NCBI GenBank assembly: GCA_958431155.1
Contig: OY288106.1
Coordinates: 1,323,888-1,387,887, forward strand
DNA from: an uncultured candidatus Porisulfidus sp.
GTDB lineage: Bacteria; Pseudomonadota; Gammaproteobacteria; Poriferisulfidales; Poriferisulfidaceae
Reading direction: 5' to 3'
Length of the DNA stretch: 64,000 nucleotides
The notes beneath the pieces are model-generated. The model ran no database searches and was not told the origin of the DNA. It saw only the letters and a list, made by a program, of their open reading frames with translations. Below are positions 1 through 64,000 of the stretch, piece after piece. The position numbers and the translations under genes were made by a program. How positions within the stretch are numbered: position 1 is the first letter of the stretch; the number at the start of each line of letters is the position of its first letter.

Positions 1-2100
1 GCGACCGAAGTCGACGACGATGACTTGGCTGTAAGCGTAGCGGCGGATTCCGCATCGGTGAATGAGGGCACCGCCGCGCGTTTTACGGTGACAGTGAGCG
101 GTGCCGTGACCACCGAGGAACTGACGGTCGAATTCACGATTTCCGGCACCGCAATCGTCGGCCGTGACTATACGGCGCCGAGTTCGACCATTTTGACCAT
201 CGCAACGGGTTCACCGAGCGGCAGTATTTCGATCGCAACGATCGAGGATTCGATCCTCGATGATGGCGAGACATTGATCGTTACCCTGTCGAGCGTGTCC
301 AATACTGTCGACCAAGTGACCATCGGGACGCCCAACAGCGCGGAGGCGACGATCGGCGACGATAGCACGGTGACGCTGAGCCTCTCCAACGCGACGGTGG
401 ACGAGGGCGAGCCGGCGGAGTTCACGGTCACGATGTCGGGCCGCGTGGCGCGCGAGGTGACGGTCGACTGGGCGACGGCGGACGACACCGCGACGGCGCC
501 CGAGGACTACGCGGCGGCGGCCGGCAGCCTGACCTTCAGACCGGACGAGCCGCTGACCCGGACCCTGACGGTGCAGACCTCGGGCGACGCCCGGGCGGAA
601 GGCGAGGAGACCTTCGTGGTTCGGCTGTCGAACCCGACCGGCCCATCGGGCGTGAGTCTCGATAACGACTTTGAGGGGGCCGGAACGATCCTAGACGACA
701 TCGAGGCCGCGGCGATGGCGCGGCATGAGCGCGTCAACCAGGAAGCACTGCCGCGGGTGACCCAGGCGATGGTCGCCAGCACGCTGTCGGCGATTACCGG
801 GCGCATCGACGCGGCGATCTCGGGTGCCCCGCCAACGACAACGACAAATCTGATGGACTTATCCGACCTCGACCGCCTGCTCCGATCCAGTGGACAGGCG
901 TTGGGAAATGGCACGATGACCCTAGAGCGATTCCTGCACGGCTCATCTTTCGTGCTCCCGCTCGGGGGCACGGAAAATAGACCGGGCCTCGCCGTGTGGG
1001 GCAGTGTTGACTACCGCGAACTTTCGGGCGACGAGGACAGCGGCGTGGACTGGAAGGGCGACGTGCTGAACTTCCATCTTGGCGCCGACACACGGCTGCG
1101 GCCTGATCTGCTGGTCGGTTTCTCCGTGTCTCGCTCGTTCGGCTCTTTCGACTATACCGACCGTACCAATCCGTTGACGATCAGCGGCGACTATGAGACC
1201 CAGATGACCAGCGTGCATCCCTATGTGAACTGGTCGGTGCGGGAGGGGCTCGAGGTGTGGACGATGGTGGGGTACGGCCGAGGCGAAGTCGAGATCAAGG
1301 AAGAGGGCATGGAGACACGTTTAAGCGACACCGAGATGAAGGCGGCGGCGGTGGGCTTGAACCGCGAACTGTTGTCGAAGGACGACCTGGTAGAGGGCGG
1401 CACGACGACGCTGAGGTTGAAGAGCGAAGGCTCGTTCGCCCGGATTAAGCTGGAAGGCAATGATCGCATGAACCCGCTGACCTCCGATATTCAACGGGTG
1501 CGCATGTCGCTCGAAGCGAGCCACGATCGCCGGCTGGCCTCGGGATCGAGTGTGATCCCGTCGCTGGAGGTCGGGCTGCGCTACGACGGCGGTGACGGGG
1601 TGACCGGCGCCGGCGCGGAGCTCGGCGGCACGCTGCGCTACCACGACCCGGCGTTCGGCCTGACCGTGGAAGGCCGCGCCCGCGTGCTGGTAACCCACCG
1701 GGACGACTACGAGGAGTGGGGCGTCGGCGGCCTGGTGCGGGTCGACCCGGGCGGCGACGGTCGGGGTCTGTCGCTGAATGTGACGCCGACCTGGGGCAAG
1801 CTTGAGAGTAAGCATAGCCGACTCTATGATCAGGGCACGGCCGACCTTGAGGCCGACGACAACAAGGCCGCGGTCAGCCTCGACGCCGAAATCGGCTATG
1901 GCTGGGGCACATCTGGCGGCCGCGGTCTGTTCACACCTTATGGCGGCCTGACGCTGTCCGGTGCGGACGAGCAACGCTACCGCCTCGGCGGTCGCTTCGA
2001 GCTTGGACGGTCGTTTGATCTGAGCCTGGAAGGGGAACGCCGCGAGACCGGCACCACGGCAGATCATAGTCTGATGCTGCGCGCACAGTTGCAATTCTGA
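1..2100 (+). CDS. Calx-beta repeat protein with C-terminal outer-membrane beta-barrel (5' end missing)
   Basis: The frame is open at base 1, so the true N-terminus and any export signal lie upstream; 699 codons are visible. Two tandem Calx-beta-like modules (about residues 10-115 and 118-228 of the visible part) open with SVNEG and TVDEGE and close in acidic DD turns. A helical linker follows, then roughly 390 residues of alternating short amphipathic strands ending in Phe, the usual last residue of outer-membrane barrels. Taken together this suggests a surface-exposed adhesin-like protein anchored by a C-terminal barrel, autotransporter-like in shape. The exact barrel family and the ligand are not evident. 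A hairpin terminator follows at once, so it is the last gene of its transcript. Confidence 0.75.
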   Translation, partial: ATEVDDDDLAVSVAADSASVNEGTAARFTVTVSGAVTTEELTVEFTISGTAIVGRDYTAPSSTILTIATGSPSGSISIATIEDSILDDGETLIVTLSSVSNTVDQVTIGTPNSAEATIGDDSTVTLSLSNATVDEGEPAEFTVTMSGRVAREVTVDWATADDTATAPEDYAAAAGSLTFRPDEPLTRTLTVQTSGDARAEGEETFVVRLSNPTGPSGVSLDNDFEGAGTILDDIEAAAMARHERVNQEALPRVTQAMVASTLSAITGRIDAAISGAPPTTTTNLMDLSDLDRLLRSSGQALGNGTMTLERFLHGSSFVLPLGGTENRPGLAVWGSVDYRELSGDEDSGVDWKGDVLNFHLGADTRLRPDLLVGFSVSRSFGSFDYTDRTNPLTISGDYETQMTSVHPYVNWSVREGLEVWTMVGYGRGEVEIKEEGMETRLSDTEMKAAAVGLNRELLSKDDLVEGGTTTLRLKSEGSFARIKLEGNDRMNPLTSDIQRVRMSLEASHDRRLASGSSVIPSLEVGLRYDGGDGVTGAGAELGGTLRYHDPAFGLTVEGRARVLVTHRDDYEEWGVGGLVRVDPGGDGRGLSLNVTPTWGKLESKHSRLYDQGTADLEADDNKAAVSLDAEIGYGWGTSGGRGLFTPYGGLTLSGADEQRYRLGGRFELGRSFDLSLEGERRETGTTADHSLMLRAQLQF

Positions 2101-2107
2101 GTGTGGG

Positions 2108-2141
2108 CCCGCCGGCCGGTGGATGCTGTCGGCGGGGTTTT
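2108..2141 (+). terminator. Rho-independent terminator after the surface-protein gene
   Basis: Perfect 7-bp arms CCCGCCG (2108-2114) and CGGCGGG (2130-2136) are followed by GTTTT. It lies 7 bases after the stop of the Calx-beta gene. The remaining 246 bases up to the next gene (2142-2387) contain no supported gene. Confidence 0.7.
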
Positions 2142-2387
2142 CGGTCCAACAACTGCGCGGCGTTGGACGCCGTGGCGACATTGATATAGCTCTCGCCGCT
2201 CAATACCTCGGCCACCGAGGCCACTTCTCACGGCGGGTGCAGAAACATCAGTAACTCGCAAAGCTTATTGATAGCTTCCATTCGGGCACCTTCCAGCAGC
2301 GATCACGCAAGGCCCCTATCCTGACCCTGTTCTACACTAAACCCGGAAACGCCGAAAATTCTTGGTCTTTTCTTTACCATACGCCTT

Positions 2388-2807
2388 ATGGCTTCTTCTC
2401 CCACCTTGCACGATATAGAGATCCTGGCCAACCGGGCATTTGCTGAAATCCCGGATGAACTGGCGCACCATGCTGCTGCTGTCGCCATCCATGTATGCGA
2501 CTTCCCCGACGAGGAGACGTGCCGGGAAATGAATCTCGACAGTCCGTTCGATCTGCTGGGGCTTTACCACGGCGTCAGTCTGGATCAAAAGTCGGTGGAT
2601 GACTTGCCGCAGGACCTGGATCACGTCTACCTGTACCGGCGCCCGATACTGGAATATTGGAAGGAGGAGGGCGGCGATCTGGCAGACATCGTCCGCCAGA
2701 TACTGCTGCACGAGATCGGTCATCACTTCGGCTTCTCGGATACGGACATGGATCGCATCTGCGCACAGGCGCGCCAAGAAGAAGGCGGAACGAAGACAAT
2801 GGATTGA
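2388..2807 (+). CDS. Small zincin-like metallopeptidase family protein
   Basis: 139 aa, soluble, no signal peptide. The family (single-domain minimal zincins, Pfam PF06262/COG3824 type) is recognised by an HExxHxxGxxD-like zinc site near the C-terminus; here it reads HEIGHHFGFSD at about residues 109-119, with both His, the catalytic Glu and the downstream third ligand region present. An acidic N-terminal half, including a run resembling DLLGLYHGV, matches the conserved core. Substrates of this family are unknown. ATG start; no clear Shine-Dalgarno. It is followed by an inverted repeat and then TRAP transporter genes, to which no functional link is evident. Confidence 0.8.
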   Translation: MASSPTLHDIEILANRAFAEIPDELAHHAAAVAIHVCDFPDEETCREMNLDSPFDLLGLYHGVSLDQKSVDDLPQDLDHVYLYRRPILEYWKEEGGDLADIVRQILLHEIGHHFGFSDTDMDRICAQARQEEGGTKTMD

Positions 2808-2852
2808 ACGCTGGGCCTTCGACGCTGAGTCGCCGGGTATTCCAGAACAAGG

Positions 2853-2880
2853 CGGGTTTGTCTTCGCGAAACCCGTCTTC
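2853..2880 (+). terminator. Probable hairpin terminator or attenuator
   Basis: Perfect inverted repeat CGGGTTT (2853-2859) / AAACCCG (2869-2875) with a 9-base loop, followed by the pyrimidine-rich TCTTC. It separates the zincin gene from dctQ. The missing U-tract makes it weaker than a textbook terminator. Confidence 0.4.
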
Positions 2881-2925
2881 CCGGGTCGATGCTGTAGGAT
2901 AAAGTCTTCGTTCTCGACCACCCCG

Positions 2926-3441
2926 ATGTCCGATTTTCTTGCTGCCGTCGACCGGGCGCTGAGCGTGCTATGCGCTTACGTGGGAAGAGCCGTGGCCTGG
3001 CTGACACTGGCCATGGTGCTCCTGACCGCCACCGTGGTGGTCTTGCGCTACGGGTTCGGGTTCGGGCGGATATACCTGCAGGAAATCATCACGTATCTGC
3101 ATGCCACCGTGTTCATGCTGGCCGCAGCCTGGACCCTGCGTCTTGACGGGCATGTGCGCATGGATGTGCTGTACCGTTCCCTGAAGCCGCGTGCCCAAGC
3201 CTGGGTGGACCTGATCGGCTCGGTGTTCCTGCTGCTGCCGACCGCAGGCCTGCTGTTCTGGCTGTCGTATGACTACGCGGAAAAAGCCTGGTTGTTGCGC
3301 GAGGCGTCGCGCGAAACGGACGGATTGCCGTTCCTGTATCTGCTGAAGGCCGTCATTCCGACCGCATCGGGACTGCTGATCCTGCAAGGACTGGCGGATA
3401 TCATTCGGCGTGCCGGGCAATTGGCGAGGTCTAGGGAATGA
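2926..3441 (+). CDS. dctQ: TRAP transporter small permease subunit (DctQ family)
   Basis: 171 aa, four predicted membrane segments (about residues 17-42, 50-70, 90-112, 130-155), the DctQ pattern. In TRAP systems this subunit pairs with DctM in the inner membrane to import organic acids using an ion gradient and a periplasmic binding protein. The frame is open far upstream, but the ATG at 2926 gives the normal family length and a short cytoplasmic start, so it is preferred. The stop overlaps the dctM start (ATGA), implying translational coupling. The cognate binding protein is probably the convergent gene at 5442-6515. Confidence 0.85.
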   Translation: MSDFLAAVDRALSVLCAYVGRAVAWLTLAMVLLTATVVVLRYGFGFGRIYLQEIITYLHATVFMLAAAWTLRLDGHVRMDVLYRSLKPRAQAWVDLIGSVFLLLPTAGLLFWLSYDYAEKAWLLREASRETDGLPFLYLLKAVIPTASGLLILQGLADIIRRAGQLARSRE

Positions 3442-4811
3442 GCTGGGCGCTGGCGCTGTTTGGGTTGGTCGTGCTGGCATTGATCGCCGGCTATCCGGTC
3501 GCATTCACGCTGGCCGGGGTCTCTCTGCTGGTCGCGGCAGTGGCCACGGCATCGGGGGTCTTTGATCCGGCCCTGCTGCTGACACTGCCGTCCAGAGTCT
3601 TCGGCATCATGAGCAACGACATACTCATCGCCGCCCCGCTGTTCATTTTCATGGGGGTGACCCTGCAGCGCTCGAAGGTCGCCGAAGACCTTCTGGACGC
3701 GATGAGCCGCATGTGCGGAACCTTGCCCGGCGGACTCGGCCTTTCGGTCATGGTGGTCGGCGTCCTGCTGGCGGCAAGTACCGGCATCGTCGGCGCAACC
3801 GTGGTAACGCTGGGTCTGCTGGCCCTGCCCAGCATGCTGCAGCGCGGCTACGACCCGCCGATCGCCTGCGGCGCCATTTGCGCGTCCGGCACCCTCGGGC
3901 AAATCATTCCACCCTCGATCGTCCTGGTGCTGCTGGGCGACGTAATGTCCTCCGCGTTCCAGAAAGCCCAATTGGAAATGGGTATTTTCTCTCCGCAGAC
4001 CGTTTCGGTCGCGGATTTGTTTGCAGGATCCATTTTCCCCGGGCTGATGCTGGTGGGACTGTACGTGAGCTACCTGCTGTTCACCGCCTGGCGTAGCCCT
4101 GAGCGTCTGCCTTCGAACCCGCCGGACTCCGAAGTGCCCGAACTTGCGACGCGGGAAGTGCTGGGGGCGCTGGTTGCCCCGCTCAGCTTGATCGTCACTG
4201 TGCTGGGAGCCATCCTGGGTGGATTTGCCACACCGACGGAGGCGGCCTCACTGGGCGCGGTCGGCAGTCTCCTGCTTGCGCGCCGCGAAGGGCCCGTGAC
4301 TCCGGACATGTTGCGCGCCATCACGCAAGACACCGCGCGCATCTCCAGCATGGTGTTCTTGGTGCTGATCGGGGCTTCCATCTTCTCGCTGGTGTTCCGC
4401 GGCTTCGGCGGCGACGATCTGGTGCACGAGTGGCTGGCAAACCTGCCCGGCGGCGTGATCGGGGCCGTGGTAGCGGTTATGCTGCTGATGTTCCTGCTCG
4501 GCTTCGTGCTGGACTTCATAGAGATTACCTACGTGGTAGTGCCTCTGGTCGGGCCCGTGTTGCTGATGATGGGACTGGATCCGATCTGGCTCGGTGTGAT
4601 GATCGCGATCAACCTGCAGACCTCGTTCCTGACCCCGCCGTTCGGTTTTGCCTTGTTTTATTTACGCGGCGTCGCCCCCGACACCGTAGCCACAGTGCAG
4701 ATCTACCGCGGGGTGGCGCCGTTCATCGCCCTGCAAGTGCTGATGCTGGCCATCCTCGCCCTATGGCCAGAACTGGCCACTTGGTTGCCACAAGCGATAT
4801 TTGGCTATTGA
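3438..4811 (+). CDS. dctM: TRAP transporter large permease subunit (DctM family)
   Basis: 457 aa, about 12-13 hydrophobic segments, the usual DctM size. Family signatures seen include the conserved GxxxxPS-type turn at GQIIPPSIVLVLLGD and the late segment with NLQTSFLTPPFGFALFYLRG, typical of the ion-coupled TRAP translocator. It starts in the ATGA overlap with dctQ. The protein catalyses ion-driven uptake of the substrate delivered by the DctP subunit; given the TakP-like binding protein nearby, 2-oxo acids or related carboxylates are a reasonable guess. It ends 16 bases from the convergent membrane-protein gene at 4828. Confidence 0.92.
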   Translation: MSWALALFGLVVLALIAGYPVAFTLAGVSLLVAAVATASGVFDPALLLTLPSRVFGIMSNDILIAAPLFIFMGVTLQRSKVAEDLLDAMSRMCGTLPGGLGLSVMVVGVLLAASTGIVGATVVTLGLLALPSMLQRGYDPPIACGAICASGTLGQIIPPSIVLVLLGDVMSSAFQKAQLEMGIFSPQTVSVADLFAGSIFPGLMLVGLYVSYLLFTAWRSPERLPSNPPDSEVPELATREVLGALVAPLSLIVTVLGAILGGFATPTEAASLGAVGSLLLARREGPVTPDMLRAITQDTARISSMVFLVLIGASIFSLVFRGFGGDDLVHEWLANLPGGVIGAVVAVMLLMFLLGFVLDFIEITYVVVPLVGPVLLMMGLDPIWLGVMIAINLQTSFLTPPFGFALFYLRGVAPDTVATVQIYRGVAPFIALQVLMLAILALWPELATWLPQAIFGY

Positions 4812-4827
4812 GAAAAGCTTTCTGAAA

Positions 4828-5403
4828 TCAGTACGGCGTTTCCAGAACCATCTGCATGGTCTGCAGGCCGGTAATCACCAGCGCGGCGTAAATCGTGCCG
4901 ACGCCCACGATGATTATGCGTTTCTTCCGGAGCATGTCCTCGCTAAGCACCGGACCAGCGATCATCCAGATCGCAGCGCCCAGATTGGCGCCAAAGAAGC
5001 CGTAATAGGTGGCGAGTTCATCGAATGCGGCCTGTTCGGCGAAGACTATGGAGGTGCCCCAAACGGCCAGAGCCGCCCCGATATAGGTTCCAATCCGGAT
5101 GAGAGTCCCGGAAATCATCCCGGTTGGCTGCAGCAACACCAGCAGGCCGTAAGCCGCGATCACCCACCACCAGATCAGGTTGCTGGCATGAGGTGCGTAT
5201 TCGGGATTCTTGAACATCGAAACAGCAACGATTGCATATGCGAATCCGATGAACATGATCGCTAAGCGGAAGATCCAGGGGTCGGTCCCGCGCATGCGTA
5301 CCATGGAAATGGCCATCCACAGCGCGGCTGCGAAATTGAGCAGGCACGCCACGTAGTAGAGAGCGAGAATCGGGAAGGTCGGATTCGCGAGAAATTGGTT
5401 CAT
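4828..5403 (-). CDS. Unknown integral membrane protein, about six TM segments
   Basis: 191 aa from the ATG at 5403 (a TTG 12 bases upstream is also in frame). Hydrophobic stretches at roughly residues 10-33, 40-62, 78-98, 105-126, 132-155 and 163-183 suggest six membrane helices with short loops, including a WWW cluster before the third helix. I do not recognise the family. It lies 38 bases downstream of the TRAP binding-protein gene on the same strand, so the two are probably cotranscribed, and it is convergent with dctM. A role as an accessory membrane component of this transporter is possible but only by position. Confidence 0.65.
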   Translation of the reverse strand: MNQFLANPTFPILALYYVACLLNFAAALWMAISMVRMRGTDPWIFRLAIMFIGFAYAIVAVSMFKNPEYAPHASNLIWWWVIAAYGLLVLLQPTGMISGTLIRIGTYIGAALAVWGTSIVFAEQAAFDELATYYGFFGANLGAAIWMIAGPVLSEDMLRKKRIIIVGVGTIYAALVITGLQTMQMVLETPY

Positions 5404-5441
5404 GCCGGATTCCAATCAGGGGCCCTGGTCGGCCCCGTATT

Positions 5442-6515
5442 CTACACCACTCGTGTGTCCAGATACGCTTGCTCGGAGATGGCCGTCCAGTCCCGCACTC
5501 GTGCATAGAACGCCTGGTAACTGTCGTAGACCTGCCGGGCAAAAGCGTCGGTTTCAGCCACTTCCGCGATCACTGCCTCGGCATGTCCCCGCAACGCGCT
5601 TAATACTTCCGAAGGGAATTGCCGAAGTTCCACTTCGTATTTTTCGACCAGCACTTTCAGCGCATCGTTGTTGTGTGCAGTGTAGTCGGCCATCATGTCT
5701 TCGTTGGTGGCCCGAGCGGCATTTTGCACGATGGCTTGAAGATCCTTCGGCAATGCTTCGAACGCCGGACGATGAACCAGGCACTCCAACGTGGTTCCGG
5801 GTTCGTGCCAGCCGGGATAGTAGTAGTACTTCGCCGCGCGGTGCAGGCCGAACGCCAGATCGTTCCACGGGCCGACCCATTCAGTCGCGTCGATCGCCCC
5901 GGTCTGCAGCGATACCAGCAATTCCTTTCCGCTGAGGTTTACCGGGGTGCCGCCGATCCGGCGCAATACCTCGCCGCCCAACCCCGGAATACGCATGCGC
6001 AGGCCTTGGAGATCCTCGATCCCGTTAATTTCGTGTTTGAACCAACCGCCCATCTGAACCATGGTGTTCCCTGCGGCCAGTGGGACGATGCCAAACGGAG
6101 CGTACGCCTCCTCCCACAACTCCATGCCACCTCCCTTGAGCAACCAGCCGTTCATCTCGTTGGCCGTCATGCCGAACGGCATGGTAGAGAAAAACTGGAA
6201 CGCCGGATTTTTGCCTTTCCAGTAGTAGGCTGCGCCATGGCCCATCTGCGCCGCGCCCTGGCTGACCGCATCGAACACTTCGAACGCCGGTACCAGTTCG
6301 CCTGCACCATACACCCGCACTTGCAAGCGCCCGCCGGACATCTCGCCGATCGATTCCGCCAGAAATTCCGCGCCGGTGCCAAGCCCAGGAAAATTCTTCG
6401 GCCAGGTGGTCACCATTTTCCAGCGCAGAGGCTCGTCGGCACTCGCCTGCCGGGCCAGTCCGAGGCCAGCCGTAGCGGCGGCGGCGCCTGCCCCCAGGAA
6501 TTCTCGTCGTTTCAT
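5442..6515 (-). CDS. dctP: TRAP transporter substrate-binding protein, TakP-like (DctP family)
   Basis: 357 aa. The start at 6515 is chosen because it is preceded by GAGGAGG at good spacing and gives an N-terminus MKRREFLGAGAAAATAGLGL, a twin-arginine-style or Sec signal peptide. The mature part has the DctP fold signatures: WKMVTTWPKNFPGLGTGAE near the start, GHGAAYYWKGK around residue 90, and MRIPGLGGEVLRRIGG with the substrate-contacting Arg region around residue 160. The wording is closest to TakP, the 2-oxo-acid binder described in Rhodobacter; other members bind lactate or amino-acid-derived acids, so the ligand is inferred. It should work with DctQ/DctM at 2926-4811, although it is transcribed towards them. 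Confidence 0.9.
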   Translation of the reverse strand: MKRREFLGAGAAAATAGLGLARQASADEPLRWKMVTTWPKNFPGLGTGAEFLAESIGEMSGGRLQVRVYGAGELVPAFEVFDAVSQGAAQMGHGAAYYWKGKNPAFQFFSTMPFGMTANEMNGWLLKGGGMELWEEAYAPFGIVPLAAGNTMVQMGGWFKHEINGIEDLQGLRMRIPGLGGEVLRRIGGTPVNLSGKELLVSLQTGAIDATEWVGPWNDLAFGLHRAAKYYYYPGWHEPGTTLECLVHRPAFEALPKDLQAIVQNAARATNEDMMADYTAHNNDALKVLVEKYEVELRQFPSEVLSALRGHAEAVIAEVAETDAFARQVYDSYQAFYARVRDWTAISEQAYLDTRVV

Positions 6516-6546
6516 TGCAGCCCTCCTCGAGCGCAGAATCCGCCGT

Positions 6547-8736
6547 TCATCGGCATTCCAGCTTTGCGTAGTCGTACATAAACCACTTGACGCCCGCGTC
6601 CATATCATCAAAGCGGACCTGAACGCGTAACTGTGGCGGCCGGCCCTCGTATTCTACGATGATCCCGGAGCCGAATTTCGGATGTACCACCGCTGTGCCC
6701 GGGCCCGGCACGTCCAAGTCGGCCGCAGGGACCGGACGGGCAGCCCCGGCCCCGTACCTTGCCAAAAACGCAGAAGCGGGCGGGATGAAATCTTTCGGCA
6801 CCTCGGTCTCGGTGTATTCGTCCGGCAATTCATGCAGGAAACGCGACGGGACCAGGCCCGAGGACATGCGCCCGAAGATCAACCGCTCGTAGGCATGCGT
6901 TAGAACCAACTGCTGCCGGGCACGTGTCATGCCGACGTAGCACAGCCGGCGCTCCTCTTCGAGCGGCGAATCCTCCCGCGTCATCGGCAAAACACCGTCC
7001 TCCAGCCCAACGATGAACACCACGGGAAACTCCAAGCCCTTGGCCATGTGCAGGGTCATCAATTGGACCGCGTCCCCGGATGCCCCTTCACCCCGCTCGC
7101 CGGCCTGCAACGCGGTACTGTCAAGAAAAGCCTCGGTCAGGCCGGGACCATCGTCTTCGTCAGGCTCCCAGGCATCCTCGAACGCCGCGGCCGAATTCAC
7201 CAGTTCCCCCAAGTTCTCGCTGCGCACCTCCTCCAGTTCCCGGTCGTTCTCCTGGTACATTGCCAGTAATCCGGACTTGTCCAGGATGCGTCGGAGAGCC
7301 TCGGCCAACCCGCACCCCTGGGTTTCCTCGCGCAAGGCCGCCATGCATTCCTCGAATTCTGCCAGTGCGCGGCCCGCACGTGAGGTGGGCTGGCTCTTGA
7401 CCTGCTCCTGCGCCACTGCAAACAATGATCCATCGGCGGCAGAAGCAGCGGTGCGGACCGCCTCGACTGTCCCCGCGCCGATGCCCCGGGGAGGAACGTT
7501 GCACACCCGCTGCCAGGCGACATCGTCGTTCGGATTCAGGCACAGCCGCAGATACGCCAAGGTGTCCTTCACTTCACGTCGCTCAAAGAATCGGATTCCC
7601 CCGTACACCCGGTAGGGAATTTGCCGGTTGTTCAGGTTTGTCTCGAAAGGCTGCGACTGCCGGTTCGTTCGGTAGAGCACGGCGCATTCGTCCCATCGCC
7701 CCCCCGCCCTCACCCATTGTTCAATCTTTCCAACGACATAGGTCGCTTCCGCCCCACCGGTCGGCGCGCTGAACACGGTGATCGGATCCCTTTCGGGTCG
7801 GTCGGTCCACAACCGCTTCTGTAAGCGGTCGTCGTTGTTCCCGATCAATGCATTGGCCGCTTCCAGCACCGGGGTGATGGAGCGATAGTTCTGCTCCAGC
7901 GGCCAGACCTGGACATTCTTGTGGTTCTTCTGGAAGTCGAGGATATGCCTCGGACGCGCCCCCCGCCAACCGTAGATTGACTGGTCGTCATCGCCGACCA
8001 CGAACAGCGGGCGTTCATCGCCCGCCAACAACTTCAGCCAGGCATTCTGCAGGTCGTCCACATCCTGGAATTCATCCACCAACAGATGGCGGAACCGCAA
8101 CTGATAGTGTTGTTGCACAGCGGAATGATCGCGCAGCAACTCGACGCATCGCAACAGCAATTCGTCGAAATCCACCAAGCCACTCTGGTCGCAGCGTCTC
8201 TCGTACCGCTCCATCACCTGAAGGCGGACCTCTTCCCGTTTGTTTTCAGGTTCGATGTGGCGAGCACGCAGGCCTTCCCCTTTTTTCAGACTGATCCAGC
8301 GGGCAGCGTCGGCAACATCGCGTGCCTTGCGCGGCTGGTCAAGGTCCCGCAGGATCTGGCGGATCAAGGTTTTCTGGTCTTCGCGGTCCAGAATCTGGAA
8401 GTTTCCGGGCAGTCCGGCCTCCTCGTGGAAGCGCAGCAGCATCCGGCGGGCCAGTGCATGAAAGGTTCCGACCCACAGGCCGCCCGCAGGTTGCCCCCGC
8501 AGCCGCTCGATGCGTCCCCGCATCTCGGCCGCCGCCTTGTTCGTGAACGTAACCGTCAGGATTTCCTTTGGCTGGATGTCCTGTGTCTTCACCAGCCAAG
8601 CGAAACGGTGGGTTAGCACCCGGGTCTTGCCGGAGCCGGCACCTGCCAGCACCAAAGTGCAATGGTCCGGATCCGATGTAACTGCGTTGCGTTGCGCCTC
8701 GTTCAGGACATCCAGGACCGGATCCGCCGGGGTCAT
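6547..8736 (-). CDS. uvrD: DNA helicase II, UvrD
   Basis: 729 aa (E. coli UvrD 720). Superfamily 1A 3'-5' helicase: Walker A AGAGSGKT near residue 30, the DEFQDVD Walker B region, [13 protein letters not shown], a QNYRS motif, and [16 protein letters not shown] of motif V. The C-terminal [16 protein letters not shown] is the Tudor-like module found in UvrD/PcrA. It acts in nucleotide excision repair, mismatch repair and clearing of RecA or RNA polymerase. The frame runs upstream into ubiB, but the ATG at 8736 forms a 4-base ATGA overlap with ubiB and gives the family-normal N-terminus. Last gene of the ubiJ-ubiB-uvrD unit. Confidence 0.95.
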
Positions 8737-10277
8737 CCGGCCCCCCCGTGCAGGAATGCCAGCCCACCCCCCAGCGCCAATGCCACGATGATGACCACTG
8801 CCAACCAGACACGAATACGCTTGAGTTTGCGCCGGGAGGCCGCTAATTCCGTGCGAAGTGCCGGAGAGGGATCCGGCGGTGAAGCGACAGCGGAATCTCC
8901 GAGAAAACTCTCGATCAACTGCGGCAGGCGGTGGCGTGCAAGCCGGATCAACGCAGGCAGCCCGGTCTGTGCGCTGACCCAACGGTCCATGAAGGGTTTG
9001 GCGGTGGCCCACAGGTCGAGGTCCGGGTACAGTTCGCGGCCGACGCCTTCGATGTTGACCAGGGTTTTCTGCAACAGTACCAGCTGCGGCTGCACTTCCA
9101 TCTGGAACCGGCTTGCAGTCTGAAACAGCCGCATCAACAGGTTCGCGAACGAGATTTCGGAGAACGGCCGCTGGAAAATCGGCTCGCACACGGTGCGGAT
9201 GGCCGCTTCGAACTCCTCCACCCGGGTACCGGACGGAACCCAGCCGGATTCCACGTGCAGTTCCGCCACCCGCCGGTAGTCATGGTTGAAGAAGGCCGCG
9301 AGATTGAACGCCAGATAGCGCTGATCGAAAGCCGACAGCGACCCCATGATGCCGAAATCCACCGCACTGTACTTCGGCGACTCCGGGGTCTCCCGGGAAA
9401 TGAAGATATTGCCGGGGTGCATGTCGGCGTGGAAGAAGTTGTGGTCGAACACCTGGGTGAAGAAGATCTCCACGCCTCGCTCAGCCAGGCATTTCAGGTC
9501 GACCCCGTGGCGCAGCAGCTCCTCGCGGTCCGAGATCTGGATCCCGTACACGCGCTCCATGGTCATGACGTTCCTTGAAGTGTAGTCCCAGTACACCTCC
9601 GGCACGTACAACAACTTGCTGTGTTCGAAGTTGCGCCGCAGCTGGCTTGCATTGGCAGCCTCACGCGTCAAATCCAGTTCGTCGAAGATGATGCCCTCGT
9701 ATTCGGCCACCAGGTCGACCGGATGCAGACGGCGGGACCCCGCCCAGTAGCGCTCGACAAACCGGGCCAGCATATACATCAGCCGGATGTCGCGGCGAAT
9801 CGTCTTCTCGATTTCAGGGCGCAGCACCTTGACGATAACGTCGATGTCGCCCAAGCGTGCCGCATGCACCTGGGCCACCGAAGCAGAAGCAAGTGGCGTG
9901 GTGTCGAACTGGCTGAACATTTCCTGAACCGTTCTCCCCAGCGACTGTTCGATGGTCCTGCGGGCCGCCTTGCCATCGAAGGGAGGCACCCGGTCCTGAA
10001 GGCGGGCCAGTTCATCGGCCAGATCGGCGGGCAACAGGTCGCGCCGGGTCGACAGCATCTGCCCAAACTTGACGAAGATGGGTCCCAAGTCCTCCAACGC
10101 GCGCCGGATACGCTCCGCCTGCGGCTGGCGCGACCGACGGAGCCAGTGCCAGGGTAGCAAACAAAGCAGCCCGCGGCCCAACCGAAATCGGGACAGGGCG
10201 ATTTCGTCGAGACCGTGGCGCAACAGCACCCACGGGATGTAGAGCGGTCGCGCGATGACGCGCGCCTGCCAGTTCAT
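8733..10277 (-). CDS. ubiB: Ubiquinone biosynthesis accessory kinase-like protein UbiB
   Basis: 514 aa (E. coli 546). An atypical protein-kinase-like ATPase of the ADCK/ABC1 family needed for aerobic ubiquinone biosynthesis. The family KxGQ motif is at [13 protein letters not shown], the AAAS-type loop at [12 protein letters not shown], the HADMHPGN catalytic-loop equivalent and the DFGIMG metal-binding motif are all visible. A hydrophobic C-terminal helix (about residues 487-508) anchors it to the inner membrane. ATGA overlaps tie it to ubiJ upstream and uvrD downstream. In many relatives ubiE directly precedes ubiJ-ubiB; here ubiE lies about 9 kb away beyond the inserted cluster. Confidence 0.95.
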
Positions 10278-10834
10278 GGCCGGATGCGGTCGAGCCGCAG
10301 CTCAAACCGCTCCAAGTCGTCGCGGAGCCGGTCCACCTCGCGCACGAAGCGATCCAGTTCGGAAGCGCGCGGCAGCAACCCCGACTCCTCATGCAGATAA
10401 TCCCGGGTGTTGCTCTCGGCCGTGGCGCCGAAATTCCGGGCCACCTGTCGAGATTCCTCGAACGTCCGCATCATCAATCGAGCCGGCACATCGCCGACGG
10501 CGCGGGACAGCAGTTCCTCCCAGTCGATGTCCAGGGTGGTTAGAAAGTCCCGGAGATCCTGCGCGATTTCACCCTCGCCTTCCAGATGGATGCTGTCAGC
10601 CCGACCATTGAGCACATACCGGACAAAGGCTGCCAAATGCCCGCGAACCGCGAGATCCGACCGTTCTTCCGGAGGCTCCACGATCAACTGCCCATCGTCT
10701 ATGCGCAGCCCGATAGCAGGCAACGGGAAAAGTTCCAGCCGGATCGTGCATCGCCCCATCGCCTGAAGACGCTTCTGCGCTTCTGCGTCGGTGCGCAGAG
10801 CCTGATCGATAAGGGCGGAAAGCGAGGCAAACAT
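10274..10834 (-). CDS. ubiJ: Ubiquinone biosynthesis accessory factor UbiJ (SCP2 domain)
   Basis: 186 aa (E. coli UbiJ about 200). An SCP2-type lipid-binding domain fills the first 110 residues ([19 protein letters not shown] then [11 protein letters not shown]), followed by a Glu/Arg-rich helical tail ending ELRLDRIRP, as in UbiJ. With UbiK, UbiJ organises the soluble ubiquinone-synthesis complex and binds isoprenoid intermediates. The 4-base overlap with ubiB supports the assignment. It is divergent from the unknown cluster; a TATAAT lies at 10875-10880 on its strand, about 40 bases before the start. Confidence 0.9.
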
Positions 10835-10906
10835 AGACGGACAACCGCTTCCAGAGCGGCCGGCTCTTCCTCAAATTATAGATGGAGGAAGGGTCGGGTC
10901 GCTATA
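10835..10906. promoter_or_regulatory. Divergent promoter region between ubiJ and the unknown cluster
   Basis: 72 bases between opposing genes. Minus strand: TATAAT at 10875-10880, a good -10 for ubiJ, without an obvious -35. Plus strand: a TATAAT at 10903-10908 overlaps the first possible ATG of the cluster (10907), and GGAGGAAGG at 10884-10892 could serve as its ribosome site. If the plus-strand hexamer is a real -10, transcription would begin about 10915 and the second ATG (10919) would be used nearly leaderless. These are pattern matches only. Confidence 0.35.
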
Positions 10907-11752
10907 ATGCCCAAAACCATGTCAACGTACGCGCGGCTGCTTTCGCTGGGGCTACTAGCATCGCTCTGCGGTGCCAGTTACGCGACGGAATCGCCATTTT
11001 CTATCGGCTCGGATCCCACGTTGCAAATCGCCCTGCGACTGATCTCGGATGAGACCCGGCAGGAGCAGGCATCGACCGACGATGCCAAGGTGGAAGATTC
11101 TTCCGCTTCCGTACCCTCTGTTGAAGATTCCGAGGAACAAGGCTCGGAATCCGCAGAACAAGCCGAGGGAGATACCCCATCCACGCAAGCCTCTGACATA
11201 CCGTCTTCCGAGGAGGGACTTCCTGAAGATCTTGGCCTCTCGGACCAAGAAGAAGGCCGGGAACCTGCGGAACGGGGGACGGCCGGTAGAACCGAGGATT
11301 CCGGTCTCGAAGATGAACTCGAAAGAGATCCGGAGCTTGCCGGGCAGGGCAGTCTGGAAGAAGAGCGAGAGAGGAATCTTGCCCGCGCCGAGGCGATACT
11401 GAACCGCGTCGACCAGATCCTGCTGGACGCACGCGCCCGGGCCCGCCAGAAACGGGAGGGACGGGACGACGGGGACGGGACGGTCGGATCGATACCGGAT
11501 GAAGATTCGCCGGCGCGGGAAACACAAGGCGATGCCGAAGGGGAAGCTGGGGAGAAGGACACCGGACCCGGCAGAGCCGCCGAAGGGCGGATCCCAGGCA
11601 ACGTCCCGACCGGCAAGACCCGACCTTCCCACGGCTATGACCGGGACGAGGACATCGTGACGCGGCAGGTCTGCGAACTGGCGGAACGGGAAGAAGATCC
11701 TGAAGTCCGGAAGCACCTGGAAGAGAAATGCAGAAGCCTGAAAGACGGGTAG
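10907..11752 (+). CDS. Cluster gene 1: highly acidic exported protein
   Basis: 281 aa from ATG 10907 (277 from ATG 10919). Residues 1-26 form a signal peptide (LLSLGLLASLCGASYA before TES). The mature protein is strikingly rich in Glu, Asp, Ser and Gly with almost no hydrophobic core for about 200 residues, so this part is probably disordered; a short helix-forming LARAEAILNRVDQILLDARA sits in the middle. The last 35 residues are different, with two Cys (VCELAEREEDPEV then EEKCRSLK) that could form a disulphide-stabilised helical hairpin. No recognised family. First of nine overlapping plus-strand genes; its end overlaps the lipoprotein gene by 25 bases. Confidence 0.7.
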   Translation: MPKTMSTYARLLSLGLLASLCGASYATESPFSIGSDPTLQIALRLISDETRQEQASTDDAKVEDSSASVPSVEDSEEQGSESAEQAEGDTPSTQASDIPSSEEGLPEDLGLSDQEEGREPAERGTAGRTEDSGLEDELERDPELAGQGSLEEERERNLARAEAILNRVDQILLDARARARQKREGRDDGDGTVGSIPDEDSPARETQGDAEGEAGEKDTGPGRAAEGRIPGNVPTGKTRPSHGYDRDEDIVTRQVCELAEREEDPEVRKHLEEKCRSLKDG

Positions 11753-12906
11753 CCCTGATCGCGCTGCTGCTGGTCTTGGCCAGCGGATGCCAGCTCGGTG
11801 GCGGCTACGGAGCCCTGCTCGGCGACCGGCCGGAAGAGCCAGCCGGCGAGCCAGTATCGGAAGAGTGGTACCTGGATGCCGGCATCATCCAGTTCGAGGG
11901 GAAAGTCGACGAGGAGCAGGTGGCCGAAGGGGAAGTGTTCCGCCAAGTGCGGAAAGCCGAAACCCTGTATTTCCCCCAGCAGTTGCGACAGGCGATGCTG
12001 CGCGGCGGCGGCTGGCGGCACGTGTGGGTGGTGCCGGAGGGCGCGGCCCCGGATCTGCGCATCGAGGGCGCAATCCTGGAGTCCAACGGTTCCGAGCTGG
12101 AACTGGAAATACGCGCCTACGACGCGACCGGTGCGAAATGGGTCGACCGCGTCTACCAGCATGAATTCAGCGAGACCGATTACGCCGGCGAAGACAGGGC
12201 ACGGCCGATGGATACCCTGTTCGACCGGATTGCGAAGGACCTCCTGATCGAACGCGACCGGAAGGGAGTGGCGGCCATGAAGGAAATCCGCGCCGTAGCG
12301 GAATTGCGGTTCGCGGGGGAATTCGCGCCGCAGGCGTTTGAGCGCCATATGAAGGCGCACGATGGCCGCGTCCGGCTGGTTTCGCTGCCCGCCAAGGAAG
12401 ACACGCTGTACCAGTTGGTGCTGCAGATCAAGGAGCGCGACGACCTGTTCATCGAAACCCTGCAGGAATACTCGGAGGGCTTCGCGGAAACGCTCGATGC
12501 ACCGTATCGGGACTGGGCACGGCAGAGCTTCTACGAACGTCGCGCGCACGACGAGAATGTCTCGACCAGCGTGGCACAGGGACTGTTGAGTGCACTGGCC
12601 ATCATCGGAGGGGTCGTCATCGCAGCCGATTCCGGATCCACCCCGGAAGCACGGCAACTCGGGCAGGTGCTGGTCGGAGCCGGAGCCTACGGCGCCTATG
12701 ATGCCTATCAGGACTACGAGGCGACGGAGATCCATGAGGCCGCGCTCAAGGAACTTGGTCAATCGCTCGATCTGGAAGTAGAGCCCCAGGTCGTACAGGT
12801 GGAGAACCAGACGCGCACGCTTACCGGGTCGGTTGAAGACCAGTACCAACAGTGGCACGAAATCCTGAACGAAATCTACTTGTCGGAACGTGGCGGCCTG
12901 AACTGA
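11728..12906 (+). CDS. Cluster gene 2: unknown lipoprotein
   Basis: 392 aa. The N-terminus MQKPERRVALIALLLVLASGC is a lipoprotein signal with lipobox LASGC (lipidated Cys21). There is no Asp after the Cys, so outer-membrane sorting is expected. The mature domain is mixed alpha/beta with a hydrophobic stretch around residues 285-303 (SALAIIGGVVIAADSG) followed by a glycine/alanine/tyrosine-rich segment that may insert in or lie on a membrane. I do not recognise the family; a distant resemblance in shape to periplasmic NlpC-free lipoproteins with internal hydrophobic hairpins is all that can be said. Embedded in the operon, overlapping genes 1 and 3. Confidence 0.75.
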   Translation: MQKPERRVALIALLLVLASGCQLGGGYGALLGDRPEEPAGEPVSEEWYLDAGIIQFEGKVDEEQVAEGEVFRQVRKAETLYFPQQLRQAMLRGGGWRHVWVVPEGAAPDLRIEGAILESNGSELELEIRAYDATGAKWVDRVYQHEFSETDYAGEDRARPMDTLFDRIAKDLLIERDRKGVAAMKEIRAVAELRFAGEFAPQAFERHMKAHDGRVRLVSLPAKEDTLYQLVLQIKERDDLFIETLQEYSEGFAETLDAPYRDWARQSFYERRAHDENVSTSVAQGLLSALAIIGGVVIAADSGSTPEARQLGQVLVGAGAYGAYDAYQDYEATEIHEAALKELGQSLDLEVEPQVVQVENQTRTLTGSVEDQYQQWHEILNEIYLSERGGLN

Positions 12907-13631
12907 TCCCGGTTGCGCTGGCGCTGGCGGCAGGATTGGCCGCAGGAACCGCCGCAGCCGAGGACATCCAAGAGAAGGCGCTGCTTGCGATTCTCGATGC
13001 CGATTGGACCCGGGCCGCGGGATTGTGGGCGCAGGTAGACGGGCAACGGGCCCGCGACTACCTGCAACAGGCGCGGGCGGAGCTCCAGTTCCAGCAAACC
13101 CAGCCTTTGTTAAACGAGGCCTTCGCAGCACAGCAGCGAGAGGATTGGGCGGCGGCGGACACTGCCTATCTCAAGGCGCTGGCCGTCTCCCCGTATCTGA
13201 AGGCGGCACACCAAGGCCGCAAGCAGGTCGAACTGTACATCGAAGCGCACCGGCGGCTGGACGCGCTGAAACTGCCGGACGGCCTGTACGACAAGGTCAT
13301 ACGGGCACGGGCAAAAGAGTGGCTTGCCTACGTCCGGGAAAAGAAACTCAATGACCGGAAAATTGCCAAGGCGCGTACGGATCTTGCCGCCGCCCTCAAG
13401 CTGGCACAGGTTCCGGTTTCCCTGGTCCTGACTTCGGACAACCAGTCCGATATCGAAATCTATGGTGTCGGAAAGCTCGGCCGGCTTGAGCGCCAGACCA
13501 TGCAATTGGTGCCCGGCGACTACATCGTCGTCGCCAGCCGGCCTGGATACCGGGATGCACGCGCGACGTTGAAAGTGCGGCCCGGCAAGCCCGTCGCCCT
13601 TGACATCCGGTGCACGGAGTCGATCCAGTGA
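12852..13631 (+). CDS. Cluster gene 3: exported TPR-like protein with C-terminal PEGA-like domain
   Basis: 259 aa from GTG 12852, which overlaps gene 2 by 55 bases; a CTG at 12903 would give the 4-base CTGA overlap typical of this operon but is a rare start codon. Either way a signal peptide follows (LIPVALALAAGLAAGTAAA). Residues about 37-170 are helical and repeat-like (RDYLQQARAELQF, EDWAAADTAYLKALAVSPY), consistent with TPR-like packing. The last 80 residues form a beta module with LVPGDYIVVASRPGYRD and a closing valine strand, matching the PEGA pattern seen in the next protein. Probably a periplasmic scaffold that contacts gene 4's product; inference from architecture only. Confidence 0.75.
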   Translation: MARNPERNLLVGTWRPELIPVALALAAGLAAGTAAAEDIQEKALLAILDADWTRAAGLWAQVDGQRARDYLQQARAELQFQQTQPLLNEAFAAQQREDWAAADTAYLKALAVSPYLKAAHQGRKQVELYIEAHRRLDALKLPDGLYDKVIRARAKEWLAYVREKKLNDRKIAKARTDLAAALKLAQVPVSLVLTSDNQSDIEIYGVGKLGRLERQTMQLVPGDYIVVASRPGYRDARATLKVRPGKPVALDIRCTESIQ

Positions 13632-15445
13632 TTCTTGACCACGAGCCGGTCCAGGCCCGATCCTACCAGCCTCCCAAGCGGAAGAGACGCCGGGATCGCT
13701 CGTCGCCACCACGTTTTCGGGGGGCGTGGCTGGTGGTTTTTCTCCTGGTGCTGTTGACGGCCGGTGCCTGGTACGTGACGGAACAAGTACAGTTCATCGA
13801 CTTCGAGACCGACCCGGTCGAGGCCTCGGTGCGCCTCGAGAGCCCGCACACGATGGTGGGCGGACAGGTTTTGCTCTGGCGGGGCCGGCACATCGCGAAC
13901 GTGACGGCGGAGGGCTATCACCCCCGGCAGGTGGAATTCGAGGCGGGCAGAGATGCGCCTCGCACCGTGCCAGTGACCCTGGACCCTCTTCCGGGCAAAC
14001 TCCGGGTCTCTACGACACCCGAAGCCGAGGGAGAAGTCCGGGTGGACGGCGAACGTGCCGGAGGGATCGGCGAAACACTGGAAGACCTCTCTCCGGGTCG
14101 TCATGTCGTGCAGGTAGGCGCGGAAGGTTTCGAGATGCACCGGCAGACGGTGGAAATCGAGGGGTACGGGCGACTGACCGAAATCGAGATCTCACTCCAG
14201 AAAATTGTAACGCCCGCCTTGCTTGCAGTTTCCAGTACGCCTGAGGCCGCAGACATATTGATCGATGGCGCCTGGCGGGGCCGCACCCCGAAACAGGTCG
14301 CGCTGACCCCGGACACCGAGGTAGAGGTCGCCTTGCTGCTCCCCGGCCATGCCCCGAACCGCCAAACCTTGAAACTGAAATCCGGCCGGCAAAGCCACGT
14401 AGCAACTTTGATCTCTCGCACCGGCGTCCTTGAACTGTGGCCGACCCCGGCCAATGCGACGATTCGCGTTGACGGGCAGGTGGAACTCCGCCGCCAGTTG
14501 CGGCTGCCGCAGCAAGCACACACCATCGAAGTCTCCGCGCCGGGCTACGTACCGAAGAAGTATGTCGTCGTGCCGCATCCCGATGCGCCAAAGCAACTTT
14601 TCGCCGTCCTGCAATCGCAGGCGAAGGTCGAATATTCCCGGCGCCAGAAGCACGAGCGGGATCTCGGCTTGGCCTTCATCGAGTTCCAGCCTCGCGGGTC
14701 GTTCGAGATCACGACCACTCGCCGCCGTATCCCGGTGCGCCTGACGCGGCCGTTCTCGATCATGGACAGGGAAGTCACCAATGCCCTGTACCAACGCTAT
14801 CAGGCCGGGCATGATTCCGGAAAGGTCTTCGGCAAGCGCCTGGATCGGCCAAGCCAACCGGTCGTGCGGATCAGTTGGGCGGATGCGGCGCTCTTTGCGA
14901 ACTGGATGAGCGAACAGGCGGGCGTCTCGCCGTTCTACCGGGTGCGCGACGGACGGATCGAGGGATTCGACGCGAACGCGACCGGGTACCGTCTGCCAAG
15001 CGAGGCCGAGTGGGTCTGGCTGACTCGCTCCGAGAAGCGATACGCCTGGGGGGACTTCATGCCGCCTCCGGATCGCTTCGGCAATCTGGCGGACGCTTCT
15101 GCCGCCGACATCGTGCAGCCTGTGCTGGAGGAATACAACGATGGGCATGCCGTCAGTGCCGATGTCGGGAGTTTTCCGCCCTCAGCCCAAGGGTTGTATG
15201 ATTTGCCGGGCAACGTGGCGGAATGGATGCACGACGTGTTTCTCGACAAACTGCGGATTTCGGCCCGCCCGGAGCCGGAGCGCGTCAACCCGCTGGGTGA
15301 AGCCAGCGGCCGATACTATGTCATCCGGGGGTTCGGCTGGCGCGACAGCGGGCGCAAGGAGTTGAGCCTGAGCAACCGCCGCTACGACCGGCATCCCAGG
15401 GACGATGTGGGATTCCGGCTGGCCTACTACCTGGATTCACCATGA
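13628..15445 (+). CDS. Cluster gene 4: membrane-anchored PEGA-repeat protein with cysteine-free FGE/SUMF1 domain
   Basis: 605 aa from GTG 13628, chosen for the GTGA overlap with gene 3 and GGAG at 13616-13619; a GTG at 13610 is also in frame. A basic cytoplasmic tail (PPKRKRRRDR) precedes one membrane helix (about residues 33-50), so the bulk is periplasmic. Four PEGA-like beta modules follow (about 55-340; e.g. LSPGRHVVQVGAEGFEMH and AHTIEVSAPGYVPKKY). Residues about 344-602 are a formylglycine-generating-enzyme/SUMF1 fold: MDREVTNALYQRY, GYRLPSEAEWVWLTR, YDLPGNVAEWMHD and DDVGFRLAY. True FGE uses two cysteines; here I find no Cys in the whole protein, so oxidase activity is excluded and a structural or binding role is likely. 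Confidence 0.9.
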   Translation: MILDHEPVQARSYQPPKRKRRRDRSSPPRFRGAWLVVFLLVLLTAGAWYVTEQVQFIDFETDPVEASVRLESPHTMVGGQVLLWRGRHIANVTAEGYHPRQVEFEAGRDAPRTVPVTLDPLPGKLRVSTTPEAEGEVRVDGERAGGIGETLEDLSPGRHVVQVGAEGFEMHRQTVEIEGYGRLTEIEISLQKIVTPALLAVSSTPEAADILIDGAWRGRTPKQVALTPDTEVEVALLLPGHAPNRQTLKLKSGRQSHVATLISRTGVLELWPTPANATIRVDGQVELRRQLRLPQQAHTIEVSAPGYVPKKYVVVPHPDAPKQLFAVLQSQAKVEYSRRQKHERDLGLAFIEFQPRGSFEITTTRRRIPVRLTRPFSIMDREVTNALYQRYQAGHDSGKVFGKRLDRPSQPVVRISWADAALFANWMSEQAGVSPFYRVRDGRIEGFDANATGYRLPSEAEWVWLTRSEKRYAWGDFMPPPDRFGNLADASAADIVQPVLEEYNDGHAVSADVGSFPPSAQGLYDLPGNVAEWMHDVFLDKLRISARPEPERVNPLGEASGRYYVIRGFGWRDSGRKELSLSNRRYDRHPRDDVGFRLAYYLDSP

Positions 15446-15666
15446 GGTGGCTCTGGCCAATGCCCCTTTGCGCGGCAGCAACCTTGGCATGGGCCGAAGA
15501 GCCCCCCGTGCCACAGGCAGGAGAAGAGGAGGAGGGCCGACAGGTTATCGAGATCCTGACCGAAGAGGACCTCAAGCAGGAAACCCCATCGATCACGCTC
15601 AAGCAGCTGACCCCGAAGGAAACCATTTCCCTCGACGAAGCCGTGGACATGCCCAGTGATATCTAG
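15442..15666 (+). CDS. Cluster gene 5: small acidic exported protein
   Basis: 74 aa. A signal peptide (residues 1-18, MRWLWPMPLCAAATLAWA) leaves a mature peptide of about 56 residues dominated by Glu, Gln and Thr, with a run of five acidic residues near its start and repeated short motifs (ILTEEDLKQET, LTPKETISLDEA). It has no membrane helix and no recognised domain. ATGA overlap with the PEGA/FGE gene and 11-base overlap with the channel gene tie it firmly to the operon, which is the main reason to believe such a small gene. Possibly a linker peptide between periplasmic partners. Confidence 0.65.
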   Translation: MRWLWPMPLCAAATLAWAEEPPVPQAGEEEEGRQVIEILTEEDLKQETPSITLKQLTPKETISLDEAVDMPSDI

Positions 15667-16537
15667 GTTGACGAATCTGGCCGGACACTGGCGCGAACAC
15701 GAGGTGTTCTGGCAATTGCTGGCGTTGGCATTGTCATTCGTGCTGGTGCATGCGGCATATGAACTGGTGGTGCGGCCGGCCGCCTACGAGGAACTGCAAC
15801 GCCAAGCTGTCGCCGAGGAGCAGGCCGAGATAGCGCCGCCGACCCTCGGGGCGCGAGTTGCCGTGGTCGTCAAGGACTACGAGCAGGAGGCCTGTTTTGT
15901 CGCCCTGTTCTGGGCGCTCGCCATCATGTGGATGAAACTGCTGAAACTGCGCTTCGCGCGCAGGCTGTTAAGCCTGCGCGGCCGGCATGGCGAGGAAAGC
16001 TTCCTGGAAACCCGGGAAACCGACCTGGTCCTGCCTCAGGCGCAGGATCGGGCGCGCTTCACCGACGTACGCGAACATGCGCGAATGCAGGGCTACGGCG
16101 GCACCGTGCTGTATCGGGCCGCCGATACCTGCCTGGACCGTTTCTTCACCACGCATTCCGTGTCGGATGCCACCGCGGCCATGAAGGCCAGTTGCGAAAT
16201 GGAGTCGGATCGGCAAGACACCGAACTGGCGTTGGTGCGCTACCTGACCTGGGCCATCCCGTCGCTCGGATTCATCGGGACGGTACGCGGGATCGGCGCG
16301 GCCCTGGGACAGGCCGAGGAAGCCACGCGCGGCAACATCGGGCCAGTGACGGAAAGCCTCGGGGTGGCGTTCAACTCGACTTTCGTGGCCCTGTTGATCA
16401 GCCTGTTCATCATGCTGCTGCTGCATAAACTGCAGGAAGCCCAAGAGTCGTTGGTGCTGGATGCCCAGGAGCATTGCCAGCACCACTTGCTGCGTTACCT
16501 GCGGGAGCGGACGCGGACGGATGACCCAGCTGCTTAG
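15656..16537 (+). CDS. Cluster gene 6: MotA/TolQ/ExbB-type proton-channel subunit
   Basis: 293 aa from GTG 15656. Four hydrophobic segments (about 17-40, 78-97, 193-215, 232-258) with a cytoplasmic region between the second and third, the MotA/TolQ topology. The diagnostic channel motif is SLGFIGTVRGIGAALGQA at about 201-218, followed by LGVAFNSTFVALLISLF in the last helix. Members form pentamers around two B subunits (MotB, ExbD, TolR) and convert proton or sodium flow into movement. No MotB/TolR gene of the usual kind is present; the two VWA proteins downstream carry a matching Asp-containing helix and are the likely partners. Confidence 0.85.
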   Translation: MISRLTNLAGHWREHEVFWQLLALALSFVLVHAAYELVVRPAAYEELQRQAVAEEQAEIAPPTLGARVAVVVKDYEQEACFVALFWALAIMWMKLLKLRFARRLLSLRGRHGEESFLETRETDLVLPQAQDRARFTDVREHARMQGYGGTVLYRAADTCLDRFFTTHSVSDATAAMKASCEMESDRQDTELALVRYLTWAIPSLGFIGTVRGIGAALGQAEEATRGNIGPVTESLGVAFNSTFVALLISLFIMLLLHKLQEAQESLVLDAQEHCQHHLLRYLRERTRTDDPAA

Positions 16538-17426
16538 GATCGACAGCTACGCGCTGACACAACCCGACGGCGCCGAATGGCAGACCGAGTGGTGCATCGC
16601 CCGCCATGACGCGAAGGCCGGCTGGCGATTCGGGGAAAAAGCGGGCGAACTGCTGCAACCAAAGCGCACCGATAGCGAAAACAACGAATATCTCGAAGCG
16701 CCAGAGTCAGAAGAAGGCCGGAGTCCGTCATGCACCGATCTGGCGTATTTTCAGCTGCAGGGATTCCTGTCGGAAGGAGAGGGGCCGATCGACCTTTCGG
16801 TGAGCGGAGGGATCGGGCAACCGCGGCTCGAATCGCTGCTGGGCGTATTGGAAGCCCTGGGCTACACGCTCCGCGGCGTGTTCCCGACCGCGCTGTTGGC
16901 GACCCGGGATCTCCCGCCTGGGCGTTACGGAATCATAGAACTAGGGCGCAGCCGAAGTTGGATCAGCACCATCGACGTCCAGCCGGGACGGGCACGGCTG
17001 GAATCGGTCCGGGAATACGGGGATTTCGGATTCTACCACCTGTTCACCCAGTGGATGGAGAACGTGGCGGAGGCGTTCGCGACCCAGCACCGCTTCGACA
17101 TACACCGCAATCTCGCGGCAAACCGCGAACAATTGTTCGGTCAGATGCGCCGGGCCTTTGCCGAAAAGCCGGAACAGATACAGTTCAGCCTTGACTCCCG
17201 GCTCGTGACGCTGGACGAAACAATCTTCCGGGCCCGCTGGCCGAAACCCGCTCTCGACACGGAGGGACTGGAACTCCTGCTGCTGCCCCCGCTGGCACTG
17301 CCGCTGCCAGAGCAAGGGCTGGGCCTGCCCTGCTGCAGCAATCCCGCACCCCAAACCTACCCCGACTTGGCTGCCACGCTCCCGGAAGACGGGCAGGCCC
17401 GCCGCTGCACGGCTCTTTCTTTTTGA
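16521..17426 (+). CDS. Cluster gene 7: unknown cytoplasmic protein, possibly degenerate actin/Hsp70 fold
   Basis: 301 aa from ATG 16521, which has a GGACGG just upstream and overlaps the channel gene by 17 bases. No signal peptide or membrane helix. The middle part (about residues 85-215) reads like the second half of an actin/Hsp70-type ATPase: a Leu-rich helix (RLESLLGVLEALGYTLRGVF), then a 'phosphate-2'-like strand pair (GRYGIIELGRSRSWISTIDV) lacking the usual DxGxxT residues, then REYGDFGFYHLFTQWMENVA, like the GG-D-F-D helix of Hsp70. ATP binding is therefore doubtful. Position beside a channel subunit suggests a cytoplasmic regulator or assembly platform. The fold call is my inference. 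Confidence 0.65.
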   Translation: MTQLLRIDSYALTQPDGAEWQTEWCIARHDAKAGWRFGEKAGELLQPKRTDSENNEYLEAPESEEGRSPSCTDLAYFQLQGFLSEGEGPIDLSVSGGIGQPRLESLLGVLEALGYTLRGVFPTALLATRDLPPGRYGIIELGRSRSWISTIDVQPGRARLESVREYGDFGFYHLFTQWMENVAEAFATQHRFDIHRNLAANREQLFGQMRRAFAEKPEQIQFSLDSRLVTLDETIFRARWPKPALDTEGLELLLLPPLALPLPEQGLGLPCCSNPAPQTYPDLAATLPEDGQARRCTALSF

Positions 17427-18470
17427 ATGTCCAGGCGTCGACGCAACCGTTTTCTGAATCCGTTCGGCTTGGCCTTTCTGGACGTCATGTCCTGCGGGTT
17501 GGGAGCCGCGGTGCTGCTGTTTTTGATCATCGACCATAACCTGACCGAGCTGGCGCAGGCATCGGAAAGCGGCGAAGGAGACCTGCAACTGCTGGAACAG
17601 TCCATCCAGGAACAGGAAGAACTGATCGCCGGCCATCAGCGCCAGGTGCGGCAGTTGAGACGCGAACTGCAAAGCCTGGCACAACAGCGCGTGGCCGCCA
17701 TGACCACTCAGGCCGAACTCCGCGCCCGTCAACCGCAGGCGTCCGACACGATTCGGCTGGAAAAGGAATTGCGCGAGCGGAAGCAGAAGCTTCAGGAGGC
17801 AAAGAAAAGCAAGCAGTTGAGGGCAACGGAAGGAGAAGGCCAGCGTCAGTACGTGGCCGGCTTTCGGGTCGAGGGACGCCGCATCCTGATCTTGCTGGAT
17901 CGCTCGGCCAGCATGCAGGATGAGCGCATCGCCTCGATCATCCGCAACAAGTTTCTTCCGATCAAGTACCAGATCGAGAGCTATAAATGGCGTTGGGCGC
18001 GCTCCATCTTCGAGTGGATCCTCGCGCACATGCCAAAGCAGACACAGTATCAAGTCTGGGGTTTCAGCACCACAGCAACGCCTGCGCTACCGAAACGCGG
18101 GTGGCTGCAGGCGGAAGACGAGAAGCGGATGGAAGAGGTGATCGCGGCGGTACAGGGCTGGGTTCCCTCGGGAGGCACTCGCCTGGATACGGCCCTCGCG
18201 AAGGTCGCCCAGATGAAACCCAGGCCGGATGCGGTTTATCTGATCACGGACGGCCTCCCGACACAAGGGAAATCCTGGTTCAAGAAAAACCGGGTCAGCC
18301 CCACCCAGCGCATGGAGTTTTTCCAGGCGGCGACGGAAGGAATCGCCAGCCCACCGTTCAATATCGTTCTGCTGCCGCTTGAGGGCGACCCGGCGGCGGC
18401 CGGGGCCTACTGGGGATTCGCCATGCAGACCGACGGGCAGTTTCTGGCCCCTGCGGAGGACTGGCCGTGA
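17427..18470 (+). CDS. Cluster gene 8: membrane-anchored coiled-coil VWA protein
   Basis: 347 aa; starts on the base after gene 7's stop. A basic tail (SRRRRNRF) precedes a helix whose start reads FLDVMSCGLGAAVLLFLII (about residues 17-35), similar in placement of Asp to the MotB/ExbD/TolR helix. Residues about 45-135 are a long Gln/Glu/Arg coiled coil. A von Willebrand factor A domain fills about 150-345 with a complete metal-ion-dependent adhesion site: DRSAS, the Thr in GGTRLDTAL and the Asp in YLITDGLPTQG. The VWA domain should lie in the periplasm. Proposed as one of two B-type stator subunits. Overlaps gene 9 by GTGA. Confidence 0.85.
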   Translation: MSRRRRNRFLNPFGLAFLDVMSCGLGAAVLLFLIIDHNLTELAQASESGEGDLQLLEQSIQEQEELIAGHQRQVRQLRRELQSLAQQRVAAMTTQAELRARQPQASDTIRLEKELRERKQKLQEAKKSKQLRATEGEGQRQYVAGFRVEGRRILILLDRSASMQDERIASIIRNKFLPIKYQIESYKWRWARSIFEWILAHMPKQTQYQVWGFSTTATPALPKRGWLQAEDEKRMEEVIAAVQGWVPSGGTRLDTALAKVAQMKPRPDAVYLITDGLPTQGKSWFKKNRVSPTQRMEFFQAATEGIASPPFNIVLLPLEGDPAAAGAYWGFAMQTDGQFLAPAEDWP

Positions 18471-19495
18471 GGCGCCCCCGCCGACCCGCCGACAACCGCC
18501 TGTCGTTTCTCGACGTGATCAGTTGCGGGTTCGGAGCCATGGTGCTGCTGATCCTGATCACCAAGAACACCGTGGGCGAGCCGATCGAGGACCTGCAGGC
18601 ACAGATCGAGACGCTGCAGGAGCAACTCGCGCGCGTGATGCAGGTTCAAGCCGGCCTGGCTTCCGAGCGCCTCAAAGAGCAGGCCCGGGTACGCACCCAG
18701 AGGGAAAAACTTCAGGAAGACCGGAAGGCCGTGGAGGAAGCGCAACAGGCGAACGCCAGTGCCAAGGCGCAAGCTTTGATCGAAGCGAATCTAAAAACCG
18801 CGCTGCAAAGCCTCAACGAAGAAATGCGGCGGCTGAACCTGACTGCGTCCGAACCGGACGTGATCGGCGGAATCCCGGCCGACAGCGAATACATCATTTT
18901 CATCGTGGACACGTCCGGCAGCATGAAGCGATTCGCTTGGGGAGCCGCCAAACAGCAACTGGTGGCCCTGCTGGACGCCTACCCGAAAGTGCGCGGGCTC
19001 CAGGTCATGAACGACATGGGTTCGTACATGTTCAGCGGCTACCGGGGACGCTGGATTCCGGACACGCCTGCACGAAGGAAGGTCCTCCTGCAGCGTTTCG
19101 ATTCTTGGCACTCCTACAGCAACTCAAGTCCGGTCGAGGGAATTCTTGAGGCCATCAAGCGCTTCCGCATGAAGTCCGACAAGATCAGCCTGTACATCTT
19201 TGGCGACGAGTACACCGGCGAATCGGTTCAAGAGGTCATCGACACGGTGGACGACCTCAACCACCAAGACGGCAAACGGCAGGTCCGTATTCACGCAGTC
19301 GGGTTCTTCACCCGGACGCAGATCGAGAAGATCGATCCCAAATACGCCGACACGACCAGCCGCTTCGCGGGATTGATGCGGGAACTGACGCGGCGAAACG
19401 GCGGAACTTTCCTAGGGGTTACGGTGGAGGAATCCCCGAAGAGAAGCGCCAAGCATGGACAACCAAAGTTTTTCATCCCCCGAACCGGTGGGTAA
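18467..19495 (+). CDS. Cluster gene 9: second membrane-anchored coiled-coil VWA protein
   Basis: 342 aa from GTG 18467 in a GTGA overlap. Same plan as gene 8: basic tail, helix FLDVISCGFGAMVLLILIT (about residues 14-32), coiled coil of Gln/Glu/Lys heptads to about residue 130, then a VWA domain (about 138-320). The adhesion site has DTSGS and the Asp of LYIFGDEYTG, but the middle Thr element is replaced by a Ser-rich NSSPVEGIL, so metal binding may differ from gene 8. The two proteins are similar only at the N-terminal helix and overall architecture, suggesting a heteromeric pair rather than a recent duplication. Last gene of the cluster, convergent with ubiE. Confidence 0.85.
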   Translation: MRRPRRPADNRLSFLDVISCGFGAMVLLILITKNTVGEPIEDLQAQIETLQEQLARVMQVQAGLASERLKEQARVRTQREKLQEDRKAVEEAQQANASAKAQALIEANLKTALQSLNEEMRRLNLTASEPDVIGGIPADSEYIIFIVDTSGSMKRFAWGAAKQQLVALLDAYPKVRGLQVMNDMGSYMFSGYRGRWIPDTPARRKVLLQRFDSWHSYSNSSPVEGILEAIKRFRMKSDKISLYIFGDEYTGESVQEVIDTVDDLNHQDGKRQVRIHAVGFFTRTQIEKIDPKYADTTSRFAGLMRELTRRNGGTFLGVTVEESPKRSAKHGQPKFFIPRTGG

Positions 19496-19567
19496 TCGCC
19501 AGACGTCGGCCGAGAGCATCAGAAAGATCGGCAGCACCAGAACTGTCTGGCGCGACATCAAACCCAT
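19412..19567 (-). other. Possible short or truncated ORF directly after ubiE
   Basis: 51 codons beginning 7 bases after the ubiE stop: a hydrophobic start (SRQTVLVLPIFLMLSADVW) resembling a signal peptide, then a non-descript tail that runs antisense into the 3' end of cluster gene 9. It could be the 5' stump of a gene cut when the cluster was inserted, or chance. No ribosome site supports it strongly. Confidence 0.2.
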
Positions 19568-19574
19568 GACAATC

Positions 19575-20306
19575 TCAGTCGATCCGCGCTCCGCGATGGA
19601 TCGCCACAATCCCGGCACTCAGGTTGAAGTACTGGCAGGACGCAAACCCTGCAGCGCGCATCATCTCGCGCAGGGTTCGCTGATTCGGGTGCACCGCGAT
19701 GGATTCGGCCAGATAACGGTAGCTGTCGCGGCTCCCCGCCACCAACTCGCCGAGTCTCGGCAGGATCTGATGCGTGTATGTACGGTAGAGCGGCTCCAGC
19801 CAAGCGGATGGCTCGGAAAACTCAAGTACAAGCGCCAGCCCACCGGGACGCAGGATCCGGTGCATCTCGCGCAGGCATGCCGAAGGGTCTGTGAAGTTGC
19901 GCAATCCGAACCCGACCAGGATCCGGTCAAACGATTCCGACTCGAACGGGAGTGCCGACGCATCCCCCTGCACGACCGGAATGTCTGCCAGGCCTTCGTC
20001 CAGCAACCGATCCCGACCCTGCGTCAGCATGCCGCTGCTGATGTCGCACAGGACCACCTGTCCGTCCGGACCGATCCTTGAGCGGACCAGTTGAGCCAAG
20101 TCGCCAGTTCCACCGGCGAGATCCAGAACGCGCTGGCCCTCCCGAAGTTGCGCCAAAAGCGTAAACGTTCGCTTCCATACGCGATGCAACCCAAATGACA
20201 TCAGGTCATTCATCAAGTCGTAGCGAAACGCCACCGACTCGAACACCTCGTTCACCAGACGGGTTTTCTCGTCCGGCTCGACCTGCTTGTAGCCGAAACG
20301 CGCCAT
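19575..20306 (-). CDS. ubiE: Ubiquinone/menaquinone C-methyltransferase UbiE
   Basis: 243 aa (E. coli 251). Class I SAM-dependent methyltransferase that adds the C-methyl group to the benzoquinol (and, where present, naphthoquinol) ring. SAM motif I is VLDLAGGTGDLA; motif ARFGYKQVEPDEKTRLVNEVF at the start and LVGFGLRNFTDPSACLREM are UbiE signatures; QILPRLGELVAGSRDSYRYL is the second family signature. The ATG at 20306 follows GGAG and is preferred to an upstream in-frame codon. It lies 4 bases after the DUF971 gene. Its usual neighbour ubiJ is displaced by the nine-gene cluster. Confidence 0.95.
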   Translation of the reverse strand: MARFGYKQVEPDEKTRLVNEVFESVAFRYDLMNDLMSFGLHRVWKRTFTLLAQLREGQRVLDLAGGTGDLAQLVRSRIGPDGQVVLCDISSGMLTQGRDRLLDEGLADIPVVQGDASALPFESESFDRILVGFGLRNFTDPSACLREMHRILRPGGLALVLEFSEPSAWLEPLYRTYTHQILPRLGELVAGSRDSYRYLAESIAVHPNQRTLREMMRAAGFASCQYFNLSAGIVAIHRGARID

Positions 20307-20310
20307 GGAC

Positions 20311-20676
20311 TCAGTTCTCCACGGCCTTCCGCTCAACCCCGGCTTCTTTCAGGCGCCCCAAATAGCGTTGCCAGCGCTCTTCGTAAGAGTGGCCCAACTC
20401 GTACAGGTAATCCCAGGAATAAATGCCCGTGTCATGGCCGTCGCTGAATACCAGTTTCACCGCATAGTTGCCGACCGGCTCGATGGCGTCGATGGCGACG
20501 TCCTCCTTGCCGACCTGCAGGGTTTCCTGCCCCGGGCCGTGGCCCATGACCTCGGCCGAGGGTGAATAGACCCGCAGGTATTCACAACTTAGTTGGAAGC
20601 GATCCTCGCCGAACGCGATCTCCAAGACTCGGGAACGCTGGTGCAGGTGCAGTTCCGTAGGGGTGTTCTCAGCCAT
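20311..20676 (-). CDS. DUF971 / gamma-butyrobetaine hydroxylase N-terminal-like protein
   Basis: 121 aa. A single GBBH-like N-terminal domain (DUF971): ELHLHQRSRVLEIAFGEDRF, the conserved SCEYLRVYSPSAEVMGHG segment, and NYAVKLVFSDGHDTGIYSWDYLYELG near the middle. In the eukaryotic hydroxylase this domain binds zinc; the bacterial stand-alone proteins have no assigned reaction but are regularly found next to ubiE or hslUV and may serve in metal handling or a partner interaction. Located between xerC and ubiE, same strand, probably cotranscribed. Confidence 0.85.
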   Translation of the reverse strand: MAENTPTELHLHQRSRVLEIAFGEDRFQLSCEYLRVYSPSAEVMGHGPGQETLQVGKEDVAIDAIEPVGNYAVKLVFSDGHDTGIYSWDYLYELGHSYEERWQRYLGRLKEAGVERKAVEN

Positions 20677-20703
20677 CCGCCTATTCTGCCGGAAATCGGT
20701 TTC

Positions 20704-21612
20704 TCAGTTCCGCCGCCGCGCGCGCGGATGTGCCGAATCGTAGGTCTGGGCCAGATGCTGATAGTCGAGGTGGGTGTAAATCTGCGTGGTGCTGATGCGG
20801 CGGTGCCCCAGCAGTTCCTGCACGGCGCGCAGGTCGCCGGAGGATTCCAGCAGATGGCTGGCGAAGGAATGGCGGAACAGGTGGGGGTGCAGCGCCTGGT
20901 CGCTTCCCGAAGCACAGCCGAACTGGCGCAGGCGCAACTGCACGTTGCGGGCGGACAGGCGTTTTCCCCGCTGCCCGACGAACAGTGCGGTTTCCGCGGG
21001 ATTCGCCATCTCTGCACGTACATCAAGCCAGCCGCGCAATGCCTTCAGCGCCATGCGCCCAACCGGGAGCTTGCGTTCCACCCGCCCCTTGCCAAGAACC
21101 AGAACCTCTCCCGCCGCCATATCCAAATCGTTGCAGTCCAGTCCGACCAACTCGGAAAGACGCATGCCGCTGGAATACAGGAGCTCGAACATCGCCAAGT
21201 CACGGTATCCCAGAGAACCGTCCGGCCTCGAGTCGAGCAGGCGCATCACCGCATCGACATCCAGTACCTTGGGAAGTGTCCGGGGCTGTCGAGGGGCACG
21301 GACCCCGCTCGCCGGGTTATCCGTCAGGCGGTGAGTCGCGACCAAGTGGTCGTAAAACCCGCGCAAGGCCGACAAGACGCGTTGGATGGAGCGCGGAGAC
21401 CGGCCCCGCCGGAACAGATGCGCGGCATAGCGCTGAACCTCGGCTTCATGCACTCGATCCGGTTCGATCGATTGTTCGCCGAGCCACTGGACGAACTTCC
21501 TGATGTCGCTCGCGTAGCCTGAGACGGTATGTGTTGAGTAATTGCGCTCCCAGCGCAATTTGGCCTGGAATTCCTCCAGCCACAGTTCCGCATCCTGCAC
21601 GGGTTCGCTCAC
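20704..21612 (-). CDS. xerC: Tyrosine recombinase XerC
   Basis: 302 aa (E. coli 298). An N-terminal SAM-like core-binding domain (about 5-95) and a C-terminal catalytic domain with the family residues: Arg in YSSGMRLSELVGL, Lys in the beta-hairpin (VLGKGRVERKLPVG), HLFRHSFASHLL with His and Arg, LGHRRISTTQIYTHLD with His and the nucleophilic Tyr. With XerD it resolves chromosome dimers at dif during division. XerC rather than XerD is indicated by the dapF-DUF484-xerC neighbourhood known from E. coli. The ATGA overlap with DUF484 implies coupled translation. Confidence 0.95.
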   Translation of the reverse strand: MSEPVQDAELWLEEFQAKLRWERNYSTHTVSGYASDIRKFVQWLGEQSIEPDRVHEAEVQRYAAHLFRRGRSPRSIQRVLSALRGFYDHLVATHRLTDNPASGVRAPRQPRTLPKVLDVDAVMRLLDSRPDGSLGYRDLAMFELLYSSGMRLSELVGLDCNDLDMAAGEVLVLGKGRVERKLPVGRMALKALRGWLDVRAEMANPAETALFVGQRGKRLSARNVQLRLRQFGCASGSDQALHPHLFRHSFASHLLESSGDLRAVQELLGHRRISTTQIYTHLDYQHLAQTYDSAHPRARRRN

Positions 21613-22292
21613 GGAGCGCGCCGAGGTTCGCAGAACCGGTCGATCAGGGCCGACGTAAGATCGGCCACATGCAGGAGGAGGGTGGTGTCGCCTTCACGAT
21701 CGATACCGGGAGGCAGCTCTCGGCAGAGAATGCCGTAGCGCCGCCGCCGCTTCAGGGGCGCGATAACCAAGGTGTCCGAATCCGCTTTCGACTTCGGCCA
21801 CAATAATTCGACGGTCTCGCGATCCGTCAGAATCTGCGGGCCCTTCCGGAATACGGTCATGATCGCACGCACCAGGGGCGGGTGTTCAGGGACTTTGTAC
21901 TTGGCGGCAACGCGCGGAATCTCCGGGCGCAACCGAATCGCCCAACCGGCATTCGGAAAATGGCGGAGCAGGCGCTTTTCCTGGGCCTGGATCGCCGCCG
22001 CCAAGCTTTTCGGGCGGTCTTGCAGGCTCTCCGCCGCCAGGATCAGGGCATGGTCGATCAGCTTCTGATTTCGGCTGGCCATTTGGAACAGAGCTTCCAG
22101 TTGCGCGTTGTGCTCGCGTAGCCGACGTGACTGATACGCTTGAAACGAAATGGTTCCATCCGCATCCTGCGGCAGTTGCATCCGCTCCAGCAACTCCGGG
22201 CGAGCGGCTAGAAAATTGGGATGTTTTTCGAGCCACGCCTGGACACGTGCCGCAGACAGCTCGCGTGACGCAGATTTGGACTTCGGACTCAT
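21609..22292 (-). CDS. DUF484 family protein
   Basis: 227 aa from ATG 22292 (ATGA overlap with dapF; upstream in-frame sequence belongs to dapF). DUF484 is a GAF-like domain protein kept between dapF and xerC in many gammaproteobacteria. Features seen: FLAARPELLERMQLP near the start, a central helix with FQMASRNQKLIDHALILA, and a C-terminal beta-rich half (VELLWPKSKADSDTLVIAPL, RRRYGILCRELPPG). It has no known catalytic residues; a regulatory or ligand-sensing role is presumed. No membrane segments or signal peptide. Confidence 0.9.
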   Translation of the reverse strand: MSPKSKSASRELSAARVQAWLEKHPNFLAARPELLERMQLPQDADGTISFQAYQSRRLREHNAQLEALFQMASRNQKLIDHALILAAESLQDRPKSLAAAIQAQEKRLLRHFPNAGWAIRLRPEIPRVAAKYKVPEHPPLVRAIMTVFRKGPQILTDRETVELLWPKSKADSDTLVIAPLKRRRRYGILCRELPPGIDREGDTTLLLHVADLTSALIDRFCEPRRAP

Positions 22293-23119
22293 AACTCCAC
22301 GGAACCAGTATAGGCGTACTCCGCGCTGCCCCGCAACACCACGGGCTGCCCCTCCCCCTCCCAATGCACGTGAAGGTCTCCGCCGGGGAGCGACACCACG
22401 ACATCCTCCTGAAGCTCTCCCACCAACCTGCCTGCAACCACGGCCGCGCAGGCTCCGGTGCCGCAACCCGGGGTCTCGCCGACCCCACGCTCCCACACCC
22501 GCAACCGGATATGCCTGGGCGTGGAAATTTCCATAAAGCCTACGTTGGCGTGCCGAGGGAATTTTGGATGGGTCTCGATGCGGGAGCCCAGAACGTTAAC
22601 CGGGGCACTAGCGATAGCGTCGACGGTCAGCACCGCATGCGGGTTGCCCATGGAAATCGCGCCAATCGAATATTCCTTGCCGCTCACTTCCAGAACGTAG
22701 GCCGGATAGCGCCCCCGATGCGAAAAAGGAATTTCATCCGGTTCCAGCCTCGGAACGCCCATATCAACGCTCACCGAACCATCGTCGTGCAGTTGCAGCG
22801 TCACCTCCCCCGAGGGCGCACGGGCGCGCTGGTTCGAGGGATCCGCATATCCGCGGTCGGCGGCATGGCGGGCCAGACAGCGTGCGCCATTGCCGCACTG
22901 CTCGACCGGCTGGCCGTCGGCATTATAGATTCGGTAGGAGAAGTGGATGTCGGGGTCGGGATCCGAATCCAGAAACAGCACTTGGTCGCACCCGATCCCG
23001 ACGCGACGGTCCGTGACTTTGCGCAGTTGCGCGGTCGTCAGGGAAATCTCGCGGTCCCAGGCATCGAACACGACGAAGTCGTTGCCCAAGCTGTGCATTT
23101 TGGTGAAGTCCAGTCGCAT
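22289..23119 (-). CDS. dapF: Diaminopimelate epimerase DapF
   Basis: 276 aa (E. coli 274). Converts LL- to meso-diaminopimelate for lysine and peptidoglycan synthesis with a two-cysteine, cofactor-free racemase mechanism. Both catalytic Cys are present: Cys75 in PVEQCGNGARCLA and Cys219 in GETPGCGTGACAAVV. The start MRLDFTKMHSLGNDFVVFD is the standard family N-terminus. First gene of the dapF-DUF484-xerC-DUF971-ubiE unit; divergent from rplU with 145 bases between. Confidence 0.96.
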   Translation of the reverse strand: MRLDFTKMHSLGNDFVVFDAWDREISLTTAQLRKVTDRRVGIGCDQVLFLDSDPDPDIHFSYRIYNADGQPVEQCGNGARCLARHAADRGYADPSNQRARAPSGEVTLQLHDDGSVSVDMGVPRLEPDEIPFSHRGRYPAYVLEVSGKEYSIGAISMGNPHAVLTVDAIASAPVNVLGSRIETHPKFPRHANVGFMEISTPRHIRLRVWERGVGETPGCGTGACAAVVAGRLVGELQEDVVVSLPGGDLHVHWEGEGQPVVLRGSAEYAYTGSVEL

Positions 23120-23206
23120 CGGAGCATTTTACTTGCACAGGCCGATTGACGCGGGCATTCTGGCGCCAGTCTGAACTTGGAAGTGGCTCCGCCGCCTTCC
23201 AGCCGT

Positions 23207-23235
23207 TTGCCAGACTGTTGGGATTTGGCTAGAAT
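23207..23235 (+). promoter_or_regulatory. Sigma-70 promoter of rplU-rpmA
   Basis: TTGCCA (23207-23212), a 17-base spacer, and TAGAAT (23230-23235): near-consensus elements at ideal spacing, about 29 bases before the rplU start. The initiation point would be near 23242. Confidence 0.75.
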
Positions 23236-23264
23236 ACGCGCCCCCTGACGGTTCAACTTTCCTC

Positions 23265-23576
23265 ATGTACGCAGTCATCGAAACTGGCGGCAAACAGTAC
23301 CGCGTGCAGCCCGGCGACATCATCCGGGTGGAGCGCCTTGCGCACGAGCCGGGCGACGAGGTCGAATTCGACCGTGTGCTGCTGGTGGCAGATGAGAAAA
23401 AGACCCATATCGGTACGCCGCATGTAGAGGGAGGACGCGTCGCCGCTCAGGTGACCAGTCACGGCCGGGCACCCAAGATCGAGGTGGTCAAGTTCCGTCG
23501 ACGGAAAAACTCCCGGACCCGCACCGGGCACCGGCAGAATTGGACCGAGCTCGAGATCAAAGACATTCAGGTGTGA
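23265..23576 (+). CDS. rplU: 50S ribosomal protein L21
   Basis: 103 aa, exactly the E. coli length. The opening [18 protein letters not shown], the [15 protein letters not shown] basic stretch and the ending ELEIKDI are the L21 signatures. L21 binds 23S rRNA with L20 in early 50S assembly. It is followed after 7 bases by rpmA in the conserved rplU-rpmA-obgE order and is driven by the promoter at 23207-23235. Confidence 0.98.
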
Positions 23577-23583
23577 GGCAACG

Positions 23584-23844
23584 ATGGCGCACAAAAAATC
23601 AGGCGGCAGCTCCAGAAACGGACGCGATTCCGAGTCCAAGCGGCTTGGCGTGAAGCGTTACGGTGGCCAGCAGGTCCGTGCCGGCACCATCCTGGTGCGT
23701 CAGCGCGGCACCCGCATTCGGCCCGGGCCTTTCGTCGGCTGCGGTCGCGACCACACCCTGTTCGCCAAGGTAGACGGAGTCGTGGAATTTCGTTCACGCG
23801 GGCGCGAAAGCCGCACCTACGTGTCGATCAACCCGGCCGGATAA
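23584..23844 (+). CDS. rpmA: 50S ribosomal protein L27
   Basis: 86 aa. The start [20 protein letters not shown] is the L27 N-terminal tail that reaches the peptidyl-transferase centre, with no extra cleavable leader as in Firmicutes. [21 protein letters not shown] and [14 protein letters not shown] complete the fold. Second gene of the rplU operon; a hairpin at 23903-23936 separates it from obgE. Confidence 0.98.
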
Positions 23845-23902
23845 CCCCCCGGCCTAGTTTTCCGGGGCATTCAGGCACCGGAATCCCTGGAACAACCCCG
23901 CT

Positions 23903-26095
<2,193 letters not shown>

Positions 26096-26099
<4 letters not shown>

Positions 26100-27412
26100 T
26101 CTCGAACGCCGAATACGCACGGCGGCGCAAGAAACTCATGCGCCGGATCGGACCGGATGCGGTGGCCCTGATTCCGTCGGCCCCGTCCCGCGTCCAAAGC
26201 CGCGACGTCCACTGGCCGTACCGGCAGGACAGCGACTTTCTTTATCTGACCGGGTTCCCCGAACCGGAGGCCGTCGCGATGCTGCTCCCGGGACACCCGG
26301 ACGGCGAGTTCGTGATGTTCTGCAAGCCGCGCAACCCAGCGTCCGAGCAGTGGGAAGGAACCATCGCGGGCCCGAAAGGCGCCTGCGAGCACTACGGGGC
26401 GGATGCCGCCTATCCCATCGAGGAACTGGACGAAATGATACTGAACTTGCTCCGGAAGCGGCAAACCCTGTGTTATGCGCTGGGGCAGGACGGGGAGTTC
26501 GACGGGCAGGTCGCCCGTTGGATCGACCAGTTGCGTCTCCGCAGTCGGGCAGGACATAACCCTCCGGAAGAATGTCGGCTGCTCGACCGGGACCTGCACG
26601 AGATGCGCCTGTTCAAAAGCCGCAGCGAGATCGCGCTGATGCGCAGGGCTTCCGCAATCGTGACCGATGCCCACCGCCGCGCCATGGCAACGGCGAAACC
26701 AGGATGTCACGAGTATGAACTGGAAGCCGAACTGCTGTATGAGACCCAGCGCCACGACATGCGTTTCGCCTATTCGAGCATCGTGGCCTCGGGCCACAAC
26801 GCCTGCACGCTCCATTATTCCGAGAACTCCCGCCGGACCGAGGAGGGTGACTTGGTCTTGATCGACAGCGGGGGCATGTTCGCCGGTTATGCCAGCGACA
26901 TCACCCGCACCTGGCCGGTAAGCGGCCAGTTCACGCCTGCGCAGCGGGAAATCTATGAACTGGTCCTGGAAGCGCAGCAGGCCGCCATCCGCCGGTGCGC
27001 CCCCGGCAATACCTGGGACGACCTCCACCGTGCCGCAACCCGCGTCCTGACTCGAGGGCTGGTGCACCTGGGCGTGCTGAAGGGGCGATGGCAGACCCTG
27101 TGGAAAGAAGAGGCCTACAAACCCTTTTTCATGCACGGAACGTCCCATTGGCTGGGCATGGATGTCCATGATGTCGGCGAATACCGCGTCAATGAAAAGT
27201 GGCGGACGCTGGAACCCGGCATGGTGACCACGGTTGAACCCGGGCTTTATTTCATGCCGGGCCTCAGAGGCGTTCCGAAGCGGTTCCGCGGCATCGGGGT
27301 GCGGATCGAGGACGACGTGGCGGTGACCCGCAACGGACCGGATGTGCTGAGCGCGAGCCTGCCAGCCGATCCGGACGAGATCTGTCGTCTTGTGGGAGCG
27401 ACGGCACGGTGA
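26096..27412 (+). CDS. pepP: Xaa-Pro aminopeptidase PepP
   Basis: 438 aa (E. coli 441). Removes N-terminal residues preceding proline. An N-terminal creatinase-like domain (about 1-170) precedes a pita-bread M24 domain with all five dinuclear metal ligands: Asp in LIDSGG, Asp in GYASDITRT, His in HGTSHWLGMDVHD, Glu in VTTVEPGLY and Glu in GVRIEDDVAV. ATG 26096 preceded by GGGAG; it overlaps proB by ATGA and ubiH by GTGA. pepP-ubiH-ubiI order is conserved in gammaproteobacteria, although the usual upstream ygfB is absent here. Confidence 0.96.
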
Positions 27413-28647
27413 GCAAGGCCGAAATGGACCAGGATTTGATTATCGCCGGCGGCGGTCTGGCCGGACTGATGCAGGCCGTCTTGTTGGGGTCTTCCGGCTG
27501 GCGAATCATGGTGCTGGAGCGCAGCGATGGACTTTCCGCCCTGTCCGACCCGCGCAGCCTCGCCCTGTCCGAAAGCACCCGGAGCATTCTCGATGCGGTC
27601 GGGGCATGGGACGCGCTCAGGCCCGAATGCGCGGCGGTAACGCACATCGATGTCTCCCAGCGTGGCGCTTTCGGATCGACCCGCCTGCATGCCGAAGATG
27701 AACAATTGCCGGCCTTGGGTTATGTCGTGCCTGCGGGAGTTTTGGCCAAAATTTTGCGGAAAGCGGTCGACGATTTGCCTAATTGCACGTTTATGACGCA
27801 GACGTCCGTCGAAGAGGTAGAACCTCAGGGTGCCGGCATTGCTCTGAAAATCCAGCAGGGCGACACACCGCAAACCGCGTGCGGTCGCCTGCTGATCGCG
27901 GCGGATGGCGCGCGATCGGCCCTGCGCGATGCACTGGGGCTGCATGCGGAAGAAGTGGATTACGATCAAAGCGCGGTGGTGGCTGAAGTGGAAATGGATC
28001 GTGCAGCGGAAGGCTGGGCCTATGAGCGCTTCACCGGCACCGGGCCTTTGGCGTTACTGCCACATCCGTCGGGCCTACGGGCCCTGGTGTGGGCTTTGTC
28101 ACGCAAGAGGGCTCGGGAGGCCCGAACCTGGCCGGATTCCAAGTTTTGCCGGGAACTGCAACGGGCGCTGGGATCGCGCGCCGGCCAAGTCGTTGATGCG
28201 GGGTCGCGCAATTTTTACGATTTGACGTTCCGGCGGGTTCAGCAGCGGGTGGGAACGCGCTGTGTCCTGATCGGCGATGCGGCATACGGCTTTCACCCGG
28301 TCGCGGCGCAAGGGTTCAACCTGGTGGTCCGAGATGCCGCGTGGCTTGCCCAGGTGCTCGGAGATGCCAAGCAGGAAGAAGCCGACCCGGGTGCCCCGCA
28401 ACTGCTAGAAGAGTACGCGCAGGTGCGCGACACGGATGCGCGGAGGGTCGCCGGGTTCACGGACCTCCTTGCCCGTGGGTTTGTGATGCAAAACCCCTTG
28501 ATCCGCGGCTTGCGCGCGGCCAGCCTGTTTGCCTTGGAAGGCATGCCGCAATGTCGGACCCGATTGGTCCGTTTCGGGATGGGTGCCGACTTGCCGCGGG
28601 CCGATCTGGCCCTGAAGGCTGGAAGAGAAGGATCAGCCCATGCCTGA
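27409..28647 (+). CDS. ubiH: 2-octaprenyl-6-methoxyphenol hydroxylase UbiH
   Basis: 412 aa FAD monooxygenase. GGGLAGLMQAVLL is the dinucleotide-binding loop, LLIAADGARSALR the DG motif, and CVLIGDAAYGFHPVAAQG the GD/FAD ribityl motif. PRSLALSESTRSIL near residue 50 is the substrate-side signature that separates UbiH from UbiI/UbiF. It hydroxylates ring carbon 1 in aerobic ubiquinone synthesis, near the inner membrane. GTG start in a GTGA overlap with pepP, preceded by GGGAG; overlaps the next monooxygenase by 8 bases. Confidence 0.9.
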   Translation: MSKAEMDQDLIIAGGGLAGLMQAVLLGSSGWRIMVLERSDGLSALSDPRSLALSESTRSILDAVGAWDALRPECAAVTHIDVSQRGAFGSTRLHAEDEQLPALGYVVPAGVLAKILRKAVDDLPNCTFMTQTSVEEVEPQGAGIALKIQQGDTPQTACGRLLIAADGARSALRDALGLHAEEVDYDQSAVVAEVEMDRAAEGWAYERFTGTGPLALLPHPSGLRALVWALSRKRAREARTWPDSKFCRELQRALGSRAGQVVDAGSRNFYDLTFRRVQQRVGTRCVLIGDAAYGFHPVAAQGFNLVVRDAAWLAQVLGDAKQEEADPGAPQLLEEYAQVRDTDARRVAGFTDLLARGFVMQNPLIRGLRAASLFALEGMPQCRTRLVRFGMGADLPRADLALKAGREGSAHA

Positions 28648-29836
28648 TGTCGTTGTCGTCGGCGGAGGCGCGGTCGGCCTGACTGCTGCTGCGCTGCTTG
28701 CGCGATCCGGGTTCGAGGTCGAGCTGGTCGAGCAGCGGGGACTCCCGCCAAAAGAACCGGGGCCGGACCCGGAAATTCGTGTACTGGCATTGACTCCGGC
28801 CTCCGAAGCGATTCTCCAGGCCTGCGGGGCTTGGCAGAACCTGGACCTGAGCCGGGCCGGACCTTGGACCCGGATGCAGGTTTGGGGGGAAACCGACCAT
28901 GACGGGATTGAATTCCTGGCATCCGACATCAACAAACCGCAACTTGGACACATCGTGGAAAACACGGTGCTGATCCGTGCCTTGCACCAAGCCCTGCAAG
29001 ATGGCGGAGTGACGCTTCACTGCCCAGATTCGGTCGCCCGGATTGAGTCCTATACTTCGGGCGTCACCTTGAACTTGGACTCCGGGACACAGCTGGATGC
29101 CCGCTTGGTCGTGGCGGCGGATGGCGTAGATTCGAAGACCCGGTCACTGGCTGGACTCGAGTGGGATTACCAGCCGTACCGTGAACAAGCCATCGTCGCA
29201 GAAATCGAAACCGAGCTTCTCGGCGAGCAAACGGCATGGCAGCGATTTACCCCGGACGGTCCTGTCGCCTTACTGCCATTATTTAATCGCCATTATTCGC
29301 TGGTCTGGTCAACAACCCGGGCCGAGGCACTGATGGAGCTAGACCCGGAGGGATTCGAAGCAGCGCTAACGGAAGCTACGGGAGGACGCTTGGGTGCGAT
29401 GCGCCTTTGCGGACCGCGCAAGTCTTTTCCTCTGGGTCGTGGCTGTGCGCCGCACTGGTGCACGGACGGCGTCGTGCTGGCGGGCGATGCAGCACACGTG
29501 GTGCACCCTCTGGCAGGGCTGGGCCAAAACTTGGGATTGATGGATGCGGCCGTGCTGCAGGAAGAAATCGACATTCATTCGCTCAGCATGCGTGCCATGC
29601 GTGCGTATGAACGCCGTCGCAAGGGCCCAGTCAGGGCGACGCAGTACTTGCTCGAAGGGTTCCGCTTGGGCTTCGGCGGTGGGTGGCAGGGCTTCAGGCA
29701 GGCGGGAGACCTGGCGATGGAACTAGCCGGCCGCTATAGGGCAGTGCGGAGATTCTTCATTCATCAGGCGGATGGATGTCTGGATGGACCGAGGTGGCTG
29801 CGTGCAGGAGAAGCCTTTCCAGAAAGCAGAGTATGA
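28640..29836 (+). CDS. UbiI/UbiF/VisC-family FAD monooxygenase
   Basis: 398 aa. Same fold as UbiH: VVVGGGAVGLTAAALLA at the start, LVVAADGVDSKTR, and VVLAGDAAHVVHPLAGLGQNLG. The position directly after ubiH is where E. coli has ubiI (visC), the carbon-5 hydroxylase; but sequence alone does not separate UbiI from UbiF or the broad-specificity UbiM/UbiL types, so no symbol is given. Followed after 1 base by the convergent hipA-like gene, so no room for a terminator outside coding sequence. Confidence 0.88.
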   Translation: MPDVVVVGGGAVGLTAAALLARSGFEVELVEQRGLPPKEPGPDPEIRVLALTPASEAILQACGAWQNLDLSRAGPWTRMQVWGETDHDGIEFLASDINKPQLGHIVENTVLIRALHQALQDGGVTLHCPDSVARIESYTSGVTLNLDSGTQLDARLVVAADGVDSKTRSLAGLEWDYQPYREQAIVAEIETELLGEQTAWQRFTPDGPVALLPLFNRHYSLVWSTTRAEALMELDPEGFEAALTEATGGRLGAMRLCGPRKSFPLGRGCAPHWCTDGVVLAGDAAHVVHPLAGLGQNLGLMDAAVLQEEIDIHSLSMRAMRAYERRRKGPVRATQYLLEGFRLGFGGGWQGFRQAGDLAMELAGRYRAVRRFFIHQADGCLDGPRWLRAGEAFPESRV

Positions 29837-29837
29837 T

Positions 29838-31145
29838 CTAGCCTTTTCCGGCCAGATACGTGCGATGGGTCTGCCCGATGCGCTCGATAATCTCTTCATC
29901 AAGGCTGGCTTCTGATCCGAAGGCGGGCCAATTCATCACGGAAGAAACCACTTCATCCAGAATACGTGTCGCGACGCGCTTTTTGATTCCGGAGCTGTCG
30001 GCGAACCGGAACACATCTTCACGCTCGAAATCATCCCGCTTGCCCGCCATGCTCATCTGATGCTCCCGGGTCCAGAGCCCGGAGGGATTGTAGGCATAGA
30101 TGACGTCGTAGGCAGGTGACAACTTCCAGGCTCCGGCCTGATCCATCAGGAACGAGATGTTCTTGACGTGGTCGTCCTGGTTGCGGGCTACCACGTTGAA
30201 GACCGTGCGTCGAAATTGCTCTTCGACCGCAGGCATGCCCAAGCTCAGGCCCCGGATGGTTTGCATGGCCTGTTCATACGCGTAACTTCGAGGATCGTTG
30301 AGGTCATAGTGCCGCAATGCCGCCAAGGACTGCACGTGGATCTTCTGTCTTTTTTCGTTGCGGTCGAACCGCCGCGTCATGAAATGGCTGCGTACATCCT
30401 CGTGGTGGAGCCGACAATCCATCATCTCGATTCCGGCTTCACGCGCCATCAGATGGTAGGCATATTCGATCCTCCCGAAACCTTGGGAGCCCCCCAATCC
30501 TCCACTGCGATCATTCGATATCCCGTCGAATTTGAGCAGCCAGTGCTCAAAGTGTTCCCCCGCATCCACCTGGCCCGACCGGAACTCTCCGGTGTTCGGA
30601 TTCCAGGCCAGCACCGCCTTGGCACGTGCGCCACCCGCGGAAGTGCCGACTTTCAGAATGTTTTCAAGCTCCTTCGCGTCATCCGGCTTTCCAAGCGTTC
30701 CGCCCAACTGATAACGCTCGTCGAGAATCCTGTTCGCGAGGTCGGCCAGCTGAGCCACATCCAGCGGATTCGCCTTGCTCCCGTCGCCTAGGGCCGGCCT
30801 GAACTCCAGCGCACCGACGCCTCGCCGCCCGATATAGCAGAGTCGGCTCACCGGGTCGAAATCCTCAAACGCTCTTCCCGTCTCGGCCAGCCAGATGTCG
30901 ATCAGCCGGTTGCCGAACCGATCCGGAAGCGCATCCGCCAAAAGCCCCGGCAACCCCCTGAAGGCATCCCCGCGAAGCGTGGGAAATTCGTACGGTTCCG
31001 GGCGCACGGGCATCATGAACGGAGAAATTTCCACCCCGGCCGAGCCAAACGACGGATGGTACTGGAAGACCCCGAGATCGCGTTCCTCATCCCACGAAAC
31101 GACGCCCACCAAACTGTCCCACAAAAAAACCTTCGCGTCAGTCAT
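29838..31145 (-). CDS. HipA-like serine/threonine kinase toxin
   Basis: 435 aa (E. coli HipA 440), from ATG 31145, which overlaps the antitoxin gene by 8 bases. N-terminal HipA domain (DLGVFQYHPSFGS, LPGLLADALPDRFGNRLID) and C-terminal kinase core: GGARAKAVLAW as the nucleotide loop, HWLLKFDG with the conserved Lys, the catalytic RNQDDHVKNI and SPAYDV for metal binding. Such kinases phosphorylate aminoacyl-tRNA synthetases or other targets to stop growth. The motifs look intact, so the toxin is probably active. The pair is inserted between the ubiquinone genes and rpsT. Confidence 0.88.
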   Translation of the reverse strand: MTDAKVFLWDSLVGVVSWDEERDLGVFQYHPSFGSAGVEISPFMMPVRPEPYEFPTLRGDAFRGLPGLLADALPDRFGNRLIDIWLAETGRAFEDFDPVSRLCYIGRRGVGALEFRPALGDGSKANPLDVAQLADLANRILDERYQLGGTLGKPDDAKELENILKVGTSAGGARAKAVLAWNPNTGEFRSGQVDAGEHFEHWLLKFDGISNDRSGGLGGSQGFGRIEYAYHLMAREAGIEMMDCRLHHEDVRSHFMTRRFDRNEKRQKIHVQSLAALRHYDLNDPRSYAYEQAMQTIRGLSLGMPAVEEQFRRTVFNVVARNQDDHVKNISFLMDQAGAWKLSPAYDVIYAYNPSGLWTREHQMSMAGKRDDFEREDVFRFADSSGIKKRVATRILDEVVSSVMNWPAFGSEASLDEEIIERIGQTHRTYLAGKG

Positions 31146-31494
31146 CCCGGCCCTCCCCCCAGACCCAAGGTTCTTTCGGTGTCTGATGTCGGATCGGACG
31201 TGCGCGTTTGCGTTCCGAGCGGCGGGTGCCGATGCGTTCGATCGGACGGATGTCCTGTGCCGGGATCGTACTGAGCAGGTGATCTGCCAATCCAAGAGTG
31301 ATGGCAATGCGCAGGAAGCTGTCCAGCGTGCAGGATCCACCCGCCTCAAGGCGGCGCAACGTGCGCAAGCCGATGCCCGCCTCCCGGGCCAGGGCCTTCT
31401 GCGTGATGTTCCGGGAAAGACGAATCTTCGCCAGACGAGACCCAAGCTCGGCGCACAGGCTTCCCGATGTCAGAGCATCAGCATTATAGGCCAT
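31138..31494 (-). CDS. HipB-like XRE-family antitoxin/repressor
   Basis: 118 aa. A helix-turn-helix XRE domain spans about residues 16-75 (LAKIRLSRNITQKALAREAG then LRTLRRLEAGGSCTLDSFLRIA). The C-terminal 40 residues are basic and unlike E. coli HipB. It should bind its own promoter and neutralise the HipA-like kinase encoded next. The start codon region itself contains GCCTATA, matching the half-sites of the inverted repeat just upstream, so it may repress by binding across its own start. Confidence 0.85.
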   Translation of the reverse strand: MAYNADALTSGSLCAELGSRLAKIRLSRNITQKALAREAGIGLRTLRRLEAGGSCTLDSFLRIAITLGLADHLLSTIPAQDIRPIERIGTRRSERKRARPIRHQTPKEPWVWGEGRDD

Positions 31495-31525
31495 TTTTAT
31501 CCTTTTATATATATTTTAATAAATT

Positions 31526-31547
31526 TATAGGCCAATTATAGCCTATA
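31526..31547. promoter_or_regulatory. Operator-like inverted repeat for the hipBA pair
   Basis: TATAGGC (31526-31532), 8-base spacer, GCCTATA (31541-31547), in an AT-rich stretch 32 bases before the antitoxin start. TATAGGCCA also occurs at 31487-31495, overlapping the antitoxin start codon. E. coli HipB sites likewise have two short arms separated by 8 bases, though of different sequence. Confidence 0.6.
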
Positions 31548-31573
31548 TTCATGTTGTTTGTTTCAGGCTCGTC

Positions 31574-31617
31574 TCTCGTGAGAAACCGATTTCCCCTCAG
31601 GCCCATTTCTCATGAGA
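31574..31617. repeat. Two copies of a 10-base palindrome TCTC(G/A)TGAGA
   Basis: TCTCGTGAGA (31574-31583) and TCTCATGAGA (31608-31617), centres 34 bases apart, between the hipBA promoter and the rpsT promoter. A third partial copy, TCTCATGA, lies at 31963-31970 after rpsT. Likely binding sites for a dimeric regulator; which gene they serve is unclear. Confidence 0.4.
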
Positions 31618-31652
31618 AGACTGGATGACAGAGTTCTATTTGATATTTCATA

Positions 31653-31658
31653 TATAAT
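31653..31658 (+). promoter_or_regulatory. -10 element of rpsT
   Basis: TATAAT ending 9 bases before the rpsT ATG and followed by GCGCC. No clear -35 at 17 bases. Initiation would fall about 31665, leaving almost no leader. Confidence 0.4.
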
Positions 31659-31667
31659 GCGCCGCCT

Positions 31668-31934
31668 ATGGCTAATTCAGTTCAAGCCCGCAAGCGCGCC
31701 CGTCAAGCGGATTCGCACCGTGAAGCCAACATGGCTTTGGCGTCGCGTTATCGCACCTTTGTCAAGAAAGTCGTCAAACTGATTGAACAAGGCGACCGCG
31801 AGCAGGCTCTGCAATCCTACCGGGAGGCTGCTCCCGTGATCGACAGCGCAGTGTCCCGCGGACTAATCCACCGTAACAAGGCGGCCCGCCAGAAAAGCCG
31901 CCTGAATGCGCGAATTAAAAACCTGAGTTCCTGA
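31668..31934 (+). CDS. rpsT: 30S ribosomal protein S20
   Basis: 88 aa (E. coli 87). MANSVQARKRARQADSHREA and KAARQKSRLNARIKNL are the basic helical S20 signatures. S20 binds 16S rRNA helices 9 and 44 in early 30S assembly. It is monocistronic: hipBA lies divergently upstream and plsC convergently downstream. No Shine-Dalgarno is visible in front of the ATG; the -10-like TATAAT is only 9 bases away. Confidence 0.97.
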   Translation: MANSVQARKRARQADSHREANMALASRYRTFVKKVVKLIEQGDREQALQSYREAAPVIDSAVSRGLIHRNKAARQKSRLNARIKNLSS

Positions 31935-31941
31935 AATCCTG

Positions 31942-31961
31942 CCGGGCTTCCCCGGATCTCT
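31942..31961 (+). terminator. Weak terminator after rpsT
   Basis: CCGGG (31942-31946), loop CTTC, CCCGG (31951-31955), then ATCTCT. A short GC-only stem with a pyrimidine tail in the 62-base gap between the convergent rpsT and plsC genes. Confidence 0.35.
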
Positions 31962-31996
31962 CTCTCATGATTAATGAGGGTGCGTCTTTATTCTTC

Positions 31997-32758
31997 CTAT
32001 CCCGGATTCCCGGGATTCTGCTCCACGACCCTAACCACAAACTCCCGCGCCCGGTCCGCCAGATGGCGGCGGTCTAGATTCTCCGGATCGATTGCCGGGC
32101 CGATCAACACTTCCGCCTGAATCGACTTGCATCCGAGAATCCCCAGGATGCTGGCGACCAGTGTTTGCTGACCCACGTAGGGCACTTTCGGGTGCACACC
32201 CTCCGGGTGCGGATAACGCAACGCGACCGGCTGTACATATGTTTCACTTTCAATCGCTGCCGCAAAAAGGCGAGGATGGAATGGAAGCACGGTGTGGCCC
32301 TCCCCTGTCGTTCCCTCGGGGAAGATCGCGATGCTTTGCTGCCGCTTGAACGCTTTGAGGATTCCCTCGATGCTGCGCCGCGCCGCGCCTTCGCCCCCCC
32401 GCTCGATGAACAAGGTCCCTCCCGCCCGGGCCAAGCGAGAAATCAGCGGCCACCGGGCGACTTCCGCCTTGCTTAGAAACGCCACGGGCATGGCCGAGCC
32501 CAGCACCATGATGTCCAGCCATGAGATGTGGTTGCATACCACTAGGCACGGCACTTCGGCTGGCTGCCCGGTCACGGCTACCCTGATGTTCAGGCAAGCC
32601 AGTATGCGCCTGAACCATTTTTGGTTCTTTTCCTGCGCCCTAGGGTCCGGAGGATTGGATTTCAGTGCGCGGAGATGCTTCGCGTTTCCTTCTACAAGCC
32701 CCCACCCGATGAGGTAAAGCAACCTCAGAAGTCGCCACAAGCCGCGTATCAATTTCAC
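31997..32758 (-). CDS. plsC: 1-acyl-sn-glycerol-3-phosphate acyltransferase (PlsC family)
   Basis: 253 aa. Acylates lysophosphatidate in phospholipid synthesis at the inner membrane. The HX4D catalytic motif is in CNHISWLD (about residue 76), the GTLFIERG and FPEGTT motifs follow, then PVALRYP. A hydrophobic N-terminal stretch (LLRLLYLIGWGLV) anchors it. Homologues with the same motifs act on ornithine lipids (OlsA), so substrate is inferred. The start overlaps the YyaL-like gene by ATGA, which suggests a two-gene transcript. Confidence 0.9.
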   Translation of the reverse strand: MKLIRGLWRLLRLLYLIGWGLVEGNAKHLRALKSNPPDPRAQEKNQKWFRRILACLNIRVAVTGQPAEVPCLVVCNHISWLDIMVLGSAMPVAFLSKAEVARWPLISRLARAGGTLFIERGGEGAARRSIEGILKAFKRQQSIAIFPEGTTGEGHTVLPFHPRLFAAAIESETYVQPVALRYPHPEGVHPKVPYVGQQTLVASILGILGCKSIQAEVLIGPAIDPENLDRRHLADRAREFVVRVVEQNPGNPG

Positions 32759-34773
32759 GAAGCCTGAACTCTTTCTCTGAAGGCATCAAAAGATCGGATC
32801 GGCTCTTCACAAGTGGGCCCGACGCAGACATAGGCTACCGCCTCGCCCTGCACAGGCTTATCCTGCAGCGCCAGCGGAAGGTCTTCCATTTCTTCGGGGA
32901 TAGCGTAGCAATCCGCACGGATGTCGCCGCCTCGAGCGGTGGATTGCCAACGCTCCAGTTCCGGTTCGCTGCCACGCAGGATGATCTGCGAAGGAGGCTG
33001 TTCCACCATAAGCCGGGCCTCCATGAACCGGGCGTGCTCCTGCGGCGCGTGCACGATGGCGCCCTGCGCGCTCGCCAAAGTCCGTTCCGCCAATTCCACC
33101 CAGTCGCCCCGCGCAAGCAAGTGCCCGATCCGAGTCAGCCCTTCGCAGGCGACCGCGCAGCCGGACGGCGCGACATCGTCTGCCAGAAGCCGCGGGCGAA
33201 CCAGCAGTTCCTCGTGGTCGTGCGACGTGAAGAACAACCCTCCCTCGGGATCCGCGAACTGTTCAGCGATCACTTCGGCTAGTTGCTCGGCGAACTTCAG
33301 GTTCCCGCTGTTCCAGCGGCTCTGCAGCAGCAGAAGCGCCGCCTCCAGCATGAACGCATAGTCGTCCAGATACGCATTCAGGTGAGCCGTTCCCCGGCTG
33401 AAGCTTGCCCGCAGTCGCTGGCCGTCCCAAAGCCGTTCCCGCACGAAGTCGAATGCCGCCTCTGCGTGGCGGAGCCAGTCCGGTTCGTCCAGCAGGCGCG
33501 ATCCTAGAATCAGGCCCCGAATCATCAAACCATTCCAGCTGGTCAGCATCTTGTCGTCCAGCCCCGGCCGGACGCGGGCCGAGCGGGCTTCGAACAGGCG
33601 CTGCAGGTCCTGTTCGAACCTCTCCTGGAGCTCTTCAATCGGCTGCTTGGTTTGCGCCGCGGTTTCCAATATGGTCCGGAACCCGTGCAGGTGCCAGCGG
33701 CCCTCGAAATTCGCCGGACGATCCAGTCCGAACCGGAACGCAAATGCCGGGTGGTGCTCCTCCGGAATCAGCGCCTGCACCTCATCCGGCGTCCACACGT
33801 AAAACTTGCCCTCTTCCCCTTCGGAGTCGGCATCCAGGCTGGAGTAGAAGCCGCCGGACTCATCCTGAAGCTCGCGGGTGACGAACGAGACAATGCCCTG
33901 TGCCGCAACCCGAAGCGGCAAAGACTCGGTTCGCGCCCAGGCCTCCGCATAAAGCGGCAGCAGGAGAGCCTGGTCGTACAGCATCTTCTCGAAGTGGGGA
34001 ATCATCCAGTGCGCGTCGACCGAATACCGATAGAAGCCGCCTCCGACATGATCCTGGATCCCGCCCTCGGACATGCACGACAAGGTGTGCGTCGCCATAT
34101 GTTGCGCCTGCGGACTTTCCTGTTGCTGCAACCACTGCAGCTGGGTCGGACGCGCAAATTTCGGGGCGCCGCCGAACCCTCCGTGCTGGGCGTCGAACGA
34201 TCGCGCCAAGCCCTCGACGACGTCCGCCTCGAGACCTTCCGGCCAAGGGGTTGCCTGGGGCGACTGGTGGATTTGCCGCAATGCCGCGCACACCGATTCA
34301 TTTTGCTGGGCCAGCTCTCCGGCATGCTCGCTGTACCACTCCGCGACTCGCTCCAGCATCTGGCTGAATGCCGGCAGCCCGTGGCGAGGCTCCGGCGGGA
34401 AATAGGTGCCACCGAAAAATGGGACCCGCTTGTCCGGCGTGAGGAACAGGGTCAGCGGCCAGCCGCCGCCGCGCTGGGTCAGCAGCATTTGCGCCGTCTG
34501 GTACAACTTATCCAAGTCCGGACGTTCTTCACGGTCCACCTTGATATTGACGTACAGGCGGTTCATCAATTCTGCCGTCGCCGAGTCTTCAAAGGACTCG
34601 TGTGCCATCACATGGCACCAGTGGCAGGCGGCATAACCGATCGACAGCAGGATCGGGCGACCGCTTTCGTTTGCTTCGCGCAACGCCTCCTCGTCCCACG
34701 GATGCCAGTTCACCGGATTGTCCGCATGCTGACGCAGGTAGGGACTGGAAGCTTCGGCGAGACGGTTTGGCAT
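32755..34773 (-). CDS. YyaL/SSP411-like protein: thioredoxin-like domain plus (alpha/alpha)6 barrel
   Basis: 672 aa. The N-terminal DUF255 thioredoxin-like domain opens with SPYLRQHADNPVNWHPW and has the CHWCH pair of cysteines (about residue 50), followed by HESFED and IKVDREERPDLDKLY. The rest (about 180-660) is a glycoside-hydrolase-like alpha-helical barrel. Family members (B. subtilis YyaL, human SPATA20) are widespread without an assigned reaction; redox or sugar-epimerase-like roles have been suggested by fold. A TATAAT at 34795-34800 (minus) precedes it. Confidence 0.88.
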   Translation of the reverse strand: MPNRLAEASSPYLRQHADNPVNWHPWDEEALREANESGRPILLSIGYAACHWCHVMAHESFEDSATAELMNRLYVNIKVDREERPDLDKLYQTAQMLLTQRGGGWPLTLFLTPDKRVPFFGGTYFPPEPRHGLPAFSQMLERVAEWYSEHAGELAQQNESVCAALRQIHQSPQATPWPEGLEADVVEGLARSFDAQHGGFGGAPKFARPTQLQWLQQQESPQAQHMATHTLSCMSEGGIQDHVGGGFYRYSVDAHWMIPHFEKMLYDQALLLPLYAEAWARTESLPLRVAAQGIVSFVTRELQDESGGFYSSLDADSEGEEGKFYVWTPDEVQALIPEEHHPAFAFRFGLDRPANFEGRWHLHGFRTILETAAQTKQPIEELQERFEQDLQRLFEARSARVRPGLDDKMLTSWNGLMIRGLILGSRLLDEPDWLRHAEAAFDFVRERLWDGQRLRASFSRGTAHLNAYLDDYAFMLEAALLLLQSRWNSGNLKFAEQLAEVIAEQFADPEGGLFFTSHDHEELLVRPRLLADDVAPSGCAVACEGLTRIGHLLARGDWVELAERTLASAQGAIVHAPQEHARFMEARLMVEQPPSQIILRGSEPELERWQSTARGGDIRADCYAIPEEMEDLPLALQDKPVQGEAVAYVCVGPTCEEPIRSFDAFRERVQAS

Positions 34774-34794
34774 GACAGCGAGGGCCTTTTGAAA

Positions 34795-34800
34795 ATTATA
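34795..34800 (-). promoter_or_regulatory. -10 element for the YyaL-like gene
   Basis: TATAAT on the minus strand, 21 bases before the start at 34773, in the 55-base divergent gap with lgt. No convincing -35. Confidence 0.35.
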
Positions 34801-34828
34801 CGGCGCGGAGGTTTGTTAAACTTCTCGG

Positions 34829-35605
34829 ATGCTTCTTGACTGGGACCCGGTCGCCCTTGCGATAGGCCCCGTGCACATCCACTGGTACGGCCTGATGTAC
34901 GTGCTGGGGTTTGCCGGGTTCTGGCTGCTTGGCATCCGCCACGCCCGCCGGGCGCATACGGCAGTCGCTCCCGAACAGGTGAGCGACCTGCTGTTCTACG
35001 GAGCCCTCGGCGCCATCCTCGGCGGACGAATGGGCTCCGCCCTGTTCTACTATTCGGACCATCTCTTGGCAGATCCCTGGATGATCCTACGCATCTGGGA
35101 GGGCGGGATGAGTTTTCACGGCGGCCTGATCGGGGTGCTGGTCGCGATCTGGCTGTGGCAGCGGAAGTCGAATATCGGTTGGCTGGCCACTGTCGATTTC
35201 TGCACCCCCATGGTACCGATCGGGCTGTTTTTCGGCCGAATCGGAAACTTCATCAACGGCGAGCTTTGGGGACGGCCCACCGATCTGCCGTGGGGGGTGA
35301 TCTTCCCGGCGGCAGGCCCCGAGCCGCGCCATCCGAGCCAGCTGTACGAAGCTGCGCTGGAGGGCATAGTCCTGTTCGCGGTTTTGTGGTGGTTCGCCCG
35401 GAAGCCCCGGGCTGTCGGGGCTGTCGCGGCGGTGTTTGCCCTGGGTTATTCCGTTGTCCGCTTCGCGGTGGAATTCGTGCGTCTGCCGGACGCCCACCTC
35501 GGCTATCTTGCGTTCGGCTGGCTGACCATGGGCCAGCTGCTCTGCCTCCCCCTGGCATTGGCCGGCGTGGCCTTGGCCTGGTACGCCCGGAGCGCCCGGT
35601 CATGA
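34829..35605 (+). CDS. lgt: Prolipoprotein diacylglyceryl transferase
   Basis: 258 aa (E. coli 291), seven predicted membrane helices. Transfers diacylglyceryl from phosphatidylglycerol to the lipobox cysteine of prolipoproteins, such as those at 11728 and 52971. The signature is [16 protein letters not shown] (about residues 136-151), with MSFHGGLIG carrying the essential His and RHPSQLYEA following. ATG start; overlaps thyA by ATGA. lgt-thyA-folA is a conserved order. Confidence 0.96.
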
Positions 35606-36396
35606 AGCCTTATCTGGACCTGCTGCGGCACGTGCTGGAGCACGGTGTCGACAAGGCCGACCGAACCGGGGTCGGCACCCGTTCGGTGTTCGGCTACCAG
35701 AACCGCTACGACCTTGGCGAAGGGTTCCCCCTGGTGACCACCAAGAAAATCCACATCCGGTCCGTGGTGCACGAATTGCTGTGGTTCCTACGCGGAGAAA
35801 CTCGCGTGCAGTCCCTGCAGGAGCACGGGGTGACCATCTGGAACGAATGGGCCGATGAACAGGGCGACCTGGGTCCGATCTACGGCCGCCAGTGGCGCAG
35901 CTGGCCGGGACGAAACGGGGACCACCACGATCAGATCAGCGTCCTGATCCAACAACTGCAGGCACAACCGGATTCGAGGCGCCACCTCGTCTGCGCGTGG
36001 AACGTTGCCGAACTCGACCGCATGGCGCTCGCCCCCTGCCATGTGCTGTTTCAGTTTTACGTGGCGGAGGGCAAGCTCTCTTGCCAGCTCTACCAACGCA
36101 GCGCGGACCTGTTTCTCGGCGTTCCGTTCAACATCGCCTCTTATTCGCTTCTGACCTTGATGGTGGCGCAGGTCTGCGGCCTGCAGCCCGGGGAGTTTAT
36201 CCACACGTTCGGCGACGTGCACCTGTACCAAAACCACCTGGAACAGGCGCGAACACAACTGGAACGCACGCCGTACCCCTTGCCGAGCCTGCACCTGGAC
36301 CCTGAAGTCCGCGACCTGTTCGACTTCGGCTACGACGACATCCGGCTAGAGAACTACCAGAGCCATCCGCATATCGCAGCCCCGGTGGCCGTCTGA
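35602..36396 (+). CDS. thyA: Thymidylate synthase
   Basis: 264 aa, the same length as E. coli ThyA. Converts dUMP to dTMP with methylenetetrahydrofolate as carbon donor and reductant. Active-site Cys146 lies in [41 protein letters not shown] and [18 protein letters not shown] are conserved. The ATG at 35602 overlaps lgt by ATGA. folA, which recycles the dihydrofolate produced, starts in a 1-base overlap. Confidence 0.98.
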
Positions 36397-36887
36397 TGAT
36401 CCTCTCGGCTGTCCTCGCCATCTCCCGGAACGGGGTCATCGGCCACGAGAACTCTCTCCCCTGGCACCTGCCGGATGATCTCAGGAACTTCCGGCGCATC
36501 ACGCTCGACAAGCCCGTGATCATGGGCCGCATGACTTGGAAGTCCCTGCCAAACGGCCTGCCCCGCCGCCGTTGCATCGTGATTTCAGGACGTCCCGTCG
36601 AGGGGGAATGCGAGTGGGCGGAAAGCCCGGAGGTGGCCTTGGAACTTTGCGCCAGAAGTCCCGAAGTGATGATTATCGGCGGGGTGAAGGTCTACCACCA
36701 CTTCCTGCCGCTCTGCGACCGTCTCTATTTGACCGCGGTCGATGCCGATATCGAGGGCGACGCACGGCTGCCGGAACTGGACCTGTCAGAATTCACCCTG
36801 CAGCAGGAACAGCACCATCCGGCGGATGAACGGCATGCCTATTCCTTCCGCCATCAGGAATTTTTTCGAATCAAGGCCCGCTGCTGA
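36396..36887 (+). CDS. folA: Dihydrofolate reductase
   Basis: 163 aa (E. coli 159). Reduces the dihydrofolate made by ThyA. LSAVLAISRNGVIGHENSLPWHLP, the DLRNFRRITLDKPVIMGRMTW segment and IIGGVKVYHHFLP are DHFR motifs; the catalytic acidic residue is Asp in PDDLRNF. Start overlaps the thyA stop by one base (TGATG). Its last 34 bases overlap the 3' end of the convergent apaH. Confidence 0.97.
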   Translation: MILSAVLAISRNGVIGHENSLPWHLPDDLRNFRRITLDKPVIMGRMTWKSLPNGLPRRRCIVISGRPVEGECEWAESPEVALELCARSPEVMIIGGVKVYHHFLPLCDRLYLTAVDADIEGDARLPELDLSEFTLQQEQHHPADERHAYSFRHQEFFRIKARC

Positions 36888-37690
36888 CACAGGATCTGGG
36901 TAGGCACGGGCCCGCTCGGCTCCAACCGAAGGACGGTCAGTTTTCGCCCCCAGACGCAACCGGTATCAATCCCCCAGACGTTGTTGCCGGAATAGAACCC
37001 CAGCGTCGACCAATGACCGAAGATGATGCGCGTCCTGCGCGTCCTGCGCGCCGGGACCCTGAACCAGGGCGTCACCCCCCTCGGGCACTTGACGGGTGAA
37101 AGCTTACAGTCCAGGTCGATCCGACCCTCGGCATCCAGATAACGCAGCCGGGTCAGGACATTGGTGATGACCCGCAAGCGCTTGAATCCGGTATGCGAAT
37201 CTTTCCAGCGTCGCGGCCGGGGGCCGTAGAGTTTGTGGATCTTCTTCTCCCAGCCATCGCTGCGGAGAAATGCTTCCAGTTCTCCGGCAAGACCTAAGGC
37301 CTTCTTCATAGACCACTCGGGCAGTAGTCCGGCGTGCACCATTACGTAGCCGAGTTCGGCATCATGATGCATCAGCGGGCGCGAGCGGAGCCAGTCGATC
37401 AGTTCGTCGCGGTCCGGGGCCTCCAGGACTTCGTTCAACTGGTGCTGGGAGCAAATCGGAACTCCTGCCGCCAAGGCAAGCAGGGTGATGTCATGGTTGC
37501 CGAGCACGCAGACCGCTCGGGATCCCAGGTCGCGAATGAAGCGGAGGGTCTCCAGGGATTTCGGGCCCCGGTTGACCAGGTCGCCCACGCACCAAAGCGT
37601 GTCCTTGCGGGCACGAAAACCCGCCTGTTTCAAAACGGAGCAGAGTTCGTCCAGACACCCCTGGATGTCACCGACGGCGAAGACTGCCAT
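36854..37690 (-). CDS. apaH: Bis(5'-nucleosyl)-tetraphosphatase, symmetrical
   Basis: 278 aa (E. coli 280). Calcineurin-like phosphoesterase that splits Ap4A into two ADP and can decap Np4-capped RNA. Metal-binding motifs are AVGDIQGC, GDLVNRGP, LGNHD, and HAGLLPEWS. Last gene of the lptD...apaH unit; starts 6 bases after apaG. The 3' ends of apaH and folA overlap by 34 bases in opposite directions. Confidence 0.97.
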   Translation of the reverse strand: MAVFAVGDIQGCLDELCSVLKQAGFRARKDTLWCVGDLVNRGPKSLETLRFIRDLGSRAVCVLGNHDITLLALAAGVPICSQHQLNEVLEAPDRDELIDWLRSRPLMHHDAELGYVMVHAGLLPEWSMKKALGLAGELEAFLRSDGWEKKIHKLYGPRPRRWKDSHTGFKRLRVITNVLTRLRYLDAEGRIDLDCKLSPVKCPRGVTPWFRVPARRTRRTRIIFGHWSTLGFYSGNNVWGIDTGCVWGRKLTVLRLEPSGPVPTQILCQQRALIRKNS

Positions 37691-37696
37691 CCTGAT

Positions 37697-38080
37697 TCAG
37701 TGCAGGGAATGGGGGGTGGACAGAGTAAACGCGGGGATTTCGGCGTCGAAGCAAGTGCCGTCGTCTCCCAGCATTTGGTAGGACCCGTGCATGGAACCCA
37801 CCGGGGTCTGCAAAACGGTGCCGGAGGTGTAGCGAAAGGTTTCTCCAGGGGCCAGGTACGGCTGCTGCCCGACAACGCCCTCGCCGTGCACTTCCTGGCG
37901 GTTCTCGGCACCATCGAGAATAATCCAGTGCCGGCTGACCAGACGCGCCGGCAGGCTTCCCGTGTTGGTGATGGTGATGGTGTAGGCGAAGACGAAACGG
38001 CTGTCGTCCGGCTCGGACTGTTCCGGGAGAAACTGGGTCTCTACTTGAACATCAATATTGTAGTCCTGTGCGGCAGACAT
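37697..38080 (-). CDS. apaG: ApaG (CO2+/MG2+ efflux-associated family)
   Basis: 127 aa (E. coli 125). A single ApaG beta-sandwich domain: FVFAYTITITNTGSLPARLV, HWIILDGAE, EGVVGQQPYLAPGETFRYTSG, and GSMHGSYQML. The fold resembles fibronectin III; biochemical role unsettled, with reported links to cobalt/magnesium homeostasis. Conserved between rsmA and apaH. A TATAAT at 38112-38117 may give it a separate promoter. Confidence 0.95.
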   Translation of the reverse strand: MSAAQDYNIDVQVETQFLPEQSEPDDSRFVFAYTITITNTGSLPARLVSRHWIILDGAENRQEVHGEGVVGQQPYLAPGETFRYTSGTVLQTPVGSMHGSYQMLGDDGTCFDAEIPAFTLSTPHSLH

Positions 38081-38111
38081 GCGGGTAAAAAATACTGGGA
38101 TGACGGCGCAA

Positions 38112-38117
38112 ATTATA
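38112..38117 (-). promoter_or_regulatory. Possible internal promoter for apaG-apaH
   Basis: TATAAT on the minus strand, 31 bases before the apaG start, in the 59-base gap after rsmA. A CTGACC about 20 bases upstream is a poor -35. The same gap holds the largest break in an otherwise overlapping operon. Confidence 0.35.
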
Positions 38118-38139
38118 CCGGGTCGCCGAATGGCGCAGG

Positions 38140-38919
38140 TCAGGCGGAACCGCCTTCCTCTTGGATCGCCCGGAACAGCCGCACGAATTCCTCGCCCGAA
38201 AGCGCCTCAGCCCTTCGCCGGGAATCGATCTTTGTCTCCACCCACACCGAATCCGGGGTTTCCGGCAGATTGTTGCGCAATGTCTTCCGCCGCGACGCAA
38301 ATGCCTGCCGGACCAAGCGCATGAAATCCGTCCGTTCCTCCTCCCTTATAGGGAGAGACTCCTTGGGCACAAGTCGCACCACGGTGGAGACGACCTGGGG
38401 AGGCGGCTCGAAGCATTCCGGCTCGACTTCCAGCAACTGTTCGACTTGCATCAACAACTGAACGGCCACCGACAATTGCCCACGGGACGAATCACCCGGC
38501 GGAGCAGCGAGCCGCTGTGCGACTTCGCGTTGCACCATCACGGTCAGATCCGCCAAGTGTGTTCGCAGCTCCATCCAACGCTGCAACAGTGCGGTCGCCA
38601 CGTTGTACGGCAGGTTGCCCGCAAGCCGCAAGCCCCTCGGGTATGTCGACAGGTCCTCGTGCAGCGCATCCGCGCAGCGGATCGAAACTCCAGGATTGCC
38701 AGCAAACTGGTGTTCCAGGTATTCGGCGAGAACCGGATCCTTCTCGACGGCGATGAGGTGCCGTGTCTGCCCTGCCAGCGGGAGCGTCAATGCGCCCCGG
38801 CCAGGGCCGATTTCGACCAAAGTGTCGCTCGGCCCGATCGCGGCGGTGATTTCCTCGATCTTTGCCGAATCGGAAAGGAAATGCTGCCCTAGGCGTTTTC
38901 GTGGCGGCGGCAGGGCCAT
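38140..38919 (-). CDS. rsmA: 16S rRNA (A1518/A1519) dimethyltransferase RsmA/KsgA
   Basis: 259 aa (E. coli 273). Dimethylates two adjacent adenines in the 16S 3' hairpin, a late 30S checkpoint. Start KRLGQHFLSD is the family opener; SAM motif VEIGPGRGALT, the catalytic NLPY (LAGNLPYNVAT), and RQAFASRRKTLRNNLP in the C-terminal domain are present. Lies 3 bases downstream of the small flavin-type gene. Confidence 0.97.
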   Translation of the reverse strand: MALPPPRKRLGQHFLSDSAKIEEITAAIGPSDTLVEIGPGRGALTLPLAGQTRHLIAVEKDPVLAEYLEHQFAGNPGVSIRCADALHEDLSTYPRGLRLAGNLPYNVATALLQRWMELRTHLADLTVMVQREVAQRLAAPPGDSSRGQLSVAVQLLMQVEQLLEVEPECFEPPPQVVSTVVRLVPKESLPIREEERTDFMRLVRQAFASRRKTLRNNLPETPDSVWVETKIDSRRRAEALSGEEFVRLFRAIQEEGGSA

Positions 38920-38922
38920 GAC

Positions 38923-39324
38923 TCAGGCGTCGCGCTGCCAGACCTTGTCGGCACCCGCGTAGATTTCCCTGATCTCCATCAGGACCGCGCCGCGCCCGGG
39001 ATAGGAGTCGTCCAGCCAACCATGCTTCATCGCCTCGAACACCGGTCCGTCCGCATGATAAGACAGCGGTCCTTTCAGTTGATAGGCACGCCGGGGTTGG
39101 GCCAAAAAAACCAGAGAGCCTGAACTGCCCGCCTCGATGTTGGCCCGGGTCTTGCTCATGGCGTTGTCCGCCACGACCAGTTGGGCTTCGTCGGTCAGGT
39201 GCAGACAAAGCACCCAGATTACGTTCGGCTCGCCGTCCGGAGCAGTCGTGGCCAAGGCAGCCAACGGTTCACGCTCATTCCACGCCTGGAGGAACTCCGC
39301 CGGCAACGGAAGAACAGAATTCAT
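38923..39324 (-). CDS. Small pyridoxamine 5'-phosphate oxidase-fold protein
   Basis: 133 aa from ATG 39324, which makes a 4-base overlap with pdxA. A split-barrel flavin-binding domain of the PNPOx-like type: LAALATTAPDGEPNVIWV (the strand-turn-strand opening), ADNAMSKTRANIEAGSSGSL and AYQLKGPLSYHADGP. Much shorter than PdxH (about 218 aa) and lacking its C-terminal substrate residues, so it is unlikely to be the classic PNP oxidase; FMN- or F420-type binding is possible. It is an addition to the E. coli-type order pdxA-rsmA, coupled to vitamin B6 gene pdxA. Confidence 0.8.
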   Translation of the reverse strand: MNSVLPLPAEFLQAWNEREPLAALATTAPDGEPNVIWVLCLHLTDEAQLVVADNAMSKTRANIEAGSSGSLVFLAQPRRAYQLKGPLSYHADGPVFEAMKHGWLDDSYPGRGAVLMEIREIYAGADKVWQRDA

Positions 39325-40307
39325 GCCGCTGCCGCCCAATGACGGGCGGCACGCGCCTGCTGCACTGCGGAATCAACCGCCTCGAACAGACTGCCGGGAT
39401 CGGCCCCGCCTGTCCCCGCAAGATCCAGAGCAGTGCCATGGTCGACCGAAGTGCGCACGTACGGCAGCCCCAAGGTTACGTTCACGGCACGCCCAAACCC
39501 GAGCGTCTTCAGCACCGGGAGGCCCTGGTCGTGGTACATGGCGAGAAATGCGTCGACACCTTCACGGTCGATGAAGGCCGTGTCCGCCGAAACCGGCCCT
39601 TCCACCCGGTGGTCGCGTCGGCACAACGCTTCGATAGCCGGCGCAATGACCGCCTGCTCCTCATTGCCGAAATGACCGCCTTCGCCGGCATGAGGGTTGA
39701 GCCCCAGCACCCGGATTCTCGGCTGAGCCAAACCGAACCTCGACTGCAACCCGGCGATCAGGATATCCAAGATGCCGACAAGGCGCTCCCGGGTCACGGC
39801 TTCCGGCACCTCGGCCAGCGGAAGATGCGTGGTCGCGAGCGCGACGCGAAGGGATTCCGCAGTCAGCAGCATGACCGGCTTGCTGCGTGCCTGCTCGGCC
39901 AGATATTCCGTATGGCCGCGAAACGGCAGTCCCGCGGCCAACAACGCGCTTTTCTGCACCGGCCCGGTCACCAGAACATCGAACGCCCCCTCCAAGCAGC
40001 CGCGCCCGGCCTCGGCGATGCACTTGAGGACATATGGGGCGAACTTTGCCTCGGCAACTCCGGCCCGGGCCTGGCCCGGCATGGGAATCGCATGGACTTC
40101 CAGCGCATCCGGCGGAGGGTTAGCATCCGGACGGTATTCCACGATCCGAACTGACTGTCCGAGTTCCTCGGCGCGTTGCCGGAGAAGTTGCGGGTCGGCA
40201 AACACGATGCAGCGCACGGGATTCCGTCGTCCCGCCAGTGCCAGCACCAGGTCCGGGCCGATCCCGCCAGGCTCGCCGGCGGTCACCGCCACGCGTAGGT
40301 CAGGCAC
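39321..40307 (-). CDS. pdxA: 4-hydroxythreonine-4-phosphate dehydrogenase PdxA
   Basis: 328 aa from GTG 40307, chosen because GGAG precedes it and the resulting N-terminus (MPDLRVAVTAGEPGGIGPD) matches the family; an in-frame ATG at 40334 would add 9 residues. Catalyses an NAD-dependent oxidation in pyridoxal phosphate synthesis, with divalent metal held by three His: one in FRGHTEYLAEQ, one in LGLNPHAGEGGHFG and one in AMYHDQGLPVLK. Overlaps surA by 8 bases. Confidence 0.96.
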   Translation of the reverse strand: MPDLRVAVTAGEPGGIGPDLVLALAGRRNPVRCIVFADPQLLRQRAEELGQSVRIVEYRPDANPPPDALEVHAIPMPGQARAGVAEAKFAPYVLKCIAEAGRGCLEGAFDVLVTGPVQKSALLAAGLPFRGHTEYLAEQARSKPVMLLTAESLRVALATTHLPLAEVPEAVTRERLVGILDILIAGLQSRFGLAQPRIRVLGLNPHAGEGGHFGNEEQAVIAPAIEALCRRDHRVEGPVSADTAFIDREGVDAFLAMYHDQGLPVLKTLGFGRAVNVTLGLPYVRTSVDHGTALDLAGTGGADPGSLFEAVDSAVQQARAARHWAAAA

Positions 40308-41589
40308 CCTGCTCTCCGGACATGTAACGGACAAAGGAATTGTTCAGCAACCGCCTCAGCCAGATTTCGATCTCGTCATTGACCCGGGAACGGGCAAGGT
40401 GGTTCAACGCACGCGTGCGCAAGGCCGACTCAGTCTCGTCGACCCGGCGCCGTTCCAGCACCTGGACGATATGCCAGCCGAACGAGGTCTGGAACGGCTC
40501 GCTTATTCTGTCGATTTCCAGCCGGTTCATCTGCTCCTCGAAGTAGGGATCCAGCATCCCCGGCGAAGTCCATCCCAGATTTCCCCCGTCTGCCGCCGAG
40601 GCAATATCGTCGGAGTGCGAACGGGCTAGGTCTTCGAACCGGTCACCGCCCTCGATCCGGTCCTTCAGGGTATTGAGCTGGGCGAGGGCCTCATCGCTGT
40701 CGACAATTGCGCTGGTACGGATCAGGATGTGGCGTGAGCGCGTCTGATTCACCATGATTTGCGCACCGCCTTCCTTGTCCGTCAAGTAGAACAGGTGAAA
40801 GCCGCTCGGGCTGCGAAGAGGATCGGTGACCTGGCCGGTTTCCAGCTTGGCAATGGCGTCAGCAGCAAAACCCGGCAAATCCGCCGCGGAGCGCCAGCCC
40901 AGATCACCCCCATTGAGAGCATTGCGACCGTCCGATTCGGTCAGGGCAAGGCTGGCGAAATGTTCTCCGTCGCGCACCTGTTCGGCCAGACGCCGAGCCT
41001 TGTCGCGAAGCCGCCCGATCTCCGCAGGACCTGTCTGCCCCGGCACCGTGATCAGAATATGAGCCAGCCGGTATCGGGTGTCGGTCTGGAGGCGGTCGGC
41101 ATGCAGCCGAAGGAAATTGTTGATTTCGTCTTCGGTCACCTGCACCAGGCGGCGTGATTCCAGTTGCTGCACGTGCTGGGTCAGCATCTGTTCGTGAAGG
41201 TAGTTGTAGAAACTGGAAAAACGAATACCTTCCCGTTCTATTTGGCGCCGAAATTCCTGGGGAGTCATTCTATTGCGTTGCGCAAGCGACCGGATCTCGT
41301 TCACCACTGCGTCGAGCGGCAGGGAAATTCCCCGTTTTTCTGCAAGTTGCAGCTGCAAACGGGCAATCACCATGTATTCCAGCACCTGGGCGACAAATTG
41401 ATCGCGCGGCGGCAGCGGTGTCCCGCCCTGCTGGATCTGCTTCGCAATGATCGAGACGCGCTCTTCGAGCTCCGCCTGGGTGATGATGTCGTCTTCGACC
41501 ACCGCCACCACCCGATCCAGAAGTTCAGCCGCTGCGACTCCAGCACCCAGCGCCAGGATGAAGGCCGTACAACGGATCAATGGGACCAT
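40300..41589 (-). CDS. surA: Periplasmic chaperone and peptidyl-prolyl isomerase SurA
   Basis: 429 aa (E. coli 428) from ATG 41589; upstream in-frame codons belong to lptD. Signal peptide MVPLIRCTAFILALGAGVAAA, then the N-terminal chaperone domain (LLDRVVAVVEDDIITQAEL, EYMVIARLQLQLAEKRG) and two parvulin domains (about 175-275, TRYRLAHILITVPG; and 285-385, SRHILIRTSAIVDS), then a C-terminal helix. Guides outer-membrane proteins such as LptD to the Bam complex. Overlaps lptD by 13 bases. Confidence 0.97.
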   Translation of the reverse strand: MVPLIRCTAFILALGAGVAAAELLDRVVAVVEDDIITQAELEERVSIIAKQIQQGGTPLPPRDQFVAQVLEYMVIARLQLQLAEKRGISLPLDAVVNEIRSLAQRNRMTPQEFRRQIEREGIRFSSFYNYLHEQMLTQHVQQLESRRLVQVTEDEINNFLRLHADRLQTDTRYRLAHILITVPGQTGPAEIGRLRDKARRLAEQVRDGEHFASLALTESDGRNALNGGDLGWRSAADLPGFAADAIAKLETGQVTDPLRSPSGFHLFYLTDKEGGAQIMVNQTRSRHILIRTSAIVDSDEALAQLNTLKDRIEGGDRFEDLARSHSDDIASAADGGNLGWTSPGMLDPYFEEQMNRLEIDRISEPFQTSFGWHIVQVLERRRVDETESALRTRALNHLARSRVNDEIEIWLRRLLNNSFVRYMSGEQGA

Positions 41590-43829
41590 ACCGGCTCTCC
41601 ATCCAGCTCCCGGTGCATGCGGGATACGACATCCTCGCCGAACCCGGCCAGGCCGTGGAAGCGAATCTGCAACATCACGCGGTTTTCGTACTCTTCGCCC
41701 GGCAGTCCGTCTTCGCGGCGCACTTTCCACGCGCCGATACCCACCGTCGTGCAGCATCCCTGATATTCCAGGGCGGACAGCAATTCCAAATCGCGACCCT
41801 CGCGCAAATCGTAGCGATAGCGCAAAGCCAGTTGCCAATGTGTGCCCAGCGGCAGCAATGCCTGCACGTCCGCCTGTTCCAACGCCGGCTCGCCCGGCTC
41901 CTCCACGTCTCCGGCCCGGCGCAGGTAACGGACCTGAAAGCGTTCGTTGCTTGCGCCATTCCAAGCGATCATGTGGGAAGCCCAGGTCGTGTCGTCTCCC
42001 TGATGGCCCGGGTCGAAACGCAGTGCGGACCGTATCTCAAGCTGCGGCACCGGTCGCACTTCGACCTCCGCAGCCCAAGCGGATTTCGAGTTGTCGCCCT
42101 CGCCTCCCTTGATGAAATTGCCCGGCGAGCGGAAATACCAGATTCGCCCAAGCCGTGCCCGCAATTTCAGATAGCCCGAAACCGGATCGATGATCCGCGT
42201 CGTGAGCCCCGCCGCCAAAAGGTCTGCGGCACCAACCCGATCGGGGCCCACGGCCCGGGCAATCCGGAACATGGTGTCGAAGTCGGGCTCCATCCGACGG
42301 GTGTCGAAAACTGGAATGTCCGAATGGTCGCGGCGCTGGCGATTGAAATAAAAGAGCCGCGGTTCCAGCGTCTGCAGGGCACCGTTCTCCAACTGGCGCT
42401 CGAAGCGCGCCCGGGCGTCGACGCTGAAGATCGGCAGGGTCCGGCTCGGCGAACGATCCACACTTTCGCCCAAGGCTTCTTCCGCCTGTTCCCACGCGTC
42501 CGAATAGTTCATCTCGTAATGCGTGTAGCGCCATTGCAAGCGCGGCGTCACCTGCCAGCCGGCCCCGGCAAATTTCCGCGTGGCCACCAGCGATGCATCG
42601 TAGCGGTCGCCCTGATAATGCAGCTCGTCCATATCGCCCCGGAATGCGTCCACCGCCAGCGACGGAGAGAGGACCAGCCCGAGCGACGGCACGCGGAAAG
42701 TGCCTTGAGCCCGGATTTTCGGCATCCGGTCCCATTGCTCGATCTCATCCTTGAGCGGATCGCTTCCCTGCAATTCGGCACTGAAAGTCCAATCGTCGGA
42801 GCGCCAGGCGACGCGGGCTTCTTGGCGCAGCCGGGTCGCCGACAGACCGTGAATGCCCGACTTGAAGTCTTCCAAGTACTCACGGTCGGAGACATTGGTG
42901 TAGTTCACCTGGTAGTCCCATCCGCTCGGGCGAGCGCCGCTGTGACGCCAGTGCATCAGGTAGCGTTCATTGTCGGATTCATTGTCGCTCAGGAACTCGG
43001 CACCAACGGCACCGCCGCCGTAGTGTGTTCGGTAGCGGCCGCTCGGCTTGATCTGGAAGCCACGCCTTCCCATGTAGCGGGTCGACAGCACCGCATCGTA
43101 GTGCGGGGCAAGATTCAGGTAGTACGGCAACTCCAGCGAATAGCCCAGGTCGTCGGAGGTTCCGAACTCCGGTGTCAGCCAACCGCTCTTTCGCGCGTCG
43201 CCAACCGGGAACCCGACCCAAGGCAAAGTCATCAGTGGCATTGAGCCGAGCCGGAATACGGCATTGCGTGCCTCGCCCTGCCCCTGGTTCGGATCGATCC
43301 GGACCGTCTCCGCCTGCAGGCTCCAAGCCGGGTTCTCCAATGCACAGGTAGAGTAACTTGCCTCGCTGGCTTCCAGCACGCCATCCGCCGCTCGGGTCAA
43401 TTTGTGGGCCTGGCCCGTCCCTCCGCCGCTCAAGCGGTAGCGGGCATCGGTGACTTCCACCCGGTCCTGTGCATACTCCAGTTCCGCCTGCCCGGCCTCC
43501 AGCGTCATCCCCGGCCCACTCATGCGAACCTCACCGCTCAGGGAGGCGCGTTCTTGTTTCTCATCGATCAGCACAGTGTCCGCGCTGGCACGCAAGGCGC
43601 CGCGCCGCATGCGCACGTCCGAACTCAACTCCACCCGGTCGCCCGCGCGCTTCATCTGCCCCGCCTCCAACTCGAGTTCATCGTCTCCGCCGGTCTCCGC
43701 GCCGATGTCCATCGGCCCACAGTGCGCCGGCTCGAGCGGTTTCGGAAGCGGCAGCGAATCTTGTGCCCACAGCCCCGGCCCGCAAGCCCCAAGGGTCATC
43801 AGAAGCAGGGCGCGACGTAAAATCAGCAT
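41577..43829 (-). CDS. lptD: LPS-assembly protein LptD
   Basis: 750 aa (E. coli 784). Outer-membrane barrel that, with LptE, inserts lipopolysaccharide in the outer leaflet. Signal peptide (residues 1-22), N-terminal OstA jellyroll (about 50-170) and a 26-strand-type barrel. The four disulphide-forming cysteines are kept: Cys37, one near 160 (YSTCALENPAW) and the adjacent pair at 692-693 (YQGCCTTVGIG). First gene of the lptD-surA-pdxA-PNPOx-rsmA-apaG-apaH unit, divergent from the RND adaptor. Confidence 0.96.
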   Translation of the reverse strand: MLILRRALLLMTLGACGPGLWAQDSLPLPKPLEPAHCGPMDIGAETGGDDELELEAGQMKRAGDRVELSSDVRMRRGALRASADTVLIDEKQERASLSGEVRMSGPGMTLEAGQAELEYAQDRVEVTDARYRLSGGGTGQAHKLTRAADGVLEASEASYSTCALENPAWSLQAETVRIDPNQGQGEARNAVFRLGSMPLMTLPWVGFPVGDARKSGWLTPEFGTSDDLGYSLELPYYLNLAPHYDAVLSTRYMGRRGFQIKPSGRYRTHYGGGAVGAEFLSDNESDNERYLMHWRHSGARPSGWDYQVNYTNVSDREYLEDFKSGIHGLSATRLRQEARVAWRSDDWTFSAELQGSDPLKDEIEQWDRMPKIRAQGTFRVPSLGLVLSPSLAVDAFRGDMDELHYQGDRYDASLVATRKFAGAGWQVTPRLQWRYTHYEMNYSDAWEQAEEALGESVDRSPSRTLPIFSVDARARFERQLENGALQTLEPRLFYFNRQRRDHSDIPVFDTRRMEPDFDTMFRIARAVGPDRVGAADLLAAGLTTRIIDPVSGYLKLRARLGRIWYFRSPGNFIKGGEGDNSKSAWAAEVEVRPVPQLEIRSALRFDPGHQGDDTTWASHMIAWNGASNERFQVRYLRRAGDVEEPGEPALEQADVQALLPLGTHWQLALRYRYDLREGRDLELLSALEYQGCCTTVGIGAWKVRREDGLPGEEYENRVMLQIRFHGLAGFGEDVVSRMHRELDGEPVWSH

Positions 43830-43902
43830 AAGGTGAATCCGACCGGCCCGATGCCCGCCGTTTGGTATATTCTACCGATTGCTTCTTTCAATTAGCCTTA
43901 TC

Positions 43903-45126
43903 GTGCCCCCTTCCATCCCCTCCAATGGCCCGCGCCGCGGGCTCCGCCGGCTTCTCCCGTCGAACAAGCCGGGATTGTGGTCGATTACGGTGCTCGGCCT
44001 TTTCGGCCTCGCCACCTACACCCTCGTCGCCACCGCACCGCAGCCGGAGGCAATCCTGACCGACCTGCCAAGCCTGACGGTGGAGGCGTACACAGTGGCG
44101 CGACGGGACGTCACACCCTCCACCGCCTTCACGGGCCGCCTCCAGCCGCGCCGCAGCGCGGCGTTGCGCTTCGAGGTCTCGAGCCAGCTGCTGCAGCGCG
44201 AAGTCGAGCCCGGAATGACGGTCTCTGCCGGAGATACGCTGCTGGTTCTCGACGACCGGGATTTCAAGGACCGAGAACGCACCGCCGAGGCCGAATTGCG
44301 TCTGGAGGAAAGCGGCATCGAACGGGACCGGATTCAACTGGAGCAGGCGATCCGGCACCGCGAACTGCAGCGCGAGGAGGTCGCGCGCCACATGCGATTG
44401 GGCGAGCGTTCACTACTCTCGCAATCCTCGCTCAATGCTGCCGAGCAGAAACTCACTGAGTTGGAGTCGCGGGTGGCCGAACTCACGCATTCGGTCGATA
44501 CGGGAGAGCAGCGCCTGGCATTGAAACAGGCGAAATTCGACCAGGCCCGCCGGGACCTCGCACGCACCCGGCTGACGGCACCCTTCGACGGAAAGGTCAA
44601 CACGGTGCTGGCCGAGGTCGGCGACCGCATTACCGGGGACCAGACAGTCGTCACCCTGGTCGACGTGTCGGAACTGGATTTCTACGTGGAAGTCGACGGC
44701 GCCACCGCCAATGCGCTGGAGCTCAACCAGGAGGTCACCGTGAAAACCGGGGACCGGGAATACCCTGGGATCCTGATCGCACTGCAGACCGATCCGGATC
44801 CGCGCACCTTCACGCATGCCCTACGCATCCGGATTCCCGGCAACCGCGCGGCGCCAGGGCAGTTGGCCGTCGCCCGCTTGCCTCTGCCGGTCCTCAGGAA
44901 TGCACTGGTGGTGCCTGTGGAAGCCTTGCGGGTGGATGCCGCAGGCCAAGCGATATTCCGTATCGAAGGTCAGTCGCTGCAACGCATCGGCGTCACGCTC
45001 GGCCCCCGCATGGGCGCCTGGCAGGTGGTCGAGTCGGAACTGAAGGAAGGGGACCGGATCGTCGCCCGTGATGCCGCGGCCATGGATGTACGCCGCTCCG
45101 TGCGCGTTCGCGAGCGCGCGCCATGA
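43903..45126 (+). CDS. RND efflux periplasmic adaptor (membrane-fusion protein)
   Basis: 407 aa from GTG 43903 (a TTG at 43879 is also in frame; neither has a clear Shine-Dalgarno). One membrane anchor near residues 29-46 replaces a cleavable signal. The HlyD/AcrA plan follows: lipoyl half-motif (SQLLQREVEPGMTVSAGD), a long coiled-coil hairpin (about 115-195), the second half with ARTRLTAPFDGKV, then beta-barrel and membrane-proximal domains. It links the RND pump encoded next to an outer-membrane channel, not encoded nearby. ATGA overlap with the pump gene. Confidence 0.9.
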   Translation: MPPSIPSNGPRRGLRRLLPSNKPGLWSITVLGLFGLATYTLVATAPQPEAILTDLPSLTVEAYTVARRDVTPSTAFTGRLQPRRSAALRFEVSSQLLQREVEPGMTVSAGDTLLVLDDRDFKDRERTAEAELRLEESGIERDRIQLEQAIRHRELQREEVARHMRLGERSLLSQSSLNAAEQKLTELESRVAELTHSVDTGEQRLALKQAKFDQARRDLARTRLTAPFDGKVNTVLAEVGDRITGDQTVVTLVDVSELDFYVEVDGATANALELNQEVTVKTGDREYPGILIALQTDPDPRTFTHALRIRIPGNRAAPGQLAVARLPLPVLRNALVVPVEALRVDAAGQAIFRIEGQSLQRIGVTLGPRMGAWQVVESELKEGDRIVARDAAAMDVRRSVRVRERAP

Positions 45127-48100
45127 TCCGTTTCTCGCTGCATAACGCGCTCCTGGTCAACCTGGTGCTGGTGTTGGTGCTGGTACTGGGCGTGCTGGCC
45201 TGGCATTCGATGCCGCAAGAGGTCTTCCCCGTCTTCGACCGCAACGTCCTGCAGGTACGCACCACGTTCGAGGGAGCTTCGCCGGAGGAGATCGAGCGCC
45301 AGATCACCATCCCGATCGAGGAGGCATTGGACTTTCTCGTCGACGTCGACTCGGTTACCTCGCGTTCTCAGGAGGGTTTGTCCACCATTCAATACAAGCT
45401 GATGGAGGGGGCCGACCCGAATGAACTGCTGCGCGAGATGCGCACCGAGGTCGACGCCATCGATGATTTCCCGGAAGACGCCGACACGCCTCAAGTCAGC
45501 CAGCTCAAGCATCTGTTCCCGGTCATCAGCATTGCCCTGCACGGCGAGGCGCCGATGCCGCTGCTATACGACGTGGCCGACCGGCTGCGCAGAGACCTGC
45601 AGCAGATTCCCGGGGTGTCCGGCGTCGGCGTGACCGGCAATCGGGACTGGGAGACATGGGTGGAGCTGGATCCGCATGAACTGGCTGCGCGCAGGGTAAC
45701 GCTGGACGAAATCACCACGGCCTTGCGCGGCAACCTGCGCGATACGCCAAGCGGCATCATTCGCAGCACTGAAGGCGAAATCATGCTTCGCGGCCTCGGC
45801 GCGGAAGGGGTCGAGGCCATCGGCGAGGTCGTGGTGCGACACAACGCGCAGGGCGGCCAGTTGCGGATCCGCGATTTGGGCCGGGTATCCATGCAACTGG
45901 AAGAGCCGATCACCCGGGGGCGCTTCGACGGGATGCCGGCGGTCAACATGAACGTCTCCAAGAGTGCCCACGCTTCCACTCACGACGTCACCACCCGGGT
46001 TCGCGAAGAGATCGCGCAGTTTACGCTGCCCGAAGGCGTACGTGCCAGTTTCTTCATGGACATGTCGCGGTTAATCGAAACCCGCATTAACACCGTGCAG
46101 GCCTCCGGCATCGTGGCGCTGGCGCTGCTGCTCTTCTCGCTGTACTTCCTTCTCAATTTCCGGATGGCCCTGATCACCGCCTTGGGGATTCCCGTGGCCA
46201 TGCTGACCGCCGTGATCGTGATGGCCATGTTCGGGTACAGCATCAACATGGTCAGCATGTTCGCCTTCCTGGTCGTGCTCGGGCTGGTCGTGGACGACGC
46301 CATCATCATCTCCGAAAACACCCACCGCCATATGGAGGAAGGGATGGAGGCGCACGAGGCCGCCTACATCGGCGCGCGGGAGGTTATGTGGCCGGTGCTG
46401 GCCTCGATCTTCACCACGGTCGCGGCGTTTCTCCCCCTGTTGGGCGTCTCCGGAATCCTCGGTCAGTTCATCGCGGTGATCCCGGTCGTGGTGGTCGCGG
46501 CACTGTTCGGCTCCCTGCTGGAAGCCTTCCTGATCCTGCCGTCGCATGCGGCCGAAATCCTCAAGCTGCGCCACACCTCGCACAACACGGAACACTGGCA
46601 TGCCTTCCTGGATCGCTACCACGTCCTGCTCGAATGGGGCGTGCGGAATCGCTACCTGGTGGCCAGCATAACGATCGGTGTTCTTTTGGTCACGCTGGCC
46701 TTCCTGTTCACCCGGATGCCGTACACCCAGTTCACCGACATCAAGACGAATCGGTTCCTGGTCAACATTGAAGGCCCAAATACCTATGGCCTTGCTGACT
46801 CCGACGCCCTGGCCGAGCAAGTCGAGAACGCCATCTACGGCGTCGTCGAACCCCACGAACTCAAGAGCCTGCAGACCAACGTCGGGGTGAACATGAGCGG
46901 CTTCGATCAGTATTCCCTGAGCACCCATTACGTGCAGATCAGCGTCAACCTGACGGACCCGGCTCCGGACGGATGGATCGAAACCTATGTCGCCCCGTTG
47001 ATCAACATGAAGTTCAAGAACCTCGGCGTGCGCGAACGTACGACCGAGCAGATCCGGGATGAAGTCCGGGCGGCTCTGAAGACCGTACCCGGGATTCAGC
47101 GTGTCGCCTTCCAGAGCGATCAAGCAGGGCCTGTCGGTGCCGACATCGAGGTCGGCGTCATCGGGCCGGAACTGGATCGGCTCCAGCAGTACGCCGAACA
47201 AATCCGGGAGTTCCTGAGCCGCCTTCCCGGCGTCGAAGATGCCCGGCACGACCTGGAGCCCGGAAAAATCGAATATCAGTACGCCCTGAATCCGCGAGGG
47301 CGGGAGCTCGGCATCACCCAAACCGAACTGGGCACGGCCGTCCGCCTGGGCTACCAGGGTGACAAGGTAATCTACATCAGCCAGGGCGATCAGCGTGTTC
47401 CGGTTCGGGCGCTGTATCCGCATACGATGCGATATGATTCTGCGGCTTTCGAGCGCCTGCCCATTACCACCGACAGCGGCGTGGTCTATCTCGACGAGGT
47501 GGCCGACATCACCACGACCCGCGGCCTGTCCACGGTGCGGCGGCGCGACGGCGAGCGCATGGCGACTATCACGGCCGAGGTCGACCCGGCCATCACCTCG
47601 CCGGGGGCCGTCACGGCGTTTCTGGACAAGGAATTCGCCGGCCGCTTCCAGCCTCTGGGCAACTATCGGATGGCTTATCTGGGAGAAAAGCGCGAAACGA
47701 ACATCGCGGTCGCCGACATGAAGCGCGCCGCATACGCGGCGCTGGCGATCATCTTTTTCATCCTGGCCGCCCTGTTCCGGTCCCTGCTCGACCCACTGGT
47801 GGTGATTGCCGCGATCCCGTTCGCGCTGATCGGCGTCGTGGTCGGCCATTACGCTGCGGGAATCCATCTGCAGTTTCTGTCATTGATCGGCATGCTCGCG
47901 CTGGCCGGGGTGGTGGTCAACGACTCTCTGATCCTGATCAATTTCGTGAAGCAGCTCCGCCAGCGCGGGCACGAACGCATCGAAGCAGTGCTGCTCGGCA
48001 GCCGGGCACGTTTCCGCGCCATTCTACTGACCACGCTGACCACCTTTTTCGGGGTATCGCCGCTGATCTTCTTCTCAAGCGGGCAAACACGGTTTTTGGC

Positions 48101-48245
48101 ACCGATGGCGATCAGTCTGGGGGTCGGCCTGCTGTTCGCGACGGTGCTGATCTTGCTGGTCCTGCCCTGCTTCTACCTGATCATGGATGATTTCCGGGAA
48201 TGGCTGGCCAGCCTGCGGATGCGCTTTCTGAAGGCTCCCGCATGA
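45123..48245 (+). CDS. RND-family proton-driven efflux transporter
   Basis: 1040 aa, the HAE-1/AcrB size: 12 membrane helices with two large periplasmic loops (about 35-335 and 560-860). The proton-relay aspartates lie in GLVVDDAIIISEN of helix 4. The porter-domain opening PQEVFPVFDRNVLQVRTTFEGASPEEIE is a typical RND start. The substrate cannot be told from sequence; the divergent wording from AcrB suggests the less-studied clade of chromosomal RND pumps of aquatic proteobacteria. Overlaps the adaptor and the next gene by ATGA on each side. Confidence 0.94.
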   Translation: MIRFSLHNALLVNLVLVLVLVLGVLAWHSMPQEVFPVFDRNVLQVRTTFEGASPEEIERQITIPIEEALDFLVDVDSVTSRSQEGLSTIQYKLMEGADPNELLREMRTEVDAIDDFPEDADTPQVSQLKHLFPVISIALHGEAPMPLLYDVADRLRRDLQQIPGVSGVGVTGNRDWETWVELDPHELAARRVTLDEITTALRGNLRDTPSGIIRSTEGEIMLRGLGAEGVEAIGEVVVRHNAQGGQLRIRDLGRVSMQLEEPITRGRFDGMPAVNMNVSKSAHASTHDVTTRVREEIAQFTLPEGVRASFFMDMSRLIETRINTVQASGIVALALLLFSLYFLLNFRMALITALGIPVAMLTAVIVMAMFGYSINMVSMFAFLVVLGLVVDDAIIISENTHRHMEEGMEAHEAAYIGAREVMWPVLASIFTTVAAFLPLLGVSGILGQFIAVIPVVVVAALFGSLLEAFLILPSHAAEILKLRHTSHNTEHWHAFLDRYHVLLEWGVRNRYLVASITIGVLLVTLAFLFTRMPYTQFTDIKTNRFLVNIEGPNTYGLADSDALAEQVENAIYGVVEPHELKSLQTNVGVNMSGFDQYSLSTHYVQISVNLTDPAPDGWIETYVAPLINMKFKNLGVRERTTEQIRDEVRAALKTVPGIQRVAFQSDQAGPVGADIEVGVIGPELDRLQQYAEQIREFLSRLPGVEDARHDLEPGKIEYQYALNPRGRELGITQTELGTAVRLGYQGDKVIYISQGDQRVPVRALYPHTMRYDSAAFERLPITTDSGVVYLDEVADITTTRGLSTVRRRDGERMATITAEVDPAITSPGAVTAFLDKEFAGRFQPLGNYRMAYLGEKRETNIAVADMKRAAYAALAIIFFILAALFRSLLDPLVVIAAIPFALIGVVVGHYAAGIHLQFLSLIGMLALAGVVVNDSLILINFVKQLRQRGHERIEAVLLGSRARFRAILLTTLTTFFGVSPLIFFSSGQTRFLAPMAISLGVGLLFATVLILLVLPCFYLIMDDFREWLASLRMRFLKAPA

Positions 48246-48979
48246 GCCTCCGAATTGTCCTGGCCCTTGCGCTGATGGCGGCAGGCCCCAGTGCGCCCGC
48301 GCAGGAGGAAGAGACCGGAATGCCGCTGTCGCGGGCGGCGGTACGGCTGATGCTGGAGCAGGCCGACGATGCGGCCCTGAAAGCGCAGGCGCGCCATTTC
48401 CCGGAGCACTACGACGCCCTGATCACGCAATTGGTCGAACTCAAGCGCCACAACGACCCGAAGCAGGCGAGCTTGGTCCTGGCACAGGCCTCGCACCGGA
48501 ACTGGGCTCGCTACAACGAACTGGTTCGCCAAGGTGACCCGGCCGGCTGGCGTGCGCTGGTCGTAAAACGCCGAGACCTGTTCGCATTGATCCACCAGAT
48601 AGACGGGGCCGAGCGATGCCTCGCGTACGAGTACCAGGGCGTGCAGGCACTTTCCGCCGACGGCAACCCGGCATACCGCAAGCCGGTCAGCGCCTACATC
48701 GAGTCGTTCATCAACGAAGCGGCTCGAGCGCGAAGCGCGCCCCGGCAATGGAGGGAAACCCGGGCCGAGGACCTGGACCTGCTGTATGCCACGCTTGAGG
48801 CGCACGACACCGACCCCGGGCTGATGAACGCCTTGCGTCCCGGCGATACCGTGCACCCGCGGTTCTGCGAGGCCATGGTGGCAATCATGAACACCGCGCT
48901 GACGCTGGAAGGCGAATCGGGTGCCCTGGTATGGCGGTTCCTCGTGACCACCGGAGACCCGGTGAAAGCCGAGGACTAG
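48242..48979 (+). CDS. Unknown periplasmic protein in the RND operon
   Basis: 245 aa from ATG 48242 (ATGA overlap with the pump). Signal peptide of about 20 residues (LALALMAAGPSAPAQ before EEE). The mature protein is mostly helical and charged, with two Cys (AERCLAYEYQG and HPRFCEAM) that may pair. No recognised domain. Its coupling to the pump gene suggests an accessory of this efflux system, but nothing in the sequence shows how. Ends 26 bases before the convergent pyrophosphatase gene. Confidence 0.7.
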   Translation: MSLRIVLALALMAAGPSAPAQEEETGMPLSRAAVRLMLEQADDAALKAQARHFPEHYDALITQLVELKRHNDPKQASLVLAQASHRNWARYNELVRQGDPAGWRALVVKRRDLFALIHQIDGAERCLAYEYQGVQALSADGNPAYRKPVSAYIESFINEAARARSAPRQWRETRAEDLDLLYATLEAHDTDPGLMNALRPGDTVHPRFCEAMVAIMNTALTLEGESGALVWRFLVTTGDPVKAED

Positions 48980-49005
48980 GCCGCAATCCGCTTTTCAGCG
49001 CGTCC

Positions 49006-51018
49006 TTACAGCAGCGGCGCAATCACCAGGCTGACGATCGCCATGACGTTGATCAGGATGTTCATGGACGGTCCGGACGTGTCCTTGAACGGATCGCCGA
49101 CCGTGTCGCCGACCACGCAGGCGTGGTGCGACTCTGACCCCTTACCGCCATGATGACCCTTTTCGACATATTTCTTCGCGTTGTCCCAAGCCCCGCCGGC
49201 ATTCGCCATCATCAGCGCCAGCAGCACGCAACCGAGCAACGCCCCGCCAAGCATTCCGCCAAGTGCCTGCGGGCCTAATCCGAACCCGACCACCACCGGC
49301 GCGATGACGGCCAGTGCCCCGGGTGGGATCATCTTCACCAGCGCGGCCTTCGTCGCGATATCCACGCAGCGAACCGTGTCCGGTTTTCCGGTGCCTTCCA
49401 GCAGGCCCGGAATTTCCTTGAACTGACGACGGATTTCCTTGATCATCTCGAACGCGGCGTCTCCCACCGCGGTCATGGTGAGCGCCGCGACAATAAATGG
49501 GAACGTCCCGCCGATGAACAAGCCGACCAGCACCAGCGGGTCGTTCAGCCGAAGTTCGATGGCCTCGCCTTGGCCGTGGGCGACTTCAGCCAGGAACGCC
49601 GTGATGATGGCAAGCGCCGCAAGTGCGGCAGCACCGATCGCGAATCCTTTTCCGATGGCGGCCGTCGTGTTGCCGACTTCGTCGAGCGTATCGGTAATGT
49701 GGCGGGTTTCCTCGCCCAACTCCGCCATTTCCGCGATGCCGCCGGCATTGTCCGCCACGGGGCCGTAAGCATCAATCGCCATGGTCATGCCGACCGTGGC
49801 CAGCATCCCTACCGCGGCGATGCCGACCCCGTAGAGGCCTGCCGCCATATGCGCGAAATAAATGATGGCGGCGATGGACAGTACCGGCACGGCTACCGAC
49901 TGCATGCCGGTTGCAAGGCCCCGGATCATGACCGTGGCAGGGCCGGTCTCCGACGCGGCGGCGATCCGCCGCACCGGCGAACCCGCCGTGAAATATTCCG
50001 TCACCAAGCCGATGATGATGCCGCCGATGGCGCCGGCCAGCACCGCGATCCAGATGCCGGAGGCCAATTCGAAGTGCCCGATGACGAAGTGCGCCAGCGC
50101 GATGAACAGCACGGCCGAACCAAAAGTGCCCAGGCGCAAGGCGGCATCAGGCCGGCTGTGCACCCGGCTGCGGACCAGCAGGATGCCGATCATGGAGCAC
50201 ACGATACCGGTCGACGCCAATGCCAGCGGCAGGAACATCAGCACCTGCTGGGGGCCTAAATTCGCCAGCACCATTGCCGGCAGGGTGGAAGCCAGGGCGA
50301 TGGTCGCGATGATCGATCCGCAGTACGACTCGAAGATGTCCGATCCCATGCCGGCGATATCGCCAACATTGTCGCCAACATTGTCCGCAATAACTCCTGG
50401 GTTCCGGGGATCGTCTTCCGGAATTCCCGCCTCGATCTTGCCGACCAGGTCCGCGCCCACATCCGCGCTCTTGGTGTAGATGCCTCCGCCGACACGCGAG
50501 AACAAGGCCACGGAAGATGCACCCATGCCGAAGCCGTGGATGATATGGGCCGTCGCCGGATCCTGTCCGTAGATCAGGTAGAGCGAGCCCAGGCCCAGAA
50601 GGCCCACCGCGGCGATGGTCAGGCCCATGATCGAGCCGCCGTAGAAGGCCAGGGACAGCGCGGTTGGCGCGCCGGCCATGTTGGCCGCCACGGCCGTGCG
50701 GACATTGGCGCGGGTCGCCGTGTACATGCCGATGAGGCCGGCGAGCGACGAGCAGGCCGCGCCGGTCAGGAAGGCGGCCATGGTGTGGACCCCCAGATCG
50801 GACAGGGCGATGGCGACCGCGACGACCGCGGTGAACAGGTACATCACCAGATACTCGCGGCGCATGAACGTCATGGCTCCCTGCTGGATTTCCCGGGCGA
50901 TCTCGGCTACCCGTCCGTGACCTGCGGGATAACGCAGGATGATGCGATACAGAAGAAAAGCCGCCAATAGTCCGGCGGCCCCTAGCACCAGCGGCATGTG
51001 ATCAAGCGAAATGTTCAA
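49006..51018 (-). CDS. hppA: Membrane-bound ion-translocating pyrophosphatase, K+-dependent type
   Basis: 670 aa from TTG 51018, preferred because AAGGAG lies 7 bases upstream; TTG 51024 and ATG 50997 are alternatives. About 16 membrane helices. Hydrolyses pyrophosphate and pumps H+ or Na+. Catalytic motifs: [38 protein letters not shown] and [11 protein letters not shown]-like [12 protein letters not shown]. The [10 protein letters not shown] segment has Ala where K+-independent enzymes have Lys, so K+ dependence is expected. The helix-6 Glu in DIFESYCGS is at the position used by Na+-pumping members. Lies 32 bases after moaD on the same strand. Confidence 0.93.
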
Positions 51019-51050
51019 GGTCAAACTCCTTTGGGGGGATTAGAAGCGGC

Positions 51051-51281
51051 TCAGCCGCCCGTGACAGGGGGGAAAAACGCGATTTCGTCGCCATCCTGGA
51101 TCTTTGCGTCAAGCGCGGCATGCCGGGCATTGACTGCCGCGAGCACCCTCGCGTCTGGCTCCTGCTTGACTAGGGTCTGCCAGACATCCTGCACGCGATC
51201 CAAATCGTCCGCATCGATTTCAATGCTTTCGAGGCCGACCCGGTCGCGGAGGCTGGCAAAAAATCGGACCGTAATACTCAT
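51051..51281 (-). CDS. moaD: Molybdopterin synthase sulfur-carrier subunit MoaD
   Basis: 76 aa from ATG 51281. Ubiquitin-like fold: ITVRFFASLRDRVGLESIEI at the start, LAAVNARHAALDAKIQDGDEIAFFPPVTGG at the end, where the terminal Gly-Gly becomes the thiocarboxylate that donates sulfur in molybdopterin synthesis. No moaE, moaA or moaC is nearby, so this copy is separated from the pathway. The in-frame sequence upstream is antisense to gpmI and is not part of the gene. Confidence 0.88.
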   Translation of the reverse strand: MSITVRFFASLRDRVGLESIEIDADDLDRVQDVWQTLVKQEPDARVLAAVNARHAALDAKIQDGDEIAFFPPVTGG

Positions 51282-51353
51282 GGACAGGTGTTTCGCACGA
51301 AAGCATTTTACCCTTGGGAGCATTTTCCCCTGCCCGGCCTCGCCACGCCATGC

Positions 51354-51359
51354 GATAAT
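51354..51359 (+). promoter_or_regulatory. Extended -10-like element at gpmI
   Basis: TGCGATAAT: GATAAT preceded by TGn, the extended -10 form, ending 6 bases before the gpmI ATG. Initiation would fall on the start codon. Pattern match only. Confidence 0.3.
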
Positions 51360-51365
51360 GCACGG

Positions 51366-52877
<1,512 letters not shown>

Positions 52878-52970
52878 CCGGGTGATTCCGAGACGCTGAA
52901 ATCCGTTCTAATTTGCTCCCCTTCTGCTTTTCGGGCAAAATTGTTGGCTCCTTTCCCCTGATAACTACCT

Positions 52971-53720
52971 ATGCAGCGGTTCTTTCTTCCCCTGTTTCTC
53001 TGTTCCGGCCTAATCGCCGGATGTGGCGTAGGTTTAGACGACATTGATCTCTCGGCAATCGACCTCGGCATCGGAGAAGATACCGGTGACAATGAGGTCG
53101 AGGCGGGCGCCAAGGATTTCGTCTCCTGCAATCTCGGGCGGGAATGCGATTACCTGTGGCAACAGGCCCGGATCTGGCTGGACCGGAACGCCCGTTTCTC
53201 CGTCGACCCGAAAAACGAAGTCACCATGACCGCTTTCAGCCCGGAACCTGATCGGCACCGGACCGAATTTCAGTACCGCGTAACGAGGGTCTCCCACCAA
53301 GGCGGCGTCGCCACCATCAAGGTGGAGGCATTTTGTTCTGACGTGGAAGCCTGCGAGGACACGGCCGTAGAGCAGGTATACAAAATCAATGAGTTCCTGC
53401 GCAACCACAAGCGTGCGCTGAATGAGGGCCTCGTGGAGTTGGAGAGCTACGACGAACCGGAATTGCCTCGCGTCACGGCCCCGAAGATCGAGGAGACCGA
53501 CGGCGCGCTTTCCGACATTTCTTTGGAGAGGGAGTACCGCCGCGGCCAATACCACGGCCAAGCCAAAGAGGCACTGGTCGGGGCCGGCTGCCTGAAGCAA
53601 AGCAAAATGTCGCTGCTGAAGTCTGACGGCAATGAAGACCTGTATGAGGTCAGTTGCCTGACCGGAATCCGCCACATCGTCTTTCGCTGCACTCGGGACG
53701 GATGCACCGTTCTTCAGTGA
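52971..53720 (+). CDS. Cysteine-rich lipoprotein of unknown function
   Basis: 249 aa. N-terminus MQRFFLPLFLCSGLIAGCGV has a lipobox LIAGC (lipidated Cys18). An acidic segment follows, then a domain with eight further Cys in pairs (SCNLGREC, FCSDVEAC, GC...SC, RCTRDGC), which could make four disulphides. No recognised family. ATG start with no strong ribosome site; it stands alone between gpmI and the convergent xthA. Outer-membrane location is expected because no Asp follows the lipidated Cys. Confidence 0.75.
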   Translation: MQRFFLPLFLCSGLIAGCGVGLDDIDLSAIDLGIGEDTGDNEVEAGAKDFVSCNLGRECDYLWQQARIWLDRNARFSVDPKNEVTMTAFSPEPDRHRTEFQYRVTRVSHQGGVATIKVEAFCSDVEACEDTAVEQVYKINEFLRNHKRALNEGLVELESYDEPELPRVTAPKIEETDGALSDISLEREYRRGQYHGQAKEALVGAGCLKQSKMSLLKSDGNEDLYEVSCLTGIRHIVFRCTRDGCTVLQ

Positions 53721-53747
53721 ACCCCCGCTCCGGCAAGCTCATTTTTT

Positions 53748-54512
53748 CTAGCTGAATTCCGCCACCACGGGTGTGTGATCCGAAGGCCGCTCCCAGCGGC
53801 GCGGAGTCTTGTCGATGTGGCAGGACGTGCAGCGTGCCGCGGCTGCCAAGCTGGCAAGAATGAGGTCTATGCGCAAGCCGATGTTGCGGCGGAACGCCCC
53901 CTGCCGGTAATCCCACCAACTGAATGATTCCGGTTCCTGCTCGAAGCGCCTGAAGCAGTCCTCGAAACCTGCGTCTTTGATCGCGGCCAACGCCTCCCGT
54001 TCCGGTGTCGAGCAGAGGATGCGCTCCCGCCAGAGATCCGGGTCGTGCACATCTTCGTCCGCAGGCGCAATATTGAAATCGCCCATGATCAGGTAATGTT
54101 CATGTTTCTGCAGGTCGGACTCGATGAACTCCTTTACTTTTTGCAGCCAATGGAGCTTGTGATCGTACTTGGGGTCCCCGACTTCCTTTCCATTGACTAC
54201 GTACAGGTTGAGAATCCGCCAGCCCTCGACGGTCGCGGCCAGTATCCTGCGATCGGGATCGTCCAGCTCGGGAATATCGGCCATCACCTCCGCGGCTGTT
54301 CGCCTTGTCAACATGGCGACGCCATTGTAGGTTTTCTGCCCGGCAAATGTTGCCTGATATCCCGCCTGCACGATTTCCTCTTGCGGAAAATCCGCATCCA
54401 CCACCTTGGTTTCCTGAAGGCACAGGACATCCACCGGGTTGTCCTCAAGCCAGAGAAGCACATGCGGCAGGCGCACCCGAAGTGAGTTTACGTTCCAGGT
54501 CGCAACCTTCAT
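53748..54512 (-). CDS. xthA: Exodeoxyribonuclease III
   Basis: 254 aa from ATG 54512 (ATGA overlap with prlC). AP endonuclease/3' exonuclease of base-excision repair. Exo-endo-phosphatase motifs: TWNVNSLRVRLPH, LCLQETKV with the metal-binding Glu, NLYVVNGKEVGD, GDFNIAPADEDVHD, DLILAS and RPSDHTPVVAEF with the catalytic Asp-His. Other bacteria carry two such paralogues, so xthA versus exoA naming is by length and wording. Confidence 0.94.
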   Translation of the reverse strand: MKVATWNVNSLRVRLPHVLLWLEDNPVDVLCLQETKVVDADFPQEEIVQAGYQATFAGQKTYNGVAMLTRRTAAEVMADIPELDDPDRRILAATVEGWRILNLYVVNGKEVGDPKYDHKLHWLQKVKEFIESDLQKHEHYLIMGDFNIAPADEDVHDPDLWRERILCSTPEREALAAIKDAGFEDCFRRFEQEPESFSWWDYRQGAFRRNIGLRIDLILASLAAAARCTSCHIDKTPRRWERPSDHTPVVAEFS

Positions 54513-56548
54513 GCCGCCAGCCCCATCTGCCGCAGTAGCGCATCCGGATTCGGTTCGCGCCCCCGGAACGCCCGGAACATTTCGGCCGCGGGCCGCACGC
54601 CGCCTGCCGACAGGACGCAGTCGGCAAAACGCTTGGCGGTCTCTTTGTTGAACAGGCCCTCCTCCTGGAATGCGGCATAGGTGTCCCCTGACAGGACTTC
54701 CGCCCACTTGTAGCTGTAGTAGCCCGCGGTATAGCCTCCGGAGAAGATGTGCTCGAAGCTGTGCGCGGTGCGCACGAATTCCGGCGTTTCCATCACACCG
54801 ATCTCACGGCGGACTTCGGCTAAAAGTTCCTCGACCCGCGCGCCACGTTCAGGCCGGTATTCCAAGTGCAGCCGGAAATCGAACAACGCAAATTCCAGCT
54901 GGCGCATCAAGTCCAGTCCGGCATTGAAAATCCGGCTGTCGCGCAATCGCCCTGCCATTTCCTCCGGCAGCAATTGCCCGGATTGGTAATGCCGCGCGAA
55001 ACGATTCAGGACTTCCGGCTCCCAGCACCAGTTTTCCATCCATTGGCTGGGCCATTCGACCGCATCCCATTCCACCCCTTCGATGCCGGACACTCCGGCG
55101 CAGTCGACCCGGGTCAGCATGTGATGCAGGCCGTGGCCGAATTCATGGAACAGGGTAACCACGTCGGCGTGTCCGAACAGTGCCGGCATGTCGGCCGTCG
55201 GCGGCGAACCATTGCACGTCAGGTAGGCAACGGCCGGCTGTGCGCCTGTTTCACGGCGGCGGCGGTTGGCGCAAGTTCCCATCCAGGCTCCCCCGTGCTT
55301 ATGGGGCCGGGCGTACGGGTCTAAATAGAATTGCCCGCGAAGTTCTCCGCCCGCATCACGGATTTCGTAGAACCTTACGTCCGGGTGCCAGGTTGCCACA
55401 TCGTCGCGCCGGGAAATCTCCAATTGGAAAAGGTCTACGGCAAGATCCAGCATGCCTTGAATCGTCGCATCCGCCGCGAAGAATGGCTTGAGTTCCGCTT
55501 CCCGCAAACCATACCGGCTGATGCGGAGGCGTTCTCTGACCCAGGCTTGATCCCAGCGCCGCATCTCACTCAACCCCAATTCATTTCGGGCAAACTCCCG
55601 GAGCTCCTGCCATTCATTTTTTGCCTGCTCCCGAGCACGTTCGATCAAGTCGTGGAGAAAATCCAGCACTTGCGAGGGAGTTTCGGCCATTCGCGTGGCC
55701 AGGGCATGATCAGCAATCGTCGCAAAATTCAATAGTTGGGCCTGTTCGTAACGCAAGCGAAGGATTTGCTCGATTAAGTCGGTATTGTCGTATTTCCCGG
55801 CATGCGGCCCCTGATCCGACGCCCGGGTCGTGTATGCCACATACACTTCGTGGCGAAGGCCTCGATTATTCGCATGGGTGAGGATGGCCTGCACACTCGG
55901 AGGCATGAGGCTGATGCGCCAGCCGTCCAGGCCGTGTGCCTCAGCATCTGCACGGAACATTTCGCGGTAGGGAGCCGGCATACCCTCCAATCGGGCGTCT
56001 TCGGCCAACAGGAGCGACCACGCGCCGGTCGCATCGGTGACATTGTCCGTGAAACGGGCGCAACAGGTGGCTAATTCCTGCTCGATCTCGGCAAAACGCT
56101 TCTTTTTCTCCTTTGGCAGGTGTACGCCACCCAAGCGATAGTCTCTCAGGCTGAGGATCACCTCTCTCTGGCGAGGCATCGGCAAACCCAACCACTCTTC
56201 ACCTTCCCGAAGCTTCAGGAAATATCCATATAAGTCTTTATTATGCAATAAATCAGTATTATATTCTGTTATTTTCTGTAAAGATGCTTGATATGCCTCT
56301 CGCCACTCGGGGCTGTCGCATACTGCGCGCAAGTGTTGGATCGGGGAAAAAGCTTCCTGCAGCCGGCTTCCTGCTGCCTCCAGGGGAAGCAACAGCGAGG
56401 CTTCGTTCGGCGGGTCCGGATTCAGGTTCTTGATCAGATCCCGGTTTTCGTCGAGGATCGAGTCGATCGCCGGACATGCGTGTTGCGGAAGAATCCGGCC
56501 GAATGCCGGCAACGGCCGCTCCTCCAGAAGGGGGTTGGCCGAGTCCAT
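54509..56548 (-). CDS. prlC: Oligopeptidase A (M3 family)
   Basis: 679 aa (E. coli PrlC 680). Zinc metallopeptidase that clears signal peptides and short peptides in the cytoplasm. HEFGHGLHHML around residue 470 supplies the zinc ligands, with the third ligand in EWPSQWMENW, and the substrate loop at HSFEHIFSGGYTAGYYSYKW. Overlaps xthA by 4 bases and lies 5 bases after gyrB, an unusual position beside the replication genes. Confidence 0.95.
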   Translation of the reverse strand: MDSANPLLEERPLPAFGRILPQHACPAIDSILDENRDLIKNLNPDPPNEASLLLPLEAAGSRLQEAFSPIQHLRAVCDSPEWREAYQASLQKITEYNTDLLHNKDLYGYFLKLREGEEWLGLPMPRQREVILSLRDYRLGGVHLPKEKKKRFAEIEQELATCCARFTDNVTDATGAWSLLLAEDARLEGMPAPYREMFRADAEAHGLDGWRISLMPPSVQAILTHANNRGLRHEVYVAYTTRASDQGPHAGKYDNTDLIEQILRLRYEQAQLLNFATIADHALATRMAETPSQVLDFLHDLIERAREQAKNEWQELREFARNELGLSEMRRWDQAWVRERLRISRYGLREAELKPFFAADATIQGMLDLAVDLFQLEISRRDDVATWHPDVRFYEIRDAGGELRGQFYLDPYARPHKHGGAWMGTCANRRRRETGAQPAVAYLTCNGSPPTADMPALFGHADVVTLFHEFGHGLHHMLTRVDCAGVSGIEGVEWDAVEWPSQWMENWCWEPEVLNRFARHYQSGQLLPEEMAGRLRDSRIFNAGLDLMRQLEFALFDFRLHLEYRPERGARVEELLAEVRREIGVMETPEFVRTAHSFEHIFSGGYTAGYYSYKWAEVLSGDTYAAFQEEGLFNKETAKRFADCVLSAGGVRPAAEMFRAFRGREPNPDALLRQMGLAA

Positions 56549-56553
56549 TTTCT

Positions 56554-58971
<2,418 letters not shown>

Positions 58972-58986
58972 CTAATTTTACCTTGA

Positions 58987-60084
58987 TCAACCCTCCGATG
59001 TCAATGAAATCGCCCCTTGTTCCACATGGAACACGCGGCCCTGGGCGCCATCCGGAAGGTGCTCCAGCGGTTCATCCCGGATTCGGGTTGCGAAGAGCTG
59101 CGCCTCGCAGCTGGAAAGCGCTTCGAGGAGGTGTTCCAAATGCTGTTCATCCAGCTCCGCCGAAAGATCGTCAAACAGCAAGATGCAGTTTTCGTCTCTC
59201 AATTCCTGAAAAAGCGCCACCTGTGCCAAAAGCAGGCAACAAGACAATAGTTTCGACTGGCCCCGGGACGCGATTCGCGTCGCCGGCATTCCACCTAGCG
59301 CCAGACCCAGCTCCGCGCGATGCGGGCCGGTGGTGGTCTGCCCGGATTCACGGCTTGCCCTGAGCCCCGCAGACAATGATTCCGCAAGCCCTGCAGATTC
59401 ATCATACCCCGGGAAATAGCTCGTCTCCAGGCCCAGCCCGGGAAGAAGGATCTGGGCAAATCCCTCCAGCGGGTCCCGGACTTCTTCCAGATATCGCCGG
59501 CGCATGGCGGTCAAGGCCTCCCCGGCCTCGGCCAACGGGCGATCCCAGTCCTCTGGGTGTTGGTTGCGGCTCTTCAAGGCGGCGTTTCGTTGCTTCAGGG
59601 CGCGCTGGTAGGACGCCCAGCTCCGCCGATACTCCGGTTCCACATGGAACACCCCCCAATCCAGCCATGCGCGCCGCCGCGCGGGGGGGCCGTGGACTAA
59701 AGTATGGCTATCGGGATGAATGGCCTGTACGGCTAACCGGGGGGCGAGGTCCGACAGCCCCTTTATCGGCTCTCCATCACAGCGCAGTTCAAGCGTTTCG
59801 GCCGTTCTGCGCTGACTCAGAGTAAATGGGGGCGCCCCCTCTTCTCCGTCGCCCGGATCAACTTGTCCGCGCAAAAGGAACTCCTTCTCCCCTTTCATCA
59901 CCAGTTCCTTGGGCCGGTGGGACCGAAAGCTTCGCCCTCGGGCCAACAGGTCTATGGCTTCCAGGAAGGTTGTTTTCCCGGCGGCGTTGGGACCGGTGAT
60001 CAGGTTGAATTCAGGATGCGGCAATAATTCGGGAATTTCCCGCAAGCATCGAAGGTTCCTAACCTCTAGCTTGGCAAGCCGCAC
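58987..60084 (-). CDS. recF: DNA replication/repair protein RecF
   Basis: 365 aa (E. coli 357). SMC-like ATPase that loads RecA at gaps with RecO and RecR. Walker A GPNAAGKTT, signature-like RIASRGQSKLLSCCLLLAQ, and Walker B ILLFDDLSAELD. DWGVFHVEPEY and the C-terminal RVFHVEQG are conserved peptide stretches whose DNA here forms two parS-like sequences. Six bases separate it from dnaN. Confidence 0.96.
   Translation of the reverse strand: MRLAKLEVRNLRCLREIPELLPHPEFNLITGPNAAGKTTFLEAIDLLARGRSFRSHRPKELVMKGEKEFLLRGQVDPGDGEEGAPPFTLSQRRTAETLELRCDGEPIKGLSDLAPRLAVQAIHPDSHTLVHGPPARRRAWLDWGVFHVEPEYRRSWASYQRALKQRNAALKSRNQHPEDWDRPLAEAGEALTAMRRRYLEEVRDPLEGFAQILLPGLGLETSYFPGYDESAGLAESLSAGLRASRESGQTTTGPHRAELGLALGGMPATRIASRGQSKLLSCCLLLAQVALFQELRDENCILLFDDLSAELDEQHLEHLLEALSSCEAQLFATRIRDEPLEHLPDGAQGRVFHVEQGAISLTSEG
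59018..59033. other. parS-like site 1 inside recF
   Basis: TGTTCCACATGGAACA: 7-base arms TGTTCCA/TGGAACA around a CA centre. The general parS consensus is TGTTnCACGTGnAACA, so this differs at one central base. It lies in the last codons of recF. Confidence 0.4.
59636..59651. other. parS-like site 2 inside recF
   Basis: GGTTCCACATGGAACA: identical to site 1 over 15 bases, including the same central difference from consensus. It encodes the conserved VFHVE of RecF on the minus strand. Confidence 0.4.
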
Positions 60085-60090
60085 CGGCGC

Positions 60091-61248
60091 TCAAGCCTTC
60101 ATCGGCATGATAATGTGCTTGCTGCTTCCTTCCGAAGGGTTGATCAACATGCTGCTGCTGCCGTCGTTGACTCCGATCACGGCCTCGGAACTGCCCAAGG
60201 ATTGAAGGGCATCTATCAAGTATTTGATATTTATAGATATTTTAACTTCCTCTTCTGCCTCGGGCTCCCGCGATAAAGCCATTTCAATCAGCTCCTCGCC
60301 GATGTCGCCCTTGTTGTTCTTGGCGCCAATCTCAAGGCTCTCGCCTTCCTTGAATGTCAGCATGACCGCTTGCGTCAATTCATCCGTAACAGGGGTAATC
60401 CGTTCTGCCGCCTTGATGAGAGCATCCCGACCAACCTTGGCCCGCAGTTTCCGTTCCTCCGGCACCACCGTCCGGTAATCGGGATATTTTCCGTCCACCA
60501 GCATGGTATGAAATGCGCACCGGTCTCCAGATAAGTCCAGTCTCAGGTGGTTTCCTGCCAAATGAAGAACCAGATCCTGTTCTTGATCGGTCAGAATCTT
60601 GGTCAATTCCTCAACGCCTTTGCTGGGAACGATCAGTTGAACCGGATTTTCCATTCCGGTCTGCATCGCATGTTCAGCGACAGCCATGCGGTGGCCGTCG
60701 GTTGCGACTGCGGTTACCGCTTCAGGGCCCACGTCCAGCAAGACCCCCAGCAGGTAGTAACGCATGTCATTCTGGGCCATTGCGTACCGAACGTTGGAAA
60801 GCAGGGACCGCAGAACGCCTTCCGGCATGGAGAGCTCGTATTCGTCATCTTGGGAAGTAATGCTTGGGAATTCGTCTGCATCAACCACCACGAGCTTGTA
60901 GCGGCTTCGGCCGTGCCAGAGATTCATCGCCTTCCCGTCGTCTTCAAGCTCAAAACAAATTTGTGCGTCAGCAGGAAACCTGGAGCAGATATGCAGAAGC
61001 GTCGAAGCTGGCACGGTGCATGGCTTGAGGTCTTCGCCTTCGACAGGAATATGAAAAGCCAAGCGCAGTGTGTTGTCTGTTGCCGTGAACCGCACGCCGC
61101 TTTTGTCAGGTTCGATCAGGATGCTTGCGACGGCATTGACCGCATCCGTGCCGGAAACGGAAGCATTCAGAGAAGCCACGTCCGGGGCGGTGCTCGCAAG
61201 CTTCCGTAGAGGATCGACAAGCGTCTGCTGTTCAATAGTGAATTTCAT
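60091..61248 (-). CDS. dnaN: DNA polymerase III beta subunit (sliding clamp)
   Basis: 385 aa (E. coli 366). Ring-shaped processivity clamp. MKFTIEQQTLVDPLRKLAS at the start, VATDGHRMAVAEH, IVPSKGVEEL, LVDGKYPDYRTVVP and the ending HIIMPMKA are DnaN motifs. The segment that usually reads TLPILSNIL is replaced here by a longer Ser/Ala-rich stretch (about residues 22-45), and an extra NKGDIGEELIEM insert occurs in domain III; together these account for the added length. 190 bases separate it from dnaA. Confidence 0.96.
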   Translation of the reverse strand: MKFTIEQQTLVDPLRKLASTAPDVASLNASVSGTDAVNAVASILIEPDKSGVRFTATDNTLRLAFHIPVEGEDLKPCTVPASTLLHICSRFPADAQICFELEDDGKAMNLWHGRSRYKLVVVDADEFPSITSQDDEYELSMPEGVLRSLLSNVRYAMAQNDMRYYLLGVLLDVGPEAVTAVATDGHRMAVAEHAMQTGMENPVQLIVPSKGVEELTKILTDQEQDLVLHLAGNHLRLDLSGDRCAFHTMLVDGKYPDYRTVVPEERKLRAKVGRDALIKAAERITPVTDELTQAVMLTFKEGESLEIGAKNNKGDIGEELIEMALSREPEAEEEVKISINIKYLIDALQSLGSSEAVIGVNDGSSSMLINPSEGSSKHIIMPMKA

Positions 61249-61438
61249 GATTTAAATTTATTATTGTTAAGGGAAGCCAAACCCGTGGAGAACCACGATA
61301 ATTATAGGTGGATCAATCAATTATGCAACTCATGAACAGTGGAAAACGGCAGTGGGCTTGGGGTTGAGGGAGAGGTTTTCGCGAACAGTTCACAATTGCC
61401 TGTAGTTTGTGCGCAGATCGTCCACATTCTTTCCGGGC
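61249..61438. other. dnaA-dnaN intergenic region
   Basis: 190 bases. Contains a very AT-rich run at 61251-61272, a small hairpin CGTGG-AGAA-CCACG (61284-61297), and only degenerate DnaA-box-like words (e.g. TTATGCAAC, GGTGGATCA, each with two mismatches to TTATCCACA/TGTGGATAA). It probably holds a dnaN promoter. An origin here cannot be excluded. Confidence 0.4.
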
Positions 61439-62782
61439 TCAACTAAGAAGCTTCCGTTTGAGGTTTCGGTAATCGGCTTGGGTCCGCTCGTCATTTTCGT
61501 CCAGCCGCTTCTGGATTTTCTGGCAGGCGTACAGGACAGTGGAATGATCCCGACCGCCGAAAGATTCACCGATGCTGGCTAGACTCATCTGCGTCAGCTC
61601 GTGCAACAGTTTCATGGCCATCTGCCGGGGCAGGGCGATCGCCTGGGGCCGGCGTTGGGAGTCGAGGTCCTCTTTTGTCACGTCGTAGTACGTCGCTACC
61701 GCGGACTTGATTTGATCCGTATTGAGCAAGCGATCGCGAATCGGGACAATGTCCCGCAAGCAGCGGCGAGTGAATTCCAGATCAATCGCCTGTCCCCCGA
61801 CGTTGGCCTGCATGATGACACGAGATAACGCACTCTCCAGCTCGCGGACGCTGCCGACGGTTTTCTCGGCGATAAACCAGGCGACCTCGTTGGGTAACTC
61901 AATATTGCGCTGCTCCGCCTTGCTGAGCAGGATCGCGGCCCGGGTTTCCGTACTGGGTGGGTCGATCGCGCAGTACATGCCGCCGCCGAGGCGGGACTTC
62001 AGCCGGTCCTCCATGCCCTTGATCTCTTTGGGATAGCGATCACAGGTCACGACGATCTGGCGCTGTCGGCCTGTCAACGCATTGAAAGTATGGAAGAATT
62101 CGTCCTGTGAGCGTTCCTTGCCGGCAAGGAACTGGATGTCATCGATCAGGAGCACGTCGACGGAGCGGTAATACGCTTTGAAGGAATCGATCCGGTTGTG
62201 CTGGAGCGCACTGATCAGGCTTTGGACGAATTGCTCGCAGTGCAGGTACACCACGCTGGTATTCGGCTGATTCTGCAGGATCGCGTGCCCGATCGCCTGC
62301 ATCAGGTGGGTCTTCCCGAGGCCGACGCCTCCGTAGATCAGGTAGGGATTGTAATCATCGTTTCCGGCCTGCAGGGAAACGAGCTCAGCCGTCGCGTACG
62401 CTAATTCGTTGGAGTGCCCGCGCACGAACTTGTCGAACTTGAACTTCGGCAGCAAGCGATCGGAATAATTGAGATCGGTGCCGAAGTCGGGGGCGGGGGT
62501 TTTCGCCTGAACGGGAAAGGCAGCTTGAGCCTGGGTTGCGGGCGGTTGAGTTCCGACGCGCAGGTCGATGCTCAGGTCTTCGCGGGCGAACGCCCGGACA
62601 TAATTCTCTATCCGGTCCATGAAGCGGGTCCGGACCTGCTGGAGAAGCACCATGTTGGGTGCCAGAAGTAAAAGAGAGGTCGGGGATTCTTGGGCGTGCA
62701 GAGGGCGAACGAAAGTGTTGATGTCCTGCTCAGTCAATTCGGCTTCCAGGTACCGAAGACAGCCTTGCCAGATTGCGGACAC
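61439..62782 (-). CDS. dnaA: Chromosomal replication initiator protein DnaA
   Basis: 447 aa (E. coli 467) from GTG 62782, preceded by GAGGGG; the ATG at 62830 would add 16 odd residues before the conserved SAIWQGCLRYLEAELTE. Domain I (1-85), variable linker II, AAA+ domain III with Walker A GGVGLGKTHLMQAIG, Walker B LLIDDIQFL, and helix-turn-helix domain IV ending GGRDHSTVLYACQKI, the DnaA-box-reading signature. Followed by dnaN, recF and gyrB in the ancestral order. Confidence 0.97.
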   Translation of the reverse strand: MSAIWQGCLRYLEAELTEQDINTFVRPLHAQESPTSLLLLAPNMVLLQQVRTRFMDRIENYVRAFAREDLSIDLRVGTQPPATQAQAAFPVQAKTPAPDFGTDLNYSDRLLPKFKFDKFVRGHSNELAYATAELVSLQAGNDDYNPYLIYGGVGLGKTHLMQAIGHAILQNQPNTSVVYLHCEQFVQSLISALQHNRIDSFKAYYRSVDVLLIDDIQFLAGKERSQDEFFHTFNALTGRQRQIVVTCDRYPKEIKGMEDRLKSRLGGGMYCAIDPPSTETRAAILLSKAEQRNIELPNEVAWFIAEKTVGSVRELESALSRVIMQANVGGQAIDLEFTRRCLRDIVPIRDRLLNTDQIKSAVATYYDVTKEDLDSQRRPQAIALPRQMAMKLLHELTQMSLASIGESFGGRDHSTVLYACQKIQKRLDENDERTQADYRNLKRKLLS

Positions 62783-62994
62783 GAGGACCCCTCTGTTGTC
62801 GTTATCATAATTACAGCCTCGACCTCGCATAAAGCCGTGGGGATAGAAAAACTATACCTAATCGGGAAAAGTGATGGCAGAAGTATTGGATATTTCAGCG
62901 AGATTAAAATTCACCGGGAAAAAGAAGGGGACCTATCTAATTGATTTATATAAGGAAATAGGCAGAAAACAAAGAGAAACAAATAACTGCTTGA
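62783..62994. other. AT-rich region upstream of dnaA, candidate oriC or dnaA promoter
   Basis: 212 bases between dnaA and the L,D-transpeptidase gene. From about 62840 on it is far richer in A and T than its surroundings, with purine-rich runs on the plus strand, and a minus-strand TATAGT at 62851-62856 may be a dnaA -10. In many gammaproteobacteria the origin lies upstream of dnaA, but I find no consensus DnaA box (TTATCCACA) on either strand, so the origin call is weak. Confidence 0.3.
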
Positions 62995-63480
62995 TTATGG
63001 CAAGATTTCTATTGGCGTACCCAGGTCCACCAAGTCCCAGACCTCTCGCATGTGCGGGTTGCTGATCGCGATGCAGCCGTCAGTCCAATTCCGTCCATCG
63101 AACATCAGGAGGCTGCGCTTCTCAAGAGAGGGCATGCCATGAATCATGATGTCGCCGCCTGGGGGTTTTCCGGCCGCCTTTGCTGCGGCCCGGTCGGCGT
63201 CGTTCGGATAAGAGATGCGCAAGGCCCGGTAGAAGCGGCTTTTCGGCTTGCGCTCGTGGAGCAGGTAGCGCCCCTCAGGAGTTCGCTCGTCTCCCTGGTG
63301 CCGCTTGTGGCCGACCGGGTTTCCGCCCAGATAGATGGGAAACCGGCGGATCACCCGCTCTCCGATCATGAGCTGCAGGACTCCTTCAGATTTTTTCACG
63401 ACGACGCGATCAATCGGGCTGGCGGCTTGAGCCGCAGCAATCCCGAAAGCCAGAAAAAATCCGATCAGGCTCGGTCTCAT
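62995..63480 (-). CDS. L,D-transpeptidase (YkuD family), exported
   Basis: 161 aa from ATG 63480, which has GAGGAAG at 7-8 bases and starts its own signal peptide (MRPSLIGFFLAFGIAAAQA). The YkuD domain follows: IDRVVVKKSEGVLQLMIG, TPEGRYLLHERKPKSRFYRA, and the catalytic site with GGDIMIHGMPS (His) and WTDGCIAISNPHM (nucleophilic Cys). Such enzymes make 3-3 cross-links or attach lipoproteins to peptidoglycan; related YafK/ErfK types. As written, the upstream M23 frame runs straight into this one without a stop because of the 8-base G tract at 63499; I treat them as two genes. Confidence 0.85.
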   Translation of the reverse strand: MRPSLIGFFLAFGIAAAQAASPIDRVVVKKSEGVLQLMIGERVIRRFPIYLGGNPVGHKRHQGDERTPEGRYLLHERKPKSRFYRALRISYPNDADRAAAKAAGKPPGGDIMIHGMPSLEKRSLLMFDGRNWTDGCIAISNPHMREVWDLVDLGTPIEILP

Positions 63481-64000
63481 TGAGATTCTTCCTCGCTTGG
63501 GGGGGGCGGGCATGGGCCCGGCCAGCAGGGCCGGGTCGACTCGGGTATCAAGCCAGTTCACCCGCCAGTCCAGATGCGGGCCGGTGGAGCGCCCGCTCGA
63601 TCCGACCCGGCCGATCTGTTCACCCGCTGCTACAGCCTGCCCAACCGCGACATCAATGCTTTGCAGGTGAAGGAAAGTGGAAGACACGCCGAAGCCATGA
63701 TCCAAAATGATGGTCACGCCAGTGTAATACATGTCCGGATGTGCCAGCGTGACCTGCCCGGGGGCCGGCGCCCGCACGGGGGTGCCGGCGGGCGCGGCGA
63801 TGTCAATGCCGTAATGCGGGCTGCGGGGCTTGCCGTTCAGAACCCGGCGGCTTCCATAGACGCCGGTGATGATGCCGACGACAGGCCACCGGAAGGGTTG
63901 CAGAAAATCCAAGCGCGTGCTATGTACGGCACGGGCGGCTTTGACTTCAGCCTGATCGCGTTTGATGCGCGCGAGAGCGTTCGGGTCTGGCGTCACCATC
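63477..64000 (-). CDS. M23 (LytM) family peptidase, partial, with probable frameshift at its 3' end
   Basis: The 5' part lies beyond the window. Visible: the ending of the N-terminal region (TPDPNALARIKRDQAEV), then a full M23 domain with FRWPVVGIITGVYGSRR, the zinc ligands in SPHYGIDIAAP (His, Asp) and TGPHLDWRVNWL (His), followed by VDPALLAG. It is a Gly-type endopeptidase of cell-wall remodelling or a non-catalytic activator. The G8 tract (63499-63506) leaves no stop before the transpeptidase; with seven Gs the frame would end SEEESQ-stop at 63477, giving the 4-base ATGA overlap common in this genome. Confidence 0.75.
63499..63506. repeat. Homopolymer G8 (C8 on the coding strand) at the M23/transpeptidase junction
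   Basis: Eight consecutive G. Removing one restores a stop codon for the M23 gene and an ATGA overlap with the next gene. It is a candidate sequencing or assembly indel, or a slippage site. Confidence 0.8.

Follow-up and report, generated by a model that had tools for sequence, protein, structure and literature searches.

A conserved nine-gene cluster that very probably encodes an ion-powered envelope motor with two VWA heads

What kind of machine is encoded by nine genes that place a MotA/TolQ/ExbB-type channel subunit beside two membrane-anchored VWA proteins and a series of exported ones? The question is raised by a locus in an uncultured candidatus Porisulfidus sp., whose genome is a single contig of 1.59 Mb and from which a stretch of 64,000 nucleotides (the window) was analysed. 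A first-pass annotation, made from the sequence of the window, read the locus as an undescribed, ion-driven machine spanning the cell envelope. Here, we consider how far that reading holds, which parts of it have precedents, and what the machine might do.

Layout and conservation of the cluster

All nine ORFs were found on the plus strand of the window at 10907-19495, mostly overlapping, where the first-pass annotation had put them, and Pfam and profile matches support the part types assigned there (Table 1). Neighboring genes overlap by 25 bp (g1/g2), 55 bp (g2/g3, with an uncertain start), 22 bp (g3/g4), 4 bp (g4/g5), 11 bp (g5/g6) and 4 bp (g8/g9), with an overlap of 0 for g7/g8; g6 and g7 share 17 bp if g7 begins with the ATG at 16521, and 77 bp with the first ATG of the ORF.

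Table 1. The nine genes of the cluster (window coordinates) and the main evidence for each.
Gene	Product	Position	Strand	Evidence
g1	Exported acidic protein	10907..11752	+	Profile found in 56/60 long loci
g2	Lipoprotein with a possible ring-lipoprotein-type fold	11728..12906	+	AlphaFold, fold matches; 59/60 loci
g3	Signal/anchor, TPR-like helices, PEGA-like C-terminus	12852..13631	+	Weak Pfam, relatives
g4	Single-TM protein; PEGA repeats plus FGE-fold domain	13610..15445	+	PF03781, PF08308; 60/60 loci
g5	Exported 74-aa peptide, largely disordered, conserved extreme C-terminus	15442..15666	+	64/69 loci
g6	MotA/TolQ/ExbB-type channel subunit, about 4 TM	15656..16537	+	PF01618 7e-12; pore Thr 75/75
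g7	Cytoplasmic Hsp70-ATPase-fold protein	16521..17426	+	AlphaFold, Foldseek, VIA, profiles
g8	Trans-pore helix (Asp19), coiled coil, VWA with complete MIDAS	17427..18470	+	VWA_2 7e-7; Asp 83/83
g9	Trans-pore helix (Asp16), coiled coil, VWA	18467..19495	+	Asp 85/85; profile relative of g8

When the genomes of about 85,000 bacterial and archaeal species were searched with an alignment of g9, at least 458 relatives emerged; the best 80 loci were taken, and these span the Gammaproteobacteria, Desulfobacterota and Acidobacteria (phyla as in the record titles, mostly of metagenome bins). Sixty of the 85 loci examined had enough upstream DNA to count as long, the length test not being applied to minus-strand loci, and at least one congener contig enters the set twice, so that the independent loci are slightly fewer than counted. 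All 60 long loci have their recognized genes on a single strand, arranged as g1-g2-g3-g4-(g5)-g6-(g7)-g8-g9, and 58 of the 60 contain all six core genes. Relatives are thus not scattered, in keeping with the unit that the first-pass annotation had proposed. Strand and order are kept by relatives of only 30-45% identity, and the eight genes compared with those of a congener, g2 to g9, have dN/dS values of 0.09-0.27; on both grounds, the cluster is a non-random assembly.

The nearest named relatives of the source genome are sponge-associated gammaproteobacterial bins and Candidatus Porisulfidus. Closer to the source genome, four congeners have the nine genes in order (in one, g1 gives two distinct matches), two genomes from another family of the order have every cluster gene except g7, and a more distant member of the class has all nine. 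Bowmanella, which belongs to the same order as Idiomarina, also has the cluster. In an evenly drawn census, strong g9 matches were found in about 28 of 369 genomes of the class (about 8% of the sampled Gammaproteobacteria) and about 15 of 398 genomes of the phylum, with g8 immediately upstream in nearly all of them. Carriage on plasmids was considered and set aside, g9 having no match in PLSDB.

On the opposite (minus) strand, the cluster is flanked by ubiE on one side and by a ubiJ-like gene and ubiB on the other (window 8733-10834 and 19575-20336), genes that adjoin one another in E. coli. The same site is occupied in the congeners and in none of the loci from other families, which suggests that the cluster was inserted there in this genus. 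Genes upstream of the cluster differ among relatives. In some gammaproteobacterial relatives, a TPR-like protein lies directly upstream of g1 (L111 1641-2957, L113 10745-12049, L100 14-967); one of these proteins has an end that weakly resembles TonB_C.

The motor core and its known relatives

The proposal of an ion-driven motor depends above all on g6, g8 and g9. The channel subunit g6 matches PF01618 (MotA/ExbB), and its pore threonines T209 and T242 are each invariant, as are the trans-pore aspartates of g8 and g9 (counts in Table 1); aligned by eye, these residues match the positions of the pore threonines and motor aspartate in the genome's own TolQ and TolR. The VWA domain of g8 is detected by Pfam, and that of g9 gives a match of only 0.005, under the cut-off, with an invariant DxSGS; the two proteins are profile relatives (hhalign 99.5%) with about 20% identity by profile. 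Both VWA domains retain the Asp and Ser positions of the MIDAS, and the Thr position of g9 seems to be Ser. None of the nine proteins has a Pfam match to ExbD/TolR (PF02472) or to an OmpA-type MotB partner, and no convincing solved relative of g2, g6 or g9 was found by sequence.

Because the pore Thr and both trans-pore Asp are invariant and the cluster has no TolR or ExbD gene, g8 and g9 are probably the two axle subunits of the motor. A g6:g8:g9 stoichiometry of 5:1:1 would fit an obligate VWA pair, the two genes being present together in 84 of the 85 loci. TolQRA, ExbBD and other PF01618 loci lie elsewhere in the genome, so that this would be an additional motor. The core is strongly supported by sequence, and the cluster very probably builds an envelope-spanning, ion-powered motor whose moving part bears two VWA binding heads. 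The first-pass view of an ion-driven envelope machine is upheld by the pore chemistry, the conserved exported and lipoprotein parts and the fixed gene order.

Elsewhere in the same small genome, another divergent PF01618 protein (L006, G000:C1:725778-726104) precedes a long coiled-coil protein that has an aspartate in its TM segment (FTDIMMVVVIVFLL); no partner domain was assigned to the latter, and the pair is a further candidate motor.

The core itself was already predicted in 2025 (PMC12204202, Mol Biol Evol, Fig. 4c,d). The text of that paper presents predicted TPH-vWA / TolQ-like motors, found mainly in Proteobacteria and Verrucomicrobia, in which a TolQ-like pentamer has as its dimeric partner a heterologous trans-pore vWA pair with a trans-pore aspartate. 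As described there, these motors share with our cluster a TolQ-like gene adjoining vWA genes without tolR or exbD nearby, two unlike, membrane-anchored vWA proteins that each start with a trans-pore helix, the conserved helix Asp and the ring of channel Thr. The cluster differs in being a conserved unit of nine (up to twelve) genes, and its likeness to the Idiomarina founders of the paper is one of description. The text has 0 mentions of PEGA, FGE or kinase, and names no Hsp70-like, lipoprotein, C-terminal-peptide or M48 partners for the motor. In the open-access journal literature, we found no description of the whole nine-gene set, only PMC12204202 for the core, and no experimental work on any of the members. 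The label 'undescribed' in the first-pass annotation must therefore be given up for the TolQ and vWA-pair core and can be kept for the PEGA, FGE and other partners, which go unnamed in that text. On the machine and its unity the first-pass annotation was right; it did not take account of the 2025 prediction.

How does the cluster compare with better-known machines? Tol-Pal, Ton and flagellar MotAB have the same channel family and pore chemistry; unlike them, the cluster has no ExbD/TolR, TolA/TonB or OmpA-type domain. The AglRQS-Glt gliding machinery and the related gammaproteobacterial core complex (PMC3169522) also combine one TolQ-like protein with two unlike B subunits and have TPR and FHA proteins. 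However, AglQ and AglS are ExbD-family proteins (PF02472) without VWA domains, GltG is an FHA-TonB protein, and PEGA and FGE are missing from that machinery. A direct link to the Agl/Glt core complex was rejected, as the upstream neighbors vary and no second PF01618 gene lies near the cluster in the genomes where its contig could be placed. MoxR-vWA conflict systems (PMC7159879) were also rejected, being without MotA/ExbB/TolQ.

A Zorya-type defense system would likewise couple a MotA-like channel to an anchored B partner, and g6 has a very weak match to ZorA2 (0.033). That match is the only trace in a PADLOC search, which returned nothing of weight for Zorya or any other defense system; no ZorB, ZorC or ZorD match was found, and the conserved gene set is without nuclease or helicase. 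We regard a role of this kind as highly improbable.

Exported parts and the cytoplasmic Hsp70-fold protein

The lipoprotein g2 has a lipoprotein signal with a Cys that is near-invariant among relatives. In its AlphaFold model (pLDDT 82), residues 43-185 resemble a periplasmic domain of FlgT (VIA Z 11.0), PelC (10.8), TolB-N and CsgG; the FlgT and PelC matches have a Z of about 11 over about 110-130 residues at 11-14% identity, and TolB-N and LptE-like folds score almost as well. This fold is common to ring-forming outer-membrane lipoproteins (PelC/CsgG/FlgT/TraT) and is also found in other proteins. After the domain comes a long helical hairpin, in which residues 282-300 are hydrophobic. Judged by signal and predicted fold, g2 is probably located at the outer membrane.

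The anchored protein g4 has clear Pfam matches to FGE-sulfatase (PF03781, 5e-31) and PEGA (PF08308, 9e-18). The FGE-type Cys was not found in the RGGSW...C region of the window protein or the relatives inspected, and the domain is probably a non-catalytic, structural pseudo-enzyme. The PEGA match of g3 (0.009) is under the Pfam cut-off, and its TPRs are clear in relatives.

Both acidic proteins have signal-peptide-like N-termini. In g1, a low-complexity middle precedes a conserved C-terminal segment, D-D-[IV]-x3-Q-[IV]...E-x-D-P-E...L. The g5 family has the C-terminal consensus ...ISEDLSVSFPVDI-COOH, and the window protein ends ...SLDEAVDMPSDI. Relatives mostly end in [FY]-P-x-D-I, with a near-invariant SFPxDI-COOH, and a DI-ending frame lies at this place in 64 of 69 loci. 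Among the 11,343 ORFs of the set, only 76 have such a P-x-D-I end, and almost every one of these is g5.

These parts bear on the proposal that the motor drives secretion or surface display, either exporting a substrate through a g2 ring or placing adhesive VWA/FGE parts on the cell surface, as GldLM does for the type 9 secretion system (T9SS) and gliding adhesins. GldKLMN is also an ion-driven 5:2 motor with a periplasmic FGE-fold protein, the FGE domain of g4 matches GldK (TIGR03525, score 66.9, 2e-18), and g2 combines a fold like that of CsgG/PelC-type ring lipoproteins with a hydrophobic hairpin. However, the GldK match falls well below the equivalog cut-off of 350, g4 is anchored by a TM segment and has PEGA repeats where GldK is a lipoprotein, and a VWA pair takes the place of GldM as partner of the motor. 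No T9SS genes were seen, and nothing conserved with the cluster was recognized as a T9SS sorting domain, a cargo family or a beta-barrel. T9SS was rejected as an identity for the locus, and a secretion or display role in general seems to us unlikely.

The remaining protein, g7, has the fold of the Hsp70 ATPase (AlphaFold pLDDT 82; Foldseek 1.6e-11; VIA Z 17.9 over 279 aa), with profile matches to Hsp70 (3e-5) and FHA (5e-4). Neither the canonical DLGTT phosphate loop (consensus by inspection) nor a substrate-binding domain was found in its 301 aa, and for this reason we consider g7 an Hsp70-fold protein and not a chaperone. An FHA domain is added to g7 in some relatives, and in the loci of four relatives g3 continues into a Ser/Thr kinase as a fusion protein. 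One could therefore imagine a signaling or sensing device, in which the VWA/PEGA/FGE part binds a ligand or surface and reports inward through the channel and the kinase, FHA and Hsp70-like proteins; PEGA and FGE are, after all, common extracellular binding folds. It is harder to reconcile this idea with the invariant pore Thr and trans-pore Asp, as ion-powered work would need, or with the fact that kinase and FHA are missing from most cluster members, including that of the window. We judge it improbable, somewhat more so than secretion or display.

Several relatives do without g7 (a g6-g8 gap of less than 35 bp). Downstream of the cluster, many relatives have two lipoproteins, d1 (58 loci) and d2 (51), and an M48 protease, d3 (45), which do not adjoin the window cluster; g7 and d1-d3 are thus not essential everywhere. 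A relationship of d1 or d2 to g2 was rejected, since the profile matches are confined to the lipobox region. An M48 protease 38% identical to d3 is encoded elsewhere in the genome (L119 3782-5368, G000:C1:1187290-1188696).

Proposed mechanism and significance

The reading that we prefer, with a probability of roughly 0.6, is that the cluster encodes an ion-driven 5:2-type motor that spans the envelope, drives a periplasmic scaffold and a lipoprotein ring, and is gated by g7. A g6 pentamer would enclose one g8 helix and one g9 helix, and ion flow would turn this axle, whose movement would travel along the coiled coils to the pair of periplasmic VWA heads. These would act on a scaffold of g4 (PEGA/FGE) and g3 (TPR/PEGA), through which force would reach the g2 lipoprotein ring, probably at the outer membrane. 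Perhaps each head uses its MIDAS site to hold an acidic peptide at a protein's C-terminus, such as that of g5 or g1, although this step is speculative. Gating is probably the task of the cytoplasmic, Hsp70-like g7, which would respond to signals; FHA and kinase domains occur in some relatives. Three of these elements, the ring, its motor's gating and the hold on a peptide, we infer from the parts described above.

The likeliest job of such a motor would be to move, assemble or maintain an outer-membrane or lipoprotein assembly, and we favor the passing of force to an outer-membrane ring. The gene neighborhood suggests quality control of an outer-membrane or lipoprotein assembly, since the M48 protease is linked in many relatives. 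A fuller and more tentative version, to which we give distinctly less than even odds, is a distinct rotary machine with a VWA-heterodimer axle, MIDAS sites acting on operon-encoded acidic C-terminal peptides (g5, perhaps g1), a PEGA/FGE scaffold, an outer-membrane lipoprotein ring and Hsp70-fold/FHA/kinase gating.

Beyond the motor core, most of the parts and what the machine does appear undescribed. The features that appear new are the full gene set, the Hsp70-ATPase fold of g7, the FHA and kinase domains of some relatives, the ring-lipoprotein-like fold of g2, the C-terminal motif of g5, the non-catalytic FGE domain, and the two extra lipoproteins and M48 protease of many relatives.

The ion-powered rotary machines known so far are of very few kinds (flagellar, Ton, Tol, gliding/T9SS and Zorya). 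The cluster, which about 8% of the sampled Gammaproteobacteria genomes carry and which occurs in at least two other phyla, would add another, with a parts list that is complete and conserved. Its retention in a symbiont-like genome of 1.6 Mb suggests that it matters to the cell, and with the parts list in hand this orphan motor can be put to the test in marine bacteria that grow in culture, Microbulbifer or Bowmanella for example.

Follow-up and report, generated by a model that had tools for sequence, protein, structure and literature searches.

Genes 8 and 9 of the operon described here probably encode two non-identical B (axle) subunits of a proton-driven motor of the 5:2 type, the ring of which would be formed by the product of gene 6. 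The operon lies within the window (the whole 64,000 nt stretch of DNA that was analysed), which is carried by a gammaproteobacterial genome of 1.59 Mb. Genes 3–9 are all transcribed from the plus strand, and neighbouring genes mostly overlap or abut (Table 1). Gene 9 starts with GTG, which overlaps the stop codon of gene 8 (GTGA), and this overlap suggests that translation of the two genes is coupled. Upstream, the ORF of gene 2 was called from nt 10586 (its likely start is nt 10907) and extends into gene 3. Because of this overlap, and because low-complexity or secreted upstream ORFs are also found in two other loci (L036, L038), gene 2 is possibly a further member of the operon.

Table 1. 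Positions and assignments of the operon genes and of the two Asp-bearing helices within the window.
Feature	Position (nt)	Strand	Assignment
Gene 2	10907–11752	+	Secreted, very acidic, low-complexity protein with signal peptide; possible operon member
Gene 3	11728–12906	+	Predicted outer-membrane lipoprotein; LASGC lipobox, glycine-rich hydrophobic stretch
Gene 4	12852–13631	+	Secreted periplasmic protein, weakly TPR- and PEGA-like
Gene 5	13610–15445	+	Anchored in the inner membrane by a helix; PEGA domains; FGE/SUMF1-like domain at the C-terminus
Gene 6	15656–16537	+	MotA/TolQ/ExbB-type channel subunit (Pfam match, conservation)
Gene 7	16521–17426	+	Shortened member of a family with a fold like that of the Hsp70 nucleotide-binding domain (alignment, model of a relative)
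Gene 8	17427–18470	+	First candidate B subunit, with Asp-bearing helix, coiled linker and VWA domain
Gene 8 transmembrane helix (residues 13–35)	17463–17531	+	Asp19 codon at 17481–17483
Gene 9	18467–19495	+	Second candidate B subunit, with Asp-bearing helix, coiled linker and VWA-like domain
Gene 9 transmembrane helix (residues 10–33)	18494–18565	+	Asp16 codon at 18512–18514

The N-terminus of gene 8 reads MSRRRRNRFLNPFGLAFLDVMSCGLGAAVLLFLIID and that of gene 9 reads V/MRRPRRPADNRLSFLDVISCGFGAMVLLILITK (GTG start). Both have an Arg-rich basic tail followed by the motif FLDV(M/I)SCG(L/F)GA and a hydrophobic run, and the Asp stands third in the hydrophobic segment (residues 17–35 in gene 8, 14–32 in gene 9). 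An earlier note on this DNA had described such an Asp-bearing helix, directly after a basic tail, as common to the two proteins, and the sequences were found in just that place; the range named there (nt 17427–18575) takes in gene 8 and only the helix of gene 9, which ends at nt 19495. When genes 8 and 9 of the same locus are compared, identity is 38–76% in the helix (mean 59%) but 14–22% outside it (mean 18%), in agreement with the further statement that the remainder of the two proteins differs. Despite this divergence, both remainders belong to the same kind of protein, consisting of a coiled linker and a VWA domain. Profile comparison of the gene 8 and gene 9 N-termini gave a probability of 99.6% over 37 columns.

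Related loci were sought by scanning one genome per species with two patterns, one of which was the helix peptide, while gene 8 played no part in the scan. At least 458 loci with a gene 9 relative were recovered, and the best 80 were kept. Conservation of the Asp across homologues had been proposed as a check on the shared helix, and in these approximately 80 loci, from Gammaproteobacteria, Desulfobacterota and Acidobacteriota, the residue is invariant (82 of 82 gene 8 and 84 of 84 gene 9 sequences), as are the Cys four residues past it and nearby Gly positions; the helix match is not a product of chance. Since 27 of 83 gene 9 relatives were found without a match to the helix peptide used in the scan, their Asp was not selected for by it, and all 27 retain the residue.

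Among the best 80 of at least 458 loci, the gene order 3-4-5-6-(7)-8-9 is constant save at contig ends, across Gammaproteobacteria, Desulfobacterota, Acidobacteriota and delta-type MAGs. In every locus not truncated by the end of its contig, genes 8 and 9 stand next to each other, beside one MotA/TolQ/ExbB gene. A similar picture was obtained from 185 genomes drawn evenly from the class: a full gene 9 was present in 10, with gene 8 directly adjacent in 10 of 10, and gene 8 was seen without gene 9 in two genomes, both times on a contig cut at the locus (4.1 and 4.6 kb). In a tree of 64 proteins, the gene 8 and gene 9 sequences are split by a single branch (100/100), and many subgroups are represented on both sides of it in a broadly matching manner, which indicates that the pair is old and has been inherited together.

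The VWA domain of gene 8 scores above the Pfam cut-off and displays the MIDAS residues D158-S160-S162. That of gene 9 is more divergent and lies below the cut-off, with D148, S150, S152 and D247 invariant. In the predicted monomer model of gene 8, where confidence is low around the Asp itself, one helix (residues 13–47) is followed by coil to residue 129 and then by the VWA domain; a Foldseek search with this model matched solved VWA domains, BatB among them, and the head is predicted to have a VWA fold. The helix Asp and the first MIDAS Asp are separated by 134–156 residues in gene 8 and by 132–145 in gene 9. The lengths of the two linkers show a raw rank correlation of 0.78, and contrasts corrected on the gene 6 tree (74 loci) gave r = 0.69 (permutation p = 0.0002) and a rank correlation of 0.26 (p = 0.03), the co-variation being dominated by a few large contrasts. 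Control length pairs showed no consistent effect over both measures (74 loci). Co-varying linker lengths fit two shafts standing side by side, and a shared partner or docking height could produce the same pattern.

To our knowledge, the two axle (B) subunits are identical in the solved 5:2 motors, and it may be asked whether gene 6 instead builds two kinds of ring, one with a gene 8 homodimer and one with a gene 9 homodimer, so that one ring protein would serve two motors with two outputs. A single VWA protein of G108 (locus L158, nt 4122–8750), which has the helix SALDLFASAMGAF, is consistent with such an arrangement, as this helix type, with its own MotA-like protein, can work without a second paralogue; the helix itself therefore does not require two different B subunits. 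Nevertheless, every complete locus has genes 8 and 9 as a pair, apparently with coupled translation, their linker lengths co-vary, and loci with a single paralogue were not found except at contig ends, so that the existence of two separate motors appears doubtful. As read from the alignments, the constant pairing and the co-varying linkers favour a mixed pair over two homodimer rings, and a candidate mixed axle with one gene 8 and one gene 9 copy per ring (5:1:1) is plausible.

The 8/9 pair of the window family is a state distinct from that of the single-B relatives. The VWA protein of L158 is surrounded by a MotA_ExbB protein, an FHA protein, a PP2C phosphatase and a trypsin-FHA protein, and in G051 (L159, nt 3564–8175) a similar single helix protein is found beside a Ser/Thr kinase, a PP2C-like ORF and a protease-like ORF. 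These two clusters possibly represent a homomeric, phospho-regulated cousin of the motor considered here.

Two different B subunits of this type have already been predicted in print. According to Williams-Jones et al. (Mol Biol Evol 2025; PMC12204202), vWA proteins co-occur with tolQ homologues in the absence of tolR and exbD, and the TolQ-linked vWA proteins (TPH-vWA / TolQ) are mostly heterologous pairs with a TolR/ExbD-like pore helix and a conserved Asp (their Fig. 4c–d), the Asp pair being placed inside the Thr ring of the pentamer by AlphaFold3 models. Going by this published description, the window shares with the TPH-vWA / TolQ family a TolQ-like gene beside a heterologous pair of membrane-anchored vWA proteins, with no local tolR or exbD, as well as a conserved Asp in an N-terminal helix common to both vWA proteins. 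The family occurs in Proteobacteria, and the query organism of that study, Idiomarina loihiensis, is a member of the Alteromonadales, like Bowmanella (L059, L071), which has the operon of the window. Besides Bowmanella, culturable bacteria carrying the operon include Microbulbifer and Halieaceae. The novelty of the two-B-subunit idea is thus limited and, with the core prediction published, so is the surprise. What is added here is the fixed operon, the bias-checked invariance of the Asp, the ancient pairing, the co-variation of the linkers and the Hsp70-like gene 7. The passages of the 2025 paper that were consulted do not speak of an operon with the lipoprotein, the periplasmic protein and the PEGA/FGE-like protein, of the Hsp70-like gene 7, or of a relative with one B subunit among PP2C and FHA genes. 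A 2026 review cites the paper and does not mention vWA, and no bench experiment on any member of the family was found in the literature.

The 2025 paper also reports another, first vWA family whose binding is TonB-like, at the side of the ring, which lends some credit to the notion that just one of the two proteins forms a homodimer axle here, while the other binds the ring from outside in the manner of TonB or TolA and uses its Asp otherwise. As there described, however, the side-binding family has an SHLS motif and a His, whereas genes 8 and 9 both carry FLD-C-G-x-G-A with an invariant Asp, and resemble each other far more closely in the helix than elsewhere. An axle made by one protein only is accordingly judged decidedly unlikely.

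The MotB/ExbD-like character suggested for the two proteins in the earlier note was borne out in one respect, in that the Asp is invariant in both families, but not in another, as sequence homology to ExbD, TolR or MotB was not detectable. Neither gene matched the Pfam family ExbD (PF02472), and profile comparison of their helices with ExbD/TolR (10 ExbD sequences recovered by pattern) was no better than that of control helices. The OmpA-like peptidoglycan-binding domain of MotB-type proteins likewise had no Pfam match in gene 8 or 9, and a PDB sequence search with genes 6, 8 and 9 returned no relative having a solved structure.

Gene 6, on the other side of the proposed complex, matches PF01618 (MotA_ExbB; 7e-12, 45.6 bits, curated cut-off 22.9), and its residues T209 (FIGTV) and T242 (FNST), which by their sequence motifs we take to correspond to the pore Thr of ExbB/TolQ, are invariant in 74 of 74 relatives. 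The genome contains six MotA_ExbB and three ExbD matches. Each of the three ExbD genes adjoins another ExbB and none is near gene 6, which leaves genes 8 and 9 as the only local candidate B subunits, and conservation and genomic context together make the putative B-subunit role of the two proteins well supported. That the shared helix is just an assembly or anchoring motif with no proton path, the B subunit of gene 6 being encoded elsewhere, would accord with the lack of ExbD homology in genes 8 and 9, but is very improbable given that the three ExbD genes each adjoin an ExbB of their own and that gene 6 keeps both pore-motif Thr and accompanies genes 8 and 9 in every complete locus.

The remaining ExbB of the genome (725778) has no ExbD and adjoins a 352-aa coiled protein with the helix FTDIMMVVVIVFL, in which an Asp is again located at the helix start. 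This pair (L128, nt 5534–7507; G000:C1, about nt 724533–726506), the coiled member of which has an internal repeat, shows weak similarity to ZorA/ZorB (E 0.0035 and 5e-5). At G000:C1 331844–333205, two adjacent MotA_ExbB domains occur next to a single ExbD. Divergent ExbD genes often occur as tandem pairs in this class (G033:C5, G026:C7, G041:C47, G044:C1 and others), so that adjacent B genes which differ from each other are no rarity.

An older case of two B-type genes is AglRQS of Myxococcus xanthus, where, as here, one MotA/TolQ-type gene is accompanied by two different B-type genes. Proton conductance and motility are reportedly lost when AglQ carries the D28N change (PMC3858216), and it was stated to be unknown whether the dimers made by AglQ and AglS are mixed or homomeric (PMC9389320). 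AglQ and AglS match Pfam ExbD (PMC3169522) and are of the ExbD type, unlike genes 8 and 9, which carry VWA domains instead. The likeness to ExbBD and TolQR lies in a ring protein of the MotA_ExbB family and a single N-terminal helix with the Asp of F-(L/I)-D-V at its cytoplasmic end; the window differs in its VWA heads, in having no PF02472 match and in that no TonB- or TolA-like gene was recognised in the locus. A third comparison is with GldKLMN and type 9 secretion, in which an FGE/SUMF1-like envelope protein is also encoded beside a proton-driven motor, but no GldL, GldM or GldN was seen here and gene 5 is far under the GldK cut-off (66.9 bits against 350), and membership in that system was rejected. 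A defence role for genes 5–9 was also rejected, as no credible PADLOC match was obtained, the weak matches covering only the coiled linker of gene 9; with respect to Zorya, genes 6, 8 and 9 matched neither the ZorA nor the ZorB model.

The three genes upstream of gene 6 are directed to the cell envelope by prediction. Gene 3 matched no Pfam family; relatives were present in 60 of the fetched loci, and the lipobox pattern was found in the window copy and in 46 of the 60. A few relatives of gene 4 possess an N-terminal Ser/Thr kinase domain, which the window copy is without; kinase features were observed at L036 11619–14048 (Pfam Ser/Thr kinase) and, as motifs, at L073 1592–3991 and L106 1130–3541. 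Gene 5 matches PF03781 (5e-31) and PF08308 (9e-18) but contains no Cys, on which ground it was rejected as an FGE enzyme. The C-terminal 150 aa are free of Cys in 60 of 70 relatives, and the FGE/SUMF1-like domain is probably not catalytic.

There is room for a gene between genes 6 and 8 in 64 loci, while in eight the two are adjacent. Relatives of gene 7 align across about 430 residues, and the model of one of them (L043, nt 7603–8895; pLDDT 86) matches Hsp70 nucleotide-binding domains (E 4e-16). Some full-length relatives have a C-terminal FHA domain (L094, nt 7458–8882; L083; L099). The copy in the window is shortened, with a degenerate N-terminus, and has neither the strand motif of the N-terminus nor the domain at the C-terminus, so that nucleotide binding may have been lost. 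No mention of this Hsp70-like gene was found in the literature searched. Taken with the neighbours of the single-B relatives and the kinase features of gene 4, the FHA domains of gene 7 make phospho-signalling a recurring neighbour of these loci. A far-reaching version of the model, in which an obligate 5:1:1 motor would have two chemically similar proton sites and two different VWA heads, a single turn yielding two unequal outputs, under cytoplasmic control of an FHA-bearing, Hsp70-fold gene 7 and, in some relatives, of a gene 4 kinase, is unlikely when taken as a whole.

The mechanism we infer for the mixed gene 8/gene 9 axle is as follows. Each N-terminal helix would enter the gene 6 pentamer, one copy of each B subunit per ring, and the Asp at its cytoplasmic end would carry the proton. 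Beyond the membrane, the helices would continue as parallel, length-matched shafts holding two different periplasmic VWA heads. Proton flow would turn or re-orient the ring and the 8/9 axle relative to each other, and the heads may then pass force or a change of shape to the products of the upstream genes, i.e. gene 5, gene 4 and the lipoprotein of gene 3. Maintenance of the outer membrane and the handling of surface proteins or of polymers would be candidate cellular roles.

A widespread motor that keeps two different axle subunits would reveal if equality of its two proton sites is obligatory. It would also lend itself to a clean genetic test, as either Asp can be changed independently of the other. 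As the operon is conserved over several phyla and no known phenotype was found for it, it may represent an undescribed energised machine of the cell envelope.
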